64,000 nt of DNA from Amycolatopsis sp. NBC_01480 (GTDB lineage: Bacteria; Actinomycetota; Actinomycetes; Mycobacteriales; Pseudonocardiaceae): NCBI RefSeq assembly GCF_036227205.1, contig NZ_CP109442.1, forward strand, positions 1,674,001 through 1,738,000, written 5' to 3'. Below, piece after piece: positions 1 through 64,000 of the stretch; within the stretch, counting starts at the first letter, position 1, and every line of letters starts with the position of its first letter. Under the pieces are notes generated by a model. That model was not told the DNA's origin. It saw nothing but the letters and a program-made list of their open reading frames with translations, and did not search any database. Made by a program: the position numbers and the translations under genes.

Positions 1-134
1 TGAGCGACCCCCACACCTGCGAACACGTCGCACAGCACGGGGCACCACGGACACCACAACCGGCGCAGCGGGCCGGGATGAGCAGATCGAGAACCATGAC
101 CCGCAGTGTGCACCCGGGCACCGACAGTTTCCGG

Positions 135-180
135 CTCGTGAGTGCCTATGACGGTTAGAACCGGCGTAGCCACTCACGAG
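135..180. repeat. Palindromic intergenic repeat with TTAGAA loop, copy 1
   Basis: Arms of 20 nt (135-154 and 161-180) flank a TTAGAA loop and begin and end with CTCGTGAGTG/CACTCACGAG. Three internal mismatches. The same element with perfect arms occurs at 30094-30139. It lies 10 bp past the stop of lpqB on the minus strand, so it can serve as that operon's terminator. Confidence 0.85.
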
Positions 181-190
181 CCCCGAACCG

Positions 191-1939
191 TCAGCCCGGG
201 TAGAACGGCTCCGCGTCCGGCATCGAGTGGGGCTGGGGGCGCCAGACCTCGCCCAGTTCCGTGGCGTTCCACAGGCCACCGGCGTCCGCGACGACGATCG
301 GGCGGCTCGGGGCGGAGGTGACGGCTCGGACCGGCGCCGTCAGGTTCGAGCTGTTGAACGCGTCCATCCGCCGCCCGTCCAGCGTGACGCGCTGGACCGG
401 CTGGGAGGACGACGAGGTGACCACCACCAGCGAGTCCGCGGTCGAGCCCCAGTCGACGTCCACGACGTCGGACAGGACGCCCGGCTGCAGGACCCGCGGC
501 TCGCGCAGGGTCACCGTGTCGGCGCTGCGGACCACGGCCGCCACGACGAGCTGGCCGTTCACGATGGCGGCCACGCGGGCGCCGTCGCGGGAAAGGCGCA
601 GGCCGTCGATCTGGCCGAGGGCCAGCACGTCGTTCGCGTTCACGCTCTGGCGCAGCCAGTGGCCGGTCGGGTCGAGGACCATGCGGGCGACCGTCGAGCG
701 GTCCACCACCGTCCAGACCTCGCCCGACGGACCCGCGCCGGCCGGTGCCGGGCGCCAGGTCGGACGGCTCAGGGTGCCGCCGGTGAGATCGGCCAGCGGC
801 AGGTCCCGGCCCATGTCGCCGATCCGCAGGCGCACCTGCCCGCCGTCGCGCTCCACCACCGCGAGGCGCTTGCCGTCGATGGACTGGGCGGCGTTGACGA
901 CGTTGTACGCGCCGTTGCCCGCGGCCCCCTCGATGGGCGCGCCGTCGCCGAGCGAGCGGATGCGGCCGCCGGCCGTCATCAGGCCTGTGAGGCCCGAGTT
1001 GGGCGACGAAGCGGCGCTGTACGCGGGTACGTCGCTGCTTCGCCAGTACTCGTGGTCGCGCACCAGCGGCATGCCGTCGGCGAGCAGCCGGATGCGCGTG
1101 GACGTGACAGTCTGCATCGACAGGACGATCTGCGCGGCGATCAGCGCGCGCGTCTCCGGGCTGGCCCCGGTGAGGCCGGACAGCTGCACCATCAGCGAGC
1201 CGTCGTCGTTGTTCTTCACGTTCGTCTCGAGCGAGACCTGGTCGCCGAGCAGGTTCTTCACCGCGCCGGCCAGCCCGGCCGACGGGCCCTGCAGGATCAG
1301 GTCCATCACGCGCCCGGGCAGCCCGGACTGGGGCGCCGCCGCGACGTAGCGCAGATCCGGCACGAAAGTCCCCGAGTCCGTCGAGTAGAAGCTCACCGCG
1401 ACCCGGTTGTAGTTGGCCTCGAAGTCGTCGTCGGTCACCAGCAGCGCCGACGGCGGGACGGAGATCCGCCACTGCCCGTCCGCCTGCTTGCGGACCTCGA
1501 CCCGCTGCTCCGTCGGGCCGGAGCCGGGGATGAACGCGCTGTCCGCGCTCATCGTGCCGAGCACGGACCCGCGCAGGACCACCTCGCGCACGTTCGGGTC
1601 CCGCGCGGGCCCGGTGGACGGCGGGGCCGCCTGGGTGTCGAAGTTGGTGCCGAAGATGTTGTCGATGATCGTCATCGAGCGGCTGGGCTTCCAGGCGCTG
1701 CGCTGCTGGTCGTCGAGGTACGCCCGGGCGGCCGCGTTGCTCGACCGCGGGTCGCCGCTGGCGAGCACGAAGTTCCGCACCAGCGTCAGCGGGTCGATGT
1801 CCTTCGCCGGCTCGGGCGCGTCGTTCCCTTGCGGCGAGGGGCGGTCGTCGGAGACGGCCACGGGCTGGGACTCGAGCGGGACGTTCGCGCAGCCGGCCAC
1901 GACCAGCACGCTGAGCAGGACGAGCAGGACGCGCTTCAC
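191..1939 (-). CDS. lpqB: LpqB-type lipoprotein (GerMN plus beta-propeller domain)
   Basis: This 582-residue exported lipoprotein is the third member of the MtrAB system; in mycobacteria LpqB contacts the MtrB sensor and influences MtrA output. The N-terminus is a lipoprotein signal with lipobox VVAGC (Cys17). A sporulation/GerMN-like domain follows at roughly residues 120-300, then a WD/propeller-like region in the C-terminal half with repeated strand-turn blocks. The GTG start at 1939 overlaps the mtrB stop by 4 bases (GTGA), so translation is probably coupled. It is the last gene of the mtrA-mtrB-lpqB operon and is followed by a palindrome. Length and order match the mycobacterial counterpart. 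Confidence 0.93.
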   Translation of the reverse strand: MKRVLLVLLSVLVVAGCANVPLESQPVAVSDDRPSPQGNDAPEPAKDIDPLTLVRNFVLASGDPRSSNAAARAYLDDQQRSAWKPSRSMTIIDNIFGTNFDTQAAPPSTGPARDPNVREVVLRGSVLGTMSADSAFIPGSGPTEQRVEVRKQADGQWRISVPPSALLVTDDDFEANYNRVAVSFYSTDSGTFVPDLRYVAAAPQSGLPGRVMDLILQGPSAGLAGAVKNLLGDQVSLETNVKNNDDGSLMVQLSGLTGASPETRALIAAQIVLSMQTVTSTRIRLLADGMPLVRDHEYWRSSDVPAYSAASSPNSGLTGLMTAGGRIRSLGDGAPIEGAAGNGAYNVVNAAQSIDGKRLAVVERDGGQVRLRIGDMGRDLPLADLTGGTLSRPTWRPAPAGAGPSGEVWTVVDRSTVARMVLDPTGHWLRQSVNANDVLALGQIDGLRLSRDGARVAAIVNGQLVVAAVVRSADTVTLREPRVLQPGVLSDVVDVDWGSTADSLVVVTSSSSQPVQRVTLDGRRMDAFNSSNLTAPVRAVTSAPSRPIVVADAGGLWNATELGEVWRPQPHSMPDAEPFYPG

Positions 1940-3714
1940 CGGCCGACCTCCTCGCGGTCGGCGCCGGAGTCGGCCAGGATCGCCTCGGGCGCGGGCTGGA
2001 CCTCCAGCACCGCGGGCAGCACCGGCACGGCCGGCACGTGGTCCGGTGGCGGCAGCGGCAACGGGCTGTCGGCGGGCCCGACCGGCACGTCCTGGCGGCG
2101 CGGCAGCAGCAGGCGGAAGCAGGCGCCGTAGCCGGGTTCGCCCCAGGCCTCCAGCGCGCCGCCGTGCAGCCGGGCGTCCTCCTGGCTGATGGCCAGGCCG
2201 AGCCCGGTGCCGCCGGTGCGCCGGTTGCGCGACGGGTCGGCCCGCCAGAACCGGTTGAACACCAGGTCGGCCTCGCCGGCGCGCAGGCCGACGCCGTGGT
2301 CCCGGACGGTGATGGCCACCGCCGTCTCGTTCACCCCGACGGTCAGCACCACCGGCTTCCCCTCGCTGTGGTCGACGGCGTTGGCCAGCAGGTTCCGCAG
2401 AATGCGCTCCACGCGCCGCGCGTCGACCTCCGCCGCGGCGTCTTCCTCGGGCAGGACCAGCTCCACCGTGCTACCCGCCGTGCCCGCGATCACGCGGACC
2501 TGCTCGACGGCGCGAGTGGCGATCGGCCGGACGTCGATCAGCTCGGCCGAAAGCTCCTCGACCCCGGCGTCCAGCCGGCTGATCTCCAGCAGGTCGCCGA
2601 GCAGCGCCTCGAACCGGTCCAGCTCGTCCACCAGCAGCTCGGTGGAGCGCGCGAGGCCGGCCGGGAACTGCTCACGCGAGGCGTGCAGCACGTCGGCGGC
2701 CATCCGGACGGTGGTCAACGGCGTGCGCAGCTCGTGCGAGACGTCTGAGGTGAACCGGCGCTGCAGGCCGCCGAACTCCTCGAGCTGGCGGATCTGGCCC
2801 TGGATGCTCGCGGCCATGCCGTTGTAGGACACGGCGAGCTTCGCCAGGTCGTCCTCGCCGACCGCGGCGAGCCGCTGGTCGAGGTCGCCGCCGGCGAACT
2901 GCTCGGCCGCGGCGGCGGCCTCGCGGACCGGCCGCACCACCTGCCGGACCACCAGGTTCGTGATGCCGGCCAGCAGGATCAGCAGCACCAGCCCGCCGAC
3001 CAGCAGCGTGTTCTGCACGGTCGAGACGGTGTTCTGCTCACTGGTCAGCGGGAACAGCAGGTACAGCTGCAACGGGGTGGCCACCGAGTTGAGCGGCGTG
3101 CCGACGATCAGGTACGTGGTAGGCCCGCCGCCGGTGTCGACGGTGTGCTCCAGCCGGGCCAGGTGGTTGCCCTCCACGAACTGGCGCAGCCCCACCGGCA
3201 CCGAGTTGAACGGCCCGGCGAACACCGTGTCCTTGTCGGACTGGTCGGGCGCGGCGCTGGCCAGCACCGGCTCGAACGTGCCCGCGGTCGAGCCCGCGGG
3301 CGAGGCGGAGGTGGTGGAGATCTTCTTGAGCGCGTTCTCCAGCCGCGTGTGCAGCGCGTCCGGCGACTCGCCGCCGACCCCGACCAGCTCGCGCGCGGCC
3401 GTGTCGGCCAGGTTCTGGGTCTGCTCGATCGCCGCGTGCCGCTTGGTGTCCAGCAGCCGCTCGGTGATCTGGTTCTGCAGCACCATGCCCAGCACGAAGA
3501 CCACGGCCGAGGACAGCGCGAGCGTCGAGATCGTGACGCGGAACTGCAGCGAGTGGCGCCACAGGTCGTTCAGCCCGACGGCCCGGCGGCGCGCGGAAAC
3601 CACGACGCGCCGGACGAGGCGTGCCGTGGCGCGGGCGGAGGCACGCAGCCGTCCCGCCTTCGGGGCACGCGGGGTGTCCGGTTCCGTTGGTTCGGTGCGG
3701 GGTTCCGCCGTCAT
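1936..3714 (-). CDS. mtrB: Sensor histidine kinase MtrB
   Basis: Membrane histidine kinase of 592 residues that phosphorylates MtrA in the essential actinobacterial MtrAB system controlling cell-wall metabolism and division. A basic cytoplasmic tail of about 55 residues precedes TM1 (about 57-80). An extracytoplasmic sensor loop follows, then TM2 (about 236-257), a HAMP segment and the H-box SDVSHELRTPL with phospho-acceptor His327. The ATPase domain shows an N-box around NLLANAVDHS and the glycine-rich G box GTGLGLA. A proline-rich C-terminal tail of about 60 residues extends past the kinase core. ATG start at 3714, 7 bases after the mtrA stop; the stop overlaps lpqB. Confidence 0.95.
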   Translation of the reverse strand: MTAEPRTEPTEPDTPRAPKAGRLRASARATARLVRRVVVSARRRAVGLNDLWRHSLQFRVTISTLALSSAVVFVLGMVLQNQITERLLDTKRHAAIEQTQNLADTAARELVGVGGESPDALHTRLENALKKISTTSASPAGSTAGTFEPVLASAAPDQSDKDTVFAGPFNSVPVGLRQFVEGNHLARLEHTVDTGGGPTTYLIVGTPLNSVATPLQLYLLFPLTSEQNTVSTVQNTLLVGGLVLLILLAGITNLVVRQVVRPVREAAAAAEQFAGGDLDQRLAAVGEDDLAKLAVSYNGMAASIQGQIRQLEEFGGLQRRFTSDVSHELRTPLTTVRMAADVLHASREQFPAGLARSTELLVDELDRFEALLGDLLEISRLDAGVEELSAELIDVRPIATRAVEQVRVIAGTAGSTVELVLPEEDAAAEVDARRVERILRNLLANAVDHSEGKPVVLTVGVNETAVAITVRDHGVGLRAGEADLVFNRFWRADPSRNRRTGGTGLGLAISQEDARLHGGALEAWGEPGYGACFRLLLPRRQDVPVGPADSPLPLPPPDHVPAVPVLPAVLEVQPAPEAILADSGADREEVGR

Positions 3715-3721
3715 CGCCCGA

Positions 3722-4399
3722 TCACGGCGGGCCGGCCTTGTACCCGACGCCGCGCACCGTCAACACCACCTCGGGGTGCTCCGGGTCCTTCTCGACCTTC
3801 GACCGCAGGCGCTGGACGTGCACGTTGACCAGGCGGGTGTCGGCCGCGTGCCGGTAGCCCCAGACCTGCTCCAGCAGCACCTCGCGGGTGAACACCTGGC
3901 GCGGCTTGCGGGCCAGCGCCACCAGCAGGTCGAACTCCAGCGGGGTGAGCGGGATGGCCTTGCCCTCGCGGGTGACCTCGTGGCCGGGCACGTCGATCGC
4001 CAGGTCGCCGATGGTCAGCGACTCGGCGGGCTCGGCCTCGGTGCGGCGCATCCGGGCGCGGACCCGGGCGACGAGCTCCTTCGGCTTGAACGGCTTGACC
4101 ACGTAGTCGTCGGCGCCGGACTCCAGGCCCAGCACGATGTCCACCGTGTCGCTCTTGGCGGTCAGCATGACGATGGGCACGCCGGACTCCGCGCGGATCG
4201 CCTTGCAGACGTCGATGCCGTTCATGCCGGGCAGCATGAGGTCGAGCAGGACGAGGTCCGGCTTCAGCTCCCGCAGCGCCGGCAGCGCCCTCGAACCGTC
4301 CGCGACCACCGCGGTGTCGAACCCCTCGCCGCGGAGCACGATGGTGAGCATCTCCGCGAGCGCGGGGTCGTCGTCGACCACCAAGACACGTGCCTTCAT
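3722..4399 (-). CDS. mtrA: Response regulator MtrA (OmpR family)
   Basis: OmpR/PhoB-type DNA-binding response regulator of 225 residues, cognate to MtrB. The receiver domain (1-120) has the acidic pocket D9-D11, phospho-acceptor Asp53 in LVLLDLMLPG, Thr/Lys switch residues (MLTAK, VVKPF) and a winged-helix effector domain ending in VRGVGYK. I chose the ATG at 4399 (MKARVLVVDDD). A GTG two codons upstream (4405) is in frame and possible. No strong ribosome-binding site precedes either start. First gene of the mtrA-mtrB-lpqB operon. Confidence 0.95.
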   Translation of the reverse strand: MKARVLVVDDDPALAEMLTIVLRGEGFDTAVVADGSRALPALRELKPDLVLLDLMLPGMNGIDVCKAIRAESGVPIVMLTAKSDTVDIVLGLESGADDYVVKPFKPKELVARVRARMRRTEAEPAESLTIGDLAIDVPGHEVTREGKAIPLTPLEFDLLVALARKPRQVFTREVLLEQVWGYRHAADTRLVNVHVQRLRSKVEKDPEHPEVVLTVRGVGYKAGPP

Positions 4400-4521
4400 G
4401 AGCACATGTTCGCACTAGTTCGCACGGGCCCGGGCACGACCCGCGCGTTTGACCACCAGAAAGATCAAGATCGGGGCACCCCATTGCTCCATCCGGACGC
4501 GTGCGGCCGGTCCGGAACGAC

Positions 4522-4854
4522 TCAGGCGACGTCCTCGACACCGGCCACGGCGGGCACCGGCGCGTCGACGTAGACCACGCCTTCGGTGACGACGACCGTG
4601 TACGTGCGCACGGGGTTCTTCGCAGGCAGGCAGCTCGGCATGCCGGTGCGGAGGTCGAACAGCGCGGCGTGCAGCGGGCACTCCACGAAGCAGCCTTCGA
4701 GCCAGCCGTCGGCCAGCGACGCGTCCTGGTGCGTGCAGGTGTCGTCGATGGCGTAGAAGCCGTCTTCGGTGTGGAAGATCGAGATCGGGACGGGACCGTC
4801 GAGGCGGAGCGCTTCGCCTTCGGGCAGGTCGGCGGCGGCGCAGGCGCGGATCAT
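4522..4854 (-). CDS. Rieske-type [2Fe-2S] ferredoxin
   Basis: Small soluble Rieske protein of 110 residues. The cluster ligands are visible as C40-T-H42 and C59-P-L-H62, the usual CxH...CxxH arrangement. Size and simplicity match ferredoxin components of Rieske non-haem oxygenases (BphF/HcaC type) rather than the bc1 subunit, because there is no membrane anchor. The ATG at 4854 is chosen because GAAAGG lies 6-8 nt upstream; longer in-frame readings lack a ribosome-binding site. It is divergent from an IclR regulator. No oxygenase alpha subunit is nearby, so its partner is unknown; electron transfer in N-methyl amine or aromatic catabolism is an inference. Confidence 0.88.
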   Translation of the reverse strand: MIRACAAADLPEGEALRLDGPVPISIFHTEDGFYAIDDTCTHQDASLADGWLEGCFVECPLHAALFDLRTGMPSCLPAKNPVRTYTVVVTEGVVYVDAPVPAVAGVEDVA

Positions 4855-4904
4855 CAGGGGCCTTTCGGGAAACGGGTCACGGGAACCGAAGACGGTTCGG
4901 CAGC

Positions 4905-4944
4905 TTGTTGCGTATTGCGAGACAGGTCGTACTGTGCGCAACAA
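4905..4944. promoter_or_regulatory. Candidate IclR operator pair between ferredoxin and iclR
   Basis: An 8-bp inverted repeat, TTGTTGCG (4905-4912) and CGCAACAA (4937-4944), sits midway between the divergent ferredoxin and iclR genes. Each half starts a GTTGCG-N5-NNNNAC unit: 4907-4923, and 4942-4926 on the other strand. A related GTTGCA-N5-CGGAAC occurs at 5920-5936 before the flavoprotein gene. IclR proteins commonly bind such sites in divergent spacers; the assignment is inferred. Confidence 0.45.
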
Positions 4945-5023
4945 TCCGGGTTACGCACCCCCGTCGTCAAGGGATTCGCCCGCTCAGCCGAACAGATCCA
5001 CAGCCAGCGGTTAGTGTTGCGCC

Positions 5024-5809
5024 ATGCGGAACCAGGACTCGGGCAACGCAACGGGAAGTCAAGTTCAGTCGGTCGACCGCGCGATCAACGTGCTGGAACT
5101 GCTGGCGCGCAACGGCGAGTCGGGGATCACCGAGATCGCCGGCGAGCTGGGGGTGCACAAGTCGACCGCGTCCCGGCTGCTCAGTGTCCTGGAGTCGCAC
5201 GGCCTGGTCGAGCAGCTGGGCGAACGCGGCAAGTACGCGATCGGCTTCGGCATCGTCCGGCTGGCCGGCGCGGCCACCGGCCGGATGGACATCGCGAAGC
5301 TCGGCCGCCAGACCTGCCAGTCGCTCGCCGAGGAGCTGGGCGAGACGGTGAACATCGCGATCGCCGACGACGGCGTGGCCATCAACATCAGCCAGGCCCG
5401 CGGCGCGGCCGCCATCACCACGCAGAACTGGACCGGCCAGCGGACCCCGCTGCACGCGACGTCCAGCGGCAAGGTCCTGCTGGCGTACATGGGCGAGCCG
5501 GACCGCAAGCGCGTGCTGGGCCACGACCTGGAGCCGTACACCCCGCGCACCACGGTGGACGCCGAGGAGCTGGACCACGAGCTGGAGCGCGTCGCCGAGG
5601 ACGGCTACGCGGCCTGCTTCGAGGAATTCGAACTCGGCATGCACGCGGTCGCGGTGCCGATCCACGGCCCCGGCGGCGAGGTCGTCGCGGCGATGAGCGC
5701 GTCCGGGCCGTCCTATCGCCTTTCGAAGCAGCGGATACGGCAGATTGTCCGGCCGATGTCCGAAGCGGCGCAAGAACTTTCGGCCCAGCTCGGCTACTTC
5801 GCGAGCTGA
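5024..5809 (+). CDS. IclR-family transcriptional regulator
   Basis: Regulator of 261 residues. A winged HTH at about 15-75 (ITEIAGELGVHKSTASRLLSVLE is its core) is followed by an IclR effector-binding domain at about 90-255 with the typical HATSSGKVLLAY and GYA segments. It probably senses a small metabolite and controls the divergent Rieske ferredoxin and the downstream flavoprotein, because GTTGC-type half-sites precede both. The start at 5024 gives the usual short N-terminal arm (MRNQDSGNATGSQ). Confidence 0.92.
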   Translation: MRNQDSGNATGSQVQSVDRAINVLELLARNGESGITEIAGELGVHKSTASRLLSVLESHGLVEQLGERGKYAIGFGIVRLAGAATGRMDIAKLGRQTCQSLAEELGETVNIAIADDGVAINISQARGAAAITTQNWTGQRTPLHATSSGKVLLAYMGEPDRKRVLGHDLEPYTPRTTVDAEELDHELERVAEDGYAACFEEFELGMHAVAVPIHGPGGEVVAAMSASGPSYRLSKQRIRQIVRPMSEAAQELSAQLGYFAS

Positions 5810-5890
5810 CTGCGGCTCCGTCGAGTTACCGCCGCATTACGCGCACGAGCGGCCTGAGGACAAGTGCGAAAACCGCATCCTCGCGCGGTC

Positions 5891-5936
5891 TTGACAGCGT
5901 GCCCGCGATCCCGCACTTTGTTGCAGAAGACGGAAC
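5891..5936 (+). promoter_or_regulatory. Candidate promoter and operator of the flavoprotein gene
   Basis: A consensus -35 TTGACA lies at 5891-5896. The -10 region around 5914-5919 is weak. The half-palindrome GTTGCA-GAAGA-CGGAAC (5920-5936) directly follows and resembles the sites upstream of iclR, so a repressor there could block initiation. Confidence 0.4.
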
Positions 5937-6049
5937 ACCATCCCCCATCCGCAACCTCGCCCGCTGCCGGCGGGTCGTTCGGCATGCCTGTCTCACCCCG
6001 AGCCGGCGCGTCCGCCGCGGACGCCCCCGGCAGGCAGGAGGTACCCGCG

Positions 6050-8482
6050 ATGGCAGCCCGACCGCGAGTGGTCGTCATCGGCGCCGGGCTGGCCGGCTGC
6101 GCGCTGGCCGACGAGCTGACCGAGCGCGGCTGGACCGACGTCACCGTGCTGGAGCAGAACAGCCTCTTCGCCGCCGGCGGGTCCACGCCGCAGTCGCCAG
6201 GGCTGGTGTTCCAGACCGGCGCGGATCGCACGCTGACCGAGTTCGCCAAGTACACCGTCGCGAAGTACAGCTCGCTCACGCTGGCCGGGAAGTGGTGCTT
6301 CCAGCCCGTCGGCGGCCTCGAGGTGGCGACCACGCCGGAGCGGCTCGCGGACCTGAAGCGGCGGCACGGCTGGGCCACCGCGTCCGGCGTGCGGAGCTAC
6401 CTGCGTGAGCCGGGCGAATGCGCCGAACTGCACCCGCTGCTCGACGCGGCGAAGGTGCTGGGCGGGCTCCACATCCCCGGCGACGGGCTGGCGAAGCCGC
6501 TGCACGCGGCCGAGGCGCAGGCCCGCCGCGCCCGGGACCGCGGGGCGAAGTTCCTTGCCCACCAACGAGTCACGGGCATCGAGCGGCACGCCGGGCGGGT
6601 CACCGGCGTGGTCACCGAGACCGATCGCTTCCGCGCCGACGTGGTGGTCTCGTGCGCCGGGATCCGGGCGCCGCAGGTCGGCCGGCTGGTGGACCTCACC
6701 GTGCCGCTGGTGCCGATGGCGCACCCGTACGCCCGCACCACACCGCTGGCCGTGCTGGCCGGCGACAACGACGACTTCACCGAGGCGGGCAAGCCGATCC
6801 TGCGCCACCCGGACGCCGGCCTGTACTTCCGCGAGCACGTCGACCGGCTCGGCATCGGCTCGTACGGGCACCGCGCGATGCCCGCCGGCGCGGCGGATCC
6901 GGGACAGCCGGGCGCCGCCTTCACCCCGGCCGGCTTCGAGGACGCGTGGGCCGCCGCCGTGGACCTGATGCCGGTACTGGGAGAGGCCAAGGTGGAGGAC
7001 GGCGTCAACGGCCAGTTCCCCGTCACCCCGGACGGGATGCCGCTGCTCGGCGAGCACCCGGACCTCGACGGCTTCTGGCTGGCCGAGGCCGCCTCGGTCA
7101 CGCACTCCGCGGGCGTCGCCAGGGAGGTGGCGCGCTGGCTGGTCGACGGGCAGCCGCAGCTCGACCTGCACGCGAGCGACCTCGCGCGGTTCGAGCAGGT
7201 GCAGCTGGCGCCGGACCACGTGCGCGAGCGATGCCTGCGCAGCTTCGTCGAGGTCTGCGACATCATCCATCCCCGGCAGCCGGCCGAGCAGCCGCGGCCG
7301 CTGCGCACGTCGCCGTTCTACGAGCGGCACACCGGGCTGGGCGCGTACTTCCTGGAGTCCGGCGGCTGGGAGCGGCCGCAGTGGTTCGGCGCGAACGAGA
7401 ACCTGCCGGAGGTCGCTCAGGTGCCGGCCCGCGGCGGCTGGGCCTCCCGCTACTGGTCCCCGGTCGGCGGCGCCGAAGCGCTGGTGGCGCGCAAGCGGGT
7501 GGCGATGTTCGACCTGACCCCGGTGCGACGGCTGGAGGTGACCGGGCCCGGCGCGCTGCCGTTCCTGCAGGCGATGACCACGAACCAGCTCGACAAGCCG
7601 CCCGGCACGGTGACGTACACGCTGCTGCTGGGCGAGCACGGCGGCGTGCGCAGCGACCTCACCGTCGCGCGGCTCGGGGCCGAGCGGTTCCAGGTGGGCG
7701 TGAACGGCTGCCTCGACGTCGACTGGCTGCGCCGCCACCTGCCCGGCGACGGCGCGGTGCAGGTCCACGAGACCACCGCCGGCACCTGCGGCATCGGCCT
7801 GTGGGGCCCGCTCGCCCGGCAGGTGCTGCAACCACTGTCCACAACGGACTTCTCGCACGCCGGGATGGGCTACTTCCGGGCCCGGCGCGCGTATGTCGGC
7901 AACGTCCCGGTGATCGCGCTGCGACTGTCCACTGTGGGCGAACTGGGCTGGGAGCTGTACACCACCGCGGACCTGGGCCGCCGGCTGTGGGACACGCTGT
8001 GGGAGGCCGGGCAGCCGCACGGGGTGATCGCCGCCGGGCGCGAGGCCGTCTCGAGCATGCGGCTGGAGAAGGGCTACCGCTCGTGGGGCGCGGACGTCAC
8101 CGCCGAGCACGACCCGTTCGAGGCCGGGCTGGGCTTCGCGGTGCGGATGGACAAGGGCTACTTCCTCGGCCGCGACGCGCTGCGCGGCCGGTCCGAGGCG
8201 ACTGTCAGCCGGAAGCTGACCTGCCTGACCGTCGACGATCCGCAGGCCGTGGTGCTGGGCAAGGAACCGGTGTACGCCGAGGGGCGGCCCACGGGGTACG
8301 TCACCAGCGCCGCGTACGGGTACACGGTCGGCAAGAACATCGCGTACGCCTGGCTTCCGGTGGAGTACACCAGACCCGGGACGCCCGTGGAGATCGAGTA
8401 CTTCGGCGCGAAAGTCCCCGCCGTGGTGGCCGTCGAGCCGCTGTTCGACGTGGGCAAGACGCGGTTGAGGAGCGCCGCGTAA
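6050..8482 (+). CDS. Dimethylglycine oxidase/sarcosine dehydrogenase-like flavoprotein (DAO + GcvT domains)
   Basis: Two-module enzyme of 810 residues. The N-terminal FAD-dependent DAO domain (about 1-370) has the dinucleotide motif GAGLAG at 11-16. A linker domain follows, then a C-terminal aminomethyltransferase (GcvT-like) folate-binding module from about 420 to the end. This layout matches the Arthrobacter dimethylglycine oxidase and mitochondrial DMGDH/SARDH family, which oxidise N-methyl groups and pass formaldehyde to tetrahydrofolate. The ATG at 6050 has an excellent site, CAGGAGG at 6035-6041. The histidine that carries covalent FAD in that family (GST-x-H) appears as Gln48 (GGSTPQSPG), so FAD attachment and substrate may differ. 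It ends 7 bp from the convergent tmk. Confidence 0.88.
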   Translation: MAARPRVVVIGAGLAGCALADELTERGWTDVTVLEQNSLFAAGGSTPQSPGLVFQTGADRTLTEFAKYTVAKYSSLTLAGKWCFQPVGGLEVATTPERLADLKRRHGWATASGVRSYLREPGECAELHPLLDAAKVLGGLHIPGDGLAKPLHAAEAQARRARDRGAKFLAHQRVTGIERHAGRVTGVVTETDRFRADVVVSCAGIRAPQVGRLVDLTVPLVPMAHPYARTTPLAVLAGDNDDFTEAGKPILRHPDAGLYFREHVDRLGIGSYGHRAMPAGAADPGQPGAAFTPAGFEDAWAAAVDLMPVLGEAKVEDGVNGQFPVTPDGMPLLGEHPDLDGFWLAEAASVTHSAGVAREVARWLVDGQPQLDLHASDLARFEQVQLAPDHVRERCLRSFVEVCDIIHPRQPAEQPRPLRTSPFYERHTGLGAYFLESGGWERPQWFGANENLPEVAQVPARGGWASRYWSPVGGAEALVARKRVAMFDLTPVRRLEVTGPGALPFLQAMTTNQLDKPPGTVTYTLLLGEHGGVRSDLTVARLGAERFQVGVNGCLDVDWLRRHLPGDGAVQVHETTAGTCGIGLWGPLARQVLQPLSTTDFSHAGMGYFRARRAYVGNVPVIALRLSTVGELGWELYTTADLGRRLWDTLWEAGQPHGVIAAGREAVSSMRLEKGYRSWGADVTAEHDPFEAGLGFAVRMDKGYFLGRDALRGRSEATVSRKLTCLTVDDPQAVVLGKEPVYAEGRPTGYVTSAAYGYTVGKNIAYAWLPVEYTRPGTPVEIEYFGAKVPAVVAVEPLFDVGKTRLRSAA

Positions 8483-8489
8483 CGCCGGC

Positions 8490-9131
8490 TCAGGCGAGCA
8501 GGGACTTCGCGAGCGTCGGCAGGTCCACCCCGGCGACACCGTCGAGGACGTGCCACGGCGCGAGCCAGCCCGAAGCGGCCAGCTCGTCGTACACGGCGGC
8601 GCACCGTTGCTGCAGGGCGTCGTCGGACTCGAAGGCGTCGCGGGCACGGTCGGCTTCCGTCGCGGCGCGGCGGACCGCGCGTTCGGCGGCGACTTCGGGG
8701 GCCACGCGCAGGAGCAGGTGCGCGTCCGGGCGCGGCAGCGCGAACCGGCCGATCTCCAGGTCCCACACCCACTGCACCACTTCGCCGTCGGCGGACTGAC
8801 GCAGGCGCGCGGCGGCGTACGCGGCATTCGAGGCGACGTAACGGTCGAGCAGCACCACGTCGTGCTCCGCCTGCAACGCCCGGATTTCGTCGGCGGCGCC
8901 GCTGCGGTCCAGCGCGTACAGCATGGCCATGCCGTACACCGAGTCGGCGAGGTCGCCGTGGCCGCGATGCAGGGCTTCACGCACGAGGTCGGCGTGGACG
9001 CTGCGGCCGTAACGCGGGAAAGCGAGAGTCGCGACGCTCGCCCCGATTTCGCCGAGGGCAGCGGTCAGCCCGTCCGCCAGGGTGCGCTTGCCCGCACCGT
9101 CCAGACCTTCGATCACGACCAGTCGCCCCAC
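8490..9131 (-). CDS. tmk: Thymidylate kinase (dTMP kinase)
   Basis: Enzyme of 213 residues that phosphorylates dTMP to dTDP with ATP. The P-loop is GLDGAGKRT (residues 9-17), with Arg after the Lys as in mycobacterial Tmk. A DRY motif (LLDRYVASNAAY) and a LID-region arginine cluster follow. GTG start at 9131 with a weak upstream site. In mycobacteria tmk sits between mtrA and sahH; here it keeps that place but cassettes are inserted on both sides. Confidence 0.93.
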   Translation of the reverse strand: MGRLVVIEGLDGAGKRTLADGLTAALGEIGASVATLAFPRYGRSVHADLVREALHRGHGDLADSVYGMAMLYALDRSGAADEIRALQAEHDVVLLDRYVASNAAYAAARLRQSADGEVVQWVWDLEIGRFALPRPDAHLLLRVAPEVAAERAVRRAATEADRARDAFESDDALQQRCAAVYDELAASGWLAPWHVLDGVAGVDLPTLAKSLLA

Positions 9132-9168
9132 GCCGCCCAGCGTAACGGGGCGGGGCCGGGGATGGTCG

Positions 9169-9211
9169 ACCGGCGGCCCGGCGGGAGGGACGGCACCGCC
9201 GGGCCGGCGGT
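9169..9211. terminator. Strong GC-rich hairpin
   Basis: Arms ACCGGCGGCCCGGCGG (9169-9184) and CCGCCGGGCCGGCGGT (9196-9211) pair with one mismatch around an 11-nt loop. It lies 5 bp beyond the stop of the membrane-protein gene at 9216 on the minus strand and 38 bp upstream of tmk, so it probably separates the two transcripts. Confidence 0.7.
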
Positions 9212-9215
9212 CCGT

Positions 9216-9731
9216 CTAGGCGGCCTCGCGGCGCGCGTACACCAGGTATCCCGCGCCGCTCATGACCAGCAGGCCGGCGAGGATGACCAAGGCGATCCAC
9301 GCGTCGTCGTGGGCCGGCGGCGCCTGGCCGCGGTTGTCGCCGTCGCGGGGCAGGACGTTGCTCACGAGGCTGTAGCTGTACGGGCCCGCGAGCTTGTCGG
9401 CGTCCTGGGCGGAGACCGTGTGCCGGTAGCCGGTGAGGACGGCGCGGTGGCCGCGCATCAGCAGGGCGCCGGACGACAACGCGAGCCCGGCGGCGGCGGT
9501 GCGCGCCCGGGCGAGGTCGGCGTTGCTGACTCCGGCGGGCTGCGCCGCGCCCGCGCCCGGTGCCGTCGCCAGCAACGCCAAGCCCGCAAGCACCACGAGC
9601 ACCAGGAGGCGGCGGCTGATCGCGCCGTCCCGGTGAGTGCGTGCGTCCAGGTGAAGCCCGGTGTCCTCCGACTGCAGAGCACGTCCTGAGTGGACGCCGG
9701 CGGAACGAATCCGTATCGACATCACCGCCAC
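9216..9731 (-). CDS. Exported protein with signal segment and C-terminal membrane anchor, unknown
   Basis: No family recognised. The 171-residue product has an arginine-rich N-terminus, then a hydrophobic export segment (LLVLVVLAGLALLATAPGAGA, about 50-70). An Ala-rich extracytoplasmic part of about 75 residues follows. A C-terminal span (WIALVILAGLLVMSGAGYLVY) ends in a short basic tail, ARREAA. I chose the GTG at 9731 because GAAAGG lies 5 nt upstream; an ATG at 9722 is the alternative. Divergent from a HTH regulator, which may control it. Confidence 0.6.
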   Translation of the reverse strand: MAVMSIRIRSAGVHSGRALQSEDTGLHLDARTHRDGAISRRLLVLVVLAGLALLATAPGAGAAQPAGVSNADLARARTAAAGLALSSGALLMRGHRAVLTGYRHTVSAQDADKLAGPYSYSLVSNVLPRDGDNRGQAPPAHDDAWIALVILAGLLVMSGAGYLVYARREAA

Positions 9732-9827
9732 GGACCCCTTTCGCCGCACGTCACGAACCCGGCCATCGGTCGTCACAACGGTGAACAGTGCGGTGACCGA
9801 GAGCAAGGTGCTCTTCCGGTGATCAGG

Positions 9828-9942
9828 GTGTTCCGGGGTTGTTGTGGAACACGGAACGGGCACCCTTCCGTGGCCAACCACCCCAAACGGGGGTCGGACC
9901 GACTACCGTGCGCTGCTAACGTGAACGTTCCGCGGTGTTCAC
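9828..9942. promoter_or_regulatory. Divergent regulatory region with two inverted repeats
   Basis: Two inverted repeats lie between the membrane-protein gene and the HTH regulator: GTGTTCC (9828-9834) with GGAACAC (9846-9852), and GTGAAC (9921-9926) with GTTCAC (9937-9942). Both contain GTTC/GAAC halves, consistent with two binding sites for one dimeric repressor, perhaps the adjacent HTH protein. Inference from symmetry only. Confidence 0.4.
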
Positions 9943-9979
9943 GCCCAGCGCAGACACTGGTCGGGTGAAGGGACAAGCG

Positions 9980-10972
9980 GTGGCACAAGACAGGGAAGGT
10001 CCACTGATCATCGAACCTGCCCGGCGGGGCGCGAACGACCTGCCGACCGAGCTGGCCGACGCGCTGCGGACCGGGGAATTCCACCTGGTGCTGAGGCTCG
10101 CCATCGGCCACCGCGGCCTGTCGCTGGCCCGGCTGCGGGCCCACCTCGCGCTCCGGGGTGTCCAAATCGGACAGTCGACGCTCAGCTATTGGCAGCGCGG
10201 TCTGCGCCAGCCCGAAGTGCCCAAGGCGCTGCCGGCCGTCCGCGCGCTGGAATCGGTGCTGCAACTGCCCGCCGACTCGCTGGTGGTGCTGATCGGCCCG
10301 CGCTCGGCGCGCCCGCGCGGGCACCAGGCCGCGGTGTCGTTCTACGACCTGCGCTCGGGCGACGTCGGTTCGATCGTCGACAAGCTGCTCACCGACCTGG
10401 GCGTGCTGCCGTCGGCCAGCCACTCGAACGCCGACCTCGAACTACTGTCGGTGCACGACACCATCACGCTGGACGCCGAACGGCGGCAGGTGAGCATCCG
10501 GACGCGCCTCGTCGTGCGCGCGCGGCGGCATGGTCCAGACCGCTACGTGACCGTGTACAGCGGCGATCCGGGCTGCCGCATCGACGACGTCGAGATCATC
10601 ACCGCGGAAGGCTGCCGCGTCGGGCGCATCCGGCGCCACCCCGGCGGCGAGATCATGGCGACCGAACTGCTCTTCGACCGCAAACTCGGCGAGGGCGACG
10701 TCCACGTCTTCTGCTTCGAAATGCGCGACGACTCGGGCGCGGTCTGCCCCGGCTACTACCGCATGCTGCGCGACCAGTGCTCCAGCTACCTGCTGCAGAT
10801 GCAATTCGCGGCCGAGGCCATGCCCGCCCGCTGCACCCGCGAAATCCGCGCCCGCGACGACGCCATCCCCGTCGAAACCGAAGAACTCCCGTGCGACACG
10901 GGCGGCGTGACCAGCGGCTACTTCCGCGACCCCGGGCCCGGACTGGCCGGGATCGCGGTGGAGTGGAACTGA
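9980..10972 (+). CDS. HTH (XRE-like) regulator with large C-terminal domain, unknown
   Basis: Protein of 330 residues. A helix-turn-helix-like segment near residues 40-85 (SLARLRAHLALRG...STLSYWQRGLRQP) reads like an XRE-type domain. It is followed by about 220 residues of mixed alpha/beta sequence with several Cys and charged clusters that I cannot assign to a family. The GTG at 9980 has AAGGGA 6 nt upstream, better than earlier in-frame starts at 9935 and 9965. Divergent from the small membrane protein at 9216-9731. A pathway role is unknown. Confidence 0.65.
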   Translation: MAQDREGPLIIEPARRGANDLPTELADALRTGEFHLVLRLAIGHRGLSLARLRAHLALRGVQIGQSTLSYWQRGLRQPEVPKALPAVRALESVLQLPADSLVVLIGPRSARPRGHQAAVSFYDLRSGDVGSIVDKLLTDLGVLPSASHSNADLELLSVHDTITLDAERRQVSIRTRLVVRARRHGPDRYVTVYSGDPGCRIDDVEIITAEGCRVGRIRRHPGGEIMATELLFDRKLGEGDVHVFCFEMRDDSGAVCPGYYRMLRDQCSSYLLQMQFAAEAMPARCTREIRARDDAIPVETEELPCDTGGVTSGYFRDPGPGLAGIAVEWN

Positions 10973-11025
10973 GGCGACGGCTTCCCGCGAAGGTGCGGAC
11001 CGGGCCTGGCGCCTGAAAACGCTCG

Positions 11026-11076
11026 CCGTCAAGGCCTCCTTACCCGCGTCGGACGCGGGCAAGGAGGCCTTGACGG
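11026..11076. terminator. Palindromic repeat of the GGCCTCCTT family, copy 1
   Basis: Arms CCGTCAAGGCCTCCTT (11026-11041) and AAGGAGGCCTTGACGG (11061-11076) are perfectly complementary. An inner CCCGCGTC/GACGCGGG pairing extends the stem. It ends the HTH gene at 10972, convergent with the small RHH gene at 11194. Related elements are at 38544-38590 and 41958-42010. Confidence 0.85.
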
Positions 11077-11193
11077 GCTCTGGTCGAGGACGGCCGAGGC
11101 GTCCGCGGATCCGGCCGGTTCGCTTGGAACTGCGGCCACGGTGTTTCCACCGGCGCCGTGCCGAACCGGCTTCCCGCCAACACCCGTCCGGCG

Positions 11194-11370
11194 TCAGGGC
11201 AGGTCGAAGCCGTTGACCCCCGGCTGCCGCCGGGCAGTTCCGTCCGGCCTGTCGGCGACAGCTTGCAGCACCTCGACGACCAGGGCGTTCATGCTGCACC
11301 CATCCGTCTTGGCCTTCGCCTTCAGCAGTGTGTGCAGTTCGTCGTCGATCCGGGTCATCATCCGCTTCAT
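11194..11370 (-). CDS. Small ribbon-helix-helix DNA-binding protein (orphan antitoxin-like)
   Basis: A 58-residue protein. MTRIDDELHTLLKAKA followed by a Ser-Met-Asn-Ala-Leu-Val-Val-Glu-Val-Leu helix is the strand-helix-helix pattern of Arc/MetJ/CopG proteins such as FitA- or HicB-like antitoxins. ATG start at 11370; Met4 and Met5 are alternatives. No clear ribosome-binding site, so it may be leaderless. The C-terminal tail (about 15 residues) is proline/arginine rich. No toxin gene overlaps or follows: 11077-11193 is empty except for the palindrome before it, and sahH lies upstream behind its own terminator. It could be a solitary regulator or the survivor of a lost toxin-antitoxin pair. Confidence 0.65.
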   Translation of the reverse strand: MKRMMTRIDDELHTLLKAKAKTDGCSMNALVVEVLQAVADRPDGTARRQPGVNGFDLP

Positions 11371-11398
11371 GCCGCCATGCTCGCTGTTGGCAAATGCA

Positions 11399-11441
11399 GG
11401 CGAAAGGCCGCCCCGGACACCCTCCGGAGCGGCCTTTCGCC
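11399..11441 (-). terminator. Terminator of S-adenosylhomocysteinase gene
   Basis: GGCGAAAGGCCGC and GCGGCCTTTCGCC form a near-perfect stem with a GC-rich loop, starting 20 bp after the stop of sahH on the minus strand. Confidence 0.8.
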
Positions 11442-11460
11442 AGAAAAAACGCCTAAGAAC

Positions 11461-12933
11461 TCAGTACCGGTAATGCTCCGACTTGAACGGGCCCTCGACG
11501 TCCACGTCGATGTACTCCGCCTGGTCCTTGGTGAGCTTGGTCAGCTCGCCGCCGAGGGCGTCGAGGTGGATGCGGGCGACCTTTTCGTCGAGTTTCTTCG
11601 GGAGGCGGAAGACCTCCTTGTCGTACTCCTCGTGCTTGGTGAAGAGCTCGATCTGCGCGATCACCTGGTTCGAGAAGCTGTTCGACATCACGAACGACGG
11701 GTGGCCGGTGGCGTTGCCGAGGTTCAGCAGCCGGCCCTCGGACAGCACCAGGATGGTGTTGCCGTTCGGGAACACCCACTCGTCGACCTGGGGCTTGATG
11801 TTCACCCGGCGGATGCCCGGGTAACGCGCCAGGCCGGCCATGTCCAGCTCGTTGTCGAAGTGGCCGATGTTGCCCAGGATCGCCTGGTGCTTCATCTGCG
11901 CCATGTGCTCGACCATCACCACGTTCTTGTTGCCGGTGGTGGTGATCACGATGTCGGCCTCGCCGAGCACGTTCTCGAGCCGCTTGACCTGGTAGCCGTC
12001 CATCGCGGCCTGCAGGGCGCAGATCGGGTCGATCTCGGTGATGATCACGCGCGCGCCCTGGCCGCGCAGGGACTCCGCGGCGCCCTTGCCGACGTCGCCG
12101 TAGCCGCAGACCACGGCGACCTTGCCGCCGATCAGCACGTCGGTGCCGCGGTTGATGCCGTCGATCAGGGAGTGGCGGATGCCGTAGCGGTTGTCGAACT
12201 TCGACTTGGTCACCGCGTCGTTCACGTTGATCGCCGGGAAGAGCAGCTCACCCGCGGCCGCGAGCTGGTACAGCCGCAGCACGCCGGTGGTGGTCTCCTC
12301 GGTGACCCCGCGGATCCCCGCGCCGACGGTGGTCCACTTCGAGTTGTCGGCCGCGGTGGAGGCGCGCAGCAGCTCCAGGAAGACCTTCCACTCGTCGGGG
12401 TCGTTGTCGTCGGTGGACGGCACCGCGCCGGCCTTCTCGAACTCCGTGCCCTTGTGCACGAGCATGGTGGCGTCACCGCCGTCGTCCAGGATCATGTTCG
12501 GGCCTTCGCCGTCCCAGGTGAGCATCTTCTCGGTGCACCACCAGTACTCCTCCAGCGACTCGCCCTTCCAGGCGAACACCGGCACGCCCTTGGGCTCCTC
12601 GGGGGTGCCGTGCGGGCCGACGACCACGGCGGCGGCCGCGTGGTCCTGGGTGGAGAAGATGTTGCAGGAGGCCCAGCGGACCTCGGCGCCGAGCGCGACC
12701 AGCGTCTCGATCAGCACGGCGGTCTGGACGGTCATGTGCAGCGAGCCGGAGATCCGCGCGCCCCGCAGCGGGTAGACCTCGGCGTACTCCCGGCGGAACG
12801 CCATCAGGCCCGGCATCTCGTGCTCGGCCAGGCGGATCTCCTTGCGGCCGAACTCGGCGGCTTCGAGGTCGGCGACGGCGAACTCGATGCCGCCCCGGGT
12901 GTCGTGCCGCTTGGCAACGCTTTCGGGGGTCAT
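11461..12933 (-). CDS. ahcY: Adenosylhomocysteinase (S-adenosyl-L-homocysteine hydrolase)
   Basis: Cytosolic NAD-dependent enzyme of 490 residues that splits S-adenosylhomocysteine into adenosine and homocysteine, clearing the product inhibitor of methyltransferases. The substrate domain contains [17 protein letters not shown] and the [12 protein letters not shown] segment. The NAD site is GYGDVGKG, and the family signature [12 protein letters not shown] is present. The C-terminal KSEHYRY supplies the residues that reach the neighbouring subunit. The insertion around residues 130-170 is the form typical of actinobacterial and plant-type enzymes. ATG start at 12933 with GGAGG 9-10 nt upstream. 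Confidence 0.97.
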
Positions 12934-13019
12934 AGTGCGGTTCCTCCAAGGATTGATGGCACCTGAACAGTACCGTTGTCGGCTCGACACCCACACGATC
13001 GGATTAGGAGACCCTTACC

Positions 13020-15302
13020 GTGCCCGCCCCACTGCCCGGCCCTGACACCCGCATCGTCGAGCTCAGGGTGGCCGGACTAGCAGGCACGCAGGGCGAAACC
13101 CTGCTCGACGCGGTTTCGACGGTGGATGTCGCGGGTGACGGGATCGGCCGGGTGGTGCGCCCGGCGGACCGGCTGCGGCGCCCGGCCCCGGGGCCGGTGG
13201 TGCCCGCACTGGGCCGGTCCATCCCGCGCACGCTCGAAGGATACCTGTGGAGCCGGATGACCTCCGGCACTGCCGCGAAGGCCACCTGGGCGCTGCTGTT
13301 CCCGTTCTCCCTGGCCAATGTCGCGTTCTGGATGCTGCCGCCGGTCCGGCGCGCGCGGTGGCTCGGCGGCCTGTGCCGCGGGCTGCTGCGCGTGGCTTCC
13401 GTGCTGCTCACGATGCTGCTGCTCGGCCAGATCGCGGCGACCGCGCTCGACCTGTTCGCGACGCAGTGCCTGGCACCGGGCACCGGTTGCCTGCCGTGGG
13501 TGCCCTCGGGGCTGCGGAGTTCAGCGCCACGGCTGGGGGTCGGCGGGGTGCCGCTGCTGCTGGTGATCTTTGTCCTGCACCGGATTTCGTCGGCGAACTG
13601 GCAGGTGCACGCGCCCGAGACCCGCAAACGCACGTCACCGATGCAGCTGCGCGCGGACCCGGAAGCCCCGGGCATGTCGGCGACGCACACCGTCGCGGCG
13701 CTCGCGTGCGTCTCGCTGCTGCTGCTCGGCGGGCCGTTCCGGGTGCCGTCCGGCACGCTCGACCTGATCGCCTGGATCTGTGTGCTGGCACTGGTGCTGA
13801 CGGTGATAGTGGGCGCGGCCGTCGGCAGTGACCCCGGACGGATCGCGCGCCGCAGCCTGATCACCTTCGCCACGCTGCTGTTCATCGCGGCCGCGGTGCT
13901 GGCCGCGCCGCTCCCGGCACGCGGCGGGCTGCCGGGCACCGACGCGACCGTCGAAGGCCTCGGCGGCGCGCTGCTCGTCGTCACGGTGCTGTTCGCGCTC
14001 GCGCTGGTGCCGGCCGCGCTGCTGGCCCGGCCGCTGTGGAAGAAGCGGCCGCATCGGCTGCGCCCGTGGCTCGGCGGCTGGGCCGCGGCGCCGGTGCTCG
14101 CCCTCGCCGGCTTGCTGGGCGGCGGTTTCGGCGCGGGGCTGGCGGTCGCCGTCCGGCGCCTGCTCGGCACCGAAGGGCTGCGGCTGCCCACGACGTACGA
14201 CCTGATCACGGTCCTCTGGGGCGGCGGGCTCGCGCTGATCGTGGTGCTGAGCGTGGCCGGGTTCGCGATCGCGGTGCCGCTGCGCCGGTGGCGGCGCGGC
14301 ATCCCGGCGATCGTCGAGCTGATGGAGCACGACCTCAAGCAGGAGACCGCCGCCGCGCGCGCCTGGGCCCGGTCGGCCTGGGAGCGGCGGCACCTGCACC
14401 ACCTGGCTTTGATCGTGGCGATGGCCCTGTCCGTCGGCGGCGCGGCGCTGCTCGTGGTGCGGTTCGGCTTCAACACCCGGCCGGACTGGTTCACGCCGGT
14501 CGCGGCCGTCGGCGTTTTCGCGCTCGGCGGCTTGGCCGCGGGACTCGTGCGGGTCGTCTACTCCGCCGCCCGGGAACCGCAACGCGGGCGGCATCTCGGC
14601 ATGTTGTCGGACCTGGTCTCGTTCTGGCCGCGCGCCGCGCATCCGACCGTGCCGCCGTGTTACGCGCTGAAGGTCGTGCCGGAGCTGGCCGGACGCGTCA
14701 AGGAGCACCTCGCCGAGCCGGGCACGCGGGTGGTGCTGGCCGGGCAGAACCTGGGCAGCCTGCTCACCGTGCTCACGGCCGCGCGGCTGATGGCGGAGCT
14801 GCCCGAGGACGAGCGCGAGCGCGTCGGGCTGCTGACCGCGGGCTCGCCGCTGCAATGGGGTTATCAACGGGCGTTCCCCGCGATGCTGCCGGAGGAGTCG
14901 CTGGCCGGGTTGTTCGGCGACCTCGACGGCCGCTGGCGCGCGCTGTGCCGGGGCACGGACATCTTCGGCGGCGGCGTGACCACCTGGCGGCACAAGGTTT
15001 CCGGCCGCCACCTGATCGGCGACGGCTACCTGTCCGACGGCGGCTCGGGCCCGCTCGAGACGACGTCGGAGTCCTCCGGCGTGCTCGTGCTGGGCGGCGA
15101 CCACTGGCTGCCCGACCCCTTGCGCGGCCCGGACGGCCGGACTCGCTGGGCGCCGGGAGTGCTCAAGCACACGGACTACGTCGCCGACCCCGAATGGGAC
15201 CACGCCGTCGCGATGGCCGCGGGCCTCGGCCGGCCGAGTACCTGGGCGTCCCGGCACGGCGAGCAGGGCTCGTTGTTCGGCGATCTGCCGCGCCCGCGCT
15301 GA
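13020..15302 (+). CDS. Polytopic membrane protein with C-terminal hydrolase-like domain, unknown
   Basis: Protein of 760 residues. After about 80 soluble residues, roughly eleven hydrophobic spans occupy residues 90-510. A cytosolic part of about 240 residues follows. That part resembles an alpha/beta hydrolase core without being a clear match: a VVLAGQNLGSLLTVL nucleophile-elbow-like turn, then GLLTAGSPLQWGY, and late Asp/His residues (GGDHWLPDPL, LKHTDYV). GQNLGS has Asn where a catalytic Ser is usual in GxSxG, so activity is uncertain. GTG start at 13020 has AGGAG about 9 nt upstream. Divergent from sahH. The long GC-rich gene is collinear with no frame break. Confidence 0.75.
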   Translation: MPAPLPGPDTRIVELRVAGLAGTQGETLLDAVSTVDVAGDGIGRVVRPADRLRRPAPGPVVPALGRSIPRTLEGYLWSRMTSGTAAKATWALLFPFSLANVAFWMLPPVRRARWLGGLCRGLLRVASVLLTMLLLGQIAATALDLFATQCLAPGTGCLPWVPSGLRSSAPRLGVGGVPLLLVIFVLHRISSANWQVHAPETRKRTSPMQLRADPEAPGMSATHTVAALACVSLLLLGGPFRVPSGTLDLIAWICVLALVLTVIVGAAVGSDPGRIARRSLITFATLLFIAAAVLAAPLPARGGLPGTDATVEGLGGALLVVTVLFALALVPAALLARPLWKKRPHRLRPWLGGWAAAPVLALAGLLGGGFGAGLAVAVRRLLGTEGLRLPTTYDLITVLWGGGLALIVVLSVAGFAIAVPLRRWRRGIPAIVELMEHDLKQETAAARAWARSAWERRHLHHLALIVAMALSVGGAALLVVRFGFNTRPDWFTPVAAVGVFALGGLAAGLVRVVYSAAREPQRGRHLGMLSDLVSFWPRAAHPTVPPCYALKVVPELAGRVKEHLAEPGTRVVLAGQNLGSLLTVLTAARLMAELPEDERERVGLLTAGSPLQWGYQRAFPAMLPEESLAGLFGDLDGRWRALCRGTDIFGGGVTTWRHKVSGRHLIGDGYLSDGGSGPLETTSESSGVLVLGGDHWLPDPLRGPDGRTRWAPGVLKHTDYVADPEWDHAVAMAAGLGRPSTWASRHGEQGSLFGDLPRPR

Positions 15303-15322
15303 AACCCTTGCCCCATAAGGAA

Positions 15323-15364
15323 AAGGGGGCCTCCGCTCGTGGGCGAACGAGCGGAGGTCCCCTT
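15323..15364. terminator. Bidirectional terminator hairpin
   Basis: Arms AAGGGGGCCTCCGCTCGT and ACGAGCGGAGGTCCCCTT flank a 6-nt loop, between the convergent membrane-protein gene (stop 15302) and the LAXTG protein gene (stop 15385). Confidence 0.85.
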
Positions 15365-15384
15365 CACCGGGAATCCTTGTTACG

Positions 15385-16092
15385 TCAGTTGGTGCCGCGA
15401 CGGCGCAGCTTCAGCAGCGCCAGCAGGCCTCCACCCAGGACCAGCAGCAGGCCACCGGTCCAGACCAGCCACATGTTGTCGAAACCGGTGTTGGCGAGGC
15501 CGCCGCCGGTGCCGCTCTCGTTGCCGGCCGGCACGACTGCCGGGGCGCTGGTGCTGGTCGGCGTCGAGGTCTCGGCCGGAGCCGAGGTCGGGGCCGCGGT
15601 CGGCGTGCCGGACGGCTGCGACGGCTTGGTCGGCTCCGTCGTCGGCGCCTTCTCGGTGCCACAGGCGAACCAGTGGTCGACCTTCGGCTGGCTGTGGTCG
15701 AAGCTGAACGGCGCGATCAGGTCGTTCCAGGGCAGGTCCTTGCCCAGTGTCTGACCCTGCGCACCCTTCTTGCCCGGCACGTACACCGCGTGGCCGTCGT
15801 CGCCGCCGACGACGACGATCGCCTCGACCGTCACGCCTTCCTTGACGCCGGTGATGCTCACGGACTTGCTCTTGGGGCCACCGGTGAAGGTGAAGTCACC
15901 CTGGTCGAGCGTCTTGCCGCTGATGCCGCGGATGTCGGAGCACTTGGTGACGTCGGTGCCCGGCGTGGGGTTCGCGCGGCCGTCGCCCGACGTGCACGCG
16001 AGGGCGGACGTCGCCGACCCGAGCAGGGCGAGACCGGCCACGGCGGCGATGGTCAGACCGGCGCGAACGGGTCGTCTGGACATGGTGGGCAT
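15385..16092 (-). CDS. LAXTG-anchored cell-surface protein
   Basis: Secreted wall protein of 235 residues. A signal peptide (about 1-32, ending in SALA) is followed by a folded domain of about 115 residues with two visible disulfide-candidate cysteines, a GHAVYVPGKKG segment and a WFACG end. A Pro/Thr/Ser/Ala-rich stalk (about 145-195) comes next. The sorting signal is LANTG (199-203), then a hydrophobic span and the basic tail KLRRRGTN. LAXTG is the motif used by class E sortases. The ATG at 16092 has AGGAG 8 nt upstream; another ATG is 9 bases further in. No sortase gene is in the window. Confidence 0.85.
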   Translation of the reverse strand: MPTMSRRPVRAGLTIAAVAGLALLGSATSALACTSGDGRANPTPGTDVTKCSDIRGISGKTLDQGDFTFTGGPKSKSVSITGVKEGVTVEAIVVVGGDDGHAVYVPGKKGAQGQTLGKDLPWNDLIAPFSFDHSQPKVDHWFACGTEKAPTTEPTKPSQPSGTPTAAPTSAPAETSTPTSTSAPAVVPAGNESGTGGGLANTGFDNMWLVWTGGLLLVLGGGLLALLKLRRRGTN

Positions 16093-16379
16093 GAGGAACT
16101 CTCCTGTACCGAACGGGGGACATCGAGCAAGATCAGTGCACCCTCTGTGGATTCCCCTGCCACTCACCGCGTGAATTACACCGAAGTGATTAACCCGTCA
16201 GAGGGAGTCAAGGCTCGGAAGGTATCGCATATGGGTCAGACGGTCACCCAGCGTCCGAGAGCCGATCCAAAGCGAGACGCGTCGGTTATCGTTCCGTGAC
16301 AAATCTGCGCTTATGTCCCGAATCGGTTACCTCGGGCAACCTCGCCGGGACTTGGTGAATCCCCAGGTCAGGACACGAA
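16093..16379. other. Gene-free spacer
   Basis: Apart from the ribosome-binding site for the LAXTG protein (AGGAG near 16101-16105), I find no open frame with coding character, no repeat and no convincing promoter box. It probably holds the promoter for the gene at 15385-16092. Confidence 0.5.
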
Positions 16380-16413
16380 ACGGCCCGCCGTCCCGAGGGG
16401 GACGACGGGCCGT
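16380..16413 (-). terminator. Terminator of amino-acid permease gene
   Basis: ACGGCCCGCCGTCCC (16380-16394) pairs with GGGACGACGGGCCGT (16399-16413), one mismatch, 17 bp past the permease stop on the minus strand. Confidence 0.75.
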
Positions 16414-16430
16414 GACGAGTGCAGTTGCGG

Positions 16431-17990
16431 TCAGTCTTGCGAAGCCGCCGGAGGCCCTTCGGGCTCGCCAGCGTGCGAAGCGGTGGGCGCCTCGCCCGCG
16501 GCCTGGCGCTTGCCCAGCAGCGAATGCCGCCGGCTGTAGGCAAAGTAGATCACCACGCCCACGACCATCCACACGATGAACCGCAGCCAGGTCAGCACGG
16601 TCAGGTTCAGCATCAGCCACAGGCAGGCCACGATCGCCAGCACCGGGATCACCGGCATCCACGGCACCCGGAACGCCCGCGGCAGGTCCGGGCGCGTCCG
16701 GCGCAGCACCATCACGCCCGCCGACACCAGGATGAACGCGAACAGCGTGCCGACGTTGACCATCTCCTCCAGCTTGTCGGCCGGGAAGAACGTCGCCGCG
16801 AGGGCGACCAGGCCGCCGACCACCAGCGTCGCGCGCTTCGGCGTGCCGCTGCCGCCGGTCTTGGCCATGCTGCGCGGCATCAGGCCGTCACGCGACATCG
16901 CGAAGATGATCCGGACCTGGCCGAGCATCAGCACCATGACCACCGTGGTGAGGCCGGCCAGCGCGCCGAACGAGATGATGTTCGCGGCCCAGTCCACGCC
17001 GTTGGCGGAGAACGCCGTGGCGAGGGTCTTGTGGCTGCCGTCGCCCGCCGAAGTCGCCAAGTCCTTGTAGGACACCATTCCGACGACCACCAGCGACACC
17101 GCGACGTACAGGATCGTGACGATCGCCAGCGAGCCGAAGATGCCGCGGGGCACGGACTTCTGCGGGTTGCGCGTCTCCTCGGCGGTGGTCGCGACGATGT
17201 CGAAGCCGATGAACGCGAAGAACACCAGCGAGGCGCCGGCCAGCAGGCCGAACACCCCGAACGAACTGCTGCCGCCGCCCGCGATGAGCGAGAACAGCGA
17301 CTGGTCGACACCGGTCTCCGAGGAGGCGGAGGCGCCCTGGCCGGGCGGGGTGAACGGGGTGTAGTTCGCGCCCTTGATGTAGAAGAGGCCGAGCACGATC
17401 ACGAACAGCACCACGGCGACCTTGACGCCGGTGATCACCATGGAGAACCGCGAGGACAGCTTGGTGCCGATCGCCAGCAGCGTGGTCAGCACGGCGACCA
17501 GGACGAACGCGCCCCAGTCGACGGTCACGCCGCCGAGGTCGAACGTCGTCTTGGTGCCCTGGCCGAACAGGTAGCCCAGCACCGTCTCGAGGTAGACCGA
17601 CCAGCCCTTGGCCACCGCGGCGGCGCCGACGGCGAGCTCCAGGATCAGGTCCCAGCCGATGATCCACGCGACGAACTCGCCGAACGTGGCGTACGAGAAC
17701 GTGTACGCGCTGCCCGCGACCGGAACGGTGGAGGCGAACTCGGCGTAACACAGCGCGGCGAGCGCGCAGGCGATCGCCGCGAACACGAACGCGAGCGACA
17801 CCGACGGGCCCGCGTAGTCACCGGCCGTGCGCGCGGTGAGCGTGAAGATGCCCGCGCCGATGACCACCGCGACGCCGAACACAGTCAGGTCCCAGGCGCT
17901 CAGGTTTCTTCGGAGCTTGGTGTCCGGTTCATCGGTGTCCGCCATGGACTGCTCGATGGACTTCGTGCGCCACAAACCCGTCCCGGGCAA
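16431..17990 (-). CDS. APC-superfamily amino-acid permease (cationic amino-acid transporter type)
   Basis: Integral membrane transporter of 519 residues with about 12-14 spans. The N-terminal signature GVAVVIGAGIFTLTA is the unwound TM1 region of APC permeases; YAEFASTVPVAGSAYTFSY and FFAFIGFDIVATTAEE are typical of the YfnA/CAT branch. Substrate (arginine, lysine or small neutral amino acids) cannot be told from sequence. I keep the TTG start at 17990 because AGGAGG lies 6 nt upstream and the extension WRTKSIEQS is typical of homologues; an ATG at 17945 is the alternative. The position corresponds to the permease of the mycobacterial manA region (Rv3253c). Confidence 0.9.
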   Translation of the reverse strand: MPGTGLWRTKSIEQSMADTDEPDTKLRRNLSAWDLTVFGVAVVIGAGIFTLTARTAGDYAGPSVSLAFVFAAIACALAALCYAEFASTVPVAGSAYTFSYATFGEFVAWIIGWDLILELAVGAAAVAKGWSVYLETVLGYLFGQGTKTTFDLGGVTVDWGAFVLVAVLTTLLAIGTKLSSRFSMVITGVKVAVVLFVIVLGLFYIKGANYTPFTPPGQGASASSETGVDQSLFSLIAGGGSSSFGVFGLLAGASLVFFAFIGFDIVATTAEETRNPQKSVPRGIFGSLAIVTILYVAVSLVVVGMVSYKDLATSAGDGSHKTLATAFSANGVDWAANIISFGALAGLTTVVMVLMLGQVRIIFAMSRDGLMPRSMAKTGGSGTPKRATLVVGGLVALAATFFPADKLEEMVNVGTLFAFILVSAGVMVLRRTRPDLPRAFRVPWMPVIPVLAIVACLWLMLNLTVLTWLRFIVWMVVGVVIYFAYSRRHSLLGKRQAAGEAPTASHAGEPEGPPAASQD

Positions 17991-18075
17991 CGTGAACCTC
18001 CTGCGGTGACCTGCGTGAATCGGGGTAAATCACCCTATCGCGTCAACCCCGGCACGGCCCAGCAGAGTCACCGCG

Positions 18076-18990
18076 TCAGGCCGGCGTGCGATCGAGGTCC
18101 GGCTCCAGGTAGATCAGCGCCGCGACCGGGACCTTCGCGCGGACGCGGGCCTCGGCGTCGTCGATGGCCTCGGCGACCTGCGCGGTGTCGAGGCCGGGCA
18201 CCAGCGCGAGCTTGGCGGCCACGAGCAGCTCGTCCGGGCCGAGGTACTGGGTGCGGATGTGGATCACGCGCTCGACCTTGCCCGCGGCCAGCTCGTCGAT
18301 GATCGTCGCCAGGTCGGTGTCGGTGGCGCCCTCGCCGATCAGCAGGCTCTTCATCTCCACGATCAGGATCACCGCGATGATGCCGAGCAGCACGCCGATC
18401 ATCACGGTGCCGAGGCCGTCCCACACCGGGTCGCCGGTCAGGGTGGACAGCCCGACGCCCAGCAGCGCGAACACCAGGCCGATCAGCGCGCCGCTGTCCT
18501 CCAGCAGCACCACCGGCAGCTCGGGCTCCTTGGCCTGGCGGATGAACCGCCACCAGCCGGCGTTGCCCTTGATCTTCCTCGACTCGCCGACGGCGGTGTA
18601 GAAGCTGTAGCCCTCCAGGCCGATCGCCACCACGAGGATGATCACCGCGACGATCGGCGAGTCCAGCGGCTCCGGTGCGATGACCTTGTGGATGCCCTCG
18701 TACAGCGCGAACGCGGAGCCGAGCGTGAACAGCATCAGCGCGACGATGAACGAGTAGAAGTACCGCTCCCGCCCGAAGCCGAACGGGTGCTCGCGCGTAG
18801 CCTGCCGCCGCGACGTCTTCTGCCCGAGCAGCAGCAGCCCCTGGTTCGACGTGTCGGCCAGCGAGTGCACCGACTCCGCCAGCATCGACGAGGACCCGGT
18901 CACCAGGAACCCGGCGAACTTGGCCACCGCGATCCCGGCATTGGCCGCGAGTGCCGCGACGATCGCCTTCGTACCGCCACCAGCTGACAC
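18076..18990 (-). CDS. Cation diffusion facilitator family transporter
   Basis: Membrane antiporter of 304 residues that probably exports divalent metal (Zn, Co or Fe) against protons. About six spans. The TM2 metal site region reads SMLAESVHSLADTSNQ and the TM5 partner reads LLEDSGALIG, as in the SLC30A9-like branch. The cytosolic C-terminal domain (about 215-304) has the ferredoxin-like fold pattern of CDF proteins. GTG start at 18990 with GGGGAG 6 nt upstream. No metal-responsive operator is apparent. Confidence 0.9.
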   Translation of the reverse strand: MSAGGGTKAIVAALAANAGIAVAKFAGFLVTGSSSMLAESVHSLADTSNQGLLLLGQKTSRRQATREHPFGFGRERYFYSFIVALMLFTLGSAFALYEGIHKVIAPEPLDSPIVAVIILVVAIGLEGYSFYTAVGESRKIKGNAGWWRFIRQAKEPELPVVLLEDSGALIGLVFALLGVGLSTLTGDPVWDGLGTVMIGVLLGIIAVILIVEMKSLLIGEGATDTDLATIIDELAAGKVERVIHIRTQYLGPDELLVAAKLALVPGLDTAQVAEAIDDAEARVRAKVPVAALIYLEPDLDRTPA

Positions 18991-19107
18991 TGTCTGCTCC
19001 CCTGTTTCCGCGGACGGGCCACCCGCTTGCGCCGGATCACCGCTGGGCCGGATGCCTGAATTGCCCGATCGGAGCCTAGAGGATCAGCTGGGGGTCCGAA
19101 GCCGCGG

Positions 19108-20346
19108 CTACTCCTCGCAGGTACCGGCAGTAGCGCGGAACAACTGGGCCCGGGCCCCGTCCAGCGGACGGACTTTGACGGCCGGGTCGGCGGCCGGGAG
19201 CCAGACCGACTGGCCGCGGCGCAGCTCGATCCGCTCGCCGTCGTCGGCGGTCACCAGGAGGTCGCCGGCGGTGCAGAGCAGGATCTGGGGGCCGGCGGAG
19301 TCGACCTCGATTTCGGTGGGGTCGTCGGCGGTCCACTCGACGCGCGAGAGCTCGAATTCCGGGGCGTCGGTGTGGTAGACGGCCATCCGGTCATCCGCGC
19401 ATTCACCGGGCTGCACCGGCATTTCGCCGCACGCGAAGTCGACCACGCGCAGCAGCTCGGGCACGTCCACGTGCTTCGGCGTGAGGCCGCAGCGCAGGAT
19501 GTTGTCCGAGTTGGCCAGGATCTCCACGGCGGTGCCGCTGAGGTACAGGTGCAGGTTGCCGGCCGGCAGGTAGATCGCCTCGCCCGCGCGCAGGGTCAGG
19601 CGGTTCAGCAGCAGGGCCGCGAGCACGCCGGCGTCACGCGGGTGCGCCTCGCCCAGCTCCAGGATCGTGCGGCACTCGGTCGCGAACTCGCCGTGCTCCT
19701 TGACATGTTGGACGCAGGCGTCGAGCACCTCCGGCAGCAGCCCGTCCAGCGAGGGCTGCGGCAGCGTGATCCACGTGGTGAACAGCGCGCGCAGCCCGGA
19801 CGGGTCCGGCTGCGCCTCGAGCAGGCCGGTGTACTTCGCCAGGCCCGGCGTCTCGATCGCCTTCAGCAGCTTCATGGTGCGGCCCGGGTCCCGGAATCCG
19901 GCCAGCGCATGGAATTCCGTGAGCGCGCAGACCAGCTCCGGCTTCGCCGTCGGGTCCGGGTAGTTGCGGTTCGAGGCGTCCCGCGGAATCCCCAGCCGCT
20001 CCTCGCGCGCGTGCCCTTCGGCGGCCTGCGCGGCCGAAGGGTGCGCCTGCATCGAAAGCGGTTCCTCGGCGGCCAGGATCTTCAGCAGGAACGGCAGCCG
20101 GCCGCCCCAGCGTTTCGCGCAGCGTTCGCCGAGCTGGCCGACCGGATCGGCGTCGACCAGTTCGAGCAGGCTCCGTTCCGTGCCGTCCGGGCCGATCACG
20201 TGGGACGGGTCGCCCGGGTGGGCGCCCATCCACAGCTCGGCCTCGGGGTGCGGCGCCGGCACCGGACGCCCCAGCAGCTCCGGGATCGCGGTGCGCGATC
20301 CCCAGGCGTACGGCCGTACGGCGTTGCGCAACAGCTCCACTGTCAC
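19108..20346 (-). CDS. manA: Mannose-6-phosphate isomerase
   Basis: Zn-dependent class I phosphomannose isomerase of 412 residues interconverting fructose-6-P and mannose-6-P, the entry to GDP-mannose for envelope mannans. Visible family segments are RPYAWGSRTAIPELLG, LSMQAHPS (Zn ligands Gln and His), KPELVCALTEFHALAGFR (Zn Glu) and GNLHLYLSG (Zn His). I chose GTG at 20346 (MTVELLRNAV) with GGGAG 5 nt upstream; GTG at 20340 is also possible. It follows the SIS-domain gene by 73 bp, as in the mycobacterial manA-Rv3256c-manB order. Confidence 0.94.
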   Translation of the reverse strand: MTVELLRNAVRPYAWGSRTAIPELLGRPVPAPHPEAELWMGAHPGDPSHVIGPDGTERSLLELVDADPVGQLGERCAKRWGGRLPFLLKILAAEEPLSMQAHPSAAQAAEGHAREERLGIPRDASNRNYPDPTAKPELVCALTEFHALAGFRDPGRTMKLLKAIETPGLAKYTGLLEAQPDPSGLRALFTTWITLPQPSLDGLLPEVLDACVQHVKEHGEFATECRTILELGEAHPRDAGVLAALLLNRLTLRAGEAIYLPAGNLHLYLSGTAVEILANSDNILRCGLTPKHVDVPELLRVVDFACGEMPVQPGECADDRMAVYHTDAPEFELSRVEWTADDPTEIEVDSAGPQILLCTAGDLLVTADDGERIELRRGQSVWLPAADPAVKVRPLDGARAQLFRATAGTCEE

Positions 20347-20419
20347 CTCAACTCCCAATCCTTCCCGTCGGCCGGAGCCGACGTGGTGCGCCGCGGCACC
20401 CTCGCGCGCCGGCTCGTCG

Positions 20420-21523
20420 TTACGCCGTGGCCGGCTCGTAGCGTCCGGCACCACCGATGCTGCCTGCTGCAAGCCCGAGATAAACAGCAGAAAGTTCGAA
20501 TCTCAGCGCCAGCACGGCCGCGCGGACGATCTCGTCCGACTCGAACTCCTCCGCCGGCGCGATCACGTCCACCCCGGGCAGCAGCTCCTCGGCCTCGAAC
20601 CGCGCGGCCTCGGCGGCCTGCCCGGTCCGCACCGAGAGCAGCAGCACCCGGGTCTCGGTGCCTTCCGGTGAGTCGTCCGGGTCGGCGAAAATGTCACGTC
20701 CCCCGCCGCCCGACTGCGCCCGGATGCGCAACGCCGGCCGCGCGAGCGCCTGCCGGTAGTCCTCCACGTCGCACACCATCGCCGCGTGGGCCGCGTACGC
20801 GTGCGCCGCGTGCTCCCCGACGGCGACCGCCACCGGGTCCAGCCCCCACAGCAGCGGCACCCGGTCGGCAACGCGCAAGGCCAGCGCCTTCGCCGGGTTC
20901 GCGAACGAATCCCGGGCCAGATAGTCCTTCTCGGCCTCGAGGTCCAGCTGGTCGGCCAGCGCCTGGACGTCGGCGACCAGCAGCCCCAGCGCGTTCGCCG
21001 TGAGCAGCCCGGCGGCGAGCCCGCGTGGGAACGCCAGCTCCGGCGGCACCGGCACGCGCGGGGCGAGCACCAGGCCCTTGCCCGCGACTGCAGCGGCGAC
21101 GGGGCCGTCCGGCGGCGCGGACAGCACCACGGAAGCGCCGAACCGGGCCGCCCGCTCCAGCGAAGCGGCCAGCTCGCGGTCACCCGCATCGTCGGTGTGC
21201 GCGAAGACCACGTCGAGCGCGCCGATCCACGACGGCACTGCCTCGGCCACCACCACCGGCACCGGGCACGACGGCGCGAGCAGGGCCGCGAGCAGGCGGG
21301 TCAGCGTCCGGCTGACACCCGGCCGGTCGATCAGCACCACCGAGCGCGGCCGTCCGACGTCGAGCCGGTCGCTCAGCCCGATCTCGGCCGCGGCCTCGGC
21401 GGCGGCCCGGACCTGCGCGCCCGCCATCGCGGCGGCACGCAGCAGCCCCGCGCTGTCGGCCTCGGCCAGCCGCGCGGGATCGTCAAGCAGGGAATCGTCA
21501 AGCACTGTCGGCATGGCTGTCAT
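20420..21523 (-). CDS. SIS-domain protein (TobH / PGI-PMI C-terminal type)
   Basis: Protein of 367 residues matching the actinobacterial TobH family (Rv3256c position), related to bifunctional phosphoglucose/phosphomannose isomerases. An N-terminal SIS-like half (RSVVLIDRPGVSRTLTRLLAAL, 65-90; repeated VVVAEAVPSWIGALDVV) is followed by a helical C-terminal half. Catalysis has not been established for this family; linkage to manA and manB suggests sugar-phosphate metabolism. I chose ATG at 21523 with GGGAG 6 nt upstream. It overlaps the Trm112-like gene by 26 bases, so the two are probably translationally coupled. Confidence 0.85.
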   Translation of the reverse strand: MTAMPTVLDDSLLDDPARLAEADSAGLLRAAAMAGAQVRAAAEAAAEIGLSDRLDVGRPRSVVLIDRPGVSRTLTRLLAALLAPSCPVPVVVAEAVPSWIGALDVVFAHTDDAGDRELAASLERAARFGASVVLSAPPDGPVAAAVAGKGLVLAPRVPVPPELAFPRGLAAGLLTANALGLLVADVQALADQLDLEAEKDYLARDSFANPAKALALRVADRVPLLWGLDPVAVAVGEHAAHAYAAHAAMVCDVEDYRQALARPALRIRAQSGGGGRDIFADPDDSPEGTETRVLLLSVRTGQAAEAARFEAEELLPGVDVIAPAEEFESDEIVRAAVLALRFELSAVYLGLAAGSIGGAGRYEPATA

Positions 21524-21749
21524 CCGGGTCTCCCGTGGCATCGCCCTGGCCGGGCGCCTGCCCGTCGACTACGGCCTCGTCCAGCAGCAGGACGGGGATC
21601 CCGTCGCGGACCGGGTACACCCGGCCGCACTCGGTGCAGGTCAGCGCCTCGGCCTCCGGGTCGGCCGGGGTGCCGGGCCGCAGGGGCGCGTGATCCGCCG
21701 ACGGGCAGGCGAGGATCTCCAGCAGCTGTGCGTCAAGCGTGATGGCCAT
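21498..21749 (-). CDS. Trm112-like zinc-ribbon protein
   Basis: Small protein of 83 residues. LLEILACPS near the N-terminus and LTCTECGRVYPVRDGIPVLL in the middle are the Trm112/UPF0434 signature, with Cys15, Cys38 and Cys41 visible as metal ligands. Eukaryotic and archaeal homologues activate methyltransferases; a bacterial partner is not established. ATG at 21749 is preceded by GGAGGAAC. The acidic C-terminal tail overlaps the start of the SIS-domain gene. Confidence 0.88.
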   Translation of the reverse strand: MAITLDAQLLEILACPSADHAPLRPGTPADPEAEALTCTECGRVYPVRDGIPVLLLDEAVVDGQAPGQGDATGDPDDSHADSA

Positions 21750-21835
21750 GGTTCCTCCATACCACGCGCAGGTGGGTGGTGACGGGCGTTTCCCGGCTAC
21801 GGTTCGGCCAGGAAAAGACCCTCGGCACGGCCTCT

Positions 21836-23191
21836 TCAGGCCCGGACAATGGACAGCACGTCGTCGGTCAGCGCCTCGACCGCGGCGCGGTCGGCGGCCT
21901 CCACGTTCAGCCGCAGCAGCGGCTCGGTGTTGGACGGGCGCAGGTTGAACCAGGCGCCGCCCGGCAGCTGCACGGTCAGCCCGTCCAGCTCGTCGATCTC
22001 GACGCCGGACTTGTCCGCGTACGCGTCCTTGACCGCCATCATGCGCGCGACCTGGTCGGTGACCGTCGAGTTGATCTCGCCGGACGCGGCGTAGCGGGAG
22101 AAGTCCTGGGTGAGCGCGGACAGCGGGCCGTCCTGCTCGCCCAGCGCGGCCAGCACGTGCAGCGCGGCCAGCATGCCGGTGTCGGCGCGCCAGAAGTCGC
22201 GGAAGTAGTAGTGCGCGGAGTGCTCGCCGCCGAAGATCGCGCCGGTGCGCGCCATCTCGGCCTTGATGAACGAGTGCCCCACGCGCGTGCGCACCGGCTT
22301 GCCGCCGTGCTCGGCGACGATCTCCGGCACGCCCTTGGAGGTGATCAGGTTGTGGATGACCGTGCCGCCCGGCTCCTTGACCAGCTCGCGCACGGCCACC
22401 AGCGCGGTGATCGCGCTCGGCGAAACCGGCTCGCCGCGCTCGTCGACCACGAAGCAGCGGTCGGCGTCGCCGTCGAAGGCCACGCCCGCGTCCGCGCCGA
22501 CTTCGCGGACCTTCGCCTGCAGGTCGACGATGTTGGCCGGGTCGAGCGGGTTGGCCTCGTGGTTCGGGAAATTGCCGTCGAGCTCGAAGTACATCGGGAC
22601 GATCTCGATCGGCAGCCCGTCGAAGACCGTCGGCACGGTGTGCCCGCCCATGCCGTTGCCGGCGTCGACCACGATCTTCAACGGCCGCGAGCCGGACAGG
22701 TCGACGAGGTTGCGCAGGTAGGCGGCGTAGTCGTGGAGCACGTCCTGCTCGGAGACGGTGCCGCGCTTGCCCTCGAACGACGGCACACCCTGCTCGACGG
22801 TGTCGCGGATCTCGGCGAGGCCGGTGTCCTGCCCGACCGGGGCGGCGCCGGCGCGGCACATCTTGATGCCGTTGTACTTGGCCGGGTTGTGGCTCGCGGT
22901 GAACATCGCGCCCGGCAGGTTGAGCGAGCCCGAGGCGAAGTACAGCTGGTCCGTGCTGGCCAGGCCGATCGAGACCACGTCGATGCCCTGCGAGGTCACG
23001 CCGTCGGCGAACGCGGCGGACAGCTCCGGCGAGGAGTCGCGCATGTCGTGGCCGATCACCACGGCCGGCGCCTCGGGCTTGATGAGCAGGGCGAACGCGG
23101 CGCCGAAGTCACGGACGAGGGCCGCGTCGAGCTGCTCGCCGACCACGCCGCGAATGTCGTAAGCCTTCACGATGCCCGAAAGGTCTGGCAC
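21836..23191 (-). CDS. manB: Phosphomannomutase/phosphoglucomutase
   Basis: Alpha-D-phosphohexomutase of 451 residues that converts mannose-6-P to mannose-1-P. The four-domain signatures are present: active-site phosphoserine loop MFTASHNPAKYNGIK, metal loop DGDADRCF, sugar loop GEHSAHYYFRD and phosphate-binding loop near the end (RPSNTEPLLRLNVEA). GTG start at 23191 with GGGGAG 5 nt upstream. First mannose gene of the minus-strand group manB-Trm112-SIS-manA. Confidence 0.95.
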   Translation of the reverse strand: MPDLSGIVKAYDIRGVVGEQLDAALVRDFGAAFALLIKPEAPAVVIGHDMRDSSPELSAAFADGVTSQGIDVVSIGLASTDQLYFASGSLNLPGAMFTASHNPAKYNGIKMCRAGAAPVGQDTGLAEIRDTVEQGVPSFEGKRGTVSEQDVLHDYAAYLRNLVDLSGSRPLKIVVDAGNGMGGHTVPTVFDGLPIEIVPMYFELDGNFPNHEANPLDPANIVDLQAKVREVGADAGVAFDGDADRCFVVDERGEPVSPSAITALVAVRELVKEPGGTVIHNLITSKGVPEIVAEHGGKPVRTRVGHSFIKAEMARTGAIFGGEHSAHYYFRDFWRADTGMLAALHVLAALGEQDGPLSALTQDFSRYAASGEINSTVTDQVARMMAVKDAYADKSGVEIDELDGLTVQLPGGAWFNLRPSNTEPLLRLNVEAADRAAVEALTDDVLSIVRA

Positions 23192-23262
23192 GCCGTCTCC
23201 CCGCCGATAGTCGTCCCGGCGCCGGACGCGCCGCGCGGAAAGCCTACCGGCGGGAGCCTGGT

Positions 23263-23616
23263 TCAGGCGCGCCCGGGGAGCACGCGGAGATGGCCGCGCC
23301 TGCCGGACGGGGCGTCGGGCTCCGGCGGAGGGGCCGGGCGGTCCGAGCGGCCGGCCTCGCGCACGGCCTCGGCCAGCGCGGTCAGCTCGTCGTTCGAGGG
23401 GTCCGGAGCGGCGAAGGCGCCCTCGTGGCGCACGACCTCCCAGCCCTTGGGCACGGTGAGCCGGAGTGCGTGGGCTTCACAGAGGTCGTACGAATGCGGT
23501 TCGGACGCGGTGGCGAGGGGGCCGACGACGGCGGTCGAATCGCTGTAGGCATACGTGAGCGTGGCGACAGCGGGCTCGGGGCAACCCGTTCGCGAACATT
23601 TCCGTACGCTCCGCAC
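23263..23616 (-). CDS. DUF3499-family protein
   Basis: Conserved actinobacterial protein of 117 residues (Rv3258c type), function unknown. VRSVRKCSRTGCPEPAVATLTYAY and SYDLCEAHALRL contain three cysteines and a histidine that look like a zinc site. The C-terminal third is proline-rich and disordered-looking. GTG at 23616 is chosen because the family starts here; TATCGT lies 8 nt upstream with no ribosome-binding site, consistent with a leaderless mRNA. Confidence 0.85.
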   Translation of the reverse strand: MRSVRKCSRTGCPEPAVATLTYAYSDSTAVVGPLATASEPHSYDLCEAHALRLTVPKGWEVVRHEGAFAAPDPSNDELTALAEAVREAGRSDRPAPPPEPDAPSGRRGHLRVLPGRA

Positions 23617-23683
23617 GATCGAGAACGATAGCGCGTCGTGGCAAGGGGGCACCGGCGACACGCGCGTGGGGCCGGTGACCGCA

Positions 23684-23689
23684 TAGACT
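23684..23689 (+). promoter_or_regulatory. -10 box giving a leaderless start
   Basis: TAGACT ends 6 nt before the GTG at 23696. No ribosome-binding site intervenes, so transcription should begin at or near the start codon. The divergent DUF3499 gene has TATCGT in the mirrored position, so this 79-bp spacer would carry two leaderless promoters. Confidence 0.55.
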
Positions 23690-23695
23690 TACCCG

Positions 23696-24160
23696 GTGGC
23701 GACGGCTCGTGACTACCGACAGCGGCGGCGTCTGCGCAGGGACCGGCACGGCCGGGGCCTGCGCGGGACGCTCTATCCGGCGTCCCTGCCCGCTGCCGCG
23801 AGCCGGGCGGAGCGGTTCGACGCGCTGGTGCTCGACGCGCTCGAGCCGATCGAGGCCCGCTGGCGCCACGAGCTGACCACGCTGGACGTGGCGGTCGACG
23901 ACGTCCCGGAGGTCAACGCGGACAGCCGCGCCCCGATCGACGGCGTCCTGCACGACGGCGCCGTGCCGCTCTCGCGCCTGGTCCCGGCCGGGGTCGACCG
24001 GGCCGGCCTGCCGACGCGCGCCCGGATCGTGCTCTACCGGCGCCCGCTCGAAGCCCGCGCCAAGGACCCCGGCGAGCTGGCCGACCTGGTGCACGACGTG
24101 CTCGTGGAACAGGTCGCGGGCTACCTGGGCGTCGAACCGGACGTCATCGAAGGCGACTGA
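23696..24160 (+). CDS. Metallopeptidase-family (zincin-like) protein with degenerate motif
   Basis: Protein of 154 residues of the family annotated as metallopeptidase (Rv3259 position). The basic N-terminus RQRRRLRRDRHGRGLRG precedes a compact alpha/beta domain. Where zincins have HExxH, this protein has LVHDVLVEQ: His is kept, Glu is Asp and the second His is Glu. Proteolytic activity is therefore doubtful. GTG start at 23696. Conserved next to DUF3499 and the mannose genes. Confidence 0.8.
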   Translation: MATARDYRQRRRLRRDRHGRGLRGTLYPASLPAAASRAERFDALVLDALEPIEARWRHELTTLDVAVDDVPEVNADSRAPIDGVLHDGAVPLSRLVPAGVDRAGLPTRARIVLYRRPLEARAKDPGELADLVHDVLVEQVAGYLGVEPDVIEGD

Positions 24161-24188
24161 CCTCCGGCCCAGCCCGGCCCGGCCCGAT

Positions 24189-24296
24189 GCGCCCCAATGT
24201 GGCGTTCGGTGCGTGGAATCGGGGCTGGGCGCGGAGCGTCTCCGTTGAGGGTGGTGGTGGGGCAGGACTGGAGCACCCAACGCCACATTGGGGCGC
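24189..24296. repeat. Long inverted repeat with CCCCAATGTGGCG arms
   Basis: GCGCCCCAATGTGGCGTT (24189-24206) and its exact complement AACGCCACATTGGGGCGC (24279-24296) are separated by 72 bp. The match continues imperfectly outward and inward (GGTGC/GCACC). It fills the space between convergent genes and abuts the glycosyltransferase stop at 24298. It may act as a bidirectional terminator. Confidence 0.75.
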
Positions 24297-24297
24297 T

Positions 24298-27200
24298 TCA
24301 GGCAGTGCGGCGACGCCGGGGCGGCACCGCGGTCAGCGCGGTGAACAGCACCGCGGCGAGCTGCACGAGCAGCAGCAGACCCCGTTCAGTACCCGGGAAA
24401 GTCACCGAAACCTCCGACGGCGACGGCGGGATCGAGACCGCGACCTGGTGCCCCCAGGCGGGCACGATCGGCACCGCCTTGCCGTTCACCGTCGCCTGCC
24501 AGCCTGCTTCCTGCTCGGCGGCGAGGACCAGCAGCCGTCCGGTCGGGCCGTCGGAGGCGCGGACGCGGACGTCCGGCAGCCGGGCGTCGACCGGGGACAC
24601 GCCGGGGGACGCGCCAGGCGCGCCGCCGCCGGTGACCGCCTGCTTGGCCAGTTCCGGGGAGATCAGCTCGACCCCGCCGGACTTCGCCACGAGCTTGAGC
24701 ACCGGGCGGCCGTCGGACATCGGGGCGGCGGTGGCCGCCAGGTCGCCGGCGATCGCCGTGAACGGCCGCAAATCCGTGCCCTGCGGGAAGACCACGTACT
24801 GCACGCCGGACGCCGAGGCGGCGGCGAAGGCGCGCTTCACCGCGTTCGCGTCGCCCTGCCCGAGGTCGCGGCGCCAGCCGGCGAGCCGGTCCGGGGTGCC
24901 GGGGGTCGGCGCCAGCTCGTCGTCGCCGAACAGCGCGAGTCGCCCGCCGGTCTGGCGCGGCGGCTCCCCCAGCCGGCTCAAGTCGAGCACCGCGCGTCCC
25001 GAAGCAGCGATGTCGGCCGCCACCTCCGGCGCGAGCTGGGCCGGCGGCTGCGCGGTCAACGGACCTTCGTGCCCGGTCACGACGGCGCCCGCGCCGAGCG
25101 CGGCGAGCACCACCACACCGGCGATCCCGGCCGCTTTCGGCAGCCAGGGCGCCGGCATGCCGGACGAGCCGCCGCGCTGCCAGGTGGCGAGCACCGCCCA
25201 CAGCAGCCCGGCGCCGACCACCAGCAGCGGCACGCCGGTGTAGCCGGTCGCGGCCGCGCCGCCGTGCAGGGGCGTCACCGGGATCTGCCGCACGAGCACC
25301 ACGCCGAGCACGCCCAGCACGGCGAGCGCGAGCCCGCCGGCCACCCGCCGCGTCGGCCGGACCACGAGCGCGACGATCGTCGCCGCCAGCACCACCACGC
25401 CGATCGGCCAGGCGCCGGGCCCGCCCGGGGTGAGCCCGGCCAGATCGGTGCCGGACGCGGGCGCGGCCGGCCCGCCGAGGCCGTGCAGCAGCAGTTCGGG
25501 GTGCTTCAGCAGCACCGTCGGCCACGGCAGCAGCAGCACCAGCGGCAGGATCACCACGATCCCGACCGACGCCACGCGGCGCGCGAGCCCGGTCGGGGCC
25601 GGCAGCACGACAAAGCCGATCAGCAGGCCGGCCAGCGCCAGCGCGTGCGCGAGCGGCGAGAACGCGCCGAGCAGCGCAACACCGAACGCGGACAACGCCG
25701 AGACGTGCAGCCACCGCGTGCCCGGCCGGGTCAGCAGCCGCGTGATCCCGGCGACCACCAGCGGCAGCACGAGGTGGACCACCACCACGTCGAGCCGCCC
25801 CTGCGCGACGGACGCCGTGGCCGCCGGCAGCAGCGCGTACGTCGCCGCGACGACCGCGCGCACCCAACGCCGCACGGGAAGCTTGCGCGTGGCCGCGTAC
25901 GCGCTCAGCCCGGCCAACGGGATGTCGCCGATGAGCAGGATCGCCACCAGCGCGGCGGGCCCGCCGATCGGCGTGAAGATCGCGCCGATGGTGCCGAGCA
26001 CGGGCAGCGTTGCCGGCGCCGGCGCGCCCGTGCCGCCACCGATCGCGTGCCACGGCGAGAGGTAGGCCGACCAGATCTCGCCGAGCCCGCCGACCGGCAG
26101 CAGCCCGCCGCCGGACAGGTCGAGCCCGAGCCGTCCGGCGTTGACCGCCAGCGCGAGCGCGATCAGCACCACGGCGAGGACAAACGGCGGCGCGAACACC
26201 GTCGCGGCGAGCACGCGCCGGCGGTTCACCTCCACGAAGACCAGTTCCGGCTCGCCTGAAGCCGGGGCCGGGCGCGGCACCGGCGACGGCCGGGCGTCCT
26301 CGGTCTCCAGCGGCTCGGCGCCCTCACTGTCCTCAGTGGCCGGTGCCTCGTCACGCGTCGGCGCCTCCGGCAACGCGACGGCGACGACCGTGCCGGGCCG
26401 CCGCAGCCCGGAGCCTCGGGCGCTCAGTCCCCGCAACGCCCCGGCGGGCAGCGCGTCGGGCCCGACCGGCCGGCCGGCGGTCGCGGCGAGCGCCTCCGGC
26501 GGGATCCACGCCGAGTCCTGCTGGACGCCCTCGGGGACCGTGCCGAGCGCCATGTCGCTCTCCACGCCCTTGCGCACCAGGCCGACCACCCCGGCGCGCA
26601 CGGCGTTGCGCAGCCGCGTGAGCCGTCCGGTGAAGAGTCCACGGACCGTGCCGGGGCGCGGGATTTCCCGCCGCCGGGCCCGCGCGGCCCGCAGTTTTCC
26701 CCGGCCGCTGCACAGATATCCGAGGGCCGAAAGCTCCGCGCCGGCCTCGGACGTCCGGCGCAGCACGAAGAACACGAGCGCGCGCAACACCAGCAGCACC
26801 GGCAGCCGGATCAGCCCGAACCAGAACGAAAACGGCGAGCAGTTCACCAGGAACACCCGCAGCCCGTGGGCCCGGTTCAGCGCGGCGAGCGACGAGGGCA
26901 CGGCGTCGGGCGAGCGCTGCCCGGTCGTGAGGGCGCGCGCGTGCCGCAGCCGCGCGGCGGGCACGGACAGCACGAGCGAGCCGGCCGCGTTCGCGCGCCA
27001 GCCGAAGTCGAGATCCTCACGCAGCAGCGGGAACTCCTCGTCGAAGCCGCCGAGGTCCTCCCAGAGTTCCCGGCGCACCAACGATCCCGCGCTGGGGACC
27101 GCGAGCACCTCGCTCGGCCCGCCGTCGGCCGCGGCCATCTGCTGGCGGTGCCCGGAGGCGTCGGTGGACAGCCCGGCCTCGACGACGAGGCGCGGGTCGG

Positions 27201-27651
27201 CCCAGTCGAGCCCGAGCGGACCGAGCACCTTCGCCGACGGCGTGACCTCCGCCGCGTGCAGCAGCTGTTCCAGGCAGTCGGGCTCCGGCGCGCAGTCGTC
27301 GTGCAGGATCCACAGCCACGCGCCGGGGTCGCCCCAGCGCTCGACGGCGTGCTCGACCGCGGCCGCGATCGCCGCAGCGAAGCCGGTTTCACTCGATAGG
27401 GTGACGACGCCGGACAGCACCGGTGGTGCGTCAGAGCCCGTTGCCACGCCGTGGGGGTCGGCCGCCTCAGCCAGCAGCCGGGCGGTCCGGTCGGTCGACC
27501 CGGTGTCGACCGCGAGCACGTGCCGTGGCCGGATCGTGCTGCGGCGCAAGGAAGAAAGCGCCAGCGGCAGCCATTCTTCGCCGTCGTGACAGACCACAAT
27601 GGCCAGAACTGGCAGCGTCCGCACGGCGGACGGAGCGACGGTGCGGGTCAA
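24298..27651 (-). CDS. GT2 glycosyltransferase fused to a large polytopic membrane domain
   Basis: Protein of 1117 residues. The N-terminal GT-A domain (about 12-290) opens with VLAIVVCHDGEEWLPLALSSL and has AVDTGSTDRT, the metal-binding HDD (LWILHDDCAPE) and the acceptor-side REDLDFGWR motif of family 2 transferases. A linker rich in charged residues follows. From about 475 onward there are some 12 hydrophobic spans with an extracytoplasmic beta-rich region near the end and a last span close to the C-terminus (LLLLVQLAAVLFTAL). The substrate is unknown; adjacency to the mannose genes suggests envelope glycan or arabinogalactan-linker assembly. I chose TTG at 27651 with AGGAG 6 nt upstream; TTG at 27654 is the alternative. 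Confidence 0.85.
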   Translation of the reverse strand: MTRTVAPSAVRTLPVLAIVVCHDGEEWLPLALSSLRRSTIRPRHVLAVDTGSTDRTARLLAEAADPHGVATGSDAPPVLSGVVTLSSETGFAAAIAAAVEHAVERWGDPGAWLWILHDDCAPEPDCLEQLLHAAEVTPSAKVLGPLGLDWADPRLVVEAGLSTDASGHRQQMAAADGGPSEVLAVPSAGSLVRRELWEDLGGFDEEFPLLREDLDFGWRANAAGSLVLSVPAARLRHARALTTGQRSPDAVPSSLAALNRAHGLRVFLVNCSPFSFWFGLIRLPVLLVLRALVFFVLRRTSEAGAELSALGYLCSGRGKLRAARARRREIPRPGTVRGLFTGRLTRLRNAVRAGVVGLVRKGVESDMALGTVPEGVQQDSAWIPPEALAATAGRPVGPDALPAGALRGLSARGSGLRRPGTVVAVALPEAPTRDEAPATEDSEGAEPLETEDARPSPVPRPAPASGEPELVFVEVNRRRVLAATVFAPPFVLAVVLIALALAVNAGRLGLDLSGGGLLPVGGLGEIWSAYLSPWHAIGGGTGAPAPATLPVLGTIGAIFTPIGGPAALVAILLIGDIPLAGLSAYAATRKLPVRRWVRAVVAATYALLPAATASVAQGRLDVVVVHLVLPLVVAGITRLLTRPGTRWLHVSALSAFGVALLGAFSPLAHALALAGLLIGFVVLPAPTGLARRVASVGIVVILPLVLLLPWPTVLLKHPELLLHGLGGPAAPASGTDLAGLTPGGPGAWPIGVVVLAATIVALVVRPTRRVAGGLALAVLGVLGVVLVRQIPVTPLHGGAAATGYTGVPLLVVGAGLLWAVLATWQRGGSSGMPAPWLPKAAGIAGVVVLAALGAGAVVTGHEGPLTAQPPAQLAPEVAADIAASGRAVLDLSRLGEPPRQTGGRLALFGDDELAPTPGTPDRLAGWRRDLGQGDANAVKRAFAAASASGVQYVVFPQGTDLRPFTAIAGDLAATAAPMSDGRPVLKLVAKSGGVELISPELAKQAVTGGGAPGASPGVSPVDARLPDVRVRASDGPTGRLLVLAAEQEAGWQATVNGKAVPIVPAWGHQVAVSIPPSPSEVSVTFPGTERGLLLLVQLAAVLFTALTAVPPRRRRTA

Positions 27652-27991
27652 CAACCACTCCTGGACAGGCGGCGGACGGGTGCGGCCACCCTACGGCCTC
27701 ACCTCGTCGCCGGGCGTCGACCCACGCCGTTCACCGGGCCGGTTCCACCGTGTGGACCCGGGCGCGGGCTTGCTTCTGGACCGAGTGCGCCAGAGGTGCG
27801 CCGTCGCCGCCGACGCAGGGCTCGCACGGGGCTTGCCGCCAGCTGACACCCCATCGCGTGGCATTTTGCTCAAAAGTGTCACTCTCGCCTGGTCAAGACG
27901 CTACCCTCGGCCGTGTTTTGCCGGTTTTGCCGCATCACGCGGCCGCGGCTTCCGATGCTTCGGCCGTGCTCACCGACCTGAAAGGTGCCCC
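27652..27991. other. Divergent intergenic region with candidate promoter and upstream mini-ORF
   Basis: Between the glycosyltransferase and a lipoprotein gene. TACCCT at 27902-27907 is a plausible -10 box. It is followed after 5 nt by GTG (27913), opening a 22-codon frame with Cys at positions 3, 6 and 19. That frame ends with TGA at 27979-27981, overlapping the ribosome-binding site of the lipoprotein gene. The rest shows nothing I can identify. Confidence 0.4.
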
Positions 27992-28525
27992 ATGTCCACT
28001 CGCGCGCTCCCCCTGTACGTCACGGGTTTCGCCCTGCTGGTCGCCGGCTGCTCGGGCGGGGGCACCCCCTCGGCGGCGCCGCCGTCGTCTTCGAACGGCA
28101 CCCCGCCCGCGGCCTCGACGTCCGCCGCACCGACCTCAACGCAACCGGTCACGACCACGCAGGCCGCGCCGTCGACGAAGAAGCCGGCCGCCGGCGCGGT
28201 CGAGCGTTACGAGACTTTTCTGCACGCGGTGGGCAACCAGGACGTCAGCACGGCCTGCGAAATCGCCGCGCCCGCCGCCAAGAAGGCGCAGGACGAGGGC
28301 ATGGGCCCGTGCGAATCGACGTTCCCGATCACGTTCTCGATGTTCAGCCCGGCGCAGCGGAAGGCCCTGCAGGCCGCCACCGTGGACCGGGCCCGCATCA
28401 CCGAGTCCGCGACGAGGGTCGACATCCCGGCGAAGGCGGTCAAGTCCGCCGCCAAGTTCACCGACAGCGACCTCGGCGACGCCGTTCTGGAGCTACGCAA
28501 CGGAAACTGGTACGTCACCGACTGA
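27992..28525 (+). CDS. Secreted lipoprotein, unknown function
   Basis: Lipoprotein of 177 residues. The signal ends in the lipobox LLVAGCS (Cys19 or thereabouts), followed by a Gly/Ser/Thr/Pro-rich tether to about residue 65. A compact domain of about 105 residues follows, with two cysteines (DVSTACEIA, GPCESTF) that could form a disulfide and a C-terminal strand VLELRNGNWYVTD. The shape recalls NTF2-like/DUF4878 lipoproteins, but I cannot confirm it. GAAAGG lies 6 nt before the ATG. Confidence 0.8.
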   Translation: MSTRALPLYVTGFALLVAGCSGGGTPSAAPPSSSNGTPPAASTSAAPTSTQPVTTTQAAPSTKKPAAGAVERYETFLHAVGNQDVSTACEIAAPAAKKAQDEGMGPCESTFPITFSMFSPAQRKALQAATVDRARITESATRVDIPAKAVKSAAKFTDSDLGDAVLELRNGNWYVTD

Positions 28526-28657
28526 CCGCCCCGCAACGGCGACCTTCAGCCCCGACTTGATCACACTGAGGACTACGCCACTCCAGGCCCGAAACCCCGC
28601 CCAGCCAACAACTTCCCGGCAAAGACCGGCCGCACTCCACACCGCAAGGCGACCACC

Positions 28658-28709
28658 CCGGGGGTCCGGGGGCGTGCCCCCGGGCGGGGCCTGGGGGTTG
28701 CACCCCCAG
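28658..28709. repeat. GC-rich double-hairpin repeat
   Basis: Two adjacent palindromes, CCGGGGGCGTGCCCCCGG (28666-28683) and CTGGGGGTTGCACCCCCAG (28691-28709), separated by 7 nt. This is the GGGGTCCGGGGGC-type repeat common between actinomycete genes. It lies between a convergent lipoprotein gene and whiB and probably ends both transcripts. Confidence 0.8.
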
Positions 28710-28772
28710 AAGGCACTGACGCGCGAGGTGGTTCGCGCTTTCCGCGAACACACCCCACCGCCGAAGCAGGCG

Positions 28773-29099
28773 TCACACCACGCGTTTCTTCAGCTTTCGC
28801 CGCTCTCGCTCGGACAGGCCGCCCCAGATGCCGAAGCGCTCGTCATGCGCGAGTGCGTACTCGAGGCACTCGTCCTTGACCTCGCAGCCCAGGCAGATCC
28901 GTTTGGCTTCACGGGTGGAGCCGCCCTTCTCGGGGAAGAACGCCTCCGGGTCCGTCTGCGCGCACAGGGCGCGCTCCTGCCAGTCCTGCTCTTCTTCACC
29001 GGCATCGAAGAGGTCGGTCAGATCCCCCAGTTGCTGCTCCGGGTTCTCTCCCCAACCCACGACGTGCCCCCACTCCTTGTTATCCGCTTCCGACCGCAC
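28773..29099 (-). CDS. whiB2: WhiB2/WhmD-type iron-sulfur transcription factor
   Basis: Wbl protein of 108 residues. The [4Fe-4S] ligands are Cys46, Cys69, Cys72 and Cys78. The GIWGG turn (90-94) and a basic C-terminal helix ERERRKLKKR follow. WhiB2/WhiB proteins act with the principal sigma factor to control septation and sporulation-type division. The position after DUF3499 and the metallopeptidase matches whiB2 in mycobacteria. The GTG at 29099 has GAGGAGG 5 nt upstream, so the longer in-frame reading to 29270 is rejected. Confidence 0.93.
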   Translation of the reverse strand: MRSEADNKEWGHVVGWGENPEQQLGDLTDLFDAGEEEQDWQERALCAQTDPEAFFPEKGGSTREAKRICLGCEVKDECLEYALAHDERFGIWGGLSERERRKLKKRVV

Positions 29100-29309
29100 G
29101 TCCGCCTCCTCGCTCCTACGCACTCCCCAGGCTGGCGGTGGTGAAACGACACCCGCTGTCCCCTCTCGACAACGAATGACATCACTGTGATTACACCCGT
29201 GTAGTGCGATCAGGTCAAGCGGAGTAGCGAGTTCGGGGGATACCTCTCGCCCCGGTGCGCAAGGGGACACGCCGGAGACTTCACACCGGGCATACGGAAG
29301 ACTGGTGGG

Positions 29310-30086
29310 GTGCAGAGATCAGCAGTGCGGCCCAGCCCGGTCTTCTTCGGCATCCTCGCGGTGGCCGTCCTAGGCGGCTTCCTGGCCGCCTACGGCGATT
29401 CCGCGTCCCTGTTCGGCAGCAAGGACCCGATGTTCATCGCCGGGGTGGTGCTGCTGGTGGCGGGGGGCTGGATCGCCTCGCTGACGCTGCACGAGTTCGG
29501 CCACGCCATCGTCGCCTACCGCGGCGGCGACGGAGGCATCGCCGACAAGGGTTACCTCACGCTCGACGTGCGCCGGTACACCGACCCGGTGCTGTCGATC
29601 CTGCTGCCGCTGATCTTCCTGCTGATCGGCGGCATCCCGCTGCCGGGCGGGGCGGTGTGGATCAACCGGGGCGCGCTGCGCACCCGGGCCACCTCGATGT
29701 GGGTCTCGCTGGCCGGCCCGCTGAGCAACCTCGGCGTGGGCGCCGCGCTCTGCCTGGTGATCGCGCTGGTGCCGATGGCCCAGGGCCTCTTCTACGGGCT
29801 GTCCTACCTCGCGCTGCTGCAGGTGATGACGTTCCTGATCAACATCCTGCCGATCCCGGGCCTGGACGGCTGGGGCGCGCTCGAGCCGTACCTCTCGCCG
29901 CAGGCGCGGGAGTTCGGCGCGCGGGTGCGGCCGTGGGCGCCGCTGGTGCTGTTCGCGCTGCTGTTCGGCTTCCAGGCGGTGTCGAACCTGCTCTGGAACG
30001 TGGCCGGCGCGATCTTCCGCGCGCTCGGCGGCAGCGGCATCGCCGGGGCGATCGGGCAGACCGCGTTCCTGTTCTGGCGCAACTGA
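29310..30086 (+). CDS. Site-2 protease-type (M50) membrane metalloprotease
   Basis: Membrane protein of 258 residues with about six spans. The zinc motif HEFGH is at 61-65. The third ligand region NILPIPGLDGWGALEPYL matches the NPxPxxDG motif of M50 proteases. No PDZ or CBS domain, so it belongs to the short rhomboid-sized branch. GTG start at 29310; AAGACT lies 6 nt upstream, suggesting a leaderless mRNA. Divergent from whiB2. Confidence 0.88.
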   Translation: MQRSAVRPSPVFFGILAVAVLGGFLAAYGDSASLFGSKDPMFIAGVVLLVAGGWIASLTLHEFGHAIVAYRGGDGGIADKGYLTLDVRRYTDPVLSILLPLIFLLIGGIPLPGGAVWINRGALRTRATSMWVSLAGPLSNLGVGAALCLVIALVPMAQGLFYGLSYLALLQVMTFLINILPIPGLDGWGALEPYLSPQAREFGARVRPWAPLVLFALLFGFQAVSNLLWNVAGAIFRALGGSGIAGAIGQTAFLFWRN

Positions 30087-30093
30087 CCCCGGA

Positions 30094-30139
30094 CTCGTGA
30101 GTGGCTATGCCGGTTAGAACCGGCATAGCCACTCACGAG
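30094..30139. repeat. Palindromic intergenic repeat with TTAGAA loop, copy 2
   Basis: Perfect 20-bp arms, CTCGTGAGTGGCTATGCCGG (30094-30113) and its complement (30120-30139), around TTAGAA. The right arm contains the stop codon of the minus-strand gene at 30133. Same element as 135-180. Likely bidirectional terminator between convergent genes. Confidence 0.92.
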
Positions 30140-30933
30140 CCCGACCAGCGCGAGTTGGCCATGAGCCACACGTGGGCGCGCTTCCACACCTGCTTGAGGC
30201 CGTGCCGTTCGCCGAAGTAGTCGCCCGCCGCGCCGACGACCGGCAGCAACCCGAGCGCACGGTGGTAGAAGCGGCCCCGCGGCCGTTTCTCCAGTTCCTC
30301 GGTGATGCCCCAGAGCGAGCGCCCGAGCCGCCAGAGCGTGCCGGCGACGGCCTTCACTGTCACCCGTCCGTGTTCACGCTTGGAGTCCGTCAGCTCTTCG
30401 GTGAGCTTCGCCGCTTCACTGTCCTCTGCGGACTCATCGTGCGCGGCGTGCTTGCCGTCGGCCAGCGCCGGATCGATGTCGCGCTCGAAGAGCACCGCGG
30501 CGATCAGGCGTACGCGGCTGCCGACGTCGGTCACGCCGTACTCACCCGCGATCGCGCACAGCAGCAGACCCTGCGACGCGGCGCCGAGCGTGTCCTGCAC
30601 CGGCAGCCGGTCCGCGAGCGCGCCGCCGAGGCCCGGGATCGAGGTGAGCAGCGCGGTGAACCGGCCGACGCGGTTGACCCACCAGCCGGCGCGCTGGTCG
30701 ATGTCCATCGCCGCCCAAGCCGCGGTGCCGGGCACCTTCACCGACGTCAACGCGTCGAGCACCTTCTTCTTGAAACCCGCGTCGCCGAACTCCTCGTTGT
30801 GCGCGGCGCTGCGGGCGCGCGCCTGGAGGCCGAACGGGTCGGACTCGCGTAGCGCGTCGAGCATCGGCGCCGAGGCCCGGACGAACGGGCGCAGCACCGC
30901 GACGACCTGGCTGTCGGAGATCGAGTCAGCCAC
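30133..30933 (-). CDS. Conserved protein of unknown function
   Basis: Protein of 266 residues, mostly helical and without signal peptide. No family recognised. A glycine/leucine segment (FTALLTSIPGLGGALADRLP, about 105-125) could be a weak amphipathic region. The GTG at 30933 overlaps the preceding membrane-protein gene by 8 bases, so it is the third gene of the mshB operon and probably translated by coupling. Confidence 0.65.
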   Translation of the reverse strand: MADSISDSQVVAVLRPFVRASAPMLDALRESDPFGLQARARSAAHNEEFGDAGFKKKVLDALTSVKVPGTAAWAAMDIDQRAGWWVNRVGRFTALLTSIPGLGGALADRLPVQDTLGAASQGLLLCAIAGEYGVTDVGSRVRLIAAVLFERDIDPALADGKHAAHDESAEDSEAAKLTEELTDSKREHGRVTVKAVAGTLWRLGRSLWGITEELEKRPRGRFYHRALGLLPVVGAAGDYFGERHGLKQVWKRAHVWLMANSRWSGS

Positions 30934-31339
30934 GGGCTGCCGTCCGATCCGGGGCCGTCCGATCCGCGGCGGCCCGGCCGAGCCCGCCGCCGAGCACCAG
31001 CGCCGCCGGCAGCGCGCTGGCGCCGAGCAGCAGCAGCGCGCGCCAGTCCTGCACCAGCACCAGGTCACCGCCCGGGCCGAACAAACCGAGGCCCAGCACC
31101 GTGATCACCCAGACGACCAGCGGCACCCAGGACAGGCCCGGCCGCACGAGCTTGCCGGCGGTCAGCACCAGCCACGGCGTGGTGACCGCGCCGACGAGCA
31201 CGGTCAGCGGCAGCGGCACCACGTCGAGCGGGCCGACCCGCAACGGAAGGAAAAACAGCTCGAGCACACCCAGCACCAGTGCGTCCAGGCAGAGCAGGAC
31301 CAGCATCAGGCGCCGGCCCGCCGGCAGCGGAGTCGTCAT
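30926..31339 (-). CDS. Four-span membrane protein of the mshB operon
   Basis: Protein of 137 residues with about four hydrophobic spans: LMLVLLCLDALVLGVLELFF, VPLPLTVLVGAVTTPWLVL, WVPLVVWVITVLGLGLFG and LLLGASALPAALVLGGGLG. Function unknown. A membrane protein follows mshB in mycobacteria too (Rv1171). ATG at 31339 lies 1 base after the mshB stop codon. Confidence 0.75.
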   Translation of the reverse strand: MTTPLPAGRRLMLVLLCLDALVLGVLELFFLPLRVGPLDVVPLPLTVLVGAVTTPWLVLTAGKLVRPGLSWVPLVVWVITVLGLGLFGPGGDLVLVQDWRALLLLGASALPAALVLGGGLGRAAADRTAPDRTAARG

Positions 31340-31340
31340 G

Positions 31341-32168
31341 TCAGAGGCCGCCGAACAAATCGGTCGCGGCGCCCGCGGCGTCCCCGTGCGCGAGCACGAA
31401 GTACTCGGCGCCCGGGATCGGCTGGGCGATGTCGTTGGTCAGCGCGAAGTGGACCACGTCGCCGTCGACGACCGTCAGCTGCGTCTCGTGGGCGCGCAGG
31501 GCCGCCAGCTTCGCCGGGAGGTGGGCCGAGATGTCGAGCACGGTGCTGACCTTCTCATCCGGGGTGCCGGGGAGCTCATCCCCCGCCGGTACCCGGAAGG
31601 GTGACGAGCCGTCGGCGCGCAGTTCCGCCAGCCCGGCGTCGACCGCGGTGCGCGAAGGGACCACATGGAAGACGCGTTCGACGGACTCCGCCCCGGGCGC
31701 CGCGGCCATCGTGACGTCGTGGGCCCGGATGTGGTCGGGGTGGCCGTACCCGCCGAAGGCGTCGTAGGTGACCACGACCTGCGGCCGCAGCTCGTCGATC
31801 AGCGCGCGCAGCTGCACCGCCTGCTCGTCGATGAGCCCGCCGGCGAACGCGCGCGGGTGGTCGGCGGCCGGGGTGCCCGCCATGCCGGAGTCGCGCCAGC
31901 GGCCGATGCCGCCGAGGTACTCGTGCCGGGTCACGCCGAGCGCGGCGCACGCGGCGGCCAGCTCACCCGACCGGTACCCGCCGAGCTGGTCGGCCGCGCC
32001 GGCCGCCAGCTCGGCCAGCCGCGGCGGGACGATCTCGCCCTCTTCGCCCAGGGTGCAGGTGACCAGGAAGACCTCCGCGGCCTCCGCGGCGTAACGCGCC
32101 ATCGCACCCCCGGTGGTGATGCTCTCGTCATCGGGGTGGGCATGGACCAGCAGCAACTTTCGGATCAC
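31341..32168 (-). CDS. mshB: N-acetyl-1-D-myo-inosityl-2-amino-2-deoxyglucopyranoside deacetylase
   Basis: Zn-dependent deacetylase (PIG-L family) of 275 residues. It removes acetate from GlcNAc-Ins in mycothiol biosynthesis. The metal motif AHPDDE is at 10-15; the second ligand region GGYGHPDHIRAH is near the middle. GTG start at 32168, preceded by TAACCT 7 nt upstream and no ribosome-binding site, so the mRNA is probably leaderless. First gene of a three-gene operon. Its presence supports an actinobacterial origin. Confidence 0.95.
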   Translation of the reverse strand: MIRKLLLVHAHPDDESITTGGAMARYAAEAAEVFLVTCTLGEEGEIVPPRLAELAAGAADQLGGYRSGELAAACAALGVTRHEYLGGIGRWRDSGMAGTPAADHPRAFAGGLIDEQAVQLRALIDELRPQVVVTYDAFGGYGHPDHIRAHDVTMAAAPGAESVERVFHVVPSRTAVDAGLAELRADGSSPFRVPAGDELPGTPDEKVSTVLDISAHLPAKLAALRAHETQLTVVDGDVVHFALTNDIAQPIPGAEYFVLAHGDAAGAATDLFGGL

Positions 32169-32555
32169 ACCGATCAGGTTAATTCCTTGTCACTTCGGGT
32201 TCCGTCACGGCTGTGTGACTACTCCTTTCGCAGGGTCCACAAAAGGGAAGGCGTCCGTTATTGTCCCCCGGGCGAATGACTCACCCGAGCAGTGGACAAG
32301 TCGCCACGTTCATCCGTTTAGACACACGATCGACTACTCGCCGTAGTCGATCACCGGCAGAAACCGTGGTAGAGCTAGGCAAGACGAGATTGCTGTTCCA
32401 TCACAATCTCACTGAGAGTGTCCGGATCGATAGTTTTGACGGCTGTCCACTGCCTAGGTTGCACGACTACGGTGAGCAAACTCGATTACATCGAAGCTTG
32501 CGGTCAGGAAGAGGTCGCCTCGCAAACCCGCGACGGCGTCGAGCAAGGAGAATCA
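32169..32555. other. Divergent spacer between mshB and the peptide ABC operon
   Basis: Contains the mshB -10 box near 32169-32185, a 10-bp-arm palindrome (32328-32352) and the ribosome-binding site AAGGAG at 32545-32550. I see no credible coding frame. The ABC operon promoter should lie between 32350 and 32540, but no box is convincing. Confidence 0.5.
32328..32352. promoter_or_regulatory. Perfect inverted repeat upstream of ABC importer
   Basis: GATCGACTAC (32328-32337) and GTAGTCGATC (32343-32352) with a 5-nt spacer. It sits 204 bp before the binding-protein start and has no T-tract, so an operator is more likely than a terminator. Confidence 0.45.
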
Positions 32556-34301
32556 ATGTTAGTGACGACAAGGTCGCGCGCCGTGAAGCTAGGTGCGTTC
32601 GTCGCGGGCGCGGCCCTTCTGCTCTCCGCCTGTGGCGGCGGTGGTGGCAACAGCGCAGTGCAGACCGGGCAGGCATTCGCCGACTGCGACGCGAACCCGA
32701 ACACCTGCAACACGGCCGCGGCCGACCAGCTGCAGGACGGCGGCGACGTCACGTACGCCATCGAGAAGAACATCCCGAACTGGAACGTCGTCTCGGCCGA
32801 GGGCAACGTCTTCGAGACCGGCGAGGTCACCAAGGGCATCCTGCCTTACACCTTCTACGCGACGCCTGACCTCAAGCCGGTGCTGAACAAGGACTTCGTC
32901 GAGTCGGCGGACGTCACCAGCACCAACCCGCAGGTGGTCACCTACAAGATCAACCCGAAGGCGGTCTGGTCGGACGGCACGCCGTTCTCGGCCGACGACT
33001 TCGTCTACAACTGGAAGACCCAGAACGGCAAGGACTGCCCCGACTGCGCCGCGGCCAGCACCTCGGGCTACGACCAGGTCTCCTCGGTCGTCGGCTCCGA
33101 CGGCGGCAAGACGGTCACCGCTACCTTCTCCAAGCCGTTCACCGACTGGCGCCAGCTGTGGAGCTCCTCGGGCGCGATGTACCCGGCGCACCTGGCCGCC
33201 CAGCACGGTGACACCACCACCCCGGCCGGCCTCGCCGCCTCGTTCAAGTGGTTCGGCACGACCGTCCCGACCTGGTCGGGCGGCCCGTGGAAGATCTCGA
33301 AGTTCGTCAACAACCAGTCGGTCACGATGGTCCCGAACGACAAGTTCTGGGGCGCGAAGCCGAAGCTGGCCAGTGTGGTCTTCCGCGTCATCACCGACGC
33401 GACGCAGGAGCCGACCGCGCTGCAGAACAACGAGGTCCAGGCCATCTACCCGCAGCCGCAGGTCGACCTGGTCAACCAGGTCAAGAACATGCCGAACATC
33501 TCCTCCTACATCGGCCTCGGCCTGCAGTGGGAGCACTTCGACCTGAACCTGAAGAGCAAGGCGCTGGGCGACAAGGCGCTGCGGCAGGCCCTGTTCACCG
33601 CGGTCAACCGCAAGGACATGATCGCCAAGACCGTCGGCCAGTTCACCGACAAGGTCCAGCCGCTCAACAACCACAACTTCATGCCGCAGCAGGCCGGGTA
33701 CAAGGACGTCATCTCCTCGACCGGCCAGGGCACGGGTGACATCGACAAGGCCAAGAAGATCCTGACCGACGCCGGTTACAAGATCAACGGCACGCAGCTG
33801 ATGGACCCGTCCGGCGCCGCTGTCCCGGCCCTGCGGATCCGCTACACCGTCGGCAACCAGATCCGCCAGAACGAGTGCGAACTGTTCGCGCAGGCGGCGG
33901 CCCAGCTCGGCGTCAAGGTCAACGTCTCCTCGACCGACGACCTCGGCACCACCACGACGACCGGTGACTACGACATCATCGTCTTCGCGTGGGTCTCCTC
34001 GCCGTTCGTGTTCGGCGGCGCGGTGCAGAACTGGACCACCGGTCAGGGCAACAACTACGGCAAGTACAGCAACCCGCAGGTCGACAACCTGATCGGCCAG
34101 GCCAACGCCGAGACCGACCAGACCAAGGCCGCGGACCTGCTGAACCAGGCCGACCAGCTGATGGCGAACGACGCGTACGTGCTTCCGCTCTACCAGAAGC
34201 CGACCTTCCTCGCGGCGTCGGACAAGATCGCGAACATGCGGAACAACTCCACTCTGGACGGCCCCGTCTACAACATGGCGGAGTGGGGCCTCCGCAAGTG
34301 A
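32556..34301 (+). CDS. Family-5 peptide ABC transporter, substrate-binding lipoprotein
   Basis: Extracytoplasmic solute-binding protein of 581 residues. The signal peptide ends in lipobox LLLSACGG. The SBP_bac_5 domain has KAVWSDGTPFSADDFVYNWK early, NDKFWGAKPKL centrally and LPLYQKPTFLA near the end. The ATG at 32556 has AAGGAG 5 nt upstream. It leads a complete importer (two permeases, two ATPases) and is separated from the first permease by a hairpin, which usually leaves the binding protein in excess. Ligand: oligopeptide or related compound, not resolvable by eye. Confidence 0.92.
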   Translation: MLVTTRSRAVKLGAFVAGAALLLSACGGGGGNSAVQTGQAFADCDANPNTCNTAAADQLQDGGDVTYAIEKNIPNWNVVSAEGNVFETGEVTKGILPYTFYATPDLKPVLNKDFVESADVTSTNPQVVTYKINPKAVWSDGTPFSADDFVYNWKTQNGKDCPDCAAASTSGYDQVSSVVGSDGGKTVTATFSKPFTDWRQLWSSSGAMYPAHLAAQHGDTTTPAGLAASFKWFGTTVPTWSGGPWKISKFVNNQSVTMVPNDKFWGAKPKLASVVFRVITDATQEPTALQNNEVQAIYPQPQVDLVNQVKNMPNISSYIGLGLQWEHFDLNLKSKALGDKALRQALFTAVNRKDMIAKTVGQFTDKVQPLNNHNFMPQQAGYKDVISSTGQGTGDIDKAKKILTDAGYKINGTQLMDPSGAAVPALRIRYTVGNQIRQNECELFAQAAAQLGVKVNVSSTDDLGTTTTTGDYDIIVFAWVSSPFVFGGAVQNWTTGQGNNYGKYSNPQVDNLIGQANAETDQTKAADLLNQADQLMANDAYVLPLYQKPTFLAASDKIANMRNNSTLDGPVYNMAEWGLRK

Positions 34302-34327
34302 TCACCACCCGGTAGATTCCTGTTACC

Positions 34328-34359
34328 GGTGAGGGGCCGGCGCACGCCGGCCCCTCACC
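34328..34359 (+). terminator. Intra-operon hairpin after the binding-protein gene
   Basis: GGTGAGGGGCCGGC and GCCGGCCCCTCACC form a 14-bp perfect stem with a 4-nt loop, followed by a T-containing stretch. Placed 26 bp after the binding-protein stop and 118 bp before the permease, it fits partial termination or 3'-end stabilisation. Confidence 0.75.
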
Positions 34360-34476
34360 GTTTGCCCGTTTCCTACCGTTCCCGAACCGTACGCCCGATG
34401 CCCCCGCCACCGCCCCGGCCCTGCCACCACAAGCGGCGGTCGCCGGCAGAACACCGTCCAGAGCAGGAAGACCTCC

Positions 34477-35457
34477 ATGCTTGCCTTCGCATTGCGCCGG
34501 CTCTTCGTCTCGGTGCCGATTCTGATCGTTTCGACATTTGTCGTATTCGTAATGGTTTCTCTGTCGGCGAACCCCCTGAGCCCGCTGATCCAGAGAAGCC
34601 CGCCCCCGCCGCCGCGCACGATCGAACTGGAGCGCATCCGGCTGCACCTCGACCAGCCGATCCTGGAGCGCTACTGGCACTGGATCACCGGTGTGCTGAG
34701 CGGTGACTTCGGCCCGTCGGTGCAGTCGAACATGAACATCGGCCACGAGGTGATCAGCCGGTTCGGCGTGACCCTGCGGCTGATCGTGCTGGCCATGGTG
34801 GTCGCCCTGATCCTGGCGGTGATCATCGGCGTGGTCAGCGCCGCCCGCCAGTACTCCAAGTTCGACTACACGGCGACGTTCTTCGGCTTCCTGTTCCTTT
34901 CGATGCCCTCGTTCTGGTTCGCGATCGTGCTCAAGCAGATCGGCATCTCGATCAACACGAGCGTCGGCGACCAGATCTTCTACACCATCGGCTCCTCGTC
35001 GATCATCGTCACCGGCGGCGCCTGGGCCCATTTCACGGACATCGCCGGCCACCTCGTGCTGCCGACGATTTCGCTGGCCCTGACCAGTTACGCCGCCTGG
35101 AGCCGGTTCCAGCGCGCGTCGATGCTCGAAGTGCTCAACAGCGACTACGTCCGGCTCGCCCGGGCGAAGGGCCTGCCCCGCTGGACGGTGACCCGCAAGC
35201 ACGCGCTGCGCAACGCGCTGATCCCGCTCACCACGGTGACCGCGCTCGACATCGGCTCCATCCTCGGTGGCGCCGTCGTGACCGAGACCGTGTTCCAGTG
35301 GCAGGGCGCCGGAACGTTCCTGCTCAACGCGATCCAGCAGAGCGACGTGTACGCGGTCGAAGCCTGGCTGCTCATCGCGGCGACGTTCATCATCCTGCTC
35401 AACCTCATCGCCGACCTGCTCTACGGCCTGCTCGACCCGAGGATCCGGTATGCCTGA
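34477..35457 (+). CDS. Peptide ABC transporter permease (DppB-like)
   Basis: Inner-membrane permease of 326 residues with six spans. LRRLFVSVPILIVSTFVVFV at the N-terminus and the EAA loop YVRLARAKGLPRWTV identify the DppB/OppB class. A proline run (PPPPP, near residue 45) sits in the first extracytoplasmic loop. Its last 8 bases overlap the next permease gene. Confidence 0.92.
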   Translation: MLAFALRRLFVSVPILIVSTFVVFVMVSLSANPLSPLIQRSPPPPPRTIELERIRLHLDQPILERYWHWITGVLSGDFGPSVQSNMNIGHEVISRFGVTLRLIVLAMVVALILAVIIGVVSAARQYSKFDYTATFFGFLFLSMPSFWFAIVLKQIGISINTSVGDQIFYTIGSSSIIVTGGAWAHFTDIAGHLVLPTISLALTSYAAWSRFQRASMLEVLNSDYVRLARAKGLPRWTVTRKHALRNALIPLTTVTALDIGSILGGAVVTETVFQWQGAGTFLLNAIQQSDVYAVEAWLLIAATFIILLNLIADLLYGLLDPRIRYA

Positions 35458-36409
35458 CAACTTCGGGGGCCAACCCCCCACCACGCTCGGCGGCTCCCGT
35501 TTCGCCCCGGACAACCCGGAGACCCCGGCCGGTGCGCCCGAGCGCGAGTTCACCGTCAAGGAACGCAGCCAGGCCCAGCTGGTCTTCCGGCGATTCCGCC
35601 AGCACCGCCTGGCGATGATCAGCCTGGTCGTGTTCGTGCTGATCATCCTGTTCGCCTACGTCGGCGCGCTGGTCTGGAAGTACGGCCCCGGCGAAATCAC
35701 GGAGGACAACTCGGCGCCGCCGTCGGGCGCGCACCCGTTCGGCACCGACGCAGTCGGCCACGACACGCTGGCCCAGGTGATGCGCGGGACGCAGATCTCG
35801 CTGCAGATCTCGGTGCTGGTCGCCGTGTTCGCGACGATCGTCGGCACCGTATGGGGCGCTGTGGCCGGCTACTACCGCGGCTGGCTCGACACAGTCCTGA
35901 TGCGTATCTCCGACCTAGTGCTCACCCTGCCGCTGCTCGCCGTCGCCGCCGTGCTGGCGCACCAGTCGGGCGGCAGCTGGTCGCTGATCGCCGTGGTCAT
36001 CGCCGGGCTGTACTGGGCGTACGTCTCGCGTGTCGCCCGCGGTGTGGTGCTTTCCTTGCGGGAGAAGGAATTCGTCGAAGCGTCCAAGGCGCTCGGCGCC
36101 AGCGACGCGCGGATCATCTTCCGGCACCTGGTGCCCAACGCGCTCGGCTCGATCATCGTGAACCTGACGATCCTGGTGTCGATCGCGATCCTCCTGGAGA
36201 CCGCGCTGTCGTTCCTGGGCTTCGGTGTCCAGGTGCCCGACACCTCGCTCGGCCTGCTGGTCAGCACCGCGCAGACGGCGGTCGACACCCGCCCGTGGCT
36301 GTTCTACTTCCCGGGCCTGTTCATCATCCTGATCGCGCTGACGATCAACTTCATCGGGGACGGCCTGCGGGACGCGTTCGACCCCCAGCAGACGAAGGTG
36401 CGCGCATGA
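35450..36409 (+). CDS. Peptide ABC transporter permease (DppC-like)
   Basis: Permease of 319 residues with an N-terminal hydrophilic arm of about 45 residues, then six spans. The motif FGTDAVGHDTLAQVMRGTQISL and the EAA loop FVEASKALGASDARIIFRH are typical of DppC/OppC. Overlaps the upstream permease by 8 bases and the downstream ATPase by 4 (ATGA). Confidence 0.93.
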   Translation: MPDNFGGQPPTTLGGSRFAPDNPETPAGAPEREFTVKERSQAQLVFRRFRQHRLAMISLVVFVLIILFAYVGALVWKYGPGEITEDNSAPPSGAHPFGTDAVGHDTLAQVMRGTQISLQISVLVAVFATIVGTVWGAVAGYYRGWLDTVLMRISDLVLTLPLLAVAAVLAHQSGGSWSLIAVVIAGLYWAYVSRVARGVVLSLREKEFVEASKALGASDARIIFRHLVPNALGSIIVNLTILVSIAILLETALSFLGFGVQVPDTSLGLLVSTAQTAVDTRPWLFYFPGLFIILIALTINFIGDGLRDAFDPQQTKVRA

Positions 36410-37503
36410 CCGAGTACGACTCCCAAACGGGGAGCGGCGATCCCGTCCTCGTGGTGGAGGACCTGACGGTCCAGTTCCCGACCGGCGAGGGCCTGGTCAA
36501 GGCCGTCCGCGGGGTGAACTACCAGTTGCGCCGCGGCGAGGTGCTGGGCATCGTCGGCGAGTCCGGTTCCGGCAAGTCCGTCACCTCGCTGGCCGTGATG
36601 GGGCTGCTGCCCCGCACCGCCCAGGTCACCGGCTCCATCCGCTTCGGTGGCGTGGAGCTGCTGAAGTCCAGCGAGAAAGAGCTGAACAAGGTCCGCGGCA
36701 AGGGCATCTCGATGGTCTTCCAGGACCCGATGACCTCGCTCAACCCGGTGTACACCGTGGGCGACCAGATCGCCGAGGCGATCACCGCGCACAACAACGT
36801 CCGGAAGGACGTGGCGCGCAAGCAGGCGGTCGAGCTGCTCGAGCTGGTGCGCATCCCGAACCCGGCGCAGCGCGCGAACGAGTACCCGCACCAGCTTTCG
36901 GGCGGTATGCGCCAGCGCGTGGTGATCGCGATCGCGATGGCCAACAACCCGGACGTGATCATCGCGGACGAGCCGACCACCGCCCTCGACGTCACTGTGC
37001 AGGCGCAGATCCTCGAAGCGCTGAAGGCGGCGCAGCAGGAGACGGGCGCGGCGATGGTGCTGATCACCCACGACCTCGGGGTGATCGCGGGCGCGGCCGA
37101 CCGGGTGCACGTGATGTACGCGGGCAAGGTCGTGGAATCCGGCACCGTGGACGAGATCTTCTACACGCCGCGGATGCCGTACACACTGGGCCTGCTGGGC
37201 AGCCTGCCCCGCCTCGACGTGAAGACCGACCGGCTCACCCCGATCACCGGCTCGCCGCCCGCGACCACGAACATGCCGCCGGGCTGCCCGTTCAGCCCGC
37301 GCTGCCCGCTGTCGCAGCCGATCTGCGACGAGGAGGAGCCGCAACTGGTCGCCGGCCCCGGCGGCCAGCACGCGGCCTGCCACTTCACCGACCAGGTGGT
37401 GGGCCGGGATCCGGCCGAGCTGTTCAGCGCCACCTCGGCCGACACGGCGGCCGTACCGGTCGTCGTCGAGGCCACCGCGAGCGACACGGAGACGAACTCA
37501 TGA
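36406..37503 (+). CDS. Peptide ABC transporter ATPase (DppD-like)
   Basis: ATPase of 365 residues. Walker A GESGSGKS, Q-loop in VFQDPMTSLNP, signature LSGGMRQR, Walker B VIIADEPT and the H-loop ITHDLG are intact. The C-terminal oligopeptide-ABC extension has the CPFSPRCPLSQPIC cysteine cluster, which in several Dpp/Opp ATPases binds an iron-sulfur cluster. ATG at 36406 overlaps the upstream stop. Confidence 0.94.
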   Translation: MTEYDSQTGSGDPVLVVEDLTVQFPTGEGLVKAVRGVNYQLRRGEVLGIVGESGSGKSVTSLAVMGLLPRTAQVTGSIRFGGVELLKSSEKELNKVRGKGISMVFQDPMTSLNPVYTVGDQIAEAITAHNNVRKDVARKQAVELLELVRIPNPAQRANEYPHQLSGGMRQRVVIAIAMANNPDVIIADEPTTALDVTVQAQILEALKAAQQETGAAMVLITHDLGVIAGAADRVHVMYAGKVVESGTVDEIFYTPRMPYTLGLLGSLPRLDVKTDRLTPITGSPPATTNMPPGCPFSPRCPLSQPICDEEEPQLVAGPGGQHAACHFTDQVVGRDPAELFSATSADTAAVPVVVEATASDTETNS

Positions 37504-38531
37504 GCGAGGCAACGGCGGCCCGGACGCCCGTCCTGTCCGCGAAGAACCTGGTCAAGCACTTCCCCATCCGCGGCGGGGGGATCCTGCGCCGCACCTCTGG
37601 TGCGGTGCAGGCGGTGTCGGACGTGTCGTTCGACATCTACGACCACGAAACCTTGGCGCTGGTCGGCGAATCCGGTTGCGGCAAGTCGACCACCGCGCGC
37701 GTGGCGCTGGCCCTGCAGCCGCTCACCTCGGGCGAGGTGACGTACGAGGGCCGCAGTCTGGGCAAGATGCACAACCGCGAGCTGCAACGGCTGCGGCGCA
37801 GCATGCAGATCGTGTTCCAGGACCCGTACGCGTCGGTGGACCCGCGGCTGCCGGTGAACGAGATCATCGCCGAGCCGCTGCGCATCCACGGCATGTACAA
37901 CGACGGCGGCCGCCAGCAGGTCCGTGACCTGATGAAGACCGTGGGCCTGCGCCCGGAGCACGGCAACCGCTTCCCGCACGAGTTCTCCGGCGGCCAGCGC
38001 CAGCGCATCGGCATCGCCCGCGCGCTCGCGCTGAAGCCCAAGGTGCTGGTGCTGGACGAGCCGGTGTCCGCATTGGACGTGTCCATTCAGGCCGGTGTGC
38101 TGAACCTGCTGAAGGACCTGCAGGCGGAGTTCGGGCTGTCCTACCTGTTCGTGTCGCACGACCTCTCGGTGGTCCGGCACGTGGCGGACCGCATCGCGGT
38201 GATGTACCTCGGCAAGATCGTGGAGACCGCGGCGGCCGAGGACCTGTTCCTGCACCCGACGCACCCGTACACGCAGGCCCTGATCTCGGCGATCCCGGTG
38301 CCGGACCCGCGCAAGGAGCGGACCCGCCAGCGCATCGTGATCACCGGCGACGTGCCGAGCCCGGCGAACCCGCCGTCCGGCTGCCGGTTCCGCACCCGCT
38401 GCCCCAAGTACGCCAACGAAATCGACGACGCGGGCCGCAAGAAGTGCTCCACGGAGGAGCCCGCCCTCATCGACCGCGGCCAGGGCCACCCGACGGCCTG
38501 CCACTTCGCTGAGAGCTTGCAGCTGATCTGA
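37500..38531 (+). CDS. Peptide ABC transporter ATPase (DppF-like)
   Basis: Second ATPase, 343 residues. Walker A GESGCGKST, VFQDPYASVDPRLPV, signature FSGGQRQR and Walker B VLVLDEPVSALD are intact. The C-terminal extension includes FRTRCPKYANEID...KKCSTEEP, the usual oligo_HPY region. ATGA overlap with the preceding ATPase. Last gene of the operon; followed by a 20-bp-arm palindrome. Confidence 0.94.
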   Translation: MSEATAARTPVLSAKNLVKHFPIRGGGILRRTSGAVQAVSDVSFDIYDHETLALVGESGCGKSTTARVALALQPLTSGEVTYEGRSLGKMHNRELQRLRRSMQIVFQDPYASVDPRLPVNEIIAEPLRIHGMYNDGGRQQVRDLMKTVGLRPEHGNRFPHEFSGGQRQRIGIARALALKPKVLVLDEPVSALDVSIQAGVLNLLKDLQAEFGLSYLFVSHDLSVVRHVADRIAVMYLGKIVETAAAEDLFLHPTHPYTQALISAIPVPDPRKERTRQRIVITGDVPSPANPPSGCRFRTRCPKYANEIDDAGRKKCSTEEPALIDRGQGHPTACHFAESLQLI

Positions 38532-38543
38532 GTTCTGTTGCCT

Positions 38544-38590
38544 GTGAAGGCCTTCTTCCCCGCTTTGGACGCGGGGAAGAAGGCCTTCAC
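38544..38590. terminator. Palindromic repeat of the GGCCTTC family, copy 2
   Basis: Perfect 20-bp arms GTGAAGGCCTTCTTCCCCGC (38544-38563) and its complement (38571-38590), 7-nt loop TTTGGAC. Lies between the convergent ABC operon and the LpqW-like gene. Confidence 0.9.
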
Positions 38591-38601
38591 TGCGTTGGGA
38601 G

Positions 38602-40335
38602 CTAGTTGCTGCCGCGAGTCCAGTTCACCGCGGAGCCGAACGGCCCGCCCATCGGCGGTCCCGGGGTAAGGCCGGAGACGCCCTTGCCGACGGCGAGGGT
38701 GTCGGCTTCCTGGAAGAGCGGGATCGCCACGTTGGCGGCCCACAGGGCGGGCTCGAGCGTCTTCAGGGCCTCGGCGGTGGTGGTGGAGCCGGTGAGGGCG
38801 GAGTCGATCGTGGCCTGGAGGCTTTCGTCGCACAGGCCGGCGGCGTTGGCGGGGACCACCGGCTTGGTCTTGTCCGCCGTGGCCTGTTCCGGGGCGCAGC
38901 CGAAGTTCGACGCGAGCACCGACGCCGGGTCGCCGCCCACGGCCTGCGGGACGACAGCGATGTCGACGCCGACGTTGCCGTTCGCGTCCGGGCCGGCCTG
39001 CTGCTGGCCGTTCACCACGGGCATCGCCAGCAGCGAGGAGAACAGGTCGCGCGGCTGGGGCGTGACGGCGGTGATCTGGACCCCGCCCGCGATCAGCTCG
39101 GCCGACAGCTCCTTGACGATCGAGGCGTACGGCTCGGCCTGCCCCGGCGACGCGATGACCAGAGACAGCGTTTTGGTGCCCTTGCGCCAGACTCCTGCGT
39201 CCTTGGTATAACCCGCGGCCTTGAAGTGTTGCTCGGCCTTCGCCGTGTCCGGTGCGGCGGGCGGGCCGGCCGGGATGGTGGCCGCGTAACCCTTGTCCGC
39301 CGGCGGCATCACCTGCGCGTCGGCCTTCATCGCCGCCGACGGGCCGCCCTTGGCGCCCGCGGCGATCAGCTTCGAGCGGTCGATCAGCGCCGCCACCCCG
39401 GCCCTCAGCTCGGAGCTGGACAGCGTCGCACTCACCGGCCGCAGCAGCACGCTCGCCTCGACCGGCCGCGCCAGCGTGTGCAGCTGCACCGCCGGCCCGA
39501 GGTCGTTCAGCAGCTGGAGCCCGGCGGAATCGGTGCGGGTGACGGAAAACTGGTCGTTGCCGCTGCGCAGCGCCGTCGCGATGCCGGACGGGTCGGAGCG
39601 GCGCAGCACCAGTGTGTCGACGGCCGCGGGCTTCTCCCAATAGCGGTCGTTGCGCTGGAGGATCACCTCGCCGCGCGCGGTGTCGATGCTCTTGATCGCG
39701 AACGGCCCCGCCACCGCCGGGAAGCTGGACGCGAGCGCGGTCGGCCAGCCGCCCGGCGCGTCCTTGAGCAGGTGCTGCGGCAGCAGGTTGTCGAACAGCG
39801 TCTGCCAGGCCGGGTACGGCTTGGTGAAGGTGACCTCGACGCCCTTGCCGCCGTCGCGCTGGTCGATGTTGGAGATCAGCCGGTAGCCCGCGGGCTCGAT
39901 CACGCCGGGCTGGGACTTCATCGCGTTGTACAGGTAGATGAAGTCCTCGGTGGCGATCGGCGCGCCGTCGGACCAGGAGGCGTCCGGCCGGATCTCGTAC
40001 TTCACCGTGAACGGCATCTGGGAGACGACCTCGGCCGAGGTCATCAGCGTCTTGTCCAGCGTGCGGGTGCCGTCGTCGGCGGTGCGGAACACCGAGGGCA
40101 GCAGCAGCTGCGAGAGCGCGGTCGTGACCGTGGAGGAGTCCGCCAGGTTGTGCGGGTTGTAGCCGCCGACCACGTCGTCGACCCCGACCACGATCTGCGA
40201 CGGAGTGGGCAGCGCTGGCGTGCTGGTCGACGCGGCGGGCGAGGACACCACCGGCGGCGGCGGGGTGTTCGAACACGCGGCGAGCAGCACGCCCGCGAGC
40301 GCCAGCACCGGCGCCGCCTTGCGTCCCATCCGCAC
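38602..40335 (-). CDS. lpqW: LpqW-like lipoprotein (family-5 binding-protein fold)
   Basis: Lipoprotein of 577 residues, lipobox LLAACS. Segments such as GGYNPHNLAD, QPGVIEPAGYRLI, YPAWQTLFDNLLPQHLL, NDRYWEKP and LCDESLQATIDSAL recall mycobacterial LpqW. LpqW has a substrate-binding-protein fold but modulates mannolipid (PIM/LAM) synthesis rather than transport. It has no adjacent permease on its strand, and it lies near typA and mshB as in mycobacteria. I chose GTG at 40335 with GGAGGG 8 nt upstream; ATG at 40329 is also plausible. A peptide-binding role cannot be excluded. Confidence 0.8.
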   Translation of the reverse strand: MRMGRKAAPVLALAGVLLAACSNTPPPPVVSSPAASTSTPALPTPSQIVVGVDDVVGGYNPHNLADSSTVTTALSQLLLPSVFRTADDGTRTLDKTLMTSAEVVSQMPFTVKYEIRPDASWSDGAPIATEDFIYLYNAMKSQPGVIEPAGYRLISNIDQRDGGKGVEVTFTKPYPAWQTLFDNLLPQHLLKDAPGGWPTALASSFPAVAGPFAIKSIDTARGEVILQRNDRYWEKPAAVDTLVLRRSDPSGIATALRSGNDQFSVTRTDSAGLQLLNDLGPAVQLHTLARPVEASVLLRPVSATLSSSELRAGVAALIDRSKLIAAGAKGGPSAAMKADAQVMPPADKGYAATIPAGPPAAPDTAKAEQHFKAAGYTKDAGVWRKGTKTLSLVIASPGQAEPYASIVKELSAELIAGGVQITAVTPQPRDLFSSLLAMPVVNGQQQAGPDANGNVGVDIAVVPQAVGGDPASVLASNFGCAPEQATADKTKPVVPANAAGLCDESLQATIDSALTGSTTTAEALKTLEPALWAANVAIPLFQEADTLAVGKGVSGLTPGPPMGGPFGSAVNWTRGSN

Positions 40336-40564
40336 GCTCTCGTCCCTCCGCCTTCTGCTGCCCGAGCCCGATATGCTGCCATGCCGGGCCATCCCCCGGC
40401 ACCGAGATTCCCACATCCGGCACGGCCTCGTGACACCGGAGTGGATACCGCCATCCGGTGGACGGGTGAGCGGGGTCCGGGGTTCCCTCAGCCGGGACCC
40501 GAACCGGGCCGGGAGTGGGCAGCGGCACAGCCCGAATCGGATACAGCCGCCCGGGCCTCCCTAT

Positions 40565-40570
40565 TAGGGT
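40565..40570 (+). promoter_or_regulatory. -10 box giving a leaderless start
   Basis: TAGGGT ends 7 nt before the GTG at 40578, with no ribosome-binding site between. The transcript of the MFS gene probably begins at its start codon. Confidence 0.5.
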
Positions 40571-40577
40571 CCGGTCA

Positions 40578-41951
40578 GTGAACAACCGCGTCCTGGTGCT
40601 GGCCGTCGTGCTGCTTTCGACGGTGACCTTCCCGCTGACGATCACCGGGGCTTCGATCGCGCTGCCGGACATCCGCGCGCGCCTGGGCGCCGGCATCTCG
40701 GCGACGCAGTGGGTGGTGAACGGCTACAACGCCGCGTTCGCCGGATTCCTCGTGGTCACCGGCTCGCTCGCCGACATCCTCGGCCGGCGGCGGGTGTTCG
40801 CGGCCGGGGTGGCGCTGTTCTGCGCGGCCAACGCCGTCAGCGTGCTGGCCGGCGGGATCGTCACGCTGAACGTCGTGCGCGCGCTGGGCGGGATCGGCGC
40901 CGCGGCCGCGGTGGCCGGCGGCGGGGCTGTGCTGGCCGGGACCTTCCCGGGGGCCTCGCGGGCCCGCGCGTTCGGGCTGCTGGGCACGACGCTCGGCGCC
41001 GGGCTGGCGTTCGGCCCGACGGTCGGCGGACTGCTGGTGGACGCGCTGGGCTGGCGCGCGGTGTTCGGCCTGCCCGCGGTCGTGTCGGCCTTGGTGCTCG
41101 CCTGTGTGCCGCTGCTGCCCCGCAGCACACCCACGCCAGGGCGGCGCCTCGACGTGCCCGGCGCGGCCGTCTTCACCGGGGCGTTGCTGCTGCTCATTTT
41201 CGCGCTGGTCGAGGCGCCCGAACTGGGCTTCGGCAGCTGGGTGATCCTCGCGTCGTTCGGGCTGGTGGTGGTGCTCGCGGCGGTGTTCCCGGCCGTCGAG
41301 AGGCGCAGCGCGGACCCGATGTTCGACCTGGCCGTGCTCGCGAACCGCCGGTTCCTGGCGCTGTCCGTGGCCGCCGGGTCGATCGTGTTCGTGCTGATCC
41401 CGCTGCTGGTGTACCTGCCGTCGTACCTGATCTCCGTGGTCGGGCTGGGCCCGGGCGCGGCGGGCGCGTGGCTGCTGCTGCTCACCGGCCCGGCCGTCCT
41501 GCTGCCGACGGCCGGTGCGGCGCTGGCCCGACGGCTGCCCGCGGTGGTGATGGTGGCCGGCTCAGTCGCGCTGACTGCCGCCGGCGCGTTCGGGCTGATC
41601 ACCATCGGCCCGTCCAGCACGCCGTGGACGCTGCTCGTGCCACTGGCCCTCACCGGCGCCGGCATGGGTCTGTCCACCGGCCTGCTCGACGGCCTCGCGA
41701 TCGGCAGCGTGCGGCCGGACCAGGCGGGCGTGGCCGCGGGCATGTTCAACGCCTCCCGCCTGGCCACGGAGACCATCGGCATCGCCGTGGTGGGCGCCGT
41801 GCTGGCCGCCCTCACCCACGACGCGCTGGCCGGCCCGGACTACACGACGGCGTTGCGCTGGGTCTGTTGTGGACTGGGCGTCTTCGCGACGCTGGCGACG
41901 GCCGGGGTCGCGGTCCTGCACCGGCACGGCAGTGCGGTCCCTGCCACATGA
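40578..41951 (+). CDS. MFS transporter (drug:H+ antiporter type)
   Basis: Transporter of 457 residues with 12-14 spans. ATQWVVNGYNAAFAGFLVVTGSLADILGRRRVF is the TM2 and loop 2-3 motif A of DHA-type exporters (quoted as two parts: ATQWVVNGYNAAFAG and GSLADILGRRRVF). GTTLGAGLAFGPTVGGLL is motif C of antiporters. Substrate unknown. GTG at 40578 is chosen because a TANNNT box precedes it by 7 nt. Confidence 0.85.
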   Translation: MNNRVLVLAVVLLSTVTFPLTITGASIALPDIRARLGAGISATQWVVNGYNAAFAGFLVVTGSLADILGRRRVFAAGVALFCAANAVSVLAGGIVTLNVVRALGGIGAAAAVAGGGAVLAGTFPGASRARAFGLLGTTLGAGLAFGPTVGGLLVDALGWRAVFGLPAVVSALVLACVPLLPRSTPTPGRRLDVPGAAVFTGALLLLIFALVEAPELGFGSWVILASFGLVVVLAAVFPAVERRSADPMFDLAVLANRRFLALSVAAGSIVFVLIPLLVYLPSYLISVVGLGPGAAGAWLLLLTGPAVLLPTAGAALARRLPAVVMVAGSVALTAAGAFGLITIGPSSTPWTLLVPLALTGAGMGLSTGLLDGLAIGSVRPDQAGVAAGMFNASRLATETIGIAVVGAVLAALTHDALAGPDYTTALRWVCCGLGVFATLATAGVAVLHRHGSAVPAT

Positions 41952-41957
41952 GAAAAA

Positions 41958-42010
41958 GCCGTCAAGGCCTCCTTATCTACGCTCAAGGTAGGCAAGGAGG
42001 CCTTGACGGC
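41958..42010. terminator. Palindromic repeat of the GGCCTCCTT family, copy 3
   Basis: GCCGTCAAGGCCTCCTT (41958-41974) and AAGGAGGCCTTGACGGC (41994-42010) are perfectly complementary, with a CTAC/GTAG inner pairing. Located between the convergent MFS gene and typA. Confidence 0.9.
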
Positions 42011-42020
42011 CGGTGAAACG

Positions 42021-43949
<1,929 letters not shown>

Positions 43950-44105
43950 GCGAAGACTCCTGAACTTCAAAGGCGGGTGGGCGGCCGCGTCGCGGGCGGA
44001 ATCCGTGCGTGCGAGCACGTCCCCGAGCAGCATGGCCGGCTTTGGCCACACGCGGACCCCACAATCATACCTCCCGCCGAACTGTGAGTACCGCCACGCC
44101 CCTGG

Positions 44106-44124
44106 ATCGGTTAGGCTCACCTAA
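44106..44124. promoter_or_regulatory. DtxR/IdeR-type iron box
   Basis: ATCGGTTAGGCTCACCTAA matches the 19-bp IdeR/DtxR consensus TTAGGTTAGGCTAACCTAA at 16 positions. The core TTAGG-CTCA-CCTAA is palindromic. It lies 40 bp before the GTG of the 52-residue Cys-rich gene and 157 bp upstream of the divergent typA. Placement favours repression of the small gene when iron is plentiful; inferred. Confidence 0.65.
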
Positions 44125-44163
44125 GCTGGAAACCCGGACGTCACCGGCGACAAGGGAGCCTTC

Positions 44164-44322
44164 GTGGGCAAGAAACACCCCGCCGACCCACGGGCGGTCG
44201 TGCGCAAGCTGATGAAGGCCGGCAAGGTCAAGAAGAAGTGCTGCCGGTCGAAGCCGCGCTGCAAGAAATGCCCGGTGCTGGCGTTGAAAAAGGCCAAGAA
44301 CGACCTGGTCAAGGCCGCCTGA
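44164..44322 (+). CDS. 52-residue Lys/Cys-rich small protein
   Basis: Not a family I can name. The product has about 15 lysines and four arginines among 52 residues and four cysteines arranged C26-C27-x5-C33-x2-C36 (KKCCRSKPRCKKCPV), a plausible metal or iron-sulfur site. The rest is predicted helix (AVVRKLMKAGKVKKK; VLALKKAKNDLVKAA). GTG at 44164 with GGGAG 5 nt upstream. An iron-box-like sequence lies 40 bp upstream. A basic Cys-rich peptide could bind nucleic acid or iron; both are guesses. Codon use (AAG, CTG, GTC) looks genuine. Confidence 0.75.
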   Translation: MGKKHPADPRAVVRKLMKAGKVKKKCCRSKPRCKKCPVLALKKAKNDLVKAA

Positions 44323-44419
44323 GCCGGGTTCCGCGACGCGGCTCGGCCCGGTCTTCGCGAGCAGTGGCAGCGGTGACAGTGCGAGCCTGCTCACACCGTC
44401 GCGCGACCGGGCCTGGAAG

Positions 44420-44719
44420 TCAGTGCGGAACGGCCTCGTTGACCAGCCGCAGCTCCGGCGCCGTCTTCGTCGGGGAGAACTCGATCACCTCGTACTGCGC
44501 GAGGTGCTGCACCGAGAACGGGTCGGTCGCCAGGATCGCGTCGAGTTTCCCCCGGGCCATCGGGCGGGTGATGATCACGCCGCCGATCCGCGGGTTCCGG
44601 CGGCCCGAAGCGAGGAAGTGCCCCTGCTCGTACTGCTTCGCGAGCCACTGCGCGTGGTCCGGCAGCACGTAGTCGATCTCCTCGATGGGCGCGGTGTAGT
44701 TGAGCAGCACGACGAACAT
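44420..44719 (-). CDS. YciI-family protein
   Basis: Small protein of 99 residues with the YCII fold pattern: FVVLLNYTAPIEEID strand-helix start, the conserved Asp21-His22 pair (VLPDHAQWL) and GHFLASGRRNPRIGGVII. These are ferredoxin-like-fold proteins; some relatives are dechlorinases or stress proteins, but most are of unknown function. ATG at 44719; TACCGT lies 5 nt upstream. Divergent from the trpS leader. Confidence 0.88.
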   Translation of the reverse strand: MFVVLLNYTAPIEEIDYVLPDHAQWLAKQYEQGHFLASGRRNPRIGGVIITRPMARGKLDAILATDPFSVQHLAQYEVIEFSPTKTAPELRLVNEAVPH

Positions 44720-44766
44720 CCCCCGACGGTAGCCCCGGGGCCGCCCCACGGCATCCGGATGTGCCC

Positions 44767-44772
44767 TAGACT
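44767..44772 (+). promoter_or_regulatory. -10 box of the trpS attenuator transcript
   Basis: TAGACT ends 7 nt before the ATG of the leader peptide at 44780. No ribosome-binding site lies between, so the leader is probably translated from a leaderless transcript. Confidence 0.6.
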
Positions 44773-44779
44773 GTGACCC

Positions 44780-44839
44780 ATGCTCGCGCCGAACAACCAG
44801 TGGTGGCCGCCCCTCGGCGGCCCCGAAGTTCTGCGCTGA
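44780..44839 (+). CDS. Trp leader peptide (MLAPNNQWWPPLGGPEVLR)
   Basis: A 19-codon frame beginning directly at the inferred transcription start. It has two adjacent Trp codons at 44801-44806 and a TGA at 44837-44839. Trp is rare, so a Trp-Trp pair in so short a frame just before a tryptophanyl-tRNA synthetase is the hallmark of a ribosome-mediated attenuator. The Trp codons partly overlap segment 1 of the leader hairpin. Confidence 0.82.
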   Translation: MLAPNNQWWPPLGGPEVLR

Positions 44840-44880
44840 CATACCAGCGAAGGCCGCCCCGGTGGGCGGCCTTCTCGCTT
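44805..44880 (+). promoter_or_regulatory. Ribosome-mediated transcription attenuator of trpS
   Basis: Four mutually complementary 7-nt segments are visible: 1 GGCCGCC (44805-44811), 2 GGCGGCC (44816-44822), 3 GGCCGCC (44852-44858), 4 GGCGGCC (44865-44871). Pairing 1:2 plus 3:4 gives the terminator (stem 44849-44858 with 44865-44874, then TCGCTTTCT). A ribosome stalled at the Trp codons masks segment 1 and frees 2:3, the antiterminator. S. coelicolor has an auxiliary TrpRS gene controlled this way. Confidence 0.85.
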
Positions 44881-44925
44881 TCTGCGGGTCTCCTCCCGGG
44901 GCACATCCAGGGAGAGGAAAGACCC

Positions 44926-45918
44926 ATGGTCCAGCTGTCCGGCATCACCCCGTCCGGCCACACCCAGCTCGGCAACCACCTCGGCGCGATGCGCCGCTGG
45001 GCGTCCGACGGCGGGCCCGACGACCTGTACTTCGTCTCGGACCTGCACGCCATGACGACCCAGCACAACCCGGCCCGGCTCCGCTCGCTCGCGACTGAGC
45101 AGCTCGCGGTGCTGGTGGCCTCGGGCATCCCGCCGGAGCGCGTGTTCGTGCAGTCCGACATCGCGAAGGACCTGGGCGCGCTGACCTGGGTGCTCGAGTG
45201 CACCTGCGCGTACGGCGAGGCCGCGCGGATGATCCAGTTCAAGGAGAAATCGGCCCGCGGCGAGGTGGACGGCAAGCCCGGCGGCCAGGCCGGCGTCCGG
45301 CTCAGCCTGCTGACGTACCCGGTGCTGATGGCCGCCGACATCCTGTTGCAGGGCGCCGACGAGGTGCCCGTCGGCGAGGACCAGCGGCAGCACGTGGAGC
45401 TGGCGCGGACGCTGGCCAAGCGGTTCAACACCACGTACGGCGAAGTGTTCACCGTGCCGACGGCCGTGCTTCCCCTGACGGGCGCGCGGGTGAAGGACTT
45501 CGCCGACCCGACCCGGAAGATGTCGAAGTCCGCGCACGACTCGGCCGGGGTGGTGTTCGTGCTCGACGAGCCGGACCAGGTGCGCCGCAAGATCCGCCGC
45601 GCGCGCACCGACGGCGGTTCAGTGCCTGCGTATGCGCCGGAGACCCGGCCGGGGATCGCGAACCTGCTGGAGGTGCTCGCCGCGTGCACCGGCGGTGATC
45701 CGGCCGAGCTGGCCGACGAGTACGCGTCCTACGGCGTGCTCAAGGACGCGGTCGCCGACGCCGTGATCGAGGAGCTGCGGCCGATCCGGGAGCGCACGAA
45801 AGCGCTGCTCGGCGACGTCGCGGAGCTGGAACGGGTGCGCAAGGCCGGGGCCGCGCGGGCGGCGGACCGGGGCGCGCACCGCGTTTCGGCGGCGCTGCGG
45901 CTGATCGGCGCCGGCTGA
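44926..45918 (+). CDS. trpS: Tryptophanyl-tRNA synthetase (auxiliary, attenuator-controlled type)
   Basis: Class I synthetase of 330 residues charging tRNA-Trp. The HIGH equivalent is PSGHTQLGN (9-17), with GEDQRQH at 150-156 and KMSKS at 198-202. The sequence near the HIGH motif (SGITPSGHTQLGNHLG) resembles the actinomycete second TrpRS, whose Streptomyces form resists indolmycin; resistance here is inference. ATG at 44926 with GAGAGGAAAG upstream. Upstream lies a Trp-Trp leader and terminator. Whether a second, housekeeping trpS exists cannot be seen in this window. Confidence 0.92.
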   Translation: MVQLSGITPSGHTQLGNHLGAMRRWASDGGPDDLYFVSDLHAMTTQHNPARLRSLATEQLAVLVASGIPPERVFVQSDIAKDLGALTWVLECTCAYGEAARMIQFKEKSARGEVDGKPGGQAGVRLSLLTYPVLMAADILLQGADEVPVGEDQRQHVELARTLAKRFNTTYGEVFTVPTAVLPLTGARVKDFADPTRKMSKSAHDSAGVVFVLDEPDQVRRKIRRARTDGGSVPAYAPETRPGIANLLEVLAACTGGDPAELADEYASYGVLKDAVADAVIEELRPIRERTKALLGDVAELERVRKAGAARAADRGAHRVSAALRLIGAG

Positions 45919-45926
45919 AGAGCCGC

Positions 45927-45952
45927 GTCCAACCAGGGCCGTCCAACCAGGG
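45927..45952. repeat. Tandem 12-bp repeat GTCCAACCAGGG
   Basis: Two exact copies (45927-45938 and 45941-45952) with 2 bp between them, just after the trpS stop and before a hairpin. Meaning unknown. Confidence 0.6.
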
Positions 45953-45956
45953 GTGG

Positions 45957-45985
45957 CGCTTTCGCTTGTGCCGCAAGCGAAAGCG
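45957..45985. terminator. Bidirectional terminator hairpin
   Basis: CGCTTTCGCTTG (45957-45968) and CAAGCGAAAGCG (45974-45985) form a perfect 12-bp stem with a 5-nt loop between convergent trpS and the Nudix gene. Confidence 0.85.
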
Positions 45986-46000
45986 TCATCCCGGCACGCT

Positions 46001-46390
46001 TCAGACGAGCAGCGCGCGCAGGTCCGGGATCAAGCCGCGATCGGCGGGCAGCCAGTCGATGTCGTCGAGGTCTTCCGGCCCGACCCACTGCAGCGCGGTG
46101 TGCTCGACGGCGCGCGGCTCCTCCCCCGGCGAGATCAGCGCGGCGGTGTACACCCGCAGCACCTTGCCGCCCGGCAGCGGCACCTCGGCGCCGACGCGCT
46201 GCCCGATGGTGACGGTGACGTCCAGCTCCTCCTGGCACTCACGCGCCAGCGCGAACGCGTCGGTCTCACCCTCCTCGACGCGCCCACCGGGCAGTTCCCA
46301 CTGCCCCGCGTGATGCGGCGGCCACGCCCGCTGCTGGGCAAGCAGCTTTCCGTCGCGCACCAGCGCGGCCCCGACGATGACCCCGTCCAT
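46001..46390 (-). CDS. Nudix hydrolase (MutT-like)
   Basis: Pyrophosphohydrolase of 129 residues. The Nudix box G36-x5-E42-x7-R50E51-x2-E54E55 is complete. WELPGG and the C-terminal LQWVGPEDL pattern resemble MutT/8-oxo-dGTP diphosphatases; the true substrate is not certain. ATG at 46390 with GCGGGAG 9 nt upstream. Convergent with trpS. Confidence 0.88.
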   Translation of the reverse strand: MDGVIVGAALVRDGKLLAQQRAWPPHHAGQWELPGGRVEEGETDAFALARECQEELDVTVTIGQRVGAEVPLPGGKVLRVYTAALISPGEEPRAVEHTALQWVGPEDLDDIDWLPADRGLIPDLRALLV

Positions 46391-46450
46391 CCGGACAGTC
46401 TCCCGCACCCACCCACCCGCCGAGTGCCCAGCCCTCACCCCTGCCCGTTG

Positions 46451-46505
46451 TGCTCTGAAGGCCACCATGAGAGACCTATATGCCCTCAAGGCCACCTTCA
46501 GAGCA
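46451..46505. repeat. Palindromic repeat, GAAGGCCACC type
   Basis: TGCTCTGAAGG (46451-46461) pairs with CCTTCAGAGCA (46495-46505). The interior has further imperfect symmetry (TGAG...CTCA around CTATATG). It lies between the Nudix gene start and the stop of the histidine kinase, both on the minus strand, so it can end the kinase transcript. Confidence 0.7.
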
Positions 46506-46523
46506 TCCGCAGGCAACCCCTGC

Positions 46524-47840
46524 CTAACGCGCCGCCCGCCAGGACACTTCGAACCGCGCACCGCCGTCCGGGGACTCTCCGACGCGGACGCGCCCGCCGC
46601 GCCGTCGCACGGCCTCGGCGACCATCGCCAGCCCCAGTCCGGTGCCGCCGGACGCGCGCGCCCGGTCGTCGGAAACGCGGTAGAAGCGGTCGAAGACCTT
46701 GGCCCGGTGCTCGGGCGCGATGCCCGGCCCGTCGTCGTCCACGACCACGCGCACGTGGCCGCGCGAGGCGAGCACCGAAACCACGATTTGCCCGGTGGCG
46801 TAACGGGAAGCGTTGCGCAGCAGGTTGTCCAGCACCAGCTCGACCTCCGAGTGCGCGGCCGAAGCCCAGGCCTGCGGAACGGCGGTGCTCACGCGCGTTT
46901 CCGGCGCCCCTGCGGGCAGCCGATCGACGGCCGCGCGGACTTCCGTCACCACTTCCACGGGCTCCGCGGGCGGCACCTCGCCGGCGTCCGAACGGGCCAG
47001 CGACAGCAGACCGTCCAAAAGGGACGAAAGCCGTTCGGCCTCGGTGAGGATGTCCGAAAGCGTCTCCTGAGCCAGCTCCGGATCCGGGTTGGTGACGGCG
47101 ACCTCGGCCTGCACCCGGATCGACGCGACCGGCGAACGCAGCTCGTGCGCGGCGTCGCCGGTGAAGCGGCGTAACCGATCGCTCACCTCTTCCTGCCGGA
47201 CGAGCAGCGCGTTGAACTCCTGTGCCAGCGCGCGCAGCTCGTCGTGCGACGTCGGCAGCGGCAGCCGCGAGCCCGGCGGCAACGCGCGCACCAGCCCGCG
47301 CATCCGCGCCACCGGCCGCAGCGCGAACCGCACCACCAGCCACGTCGCGAGCCCGGCCACCGCCGCGCCCACCAGCGCGACGACCACCAGCCAGACCCCG
47401 CCGTACTCCACCGCCGCGGCAAAGCCGACCAGCCCGGCGCCCGCGAGCACCAGCCGCTGCGCGCCGTCCGGCACGGTGACGACCTGGCCGCGCCAGCGCG
47501 AATCACCGGTCTGCACGGGCAATCCGGCCTTGAGCTGCATGACCTGCGTGGAGTCCAGCCGCGGCGCCGCGCGGCCGTCGAGGGAGCCGCCCGCGATGTC
47601 CAGCACCCGCACGGTGACCGGGTCGCGCGCGGTCAGCGGCTGCCCGGCCGAAACCTCCGCCGTCGCCGAGTTGAGCGCGGCCGTCAGCTCGTGGTCGACG
47701 GAGTCCACCAGCAGCGGCTCCAGCCGGTTCGCCGCCAGCGTGGCCAGCCCGAGCAGGCAGAACAGGGTGATCGTCGTGGCCAGCACCGTGATGCGCACCT
47801 GCAGCGAACGACCGCGCCACCAGGACAGCGAGCCGATCAC
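46524..47840 (-). CDS. Sensor histidine kinase
   Basis: Kinase of 438 residues. TM1 about 17-37, an extracytoplasmic loop of about 110 residues and TM2 about 148-172. A HAMP domain leads to the H-box FTGDAAHELRSP (His232). N box LDNLLRNAS, G1 DDDGPGI and G2 GTGLGLA are intact. Stimulus unknown. The GTG start at 47840 overlaps the regulator stop by 4 bases. It pairs with the OmpR-type regulator upstream. Confidence 0.93.
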   Translation of the reverse strand: MIGSLSWWRGRSLQVRITVLATTITLFCLLGLATLAANRLEPLLVDSVDHELTAALNSATAEVSAGQPLTARDPVTVRVLDIAGGSLDGRAAPRLDSTQVMQLKAGLPVQTGDSRWRGQVVTVPDGAQRLVLAGAGLVGFAAAVEYGGVWLVVVALVGAAVAGLATWLVVRFALRPVARMRGLVRALPPGSRLPLPTSHDELRALAQEFNALLVRQEEVSDRLRRFTGDAAHELRSPVASIRVQAEVAVTNPDPELAQETLSDILTEAERLSSLLDGLLSLARSDAGEVPPAEPVEVVTEVRAAVDRLPAGAPETRVSTAVPQAWASAAHSEVELVLDNLLRNASRYATGQIVVSVLASRGHVRVVVDDDGPGIAPEHRAKVFDRFYRVSDDRARASGGTGLGLAMVAEAVRRRGGRVRVGESPDGGARFEVSWRAAR

Positions 47841-48547
47841 AAAACCTCGTCCAGCTCAGCGTCCGAAGCCAGGTAGCCGTGCCCTCGGACGGTCCGCAGC
47901 AGCGAGCCCGCGCCCACCGCGTCGAGCTTGCGCCGCACGTAGCCGACGTAGACCTCCACCAGGTTCCGCGTCACGGCCTGCTCCTCACCCCACACCGCGC
48001 GCAGCAGCTCGTCCTTCGTCACCACCGTGCCGGCCCGGCCGACGAGCACCTCCAGCAGCGCGAACTCCCGCGGGCTGAGCGGCACCTCGGCGCCGTCCCA
48101 GCGCACCTGCCGCAACGCGCGGTCGACCTCCAGCGCACCGAGCTTCAACGCGCCGCGTGAGGCGTCCGGCCCGGCGCGCCGCAGCGTCGCGCGCACCTGC
48201 GCGACCAGCACGACGAAGGAGAACGGCTTCACCAGGTAGCCGTCCGCACCGAGGTCGAGGCCGTCGGCCTGGTCGACCTCGCCGTCCTTGGCCGAAACGA
48301 GCAGCACGGGGGTCACCACGTTCTCCGCGCGCAGCCGTTCCAGCACGCGGTAGCCGGACAGGCCGGGCAGCATGATGTCGAGCAGCACCACGTCGAACGT
48401 GCCGGTGCGCGCGAGCTGCAGCCCGGTCGGCCCGTCGGCGGCCGTGACCACGTCCATGCCCTCCGCGCGCAGCCCGCGCTGAAGCGCCTTGCGCACGCCG
48501 GGCTCGTCGTCCACCACCAGCACTCGAGGGTTCACGAGGCTCATCAT
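47837..48547 (-). CDS. OmpR-family response regulator
   Basis: Regulator of 236 residues. Receiver domain with acidic pair DDE near residue 13, phospho-acceptor Asp57 (VVLLDIMLPG), conserved LVSAKD and LVKPF. The winged-helix domain ends in LRTVRGHGYLA. ATG at 48547; the next ATG at 48544 is equivalent. Divergent from a LolA-like protein/ABC exporter operon, with TCTCAGC direct repeats in the spacer. Confidence 0.93.
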   Translation of the reverse strand: MMSLVNPRVLVVDDEPGVRKALQRGLRAEGMDVVTAADGPTGLQLARTGTFDVVLLDIMLPGLSGYRVLERLRAENVVTPVLLVSAKDGEVDQADGLDLGADGYLVKPFSFVVLVAQVRATLRRAGPDASRGALKLGALEVDRALRQVRWDGAEVPLSPREFALLEVLVGRAGTVVTKDELLRAVWGEEQAVTRNLVEVYVGYVRRKLDAVGAGSLLRTVRGHGYLASDAELDEVL

Positions 48548-48575
48548 GACCGGTTTGCGCTGCTCCTGCGCGAGC

Positions 48576-48625
48576 TCTCAGCGCGATCTCAGCCGCGACG
48601 GCCGAGCATTCAGGGGTATCTCAGC
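48576..48625. promoter_or_regulatory. TCTCAGC direct repeats, candidate regulator sites
   Basis: TCTCAGC occurs at 48576-48582, 48587-48593 (11 bp apart, one helical turn) and 48619-48625. OmpR-family dimers bind tandem half-sites with this spacing. The sites lie between the response-regulator gene and the divergent exporter operon, fitting autoregulation plus control of the operon. Confidence 0.5.
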
Positions 48626-48692
48626 CTCGGGAGGGAAACCTCTGAGCCGGGAGCCGGGCACACTGGGGCTCGGAAACACAGGGAGAGACACC

Positions 48693-49787
48693 ATGGATCC
48701 GAAGAAGAAAGCGATCACCGCCGCAGTAGTCGGCACCGCGCTCGGCGTCGGGGGGCTCGTGGTCGTGGCCATGCCCGCCTCGGCCGGAGCCGCGCCGAAA
48801 CTGCCGGAGGTCAGCGCCGAAAACCTGGTCCAGTCCGTGATGACCGCGAAGCCGGGGGCCTTCGACGGCACGGTGAGCGTGAGCAACAACCTCGGCCTGC
48901 CGAACGTGGGGAACGCGATCCCGGGGGCGAGCGCGCTGAACGTCGACTCCGCGCACGTGTTCAGCGACGGTGCGGGCAAGTCGAAGGTCTCGCTCACGCA
49001 GGGCAGCTCGCAGGAGACGATCATCCACGACGGCACCACCGTCTGGGACTACAGCTCGCAGAAGAACACCGCCACCAAGACGACGATCCCGGCGGACATC
49101 GCCGCGAAGCCCGGTGCGGGCGCGGACGCGTCCAAGATGACGGACCCGGCCACGGCGGCCCCGCAGCTGCTCGCGAAGGTCCGCGAGACCAGCACCGTGT
49201 CGGTCGACGGCACGGCCACGGTGGCCAACCGCCCGGCGTACGAGCTGGTGCTGACCCCGAAGCCGACCGAGCGCACGCTGCTGCGCGAGATCCGCGTCGC
49301 GGTCGACTCGCAGACCCGGATGCCGCTGCGGGTTTCGGTGCTGAGCAACGGAACCACCACCCCGGCGCTGGAGCTGGCGTTCTCGGACATCGAGTTCACG
49401 CCGCAGGCGGCGAGCGAGTTCGCCTTCACCCCGCCGAAGGGCGCGAAGGTGACCGAGAAGACCGCCAAGGTCGATGACCAGACCAAGGCCGAGGCCCAGC
49501 AGGCCCAGCAGGCCACCAAGGTCGTCGGCGACGGCTGGGACACGGTGATCACGGGCAAGCTGCCGGCCGACGCGCTCGCGCCGAAGCAGTCGTCCGGCTC
49601 GGCCGGAGGCCGGGGCATGGACCCGCAGAAGCTGCTCAGCCGGGTCGCCAAGCGCGTCAGCGGCACCTGGGGCAGCGGCTACCTGTTCACCACCAAGGTG
49701 GGCGGCGCGGTGCTGACCGACGACGGCCGGTTCGCCGCCGGCGCGGTGCCGGAGCAGGTCCTGTACGAAGCGCTGGGCACCAAGTGA
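48693..49787 (+). CDS. LolA-like secreted protein
   Basis: Exported protein of 364 residues. The signal segment (KKKAITAAVVGTALGVGGL... to ASAGA, about 4-33) is followed by a domain with the beta pattern of LolA/LppX/DUF2092 proteins: VTAKPGAFDGTVSVSNNL, IIHDGTTVWDYSS and RPAYELVLTPK. Such proteins bind lipids or regulate sigma factors; no activity can be assigned. ATG at 48693 with GGGAGAG upstream. Its stop overlaps the ABC ATPase start by 4 bases, so the three genes form one unit. Confidence 0.8.
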   Translation: MDPKKKAITAAVVGTALGVGGLVVVAMPASAGAAPKLPEVSAENLVQSVMTAKPGAFDGTVSVSNNLGLPNVGNAIPGASALNVDSAHVFSDGAGKSKVSLTQGSSQETIIHDGTTVWDYSSQKNTATKTTIPADIAAKPGAGADASKMTDPATAAPQLLAKVRETSTVSVDGTATVANRPAYELVLTPKPTERTLLREIRVAVDSQTRMPLRVSVLSNGTTTPALELAFSDIEFTPQAASEFAFTPPKGAKVTEKTAKVDDQTKAEAQQAQQATKVVGDGWDTVITGKLPADALAPKQSSGSAGGRGMDPQKLLSRVAKRVSGTWGSGYLFTTKVGGAVLTDDGRFAAGAVPEQVLYEALGTK

Positions 49788-50797
49788 CCAGCACGGTCGA
49801 GGCCGGGGCGGGCACCTCTCAGGAGGCGCCCGCCCCGGCGGTCCCGCTCGCCGCGCGGACGCGGGGCCTGCGCAAGGTCTACCGCGGCACGGTCGCGGTA
49901 GACCACGTCGACCTCGATGTGCCCGAAGGCGCGGTGCTCGGCATGCTCGGCCCGAACGGCTCGGGCAAGACCACCACGATCCGGATGCTGCTCGGGCTGG
50001 TGCGCCCCACCGAGGGCGAGGTGGAGCTGCTCGGCCGGCCGATGCCGGACGGCGCGGCGCACGCGCTGCCGGACGTCGGCGCGCTCGTCGAGGGGCCGGG
50101 CTTCCACCCGTTCCTTTCCGGGCGGGACAACCTGATCCGGTTCGCGGCAGCCGAGCCGCGGCTGACCTCGGCGGGCATCCCGGCCGCGGTCGACACGGCG
50201 CTGGAGCGCGTCGGCCTCACCGATGCCTCACGGCGCCGGTACAAGGGCTACTCGCTCGGCATGAAGCAGCGGCTGGGGCTCGCGGGGGCGCTGCTCGTGC
50301 CGCGGAAGATGGTCGTGCTCGACGAGCCCACGAACGGCCTCGACCCTGCTGGTACCAGGGAGATCCGCAGGATCGTGGCCGAGCTGCACGCCGACGGCGT
50401 CACGGTGCTCGTCTCTTCGCACCTGCTCGCCGAGGTCGAGGCGACATGCACGCACGTCGCGGTGCTCCAGTCCGGGAACGTCGTCGCGCAGGGGGAGCTG
50501 TCCGAGCTGCTGGAGTCGGGGAACGCGGCGCTGCTCGTGCGCACGCCCGACGCCGAGCTCGCGGTGGAAACGTTGCGGGACAACCGGATCGGGGCCCGGC
50601 TGACGCCGGACGGGGTCCGCGCGGACCTCACCGCGACGGCCGCGCCCCGGGTGCTGGAGGTGCTCGTGGGCGCGGGGGTCGCGGTCCACGAGGCCACCCG
50701 GGCGCGCACGGGCCTGGAGGACCTGTTCGCCCGGCTCACCGAAGGCGGCCCGGCGGCCGGTTCTTCCGTTCCAGCCGATTCCGAGGGGGACGCATGA
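49784..50797 (+). CDS. ABC exporter ATPase
   Basis: ATPase of 337 residues of the DrrA/CcmA class. Walker A GPNGSGKT, signature YSLGMKQRLGLA and Walker B MVVLDEPTNGLDP are intact. A C-terminal extension of about 90 residues is usual in ABC-2 drug or antibiotic exporters. GTG start inside the GTGA overlap with the LolA-like gene. Works with the permease that follows. Confidence 0.92.
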   Translation: MTSTVEAGAGTSQEAPAPAVPLAARTRGLRKVYRGTVAVDHVDLDVPEGAVLGMLGPNGSGKTTTIRMLLGLVRPTEGEVELLGRPMPDGAAHALPDVGALVEGPGFHPFLSGRDNLIRFAAAEPRLTSAGIPAAVDTALERVGLTDASRRRYKGYSLGMKQRLGLAGALLVPRKMVVLDEPTNGLDPAGTREIRRIVAELHADGVTVLVSSHLLAEVEATCTHVAVLQSGNVVAQGELSELLESGNAALLVRTPDAELAVETLRDNRIGARLTPDGVRADLTATAAPRVLEVLVGAGVAVHEATRARTGLEDLFARLTEGGPAAGSSVPADSEGDA

Positions 50798-51672
50798 CCA
50801 CGCAGGCAATCGCGCTTCCCGCGCCGCGACTGGGCCACGACACGGTGCCGTTGCCCAGGCTGGTCGCGGCCGAGCTGCGCTGGATCTTCCGGCGGCCGCG
50901 CACGCTGGCCGTGCTCGGGCTGCTGGCGCTGATCCCGATCGTGATCGGCGTCGGGCTCACGCTGGTGAACCAGTCCGACGTGAGCAGCGGCCCGGCCGAC
51001 AGCGGCGCCGCGCTGGTGGGGGCGGCGGTCAACAACGCGCTGGTGCTGCCCATCGCCGCGATGGTGATGACGCTGACGCTGCTCCTGCCACTGGCCTCGG
51101 CCATGGCCGGCGCGGACGCCATCGCGGGCGAGGCGGCCCACGGCACGTTGCGCGGCTGGCTGATCGCCCCGGTCAGCCGGGGCCGGCTGCTGGCGGTCAA
51201 GGCCTTCGGCGTCGCGACCGTCTCGGTGGTGGCGGTGCTGGCCATGTGCGTGACCGGGGTGGTCACCGGGCTGATCATCAACGGCACCGGCGGGCTGTTC
51301 ACCCTGTCCGGCACCACACTGTCCCTTGTGGACGCACTGGGCCGCATCCTGCTGGCGGCGGCCTGGATCGTGCTGCAGCTGTGGGCGGTGGGCGCGGTGG
51401 CGCTGGCCGTGTCCAGCTTCACCGAGCACCCGATGCTCGTGGTCGCCTCGGTGCTGGCCGGGAACATCGTGTTCACCATCCTCGGCTTCCTGACCTCACT
51501 GAACTGGCTGCACCCGTTCCTGCTCACGCAGAACTGGACGCTGGCCCCGGCCGAGGTGCTGCAGGATCCGATGTCGTCCACGATGCTGGGCGAAGGCGCC
51601 CTGCGCGCGGTCTGCTACATCGTGGTGGGCCTCTCGATCGCGTACGCCCGCCTCACCACGCGCGACGGCTGA
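50794..51672 (+). CDS. ABC-2 type membrane permease
   Basis: Permease of 292 residues with about six spans, beginning with a cytosolic arm and WIFRRPRTLAVLGLLALIPIV. EAAHGTLRGWLIAPVSRGRLLAVK is the re-entrant motif region of ABC-2 exporters (cited as EAAHGTLRGWL and SRGRLLAVK). ATGA overlap with the ATPase. Substrate unknown. Its stop lies 4 bp from the convergent thiamine ATPase. Confidence 0.9.
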   Translation: MTTQAIALPAPRLGHDTVPLPRLVAAELRWIFRRPRTLAVLGLLALIPIVIGVGLTLVNQSDVSSGPADSGAALVGAAVNNALVLPIAAMVMTLTLLLPLASAMAGADAIAGEAAHGTLRGWLIAPVSRGRLLAVKAFGVATVSVVAVLAMCVTGVVTGLIINGTGGLFTLSGTTLSLVDALGRILLAAAWIVLQLWAVGAVALAVSSFTEHPMLVVASVLAGNIVFTILGFLTSLNWLHPFLLTQNWTLAPAEVLQDPMSSTMLGEGALRAVCYIVVGLSIAYARLTTRDG

Positions 51673-51676
51673 GTAT

Positions 51677-52684
51677 TCAACCGACGACGGCGATCCCGTC
51701 CGGGTCCAGAGTGAGCCGGACGGGATCGCCCGCGCGCAGATCCGCCGTCACCGGCGCGACGGCGTCCACAGTGGACTCGTTCACGGAGACCACCAGCCGC
51801 ACGTGCTCACGGCGGTGGACGGCGGCCGTCACCTCGCCCTCGATGCCCGTTTCCGCTACACGCAACGCATGCGGCCTGAGTCCCAGCCGCACCGGGCCGT
51901 CCGGGACCGCGGCAAGCGTGACGTCGCCGAGCGGCGTCCGCACCACTCCACCTTCCGCGACGCCGTCGGCGAACGAGGTCACGCCCAGGAACCGCGCCAC
52001 GCCGTCGTCCACCGGCTGCTGCCAGACGGACCGGACCGCGCCCTCCTGACGGATCTCCCCGGCGTCGAGCACCGCGACCCGGTCGGCGAGCGTGAACGCC
52101 TCCTCCTGGTCGTGCGTCACCAGCAGGGCAGTGATCTTGTTGCGCCGCAACAACTCCGCCAGGTCGATGGCGAGCTGCTCACGCAGGCCCGCGTCCAATC
52201 CGGACAGCGGCTCGTCCAGCAGGAGCAGCCGCGGCTCCGGCGCCAGCGCGCGGGCGAGCGCGACCCGCTGGGCCTGGCCGCCGGACAGCTCCGTCACGCG
52301 CCGTCGTTCGAAACCGGTGAGCCCGACGAGGTCCAGCAACGCCTTCACGCGCGCGGCGTGCTCGCGCCGTGGCACGCCGTGCATCCGCAGCCCGAACGCG
52401 ATGTTGGCGGCGACGTCGCGGTGCGGGAAGAGCTGCCCGTCCTGGAACACCAGGCCGAAGCCACGCCGGTGCACCGGGACCGGCGCGAGGTCGGTGCCGT
52501 CCCAGCGCACCGAGCCCGAGGTCGACGGCTCCAGCCCGGTGATCGCGCGCAGCAGCGTGGATTTCCCCGAGCCGGACGGGCCGAGCAGCGCCAGCACCTC
52601 GCCGTCGGCGATGTCGAGGCGCGCGCCGCGCACCGCCGCGAACGATCCATAGTGGACAGTCAAGTCCCGTACCGAAAGCGCCAC
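51677..52684 (-). CDS. thiQ: Thiamine ABC transporter ATPase (ThiQ-like)
   Basis: ATPase of 335 residues. Walker A GPSGSGKST, Q-loop VFQDGQLFPH, signature LSGGQAQR and Walker B LLLLDEPLSGLD are intact. A TOBE-type C-terminal domain follows (about 240-335), as in the spermidine/iron/thiamine class. GTG at 52684 overlaps the permease stop by 1 base (TAGTG) with GGGGGAG upstream. Thiamine specificity is inferred from the TPP riboswitch heading the operon. Confidence 0.85.
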   Translation of the reverse strand: MALSVRDLTVHYGSFAAVRGARLDIADGEVLALLGPSGSGKSTLLRAITGLEPSTSGSVRWDGTDLAPVPVHRRGFGLVFQDGQLFPHRDVAANIAFGLRMHGVPRREHAARVKALLDLVGLTGFERRRVTELSGGQAQRVALARALAPEPRLLLLDEPLSGLDAGLREQLAIDLAELLRRNKITALLVTHDQEEAFTLADRVAVLDAGEIRQEGAVRSVWQQPVDDGVARFLGVTSFADGVAEGGVVRTPLGDVTLAAVPDGPVRLGLRPHALRVAETGIEGEVTAAVHRREHVRLVVSVNESTVDAVAPVTADLRAGDPVRLTLDPDGIAVVG

Positions 52685-54330
52685 TAGAACTCCCCCACCG
52701 AGCCGTGCCCGCGGACCGAGCCGAAGCGGTCGATCAGCGCGACGGCCGCCACGGTCACCACCATCAGCAGCGCGCACGCGGCGTACGCCATCTGGTTGTT
52801 CAGCTCGCCCGGCCGCCCCATCAGCGTCGCGACGGCCACTGGCAGCGTCGGCGCGTCCGGGCGGGCGAGGAAGCTCGTCGCCCCGAACTCGCCCAGCGCC
52901 ACGACAAAACCGAACCCCGCGGCCGCGACCAGCGAGCGGGCCGTGAGCGGGAAGTCGATCTCGCGCCAGACTCGCACCGGGCTCGCCCCCAGCGTCGACG
53001 CGGCTTGGCGCAGCCGGACGTCCACCGCGCGCAGCACCGGCAGCACCATCCGCACCACCAGCGGGATGATCACCAGCGCCTGCGCGAGCGGCACGAGCAT
53101 CGGCGACGTCCGCAGGTCGCCGGGCAGCGCATCGAGCGTGATGAGGTAGCCGAAGCCCACCGTCACGGCGGAGACGCCCAGCGGCAGCATCAACGCCGCG
53201 TCCATCGTCTCGCCCATGCCGCGCGCGAGCCGGCCGGGCGCGCGGCGCAGCGCGACCAGCACCACGCTGGCCAGCACACCCACGGCCATCGCGAGCAGTG
53301 TGGCGTCGGTGGCCGCGGCCAGCGAGTTCTTCGCCGCCGTCCAGCCGGAGACCTGCAACGCGTCGTTCGCGCCGTTACCGGACAGCGCGCGGTACCCGGC
53401 GAGGCTCCAGCCGTTCTCGCCGGACACCGACTCGGCCAGCAGCGCGACGATCGGGGTCATCAGCAGCGCCAGCACGACGGCGGCGGCGCCGACCGTCCAC
53501 CACTCGCCACCGCGCGGCCGGCGGGCCGTGACCAGCGCGGACCGCAGCCGGACGGCGTTCTCCCGGCGCCGCCGCGCCATAGCGCCGAGCGCCAGCGCCG
53601 CCAGCACGGCCGCGAACTGGATCAGCGACAGCGCGGCCGCGCCCGAGAGGTCCAGCAGGTCGACGGTGCGCAGGTAGATCTCGGTCTCGAGCGTGCGGTA
53701 CTGGCCGCCGCCGAGGATCAGCACCACGCCGAAACTGGTGGCGCAGAACAGAAAAACCACCGCGGCCGCGGACGCGACGGCCGGTCCGAGTGCGGGCAGC
53801 GTCACCGTGCGGAACGCCCGCCACGGCGACGCTCCGAGCGCCCTGGCCGCCTCCGTCGCGCGCGGGTCGAGGTGCGACCACAGCCCGGCGACGGTCCGCG
53901 CGACCACCGCGACGTTGAAGAACGCGTTCGCCAGCACCAGCGGCAGCACGCCGCCGTCCGGCCAGATCGCGCGGAAGGCGAGGCCGACCACCACCGTCGG
54001 CAGCACGAAGGGCACCAGCACCAGCATGCGCGCGAGCCCGACGCCGGGCAGCCGCACGCGCGCGAGCAGGTACGCGACCGGCAGGCCGGCCAGCAGGGCG
54101 ACCACCGTGGACGCCGCCGCGCTGGCCAGGGTGAACCCGGCGAGCCGCCACGTCTGCGGGTCGGCGAGCACGGTGTCGACGCCGCCCGCGGAGAAGCCGC
54201 GGCCGACGATCGCCACCACCGGCCAGGCGAAGAACACCGCCAGGAACGCCACGGGCAGCAGCCCGAGCAGCGCGAGCCCGGCCGTGCGGAGGGTGCGCGC
54301 CGGGGTCAGGCCCCCATGAGCGAGCGCCAT
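52684..54330 (-). CDS. thiP: Thiamine ABC transporter permease (ThiP-like, two fused halves)
   Basis: Permease of 548 residues with about 12 spans in two homologous halves. EAA loops are ATEAARALGASPWRAFRTV in the first half and LRQAASTLGASPVRVWREI in the second, as in ThiP/FbpB. ATG at 54330 overlaps the binding-protein gene by 25 bases; the site upstream is weak, so coupling is likely. Confidence 0.9.
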   Translation of the reverse strand: MALAHGGLTPARTLRTAGLALLGLLPVAFLAVFFAWPVVAIVGRGFSAGGVDTVLADPQTWRLAGFTLASAAASTVVALLAGLPVAYLLARVRLPGVGLARMLVLVPFVLPTVVVGLAFRAIWPDGGVLPLVLANAFFNVAVVARTVAGLWSHLDPRATEAARALGASPWRAFRTVTLPALGPAVASAAAVVFLFCATSFGVVLILGGGQYRTLETEIYLRTVDLLDLSGAAALSLIQFAAVLAALALGAMARRRRENAVRLRSALVTARRPRGGEWWTVGAAAVVLALLMTPIVALLAESVSGENGWSLAGYRALSGNGANDALQVSGWTAAKNSLAAATDATLLAMAVGVLASVVLVALRRAPGRLARGMGETMDAALMLPLGVSAVTVGFGYLITLDALPGDLRTSPMLVPLAQALVIIPLVVRMVLPVLRAVDVRLRQAASTLGASPVRVWREIDFPLTARSLVAAAGFGFVVALGEFGATSFLARPDAPTLPVAVATLMGRPGELNNQMAYAACALLMVVTVAAVALIDRFGSVRGHGSVGEF

Positions 54331-55361
54331 GCACCGATCCACTTCTCGCGGCCGGCCTGTACCTGGTCGGCGGGCAGCGTGGCCGGATTCGAGGGCAGCG
54401 GCGCCACCTGCGCCCAGCCCGCGGGCAGGTCGACGCCCTGGCGCGCCGGGTAGACGTACATGTTCGCCGGCACCGTGGTCTGGAACTGCTGGGACAGCAG
54501 GAAGTCGACCACCTTCTGCGCCTGCGGCAGGTTCTTGCTGCCGGTCAGCACGCCCGCGTACTCGACCTGGCGGTAACAGGTGTCGAGCAGGGCCTTCGTG
54601 CGCGGCTTGCCGTCCGGACCCACCTCGGCGGCGGGCGAGGAGGCGTACGAGACGACGATCGGCCGCGGCCCCTTGCCCGAAGAGCCGGAGAAGTCCTTGG
54701 TGTAGGCCTCTTCCCAGCCGCTGTCGACCTTCAGGCCGTTCGCCTTGAGCTTGGTCCAGTAGCCCTGCCAGCCCTGCTCGCCGAACTTCGCGATGGTGCC
54801 CAGCAGGAACGCCAGCCCGGGCGACGCGGTGGCCGGGTCCTCGGCGACGGTCAGGTCCTTGTACTTCGGGTCGGCCAGGTCGTCGTAGGTCTTCGGCTCC
54901 GCGAGGCCCTTGCTGGTGAAGTAGCCGGAGTCGACGTTCACGCAGACGTCGCCGAGGTCCACGGCGGAGAGCCGGTGCTCGGGGTCCACGGAGTAGCGCT
55001 GCGGCCCGCGGTCCGCCTCGGGGCTGGTGTAGGGCTGGAAGACGCCCTCGCCGAGCGCCCGGGAGGCGAACGTCGAGTCGACGCCGTACGCGACGTCGCC
55101 GATCGGGTTCGCCTTCGTGAGCACCAGCTTGTTGGTCAGCTCGCCGGCGTCGCCGTATTTGACGACCTTCAGCTTGAGCCCGGACTGGCGCTGGAACGCG
55201 TCGAGCACGTCCTGGGGCGCGACGAACGAGTCGTGCGTGACGAGCGTGACCTCGGGGGTCTGCTGGGCGCCGCCGCCCGAGCCGCCGGACAACGAGCAGG
55301 CACTCGCCAGCACGGTGACCGTGGCCACCGCCAGCGCCGAGCGTGCGGTCCGCGGATTCAT
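54306..55361 (-). CDS. thiB: Thiamine-binding periplasmic-type lipoprotein (TbpA/ThiB-like)
   Basis: Binding protein of 351 residues with lipobox LASACS. EVTLVTHDSFVAPQDVLDAF, GDAGELTNKLVLTKANPIGD, FVVSYASSPAAEV-like PIVVSYASSPAAE and PANMYVYPARQGVDLP match the TbpA family of extracellular thiamine/TPP receptors. ATG at 55361 with GGAGG about 10 nt upstream; that site can pair with CTCCTGC further upstream, so translation is likely switched by the riboswitch. Confidence 0.92.
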   Translation of the reverse strand: MNPRTARSALAVATVTVLASACSLSGGSGGGAQQTPEVTLVTHDSFVAPQDVLDAFQRQSGLKLKVVKYGDAGELTNKLVLTKANPIGDVAYGVDSTFASRALGEGVFQPYTSPEADRGPQRYSVDPEHRLSAVDLGDVCVNVDSGYFTSKGLAEPKTYDDLADPKYKDLTVAEDPATASPGLAFLLGTIAKFGEQGWQGYWTKLKANGLKVDSGWEEAYTKDFSGSSGKGPRPIVVSYASSPAAEVGPDGKPRTKALLDTCYRQVEYAGVLTGSKNLPQAQKVVDFLLSQQFQTTVPANMYVYPARQGVDLPAGWAQVAPLPSNPATLPADQVQAGREKWIGAWRSLMGA

Positions 55362-55400
55362 CTGCTGTCCTCCTGCACTGGCCGGCGGCAGGAGAACGAG

Positions 55401-55490
55401 CCTCCCTGCGCCGGCATGATCCGGATTCAGGTGCGAACGGTCGCGGGTCTACGGGCACCCGCCTCTCAGCCCGGCGTACCGGACTCCCGT
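55401..55490 (-). ncRNA. TPP riboswitch (THI element)
   Basis: Reading the minus strand from 55490: ACGGGAG, then CTGAGAGG (55469-55462), GACCCGCGACC, ACCTGAATCCGG (55432-55421), ATCATGCCGG and CGCAGGGAGG (55410-55401). These are the conserved blocks of the thiamine-pyrophosphate aptamer in order. Downstream, CTCCTGC (55394-55388) can pair with GCAGGAG (55376-55370), hiding the thiB ribosome-binding site; TPP binding would then stop translation. Confidence 0.95.
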
Positions 55491-55533
55491 GGCAACCGTG
55501 CAGCCTAGCCGAGACGGGATCACCATTGGGCAC

Positions 55534-55824
55534 ATGGCGAAAATCATGAACGACTCGCAGGCCGACGAGGCCCTCCGAAGCTTCACCGACTGGCACCGCT
55601 CGGACGTGACGATCATCCGCACAGCTGAGCTGGCGAGCTTCCCGCAGGCGATCGAGGCGGTAGACCGCGTCGCCGTCCTGGCGGAGGCCGCCGACCACCA
55701 CCCGGACATCGACATCCGCTGGCGGACGCTCACTTTCCGCCTCAGCACCCACTCCGAAGGCGGCCTGACAGCGAAGGACTTCGCACTGGCCCGCCAGATC
55801 GATGAGGTCCTCGCAGCCCTCTGA
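55534..55824 (+). CDS. 4a-hydroxytetrahydrobiopterin dehydratase (PCD/PhhB-like)
   Basis: Protein of 96 residues of the pterin-4-alpha-carbinolamine dehydratase family. The catalytic EAADHHPDIDIRW (His55, His56) and the helix-strand order match. It dehydrates 4a-hydroxy-tetrahydropterin, or acts as a small dimerisation cofactor. No aromatic hydroxylase is nearby. ATG at 55534; a short in-frame extension to 55489 would overlap the riboswitch and is unlikely. Confidence 0.9.
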   Translation: MAKIMNDSQADEALRSFTDWHRSDVTIIRTAELASFPQAIEAVDRVAVLAEAADHHPDIDIRWRTLTFRLSTHSEGGLTAKDFALARQIDEVLAAL

Positions 55825-55914
55825 CCAGGTGTGATCTCCGATACCGCGGCAACACCTGGGCCCTTCTCGCGCGTCCTCCCTACGAGGTTTCATCAACGCA
55901 GGGAGGACCAGGGG

Positions 55915-56028
55915 ATGACTCAGGCAATCGTGGTGGGAGCCGTCTCATTCGGCTTGATGGTCGCGGCCGCGGGCGGTGTGCTCTGGCACACCGTGCGTAA
56001 CCGCCGTGATCTCAGCCACAGGCGGTAA
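55915..56028 (+). CDS. 37-residue single-span membrane micro-protein
   Basis: One hydrophobic helix (AIVVGAVSFGLMVAAAGGVLW, residues 4-24) followed by a basic tail (TVRNRRDLSHRR). GGGAGGACC lies upstream of the ATG. First of two tandem micro-proteins. Function unknown; coding status rests on the ribosome-binding site and clean membrane topology. Confidence 0.5.
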   Translation: MTQAIVVGAVSFGLMVAAAGGVLWHTVRNRRDLSHRR

Positions 56029-56092
56029 CACACTCCATGATCGATGCGCTAATCCAGCGGAATATCCGGCACTCGCCCCGCTAGGACACGTC

Positions 56093-56200
56093 ATGAACAG
56101 CACTTCCGCCACCCTCTCCACCTCCCAGCGCGCCTGGGTCACGACCTTCGCCACGGCCGTCACCCTGCTGGCGGTCCTGGTGCTCGGCCTGATCGGCTGA
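56093..56200 (+). CDS. 35-residue single-span membrane micro-protein
   Basis: MNSTSATLSTSQRAW precedes one hydrophobic helix (VTTFATAVTLLAVLVLGLIG) that ends the protein. AGGA lies 6-9 nt before the ATG at 56093. A nested hairpin follows at 56221-56280. Forms a tandem with the gene at 55915. Function unknown. Confidence 0.5.
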   Translation: MNSTSATLSTSQRAWVTTFATAVTLLAVLVLGLIG

Positions 56201-56220
56201 GTCTCCGCGCAAGCTGAGCC

Positions 56221-56280
56221 GTGGGGCCGCTGACAGGGCCGGATTCGCGAAGATCGAATCCGGCACTCCAGAGGCCCCAC
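56221..56280. terminator. Nested double-stem hairpin
   Basis: Outer stem GTGGGGCC (56221-56228) with GGCCCCAC (56273-56280). Inner stem CCGGATTCG (56239-56247) with CGAATCCGG (56255-56263) around a 7-nt loop. It separates the convergent micro-protein genes and the frameshifted gene at 56285. Confidence 0.75.
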
Positions 56281-56284
56281 GTGA

Positions 56285-56956
56285 TCACCGATCGCGCCAG
56301 GCCTGACGTGTGCTGAGCGCACCGCTGAGACACGTCAGGGCTTGTCCGGGTGGTCCGCCACCCACGGCCCGAGGTGCTTGACGTAGTCCGCGGGCGGCGG
56401 CGGCAATGGCACCTGGGGCGGCCGCTCCGGCACCATCGACTTGGCCAGGTCCCCGCGCCTTCGCCGCGATGTCCTGCACCGCTTCGGGATGCCCCAGCCG
56501 GGCGTTGCCGACGATGAAAACACGCCGGCGACCGTCACGGACCGCGCTGACAACCCCGCCGTAACCCGGCTCCCCGGCGAACAGCAGCCGCCCGGCCGGC
56601 GCTTCGACGTCCTTCACCAGCCCCTGCATCTCGGCCACCTCGTGGCCGCTTCGCGGGTCGGTGAGCAGCAACGTGGTGCTCCGCTTTTCCCACGCCCGCC
56701 AGGGGATCAGCCCACCCAGCTGCTCGACGACCGGCACCCGCTGCCACCGCAGGTGCTTGTAGCCGAACTCCCGCCAGGGGTAATTCGCGAGCACGTTGAC
56801 GATGCCGTCCTTGTTGTACGCCCGGTCCGGCAGATAGGACTTCCGCACCACCACGCTGTACTCGGCATTGAGCACGTTCGCCTCGACGAACCGCCGGGTC
56901 TCGGCATCGGCAAGCGCCGCACCGGGCCGGATGGGGACGTTGATCGTCATGGTCAC
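56285..56956 (-). CDS. Conserved protein of unknown function, apparently frameshifted near its 3' end
   Basis: The first 167 residues or so look like one folded domain (RPGAALADAETRRFVEANVLN..., LLLTDPRSGHEVAEMQGLV, RRRVFIVGNARLGHPEAVQDI). At about 56456 the reading frame becomes Ala/Gly/Arg-rich and runs to 56285. One frame over, GDLAKSMVPERPPQVPLPP leads to DYVKHLGPWVADHPDKP and a stop at 56335, which looks like the true C-terminus. Loss of one base in the CGCGGGG run would explain this. ATG at 56956 overlaps the upstream gene by 4 bases. No family recognised. Confidence 0.6.
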   Translation of the reverse strand: MTMTINVPIRPGAALADAETRRFVEANVLNAEYSVVVRKSYLPDRAYNKDGIVNVLANYPWREFGYKHLRWQRVPVVEQLGGLIPWRAWEKRSTTLLLTDPRSGHEVAEMQGLVKDVEAPAGRLLFAGEPGYGGVVSAVRDGRRRVFIVGNARLGHPEAVQDIAAKARGPGQVDGAGAAAPGAIAAAARGLRQAPRAVGGGPPGQALTCLSGALSTRQAWRDR

Positions 56957-57618
56957 CCGAGCACCTGCCCGATCCTGCCGCTCTCCCCGGCACCCGCCGG
57001 GGGCGGTTCGAAGGACACCGTTGCCGCCATCTGCACGATCATGCCGCGGAACTCCGGCCCGTGCGCCTCGAACGGCGTGGACAGCTCGATGGCGGCCAGC
57101 TTGCTCCCGTCGTCGGCCGGCACGTAGGCCTCCAGCTGGAACACCGGCGACGTCGCGTCCTCGGCGACCGGGGGCTGCCCCGGGAAGCCCGGCGTGGGCA
57201 ACTGCCGCGTCCGCTCGACGAACAGCATCGGCCGGTCCGCCAGATCGAGAAGGTCCACCTGGCCGCGTTGTCCCGCGTCAGCACGGGCCTGGACGAGGTC
57301 GGCCAGCACCAGCCGCGGGTTACGCGTTCCCTCGAATTCCTGCAGCGACACCACCAGCGAGGAAGTGACGACGGAGCCGTCCGCCGGCGAGGTGTGGTGG
57401 CCGATGCCGCAGTACAGCGAGCCGGCCGCGCCCAGCTCCGACAGCAGCACCGACAGCGCGCCGGTGACCGCCGAGACGAGCGGGCTGGGCCCGCCGACGT
57501 CGGTCAGCACCGCCTCGGCTCGCTCCATCGCCGCGTCGACATCGTGCAGCGGCAAGGGAAAGTAGCCGGGCGGGACGGCAACCCACAGCGGGATTTCCTC
57601 GACGGGCGTGGTTGTCAT
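56953..57618 (-). CDS. Conserved protein of unknown function
   Basis: Protein of 221 residues with no signal peptide. PLWVAVPPGYFPLPLHDVD opens a regular alpha/beta sequence; AGSLYCGIGHHTSP and VVSLQEFEGTRNPRLVLADL are its most distinctive parts. I do not recognise the family. It overlaps both neighbours by 4 bases, so it is the middle gene of a three-gene cassette. Intact, unlike its neighbours. Confidence 0.65.
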   Translation of the reverse strand: MTTTPVEEIPLWVAVPPGYFPLPLHDVDAAMERAEAVLTDVGGPSPLVSAVTGALSVLLSELGAAGSLYCGIGHHTSPADGSVVTSSLVVSLQEFEGTRNPRLVLADLVQARADAGQRGQVDLLDLADRPMLFVERTRQLPTPGFPGQPPVAEDATSPVFQLEAYVPADDGSKLAAIELSTPFEAHGPEFRGMIVQMAATVSFEPPPAGAGESGRIGQVLG

Positions 57619-58035
57619 GAGACCGCCTGGTGGATGTCGTTCTTGATGTTCGAGCCGATGCCCCGCGCCCGCCAGAGCACGTTCAGCCGGTCGACCGCAC
57701 CGATGTCGCTGACGCCGTTGCTGAGGAGCTTGTCCACGAACGTCGCCCCTTCGCCCAGCTTGGCGAGCGCAGGCACCTTCGCCAAGCCCTTCACCAGCAG
57801 GCCCGGCGTGTGCGCGGCGGCAGACGCGAGATCGGCGATGCCCGCGGCGCCGGAAACCCCCTCCACCGCGGCCTCCCCGCCCTTGATCGCCTTGAATGCC
57901 GGGCCGACGCCGGGGATCACGCGTGGCCAGATTCGCGGTCTCACCGAATTGGGCGGGCGAGGTCAGCGGACTGGTAGGCCCCGGCCGCAGCGGGCGCTTT
58001 ATCGGTAGGCCTGATGAACGCGGCGAGGACCTGGA
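57615..58035 (-). pseudogene. Remnant of a larger gene upstream of the cassette
   Basis: An open frame from GTG 57944 to 57615 gives an Ala/Gly-rich C-terminal domain (VIPGVGPAFKAIKGGEAAV ... SNIKNDIHQAVS). Upstream, plausible protein sequence continues in other frames: AAFIRPTDKAPAAAGAYQS in one, AQFGETANLAT in another, with a stop between. Together they read like one protein broken by at least two frameshifts. Its stop overlaps the next gene by 4 bases, so it once headed the cassette. Family unknown. Confidence 0.5.
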
Positions 58036-58092
58036 CGCCGCTGATCTTGCGGCCTACTGGATGCGGTGGCGCGGCTGGACGGTGAACCGGGA

Positions 58093-58491
58093 CTAGACCG
58101 ATTTCCTCGGCGAGGCAACCCCAGCACGTGTCCATCCCGAAAGATGCTCGGCGACTTCGCCGTAGTCGATCGCACCGGTCGCGACCGCGATCACCAACTC
58201 GTACGCGTCGTCTTCCGGAGCGTCCAGGTCGATGTCATTGAGGCCATAGAAGACAAAAGTCGCCATCCAGCCCAGCCGCTTGTTGCCGTCGATGAGGGGA
58301 TGATTGCGCACAATCGACTCCAGGAGCACAGCCGCCTTCTCGTCAAGAGTCGGATAGGCGTCCTGCCCCATCAACGAGGACTGCGGCCGGTGCGCCGCCG
58401 CGTCGAGCAACCCGAGATCGCGAATCCGGGAAACACCCAGGTCTCCCGCGAGGGCCAGCAAGTCATCCAGGGTCAGGTATTCAAGGCTCAC
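58093..58491 (-). CDS. Doc/Fic-family toxin
   Basis: Fic-domain protein of 132 residues, the size of P1 Doc. The active-site loop is HPLIDGNKR (64-72); the usual Phe after HP is Leu. Doc toxins phosphorylate EF-Tu; full-length Fic proteins AMPylate targets, so the reaction here is not certain. Starts inside a 4-base overlap with the antitoxin gene. The C-terminal tail (WTRAGVASPRKSV) is beyond the fold. Confidence 0.88.
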   Translation of the reverse strand: MSLEYLTLDDLLALAGDLGVSRIRDLGLLDAAAHRPQSSLMGQDAYPTLDEKAAVLLESIVRNHPLIDGNKRLGWMATFVFYGLNDIDLDAPEDDAYELVIAVATGAIDYGEVAEHLSGWTRAGVASPRKSV

Positions 58492-58691
58492 TGCGCCAGG
58501 CGATCAAGCAAAGAGGCATAGCGTGTGCGCCCCTCGTCCGACAGGGCACGAACCCGATCGTCGCGCACAGAACGGGCAGCGGCCTCGGTAATCGCCCGCA
58601 CAACGGCCTCCTGCTTGCTCACGCCCCTGGCCTCGGCGAGCATGGTCAGCGCGCGTTCCTGCTCCTCGTTCAGCCTCAACGTCATCGCCAT
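58488..58691 (-). CDS. Ribbon-helix-helix antitoxin
   Basis: Protein of 67 residues. MTLRLNEEQERALTMLAEA and GVSKQEAVVRAITEAAARS are the strand and two helices of a CopG/RHH DNA-binding domain; the C-terminal 20 residues would neutralise the toxin. ATG at 58691, with ATG 58685 as alternative. It starts at the edge of a 16-bp-arm inverted repeat, fitting autorepression. Confidence 0.87.
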   Translation of the reverse strand: MAMTLRLNEEQERALTMLAEARGVSKQEAVVRAITEAAARSVRDDRVRALSDEGRTRYASLLDRLAQ

Positions 58692-58727
58692 GAATCAGAT
58701 GATACCACTTCGGTATCATCTGATTCA
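58691..58727. promoter_or_regulatory. Toxin-antitoxin operator palindrome
   Basis: Perfect 16-bp arms, TGAATCAGATGATACC (58691-58706) and GGTATCATCTGATTCA (58712-58727), 5-nt spacer ACTTC. The left arm touches the antitoxin start codon and the right arm ends 2 bp before the ychF stop. An RHH operator that may double as ychF terminator. Confidence 0.75.
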
Positions 58728-58729
58728 GA

Positions 58730-59812
<1,083 letters not shown>

Positions 59813-59914
59813 GACCGGTAAGTCTACGTGCCGGGCCACGGGCCGGGCCGACCCGGTAACGCGCCGTCGGATTTCCGCCAGTCAGGCCCGCGACCTGCTG
59901 GCATCATCGAGCCC

Positions 59915-61354
59915 ATGGCCACCACGACCGCCGCGATCTGGCGCGACACCGAGCGCTGCTATCGCGCCGTCACCGCCCGCGACCCGCGGTTCGACGGCCA
60001 GTTCATCATGGCCGTCCGCACCACCGGCATCTACTGCCGGCCGTCCTGCCCGGCGCTCACGCCGAAGGCCCAGAACGTGCGCTTCTACCCGACGTCGGCC
60101 GCCGCCCAGGCCAACGGCTACCGCGCGTGCCGCCGCTGCCTGCCGGACGCCGTGCCCGGCTCGCCCGACTGGAACGTCCGCGCCGACCTCGCCGCACGCG
60201 CCATGCGCCTGATCTCCGACGGCCTCGTCGAGCGCGAGGGCGTGCCCGGCCTGGCGAAGCGGCTCGGCTACTCGGAACGCCAGCTCGGACGCGTCCTCAC
60301 CGCCGAACTCGGCGCCGGTCCGCTCGCGCTCGCCCGGGCCCACCGCGCGCATTCCGCGCGGCTGCTGATCGAGATGTCCGGGCTGCCGCTCACCGACGTC
60401 GCGTTCGCCGCCGGGTTCTCCAGCGTCCGGCAGTTCAACGAGACGATCCGCGAGGTGTTCGCGACAACGCCTTCGCAGCTTCGCGCCGCGAGCCTCCGTC
60501 GTGGACGGCGCAAGGGCGACGAGCCCGGAGGCGCGACGCGGCTCAGCCTGCGCCTGCCGTTCCGCGCACCGTTCGACGCCCAGGGAGTGCTTCGTTACCA
60601 CGCCTCGCAGGCGATCCCGGGCGTCGAAGCCGTCACGGAGGACGGCGGCGAGATCACCGGTTACGGCCGCACGCTGCGGCTCCCGCACGGCGGCGGCGCG
60701 GCCTGGCTCGCCCCGCGGCCGGATCACGTCCGCTGTGACCTGGGCCTGGCCGACCTGCGGGACCTGAGCAGCGCGGTCACGCGGGTCCGGCGTCTGCTGG
60801 ACCTGGACGCCGACCCCGAGGCCGTCGCCCGGACCCTCGGCGCGGACCCGGCACTCGCACCGCTGGTCGCCGAAACGCCGGGCATCCGCGTGCCCGGCGC
60901 CGTCGACGGCCCAGAACTCCTGCTGCGGACGCTGCTCGGGCCGGCCGCCACGGCGCTGGCCGCCGAGCTGGGCGAGCCAGTCCCGCCGGCGGACCCGCCG
61001 CTGGACCCGCTGACCACCCTGTTCCCGACGGCCGCCCAGATCGCCGACGCCGGCGTGGGACCGCAGGCCAAGGCCATCGCCGCGGCGATCGCGCACGGCA
61101 GCCTCGACCCGCACGTCGGCCGCGATCCCGCCGAGCTGCGGGCCGAGCTGCTCGCGCACAGCGTCGACGCCCCGACCGCCGACTACGTGCTGATGCGCGT
61201 CCTCGGCGCACCCGACGTGCTGCTGACCGCCGACGCCGCCGTGCACCGCGGGGCAACGGCACTGGGCGTCGACCTGACCGAATCGGCCCGCGGCTGGCAG
61301 CCGTGGAGTTCGTACGCCGGGATGTACTTGGCGCGCGCCGGCAAACGTTCCTGA
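59915..61354 (+). CDS. Ada metal-binding/AraC HTH/AlkA DNA repair fusion
   Basis: Protein of 479 residues. The Ada zinc domain has Cys41, Cys45, Cys72 and Cys75 (YCRPSCP ... ACRRC), where the first cysteine takes methyl groups from phosphotriesters. An AraC-type HTH spans about 85-190. An AlkA N-domain and HhH-GPD glycosylase follow (230-479), with the catalytic-Asp region TADAAVHRG and WQPWSSYAGMYL near the end. It combines sensing of methylation damage with 3-methyladenine glycosylase. The C-terminal O6-methyltransferase of E. coli Ada is absent. ATG at 59915. Confidence 0.93.
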   Translation: MATTTAAIWRDTERCYRAVTARDPRFDGQFIMAVRTTGIYCRPSCPALTPKAQNVRFYPTSAAAQANGYRACRRCLPDAVPGSPDWNVRADLAARAMRLISDGLVEREGVPGLAKRLGYSERQLGRVLTAELGAGPLALARAHRAHSARLLIEMSGLPLTDVAFAAGFSSVRQFNETIREVFATTPSQLRAASLRRGRRKGDEPGGATRLSLRLPFRAPFDAQGVLRYHASQAIPGVEAVTEDGGEITGYGRTLRLPHGGGAAWLAPRPDHVRCDLGLADLRDLSSAVTRVRRLLDLDADPEAVARTLGADPALAPLVAETPGIRVPGAVDGPELLLRTLLGPAATALAAELGEPVPPADPPLDPLTTLFPTAAQIADAGVGPQAKAIAAAIAHGSLDPHVGRDPAELRAELLAHSVDAPTADYVLMRVLGAPDVLLTADAAVHRGATALGVDLTESARGWQPWSSYAGMYLARAGKRS

Positions 61355-61578
61355 GAACGGCTTTCAGGTCCACTTCGGACACCACGGCCAAAACTTCACT
61401 GGCCGCGGGCGAGCTGGACACCTTTGACGACACCGAGGCCCGCCGCCGCTCGGATGCCTTCCGCGAGCAGGCATCGGACCTGCCGCGCAAGTTCCCCGCA
61501 TGCCACCCAGTCAGTTGCCTCGCGCGCCACCTGGGGCAGCGACGCCAAGCACCGGCTACTCAGCCACGATGCGGTTCA
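61355..61578. other. Gene-free spacer
   Basis: Between the convergent Ada/AlkA and sbcC genes. I see no strong hairpin, repeat or coding frame. Confidence 0.5.
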
Positions 61579-64000
61579 CTAGGCCGTGCGCACCTCCACC
61601 TTCGATCCCGTACGAGCCTTGCGGACCCGCAGCCGGGTCGGGATGCGCTGGCGCAGTTCCTCGACGTGCGAGACCAGGCCGACCACCCGGCCCCCGGCGC
61701 GCAGCTCGTCCAGGATGTTCATCACGACGTCCAGCGTCTCCGCGTCGAGGGTGCCGAAGCCCTCGTCGACGAACAACGTGTCGAGCAGCGCGCCGCCGGT
61801 CTCGGCCGCGACCACGTCGGCCAGCCCGAGCGCCAGCGACAACGAAGCCAGGAAGGACTCACCGCCGGACAGTGTTTTGGCCGGGCGGATCGCCCCCGAA
61901 TAGTCGTCCAGCACGTCGAGGCCCAGCCCGCCACGGGTGCCGCGCGCGCCCGCCGCGTCGGAGTGCACGAACGAGTACCGGCCCTGGCTCATCGTGCGCA
62001 GCCGCGCGGTCGCCGCGAGCGCGACCTCCTCCAGCCGCGCCGCCAGCACGTACGACCGCAGCGACATCTTCCGCGCGTTCTGCCCGCGCCCATTGACCAC
62101 TTCGGACAGTGCGCGCAGCTCCGCGTATTCCTCTTCGATCGGCTCGAGCCCGGCCAGCACCTTGCTCATCCGCCCGGCCAGCCGGGTCAGCTCACGATGC
62201 TGCGCCGTGACGGCCTGCAGCGTCGAAAACGCCCCCTCCGCCGTGGCCCGCGCGGACCTCGCGGCTTCGCTCGCGGGCCCGACCTCGACAACGTCGTCGG
62301 GCGAGATGCCGAACAGCTCGGGCTGGGCCAGCAGCTCACGCGCACCCGCGGCCATGGCCTCCGCCTCCGCGAGCCCCTGCTCCAGCTTCGTCACCTGTTC
62401 TTCAGACCTCGCGGCGCCGCGCATCTCCTCTAGCGACAAGAATCCCTTGGCGTGCAAGGAGATCTCGACGAGATCCTGTTGTTCGGCGAGCCGGCTCACC
62501 GAACCCGCGACGGCCGTACGCGCCTCGGCCACCGCGTCCAGCGCCCCGGCCAGCGTCAGCAGATGACGTCGGCGCGCGGTCACGTCAGGGAACTCGCCGC
62601 GGCCGGCGACCAGCCGTCGTTCACGCTCGTCGAGCCGGTCCTGCAACGAGCGGACCTCGGCCGTCGCCTCGGTGGCGGCGGTCTCGGCGAGCCGCCGCTG
62701 CTCCGCGAGCTTCTCCGCGTCCTGCTCCAGCGTGACGACCTGCTTCGCCAGCCGGTCCTTCCGCGCGGCCTGCTCGGACAGCGCGCTGACGGTCGCCCGT
62801 GCCTCAGCCAGCTCGGCCGCGACGGACTCCGCAGTGCGCTCGCCCAGCCGCTCCCGCAACGCCTCCAGCCGGGCCTTCGCCTCCTCCAGCGCCGAGACGA
62901 CGCGCTGCCGCAAGGCCTCCGCCTGCTGCTCGGCCTCTTCCGCCGCGCGTTCCTCCGCCGGGTCGACGAGCCGCGCGCTGTGGCTCGCGGGCGCGGGGTG
63001 CTCCGCGGAACCACAAACCGGGCACGCCGCGCCGTCGGCCAGACTCGCGGCCAGCTCGGCCGCCATGCCTTCGAGCCGCCGTTCCCGCAGGTCCAGCCGA
63101 TGCTGCCGGGCCGCCTGATGACCGTCGACGACCTCACGCAGCTTCGCCTCGCCGCGTCCGACGCGCTCCACCGCCGGCGGCAGGTCGGCCGCGGCGCGCG
63201 CGATCACCGTCAGCTCTTCGACGTGGGCCTTCGCACCATCGAGCTTCGCCGCGGCTTCGGCGGCCGAAGCCGCTTCGCCGCGCAACGCCGTCAACCGCTC
63301 GGGCAACTCCCCGAGCCGGGTCGTCAGTTCGACGGCCTTGTCCTGGGCCGCACCGGCCGCCGTCTTGCGCTCGTCGCGGCGCTTCGTCTCGATCTGCTGC
63401 TGCTCGGCCTCGGCGACCAGCTCGGCGAGCGCACCCGCGTCCTCCCGCAGCGAACCGGCCCGCTCCCGCAGGTCAGCTGGGATCAGCCCGGCCGAGTCGA
63501 CCCCCAGCTCGGCCAGAGCCTGGGTGTGGTCGACCTCTGTGGCCCGCGCCTCGGCCAGCTCTGTGGTCCGCCGTTCGAGCAGCTCGGCCTCCGGCGCCAC
63601 GGCCTCCGCACGCCGGGCCGCCGCGATCTCCTCGGTCCACCCCGCGCGCTCGTCGGCCTGCTCGGCGATCTGCGCGAGCCGGGTGTGCGCGGTGCGGACG
63701 CGCCGGACCTTCTCCGCGTCCTCCTGCGCCTCGCGCAACGTGGCCTCGGCCTTGTCCGCGGTCGAACGTGCTTGCGCCGCTTCGGTTTCCGCCGCACCGG
63801 CGCGCGCCGCGACGTCCTGCAGCACGGCCTCGACCCACTCCGCCTGGTTGTCCTCCGGAGCGTCCTGTTGCGCCTCCTGGGCGTACCGCGCGACCAGCTC
63901 GCGCACGTCCTGCTGACGCTCCTGCAACGCCCGCCCGCGCTCGGCGCGCAGGTCCGCGAACCAGCGTTCGACGTCGGAAAACCGCTCCGTGCCGAACAAC
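61579..64000 (-). CDS. sbcC: Exonuclease subunit SbcC (3' part; gene runs off the window)
   Basis: SMC-like ATPase of the SbcCD nuclease, which opens DNA hairpins and processes double-strand ends. About 807 C-terminal residues are present; the Walker A end lies beyond 64000. Long Ala/Glu/Arg-rich coiled coils flank the zinc hook CPVC (about 63013-63024). The ABC signature LSGGESFLASLSLALGLAD and Walker B DTLFVDEGFGTLD are near the C-terminus, followed by the switch His in GLVSHVEEL. sbcD should lie upstream, outside the window. Confidence 0.94.
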   Translation of the reverse strand, partial: LFGTERFSDVERWFADLRAERGRALQERQQDVRELVARYAQEAQQDAPEDNQAEWVEAVLQDVAARAGAAETEAAQARSTADKAEATLREAQEDAEKVRRVRTAHTRLAQIAEQADERAGWTEEIAAARRAEAVAPEAELLERRTTELAEARATEVDHTQALAELGVDSAGLIPADLRERAGSLREDAGALAELVAEAEQQQIETKRRDERKTAAGAAQDKAVELTTRLGELPERLTALRGEAASAAEAAAKLDGAKAHVEELTVIARAAADLPPAVERVGRGEAKLREVVDGHQAARQHRLDLRERRLEGMAAELAASLADGAACPVCGSAEHPAPASHSARLVDPAEERAAEEAEQQAEALRQRVVSALEEAKARLEALRERLGERTAESVAAELAEARATVSALSEQAARKDRLAKQVVTLEQDAEKLAEQRRLAETAATEATAEVRSLQDRLDERERRLVAGRGEFPDVTARRRHLLTLAGALDAVAEARTAVAGSVSRLAEQQDLVEISLHAKGFLSLEEMRGAARSEEQVTKLEQGLAEAEAMAAGARELLAQPELFGISPDDVVEVGPASEAARSARATAEGAFSTLQAVTAQHRELTRLAGRMSKVLAGLEPIEEEYAELRALSEVVNGRGQNARKMSLRSYVLAARLEEVALAATARLRTMSQGRYSFVHSDAAGARGTRGGLGLDVLDDYSGAIRPAKTLSGGESFLASLSLALGLADVVAAETGGALLDTLFVDEGFGTLDAETLDVVMNILDELRAGGRVVGLVSHVEELRQRIPTRLRVRKARTGSKVEVRTA

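Follow-up and report, generated by a model that had tools for sequence, protein, structure and literature searches.

A probable ribosome-mediated attenuator with a predicted leaderless leader peptide and a covarying start stem precedes the auxiliary trpS of Amycolatopsis sp. NBC_01480

In the window (the whole stretch of 64,000 nucleotides of Amycolatopsis sp. NBC_01480 that was analysed), positions 44767 to 44925 very probably hold a ribosome-mediated transcription attenuator of the auxiliary trpS gene, operating as set out below; the transcription start, the kinetics of the switch, its induction by uncharged tRNA-Trp or by indolmycin and a lock on the start codon are predicted features of this reading. 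In addition to four pairing segments, the leader holds a further helix, absent from the initial annotation and here called the start stem, in which the first leader codons fold onto RNA around the leader stop, 3' of segment 2. It is kept with different letters in different lineages. The helix itself (Table 1) is well supported; its function, including any locking of the start codon, is a proposal.

The predicted transcription start is the leader ATG, where a 70S ribosome would initiate on the bare 5' end, a leaderless start that would couple initiation to the first ribosome. When Trp-tRNA is short, this ribosome would wait at 44801-44806, with both segment 1 and the start stem's 5' arm under its footprint; as these are the two elements that otherwise hold segment 2, one stall would free it, and segment 2 would then capture segment 3 while segment 4 is still to be transcribed, allowing transcription to continue into trpS. 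When Trp-tRNA is plentiful, the ribosome would proceed to the stop at 44837 and cover segment 2, and 3:4 would terminate transcription. If no ribosome loads, or after the ribosome leaves, the first codons would pair with 44828-44842, 1:2 would close and 3:4 would again terminate; termination would thus be the default, with the 5' start codon buried in the ribosome-free state.

Table 1. Features of the trpS leader region, in window positions.
Feature	Position	Strand	Basis
-10-like hexamer TAGACT	44767-44772	+	read directly; TANNNT common to 80/80 genus genomes
GTGACCC, 7-nt spacer between TAGACT and leader ATG	44773-44779	+	read directly
Putative leaderless leader ORF MLAPNNQWWPPLGGPEVLR*, ATG, 19 codons, TGA	44780-44839	+	sequence, WW conservation
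Two adjacent leader Trp codons	44801-44803, 44804-44806	+	read directly
Segment 1, GGCCGCC, overlaps second Trp codon	44805-44811	+	read directly, 1:2 helix conservation
Segment 2, GGCGGCC	44816-44822	+	read directly, 1:2 and 2:3 conservation
Segment 3, GGCCGCC, terminator 5' arm	44852-44858	+	read directly, 2:3 and 3:4 conservation
Segment 4, GGCGGCC, terminator 3' arm, then tail TTCTCGCTTTCT	44865-44871	+	read directly, 3:4 conservation
Start stem 5' arm GCGCCGAAC, leader codons 3-5	44786-44794	+	predicted fold, covariation
Start stem 3' arm GTTCTGCGC, immediately 5' of leader stop	44828-44836	+	predicted fold, covariation
Start stem extension, ATG paired (predicted)	44780-44782 with 44840-44842	+	fold
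Possible SD hairpin GGGTCTCCTCCC / GGGAGAGGAAAGACCC, covers trpS Shine-Dalgarno region	44886-44925	+	predicted fold
Auxiliary-type trpS, 330 codons and stop, ATG 44926	44926-45918	+	TIGR00233, PF00579, TrpRS tree

The initial annotation had described the hexamer, the spacing, the 19-codon peptide with its adjacent Trp codons and four alternating 7-mers able to pair as 1:2 plus 3:4 or as 2:3. Direct reading bears out all of these; the segments are exact 7-mers in the window, and the pairings 1:2, 2:3 and 3:4 are all possible. A tail does follow 3:4 as described, but the tail had been quoted as TCGCTTTCT, which drops the first TTC of TTCTCGCTTTCT. The terminator hairpin is strong; its tail is U-poor in the window, which counts against the attenuator reading, and U-rich (TTTTT) in many relatives. 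The two alternative structures are also borne out by folding. The region 44780-44885 folds at -57.5 kcal/mol; dinucleotide shuffles average -41.95 (sd 3.71), and none of 200 is as good. In constrained folding with RNA made up to 44862, masking of either Trp codon by a ribosome gives a 2:3 probability of 0.93-1.0, a mask at the stop codon gives 0.008, and the ribosome-free RNA shows 1:2 at 0.999 or above and the start stem at 0.97-1.0. At equilibrium, in the full-length RNA, 3:4 outcompetes 2:3 even with a stalled ribosome; therefore the switch must act kinetically, segment 2 having to capture segment 3 at a time when segment 4 is not yet transcribed.

A T-box or Trp_leader model was considered for the leader region and rejected, the Rfam searches having returned nothing relevant: no match in the leader region reached the gathering score, and the seven sub-threshold matches there at E up to 10 included neither a T-box nor a Trp leader. 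Rfam likewise gave no match in 20 further loci (the 18 named loci without a leader described below, L155, which has one, and the second trpS of the genome).

The leader lies 5' of the auxiliary trpS in all 80 genomes of the genus (upstream regions L001 and L003-L081). The start codon is ATG in 69 and GTG in 11, six or seven codons precede the first Trp codon, and the tryptophan pair is WW in 79 leaders and WQ in one (L078, whose start was placed by hand for want of WW; the gene start of L081 was also set by hand). A TANNNT hexamer stands 6-9 nt 5' of the leader start in 80/80, against a background of 87 in 25600 upstream positions at spacings 6-8. As observations apart, a Gln codon in place of the second Trp codon occurs both in L078 and outside the genus in Lentzea albida, and some leaders stop early (WWPPSAA.., the L019-L046 group, for example L026). 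Most of these retain a CCTGCGCTGA block 3' of their stop, which thus looks to be kept at the RNA level rather than the peptide level.

The pattern of WW codons with segments 1 and 2 is found twice in the 10.1-Mb genome, and a reversed control pattern gave one forward and one reverse match in the same genome, so this motif alone is not rare. A chance open reading frame amid GC-rich repeats, with no function, would account for such a pattern; the conserved leader and TANNNT spacing in all 80 genomes disfavour it, as do the distribution over the TrpRS tree and the covariation of the start stem, and its probability is negligible.

Among 56 representatives of the genus set of 80, the 1:2 helix is paired in 99.2% of cells, 2:3 in 99.2% and 3:4 in 98.9%, so that, with the Trp codons, the segments foreseen as conserved in close relatives are indeed kept. 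The initial annotation was right that the 7-mers are exact and went too far in calling their regularity unusual, near-exact regularity being the rule in the genus and not a curiosity of one genome. As the segments are nearly invariant, they give almost no covariation: one double-change pair was found in 1:2 and none in 3:4 or 2:3.

Control might instead be mainly translational, the trpS Shine-Dalgarno sequence being held in a hairpin that the leader ribosome or the antiterminator would open. Such a hairpin is predicted in the window and in many relatives, with a mean paired fraction of 0.68 and a mean z of -1.5 over the 56 representatives, 34 of which fall below z -1; this statistic is without an outside control, and GC-rich DNA folds anyway. 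The hairpin is missing from most members of the L039-type subclade (paired about 0.4-0.5, z near 0, although two reach -2.1 and -2.2), and the terminator-like 3:4 hairpin sits upstream of it in the aligned rows. Translational control as the main mode is accordingly improbable.

A second alternative, a longer, leadered mRNA serving as template for leader translation, would find its starts in the in-frame upstream codons present in several relatives, yet the positions of these vary from one relative to another, and the spacing from TANNNT to the leader start is fixed. SD-like 4-mers occur ahead of the leader in 13/80 genomes (some of them overlapping TAGGAT-type -10 hexamers) and ahead of trpS in 80/80, and in S. 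lividans TK24 the trpL2-trpS transcript starts leaderless according to RNA-seq in the available part of its description (PMC8079986). A leadered transcript is thus very unlikely, and attenuation from a leaderless leader peptide is the reading followed from here on.

The window trpS encodes a class I TrpRS (TIGR00233 at 235.7 bits against a cut-off of 176.75; PF00579 match) and is preceded by its own Shine-Dalgarno-like GGGAGAGGAA. By this protein, the nearest named relatives are Amycolatopsis. The second trpS that an auxiliary copy would imply lies at 4.14 Mb and is 45% identical to the window copy; the trpS model scores it higher, at 349.3 versus 235.7 bits, and the 330 nt upstream of it hold no W-containing short ORF after a TANNNT hexamer. 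At least two TrpRS matches occur in every one of the 80 genomes of the genus, among them the source genome; the best match has 70-100% identity and the second about 42-48% among the matches listed. Outside the genus, Streptosporangium amethystogenes NRRL B-2639 carries two different auxiliary-type copies, on two contigs (L125, L139), each with its own leaderless Trp leader, one with WW and the other with a single W.

From at least 493 relatives in a scan of named genomes, 80 loci were retained. A W-containing leader precedes the gene in 62 of them, with TANNNT at 6-8 nt in 60 of these 62. The remaining 18 loci comprise 12 of Clostridia type, 2 from Acidimicrobiales, 3 otherwise unplaced actinobacterial ones and one verrucomicrobial MAG. 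A short-loop hairpin finder returned a terminator-like hairpin in all 54 leaders analysed outside Amycolatopsis, and pairing of segment 2 with the 5' arm of the terminator beats 95 of 100 shuffles in 42 of the 54. The wide set comprises 66 leaders (64 by script, 2 by hand); 8 of them have a single Trp codon, so the second one is dispensable. The two leaders taken by hand (L155, L161) have an upstream hexamer other than TANNNT, and the WW leader of L173 shares this trait.

In a quick, unrooted TrpRS tree of 106 rows, one branch (SH-aLRT 99) splits 67 leader-bearing from 39 rows without a leader, so that the presence of the leader requires a single change. The leader side spans many actinomycete families, named Streptomyces included, and the 4.14-Mb copy of the source genome falls on the other side. 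Two rows (L131, L179) were scored as lacking a leader, their W peptides being judged chance. Five loci are absent from the tree, their gene start not having been located by script; of these, L170-L172 have leaders with TANNNT, L173 is the WW leader mentioned above, and L168 has N upstream. Together with the conservation in the genus, this distribution supports what had been proposed from the window alone, namely a leaderless leader peptide and ribosome-mediated Trp attenuation of an auxiliary-type trpS. The range of a regulator known in Streptomyces would thereby widen to one lineage of spare TrpRS across many actinomycete families.

In S. coelicolor, indolmycin resistance is said to arise through induced expression of one of two TrpRS (work of Kitabatake, 2002), and Vecchione and Sello reportedly described in 2010 the ribosome-mediated attenuation of an auxiliary, antibiotic-resistant trpS. 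The trpL leader of E. coli belongs to a leadered mRNA with a Shine-Dalgarno site and controls biosynthesis genes, whereas here the gene is trpS. Among the likenesses, the ribosome site of the trpL leader reportedly pairs with a distal segment in older work. Also shared with E. coli trpL are the 1:2 / 2:3 / 3:4 logic, the stall at Trp codons and, in the accessible text of PMC1183508, super-attenuation when leader translation fails.

The present locus adds to a known kind, since leaderless trpS attenuators are already on record for Streptomyces in the consulted sections of PMC8079986. There, S. lividans trpL2-trpS resembles it in the auxiliary-type trpS, the leaderless Trp leader peptide and the terminator hairpins. 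The likeness extends to letters: L164, whose TrpRS falls with Streptomyces in the tree, has the leader MTTRTCTQLWWAA, to be compared with the S. lividans leader printed as MMTRTCTQLWRAA in those sections (PMC8079986). The window's group differs in its adjacent Trp codons and in a longer C-terminal part, WWPPxGGPxxLR, the S. lividans leader having one Trp codon, and the same sections of text leave a start stem unmentioned (PMC8079986). The kinship with Streptomyces rests on named Streptomyces in the tree, where neither S. coelicolor nor S. lividans figures by name, and the printed S. lividans pattern matched in 0 of 392 genomes of a genus taken as Streptomyces from the tree.

Seliverstov et al. 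(2005) predicted Trp attenuators before trp operons and before S. avermitilis trpS2, in Corynebacterium and Streptomyces, and the available part of that paper (PMC1262725) shows likenesses in the UGG repeats and, for trp operons, in the GC-rich antiterminator and terminator with gGCC-rGCy-GGCC blocks; in that part neither a leaderless start nor a start stem is mentioned. The cysteine attenuators of mycobacteria likewise use a leaderless short ORF to sense an amino acid, but are described, in the portions at hand, as regulating the translation of downstream genes (PMC9031893, PMC13236596). Within the literature searched, some of it available in part, the covarying start stem and the lock proposed for it are the portion of the present system not met in description elsewhere; the 2010 work of Vecchione and Sello may draw such a stem.

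The evidence for the start stem comes from comparing the duplex energy of each leader's own arms with that of permuted partners. A per-sequence test was chosen because the register of the stem shifts between Amycolatopsis subclades, which weakens any test on fixed columns. Within Amycolatopsis, the number of permutations out of 5000 that did as well was 0, 1, 2 and 0 at clustering levels of 56, 25, 16 and 8 representatives, respectively; outside the genus, none of 5000 was as good at 45, 30 or 11. The combined sets gave -15.17 kcal/mol native against -11.32 permuted (n=34) and -14.91 against -10.23 (n=14), again with 0/5000 as good in either. As a control, the same 5' arms paired with RNA past the terminator or with DNA 5' of the -10 hexamer gave no signal (z -0.6 to 0.9).

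In an alignment of 16 sequences from outside Amycolatopsis, 83.8% of stem cells pair (0/500 shuffles as high) and changes on both sides occur at 7 of 10 stem pairs (1/500 as high); further pair types are not above shuffles (148/500 as high). These figures are to be read knowing that the 16 were picked from 54 for an apparent shared register, that the structure came from one of them, which favours it over slid versions, and that the shuffles leave relatedness among the sequences in place. Two sequences of a first list of 17 (L117, L132) were left unaligned and L146 was added. On fixed columns, only 62.2% of start-stem cells are paired in the 56 Amycolatopsis representatives, and their whole structure has 6 double-change pairs, no better than shuffles (152/500 as high).

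The helix may serve the switch in two ways. One reading, with close to an even chance of being right, is that it merely lengthens 1:2, lowering basal read-through and causing super-attenuation when leader translation fails, any block of the start codon being incidental. It is in keeping with this that the stem encloses 1:2 and that the same stalled ribosome disrupts both; for the trp leader of E. coli, the accessible text of PMC1183508 describes both super-attenuation and a basal read-through that comes from ribosome release. In the Streptomyces trpS leaders, moreover, the stem begins at about nucleotide 8-11 and leaves the start codon free. Two observations nevertheless speak for involvement of the start codon: of 134 leaders, 106 have a best duplex beginning within nucleotides 1-4, and in the 16-sequence subset there is covariation at the first base of this codon (AU 7, GC 3, GU 2, unpaired 4). 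The start codon is predicted as paired (P >0.5) in only 31 of 80 genus leaders and 22 of 54 others.

The other reading gives the start codon a part of its own. It is proposed that the start stem re-closes the leader and favours termination when no ribosome loads, and it may hold each transcript to roughly one ribosome. More broadly, and tentatively, leaderless attenuators of actinomycetes might share a built-in start-codon lock, in which the first codons pair with RNA some 40-60 nt later, so that a 70S ribosome could load only in the brief interval before the partner is made, about one ribosome would serve each transcript, and a missed loading would lead to termination; such a lock may generally solve the lack of a 5' UTR.

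Comparable stems are predicted in eight trpE-like leaders (L196-L203, from genomes grouping with Streptomyces) of the form MFAH..(N)WWW, which resemble the printed Streptomyces trpE leader. In these, codons 2-4 pair with RNA right after the stop in 8/8 folds of 75 nt and in 6/8 of 170 nt; the eight are too alike for covariation and were recognised by their leader pattern. They came from the looser of two patterns, which matched 8 of 30, the stricter one having matched 0 of 20.

According to the consulted part of a 2022 review (PMC9031893), how leaderless translation is regulated has been poorly described, no reports were known of proteins, small RNAs or caps changing the accessibility of leaderless mRNAs, and riboswitches were considered unlikely on them except within the coding sequence. 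A working lock would control leaderless initiation from a position largely within coding sequence. The testable element added here is a covarying helix able to bury a leaderless start codon.

As to the surroundings of the attenuator, a YCII-domain gene (window 44423-44719, minus strand) is divergent from it, with 60 bp between its ATG and the leader ATG. Further downstream, a TPP riboswitch (58.6 bits) lies at 55386-55500 on the minus strand, 5' of the minus-strand ORF 54306-55361, whose translation resembles a transporter substrate-binding protein; by eye, permease- and ATPase-like ORFs come next.
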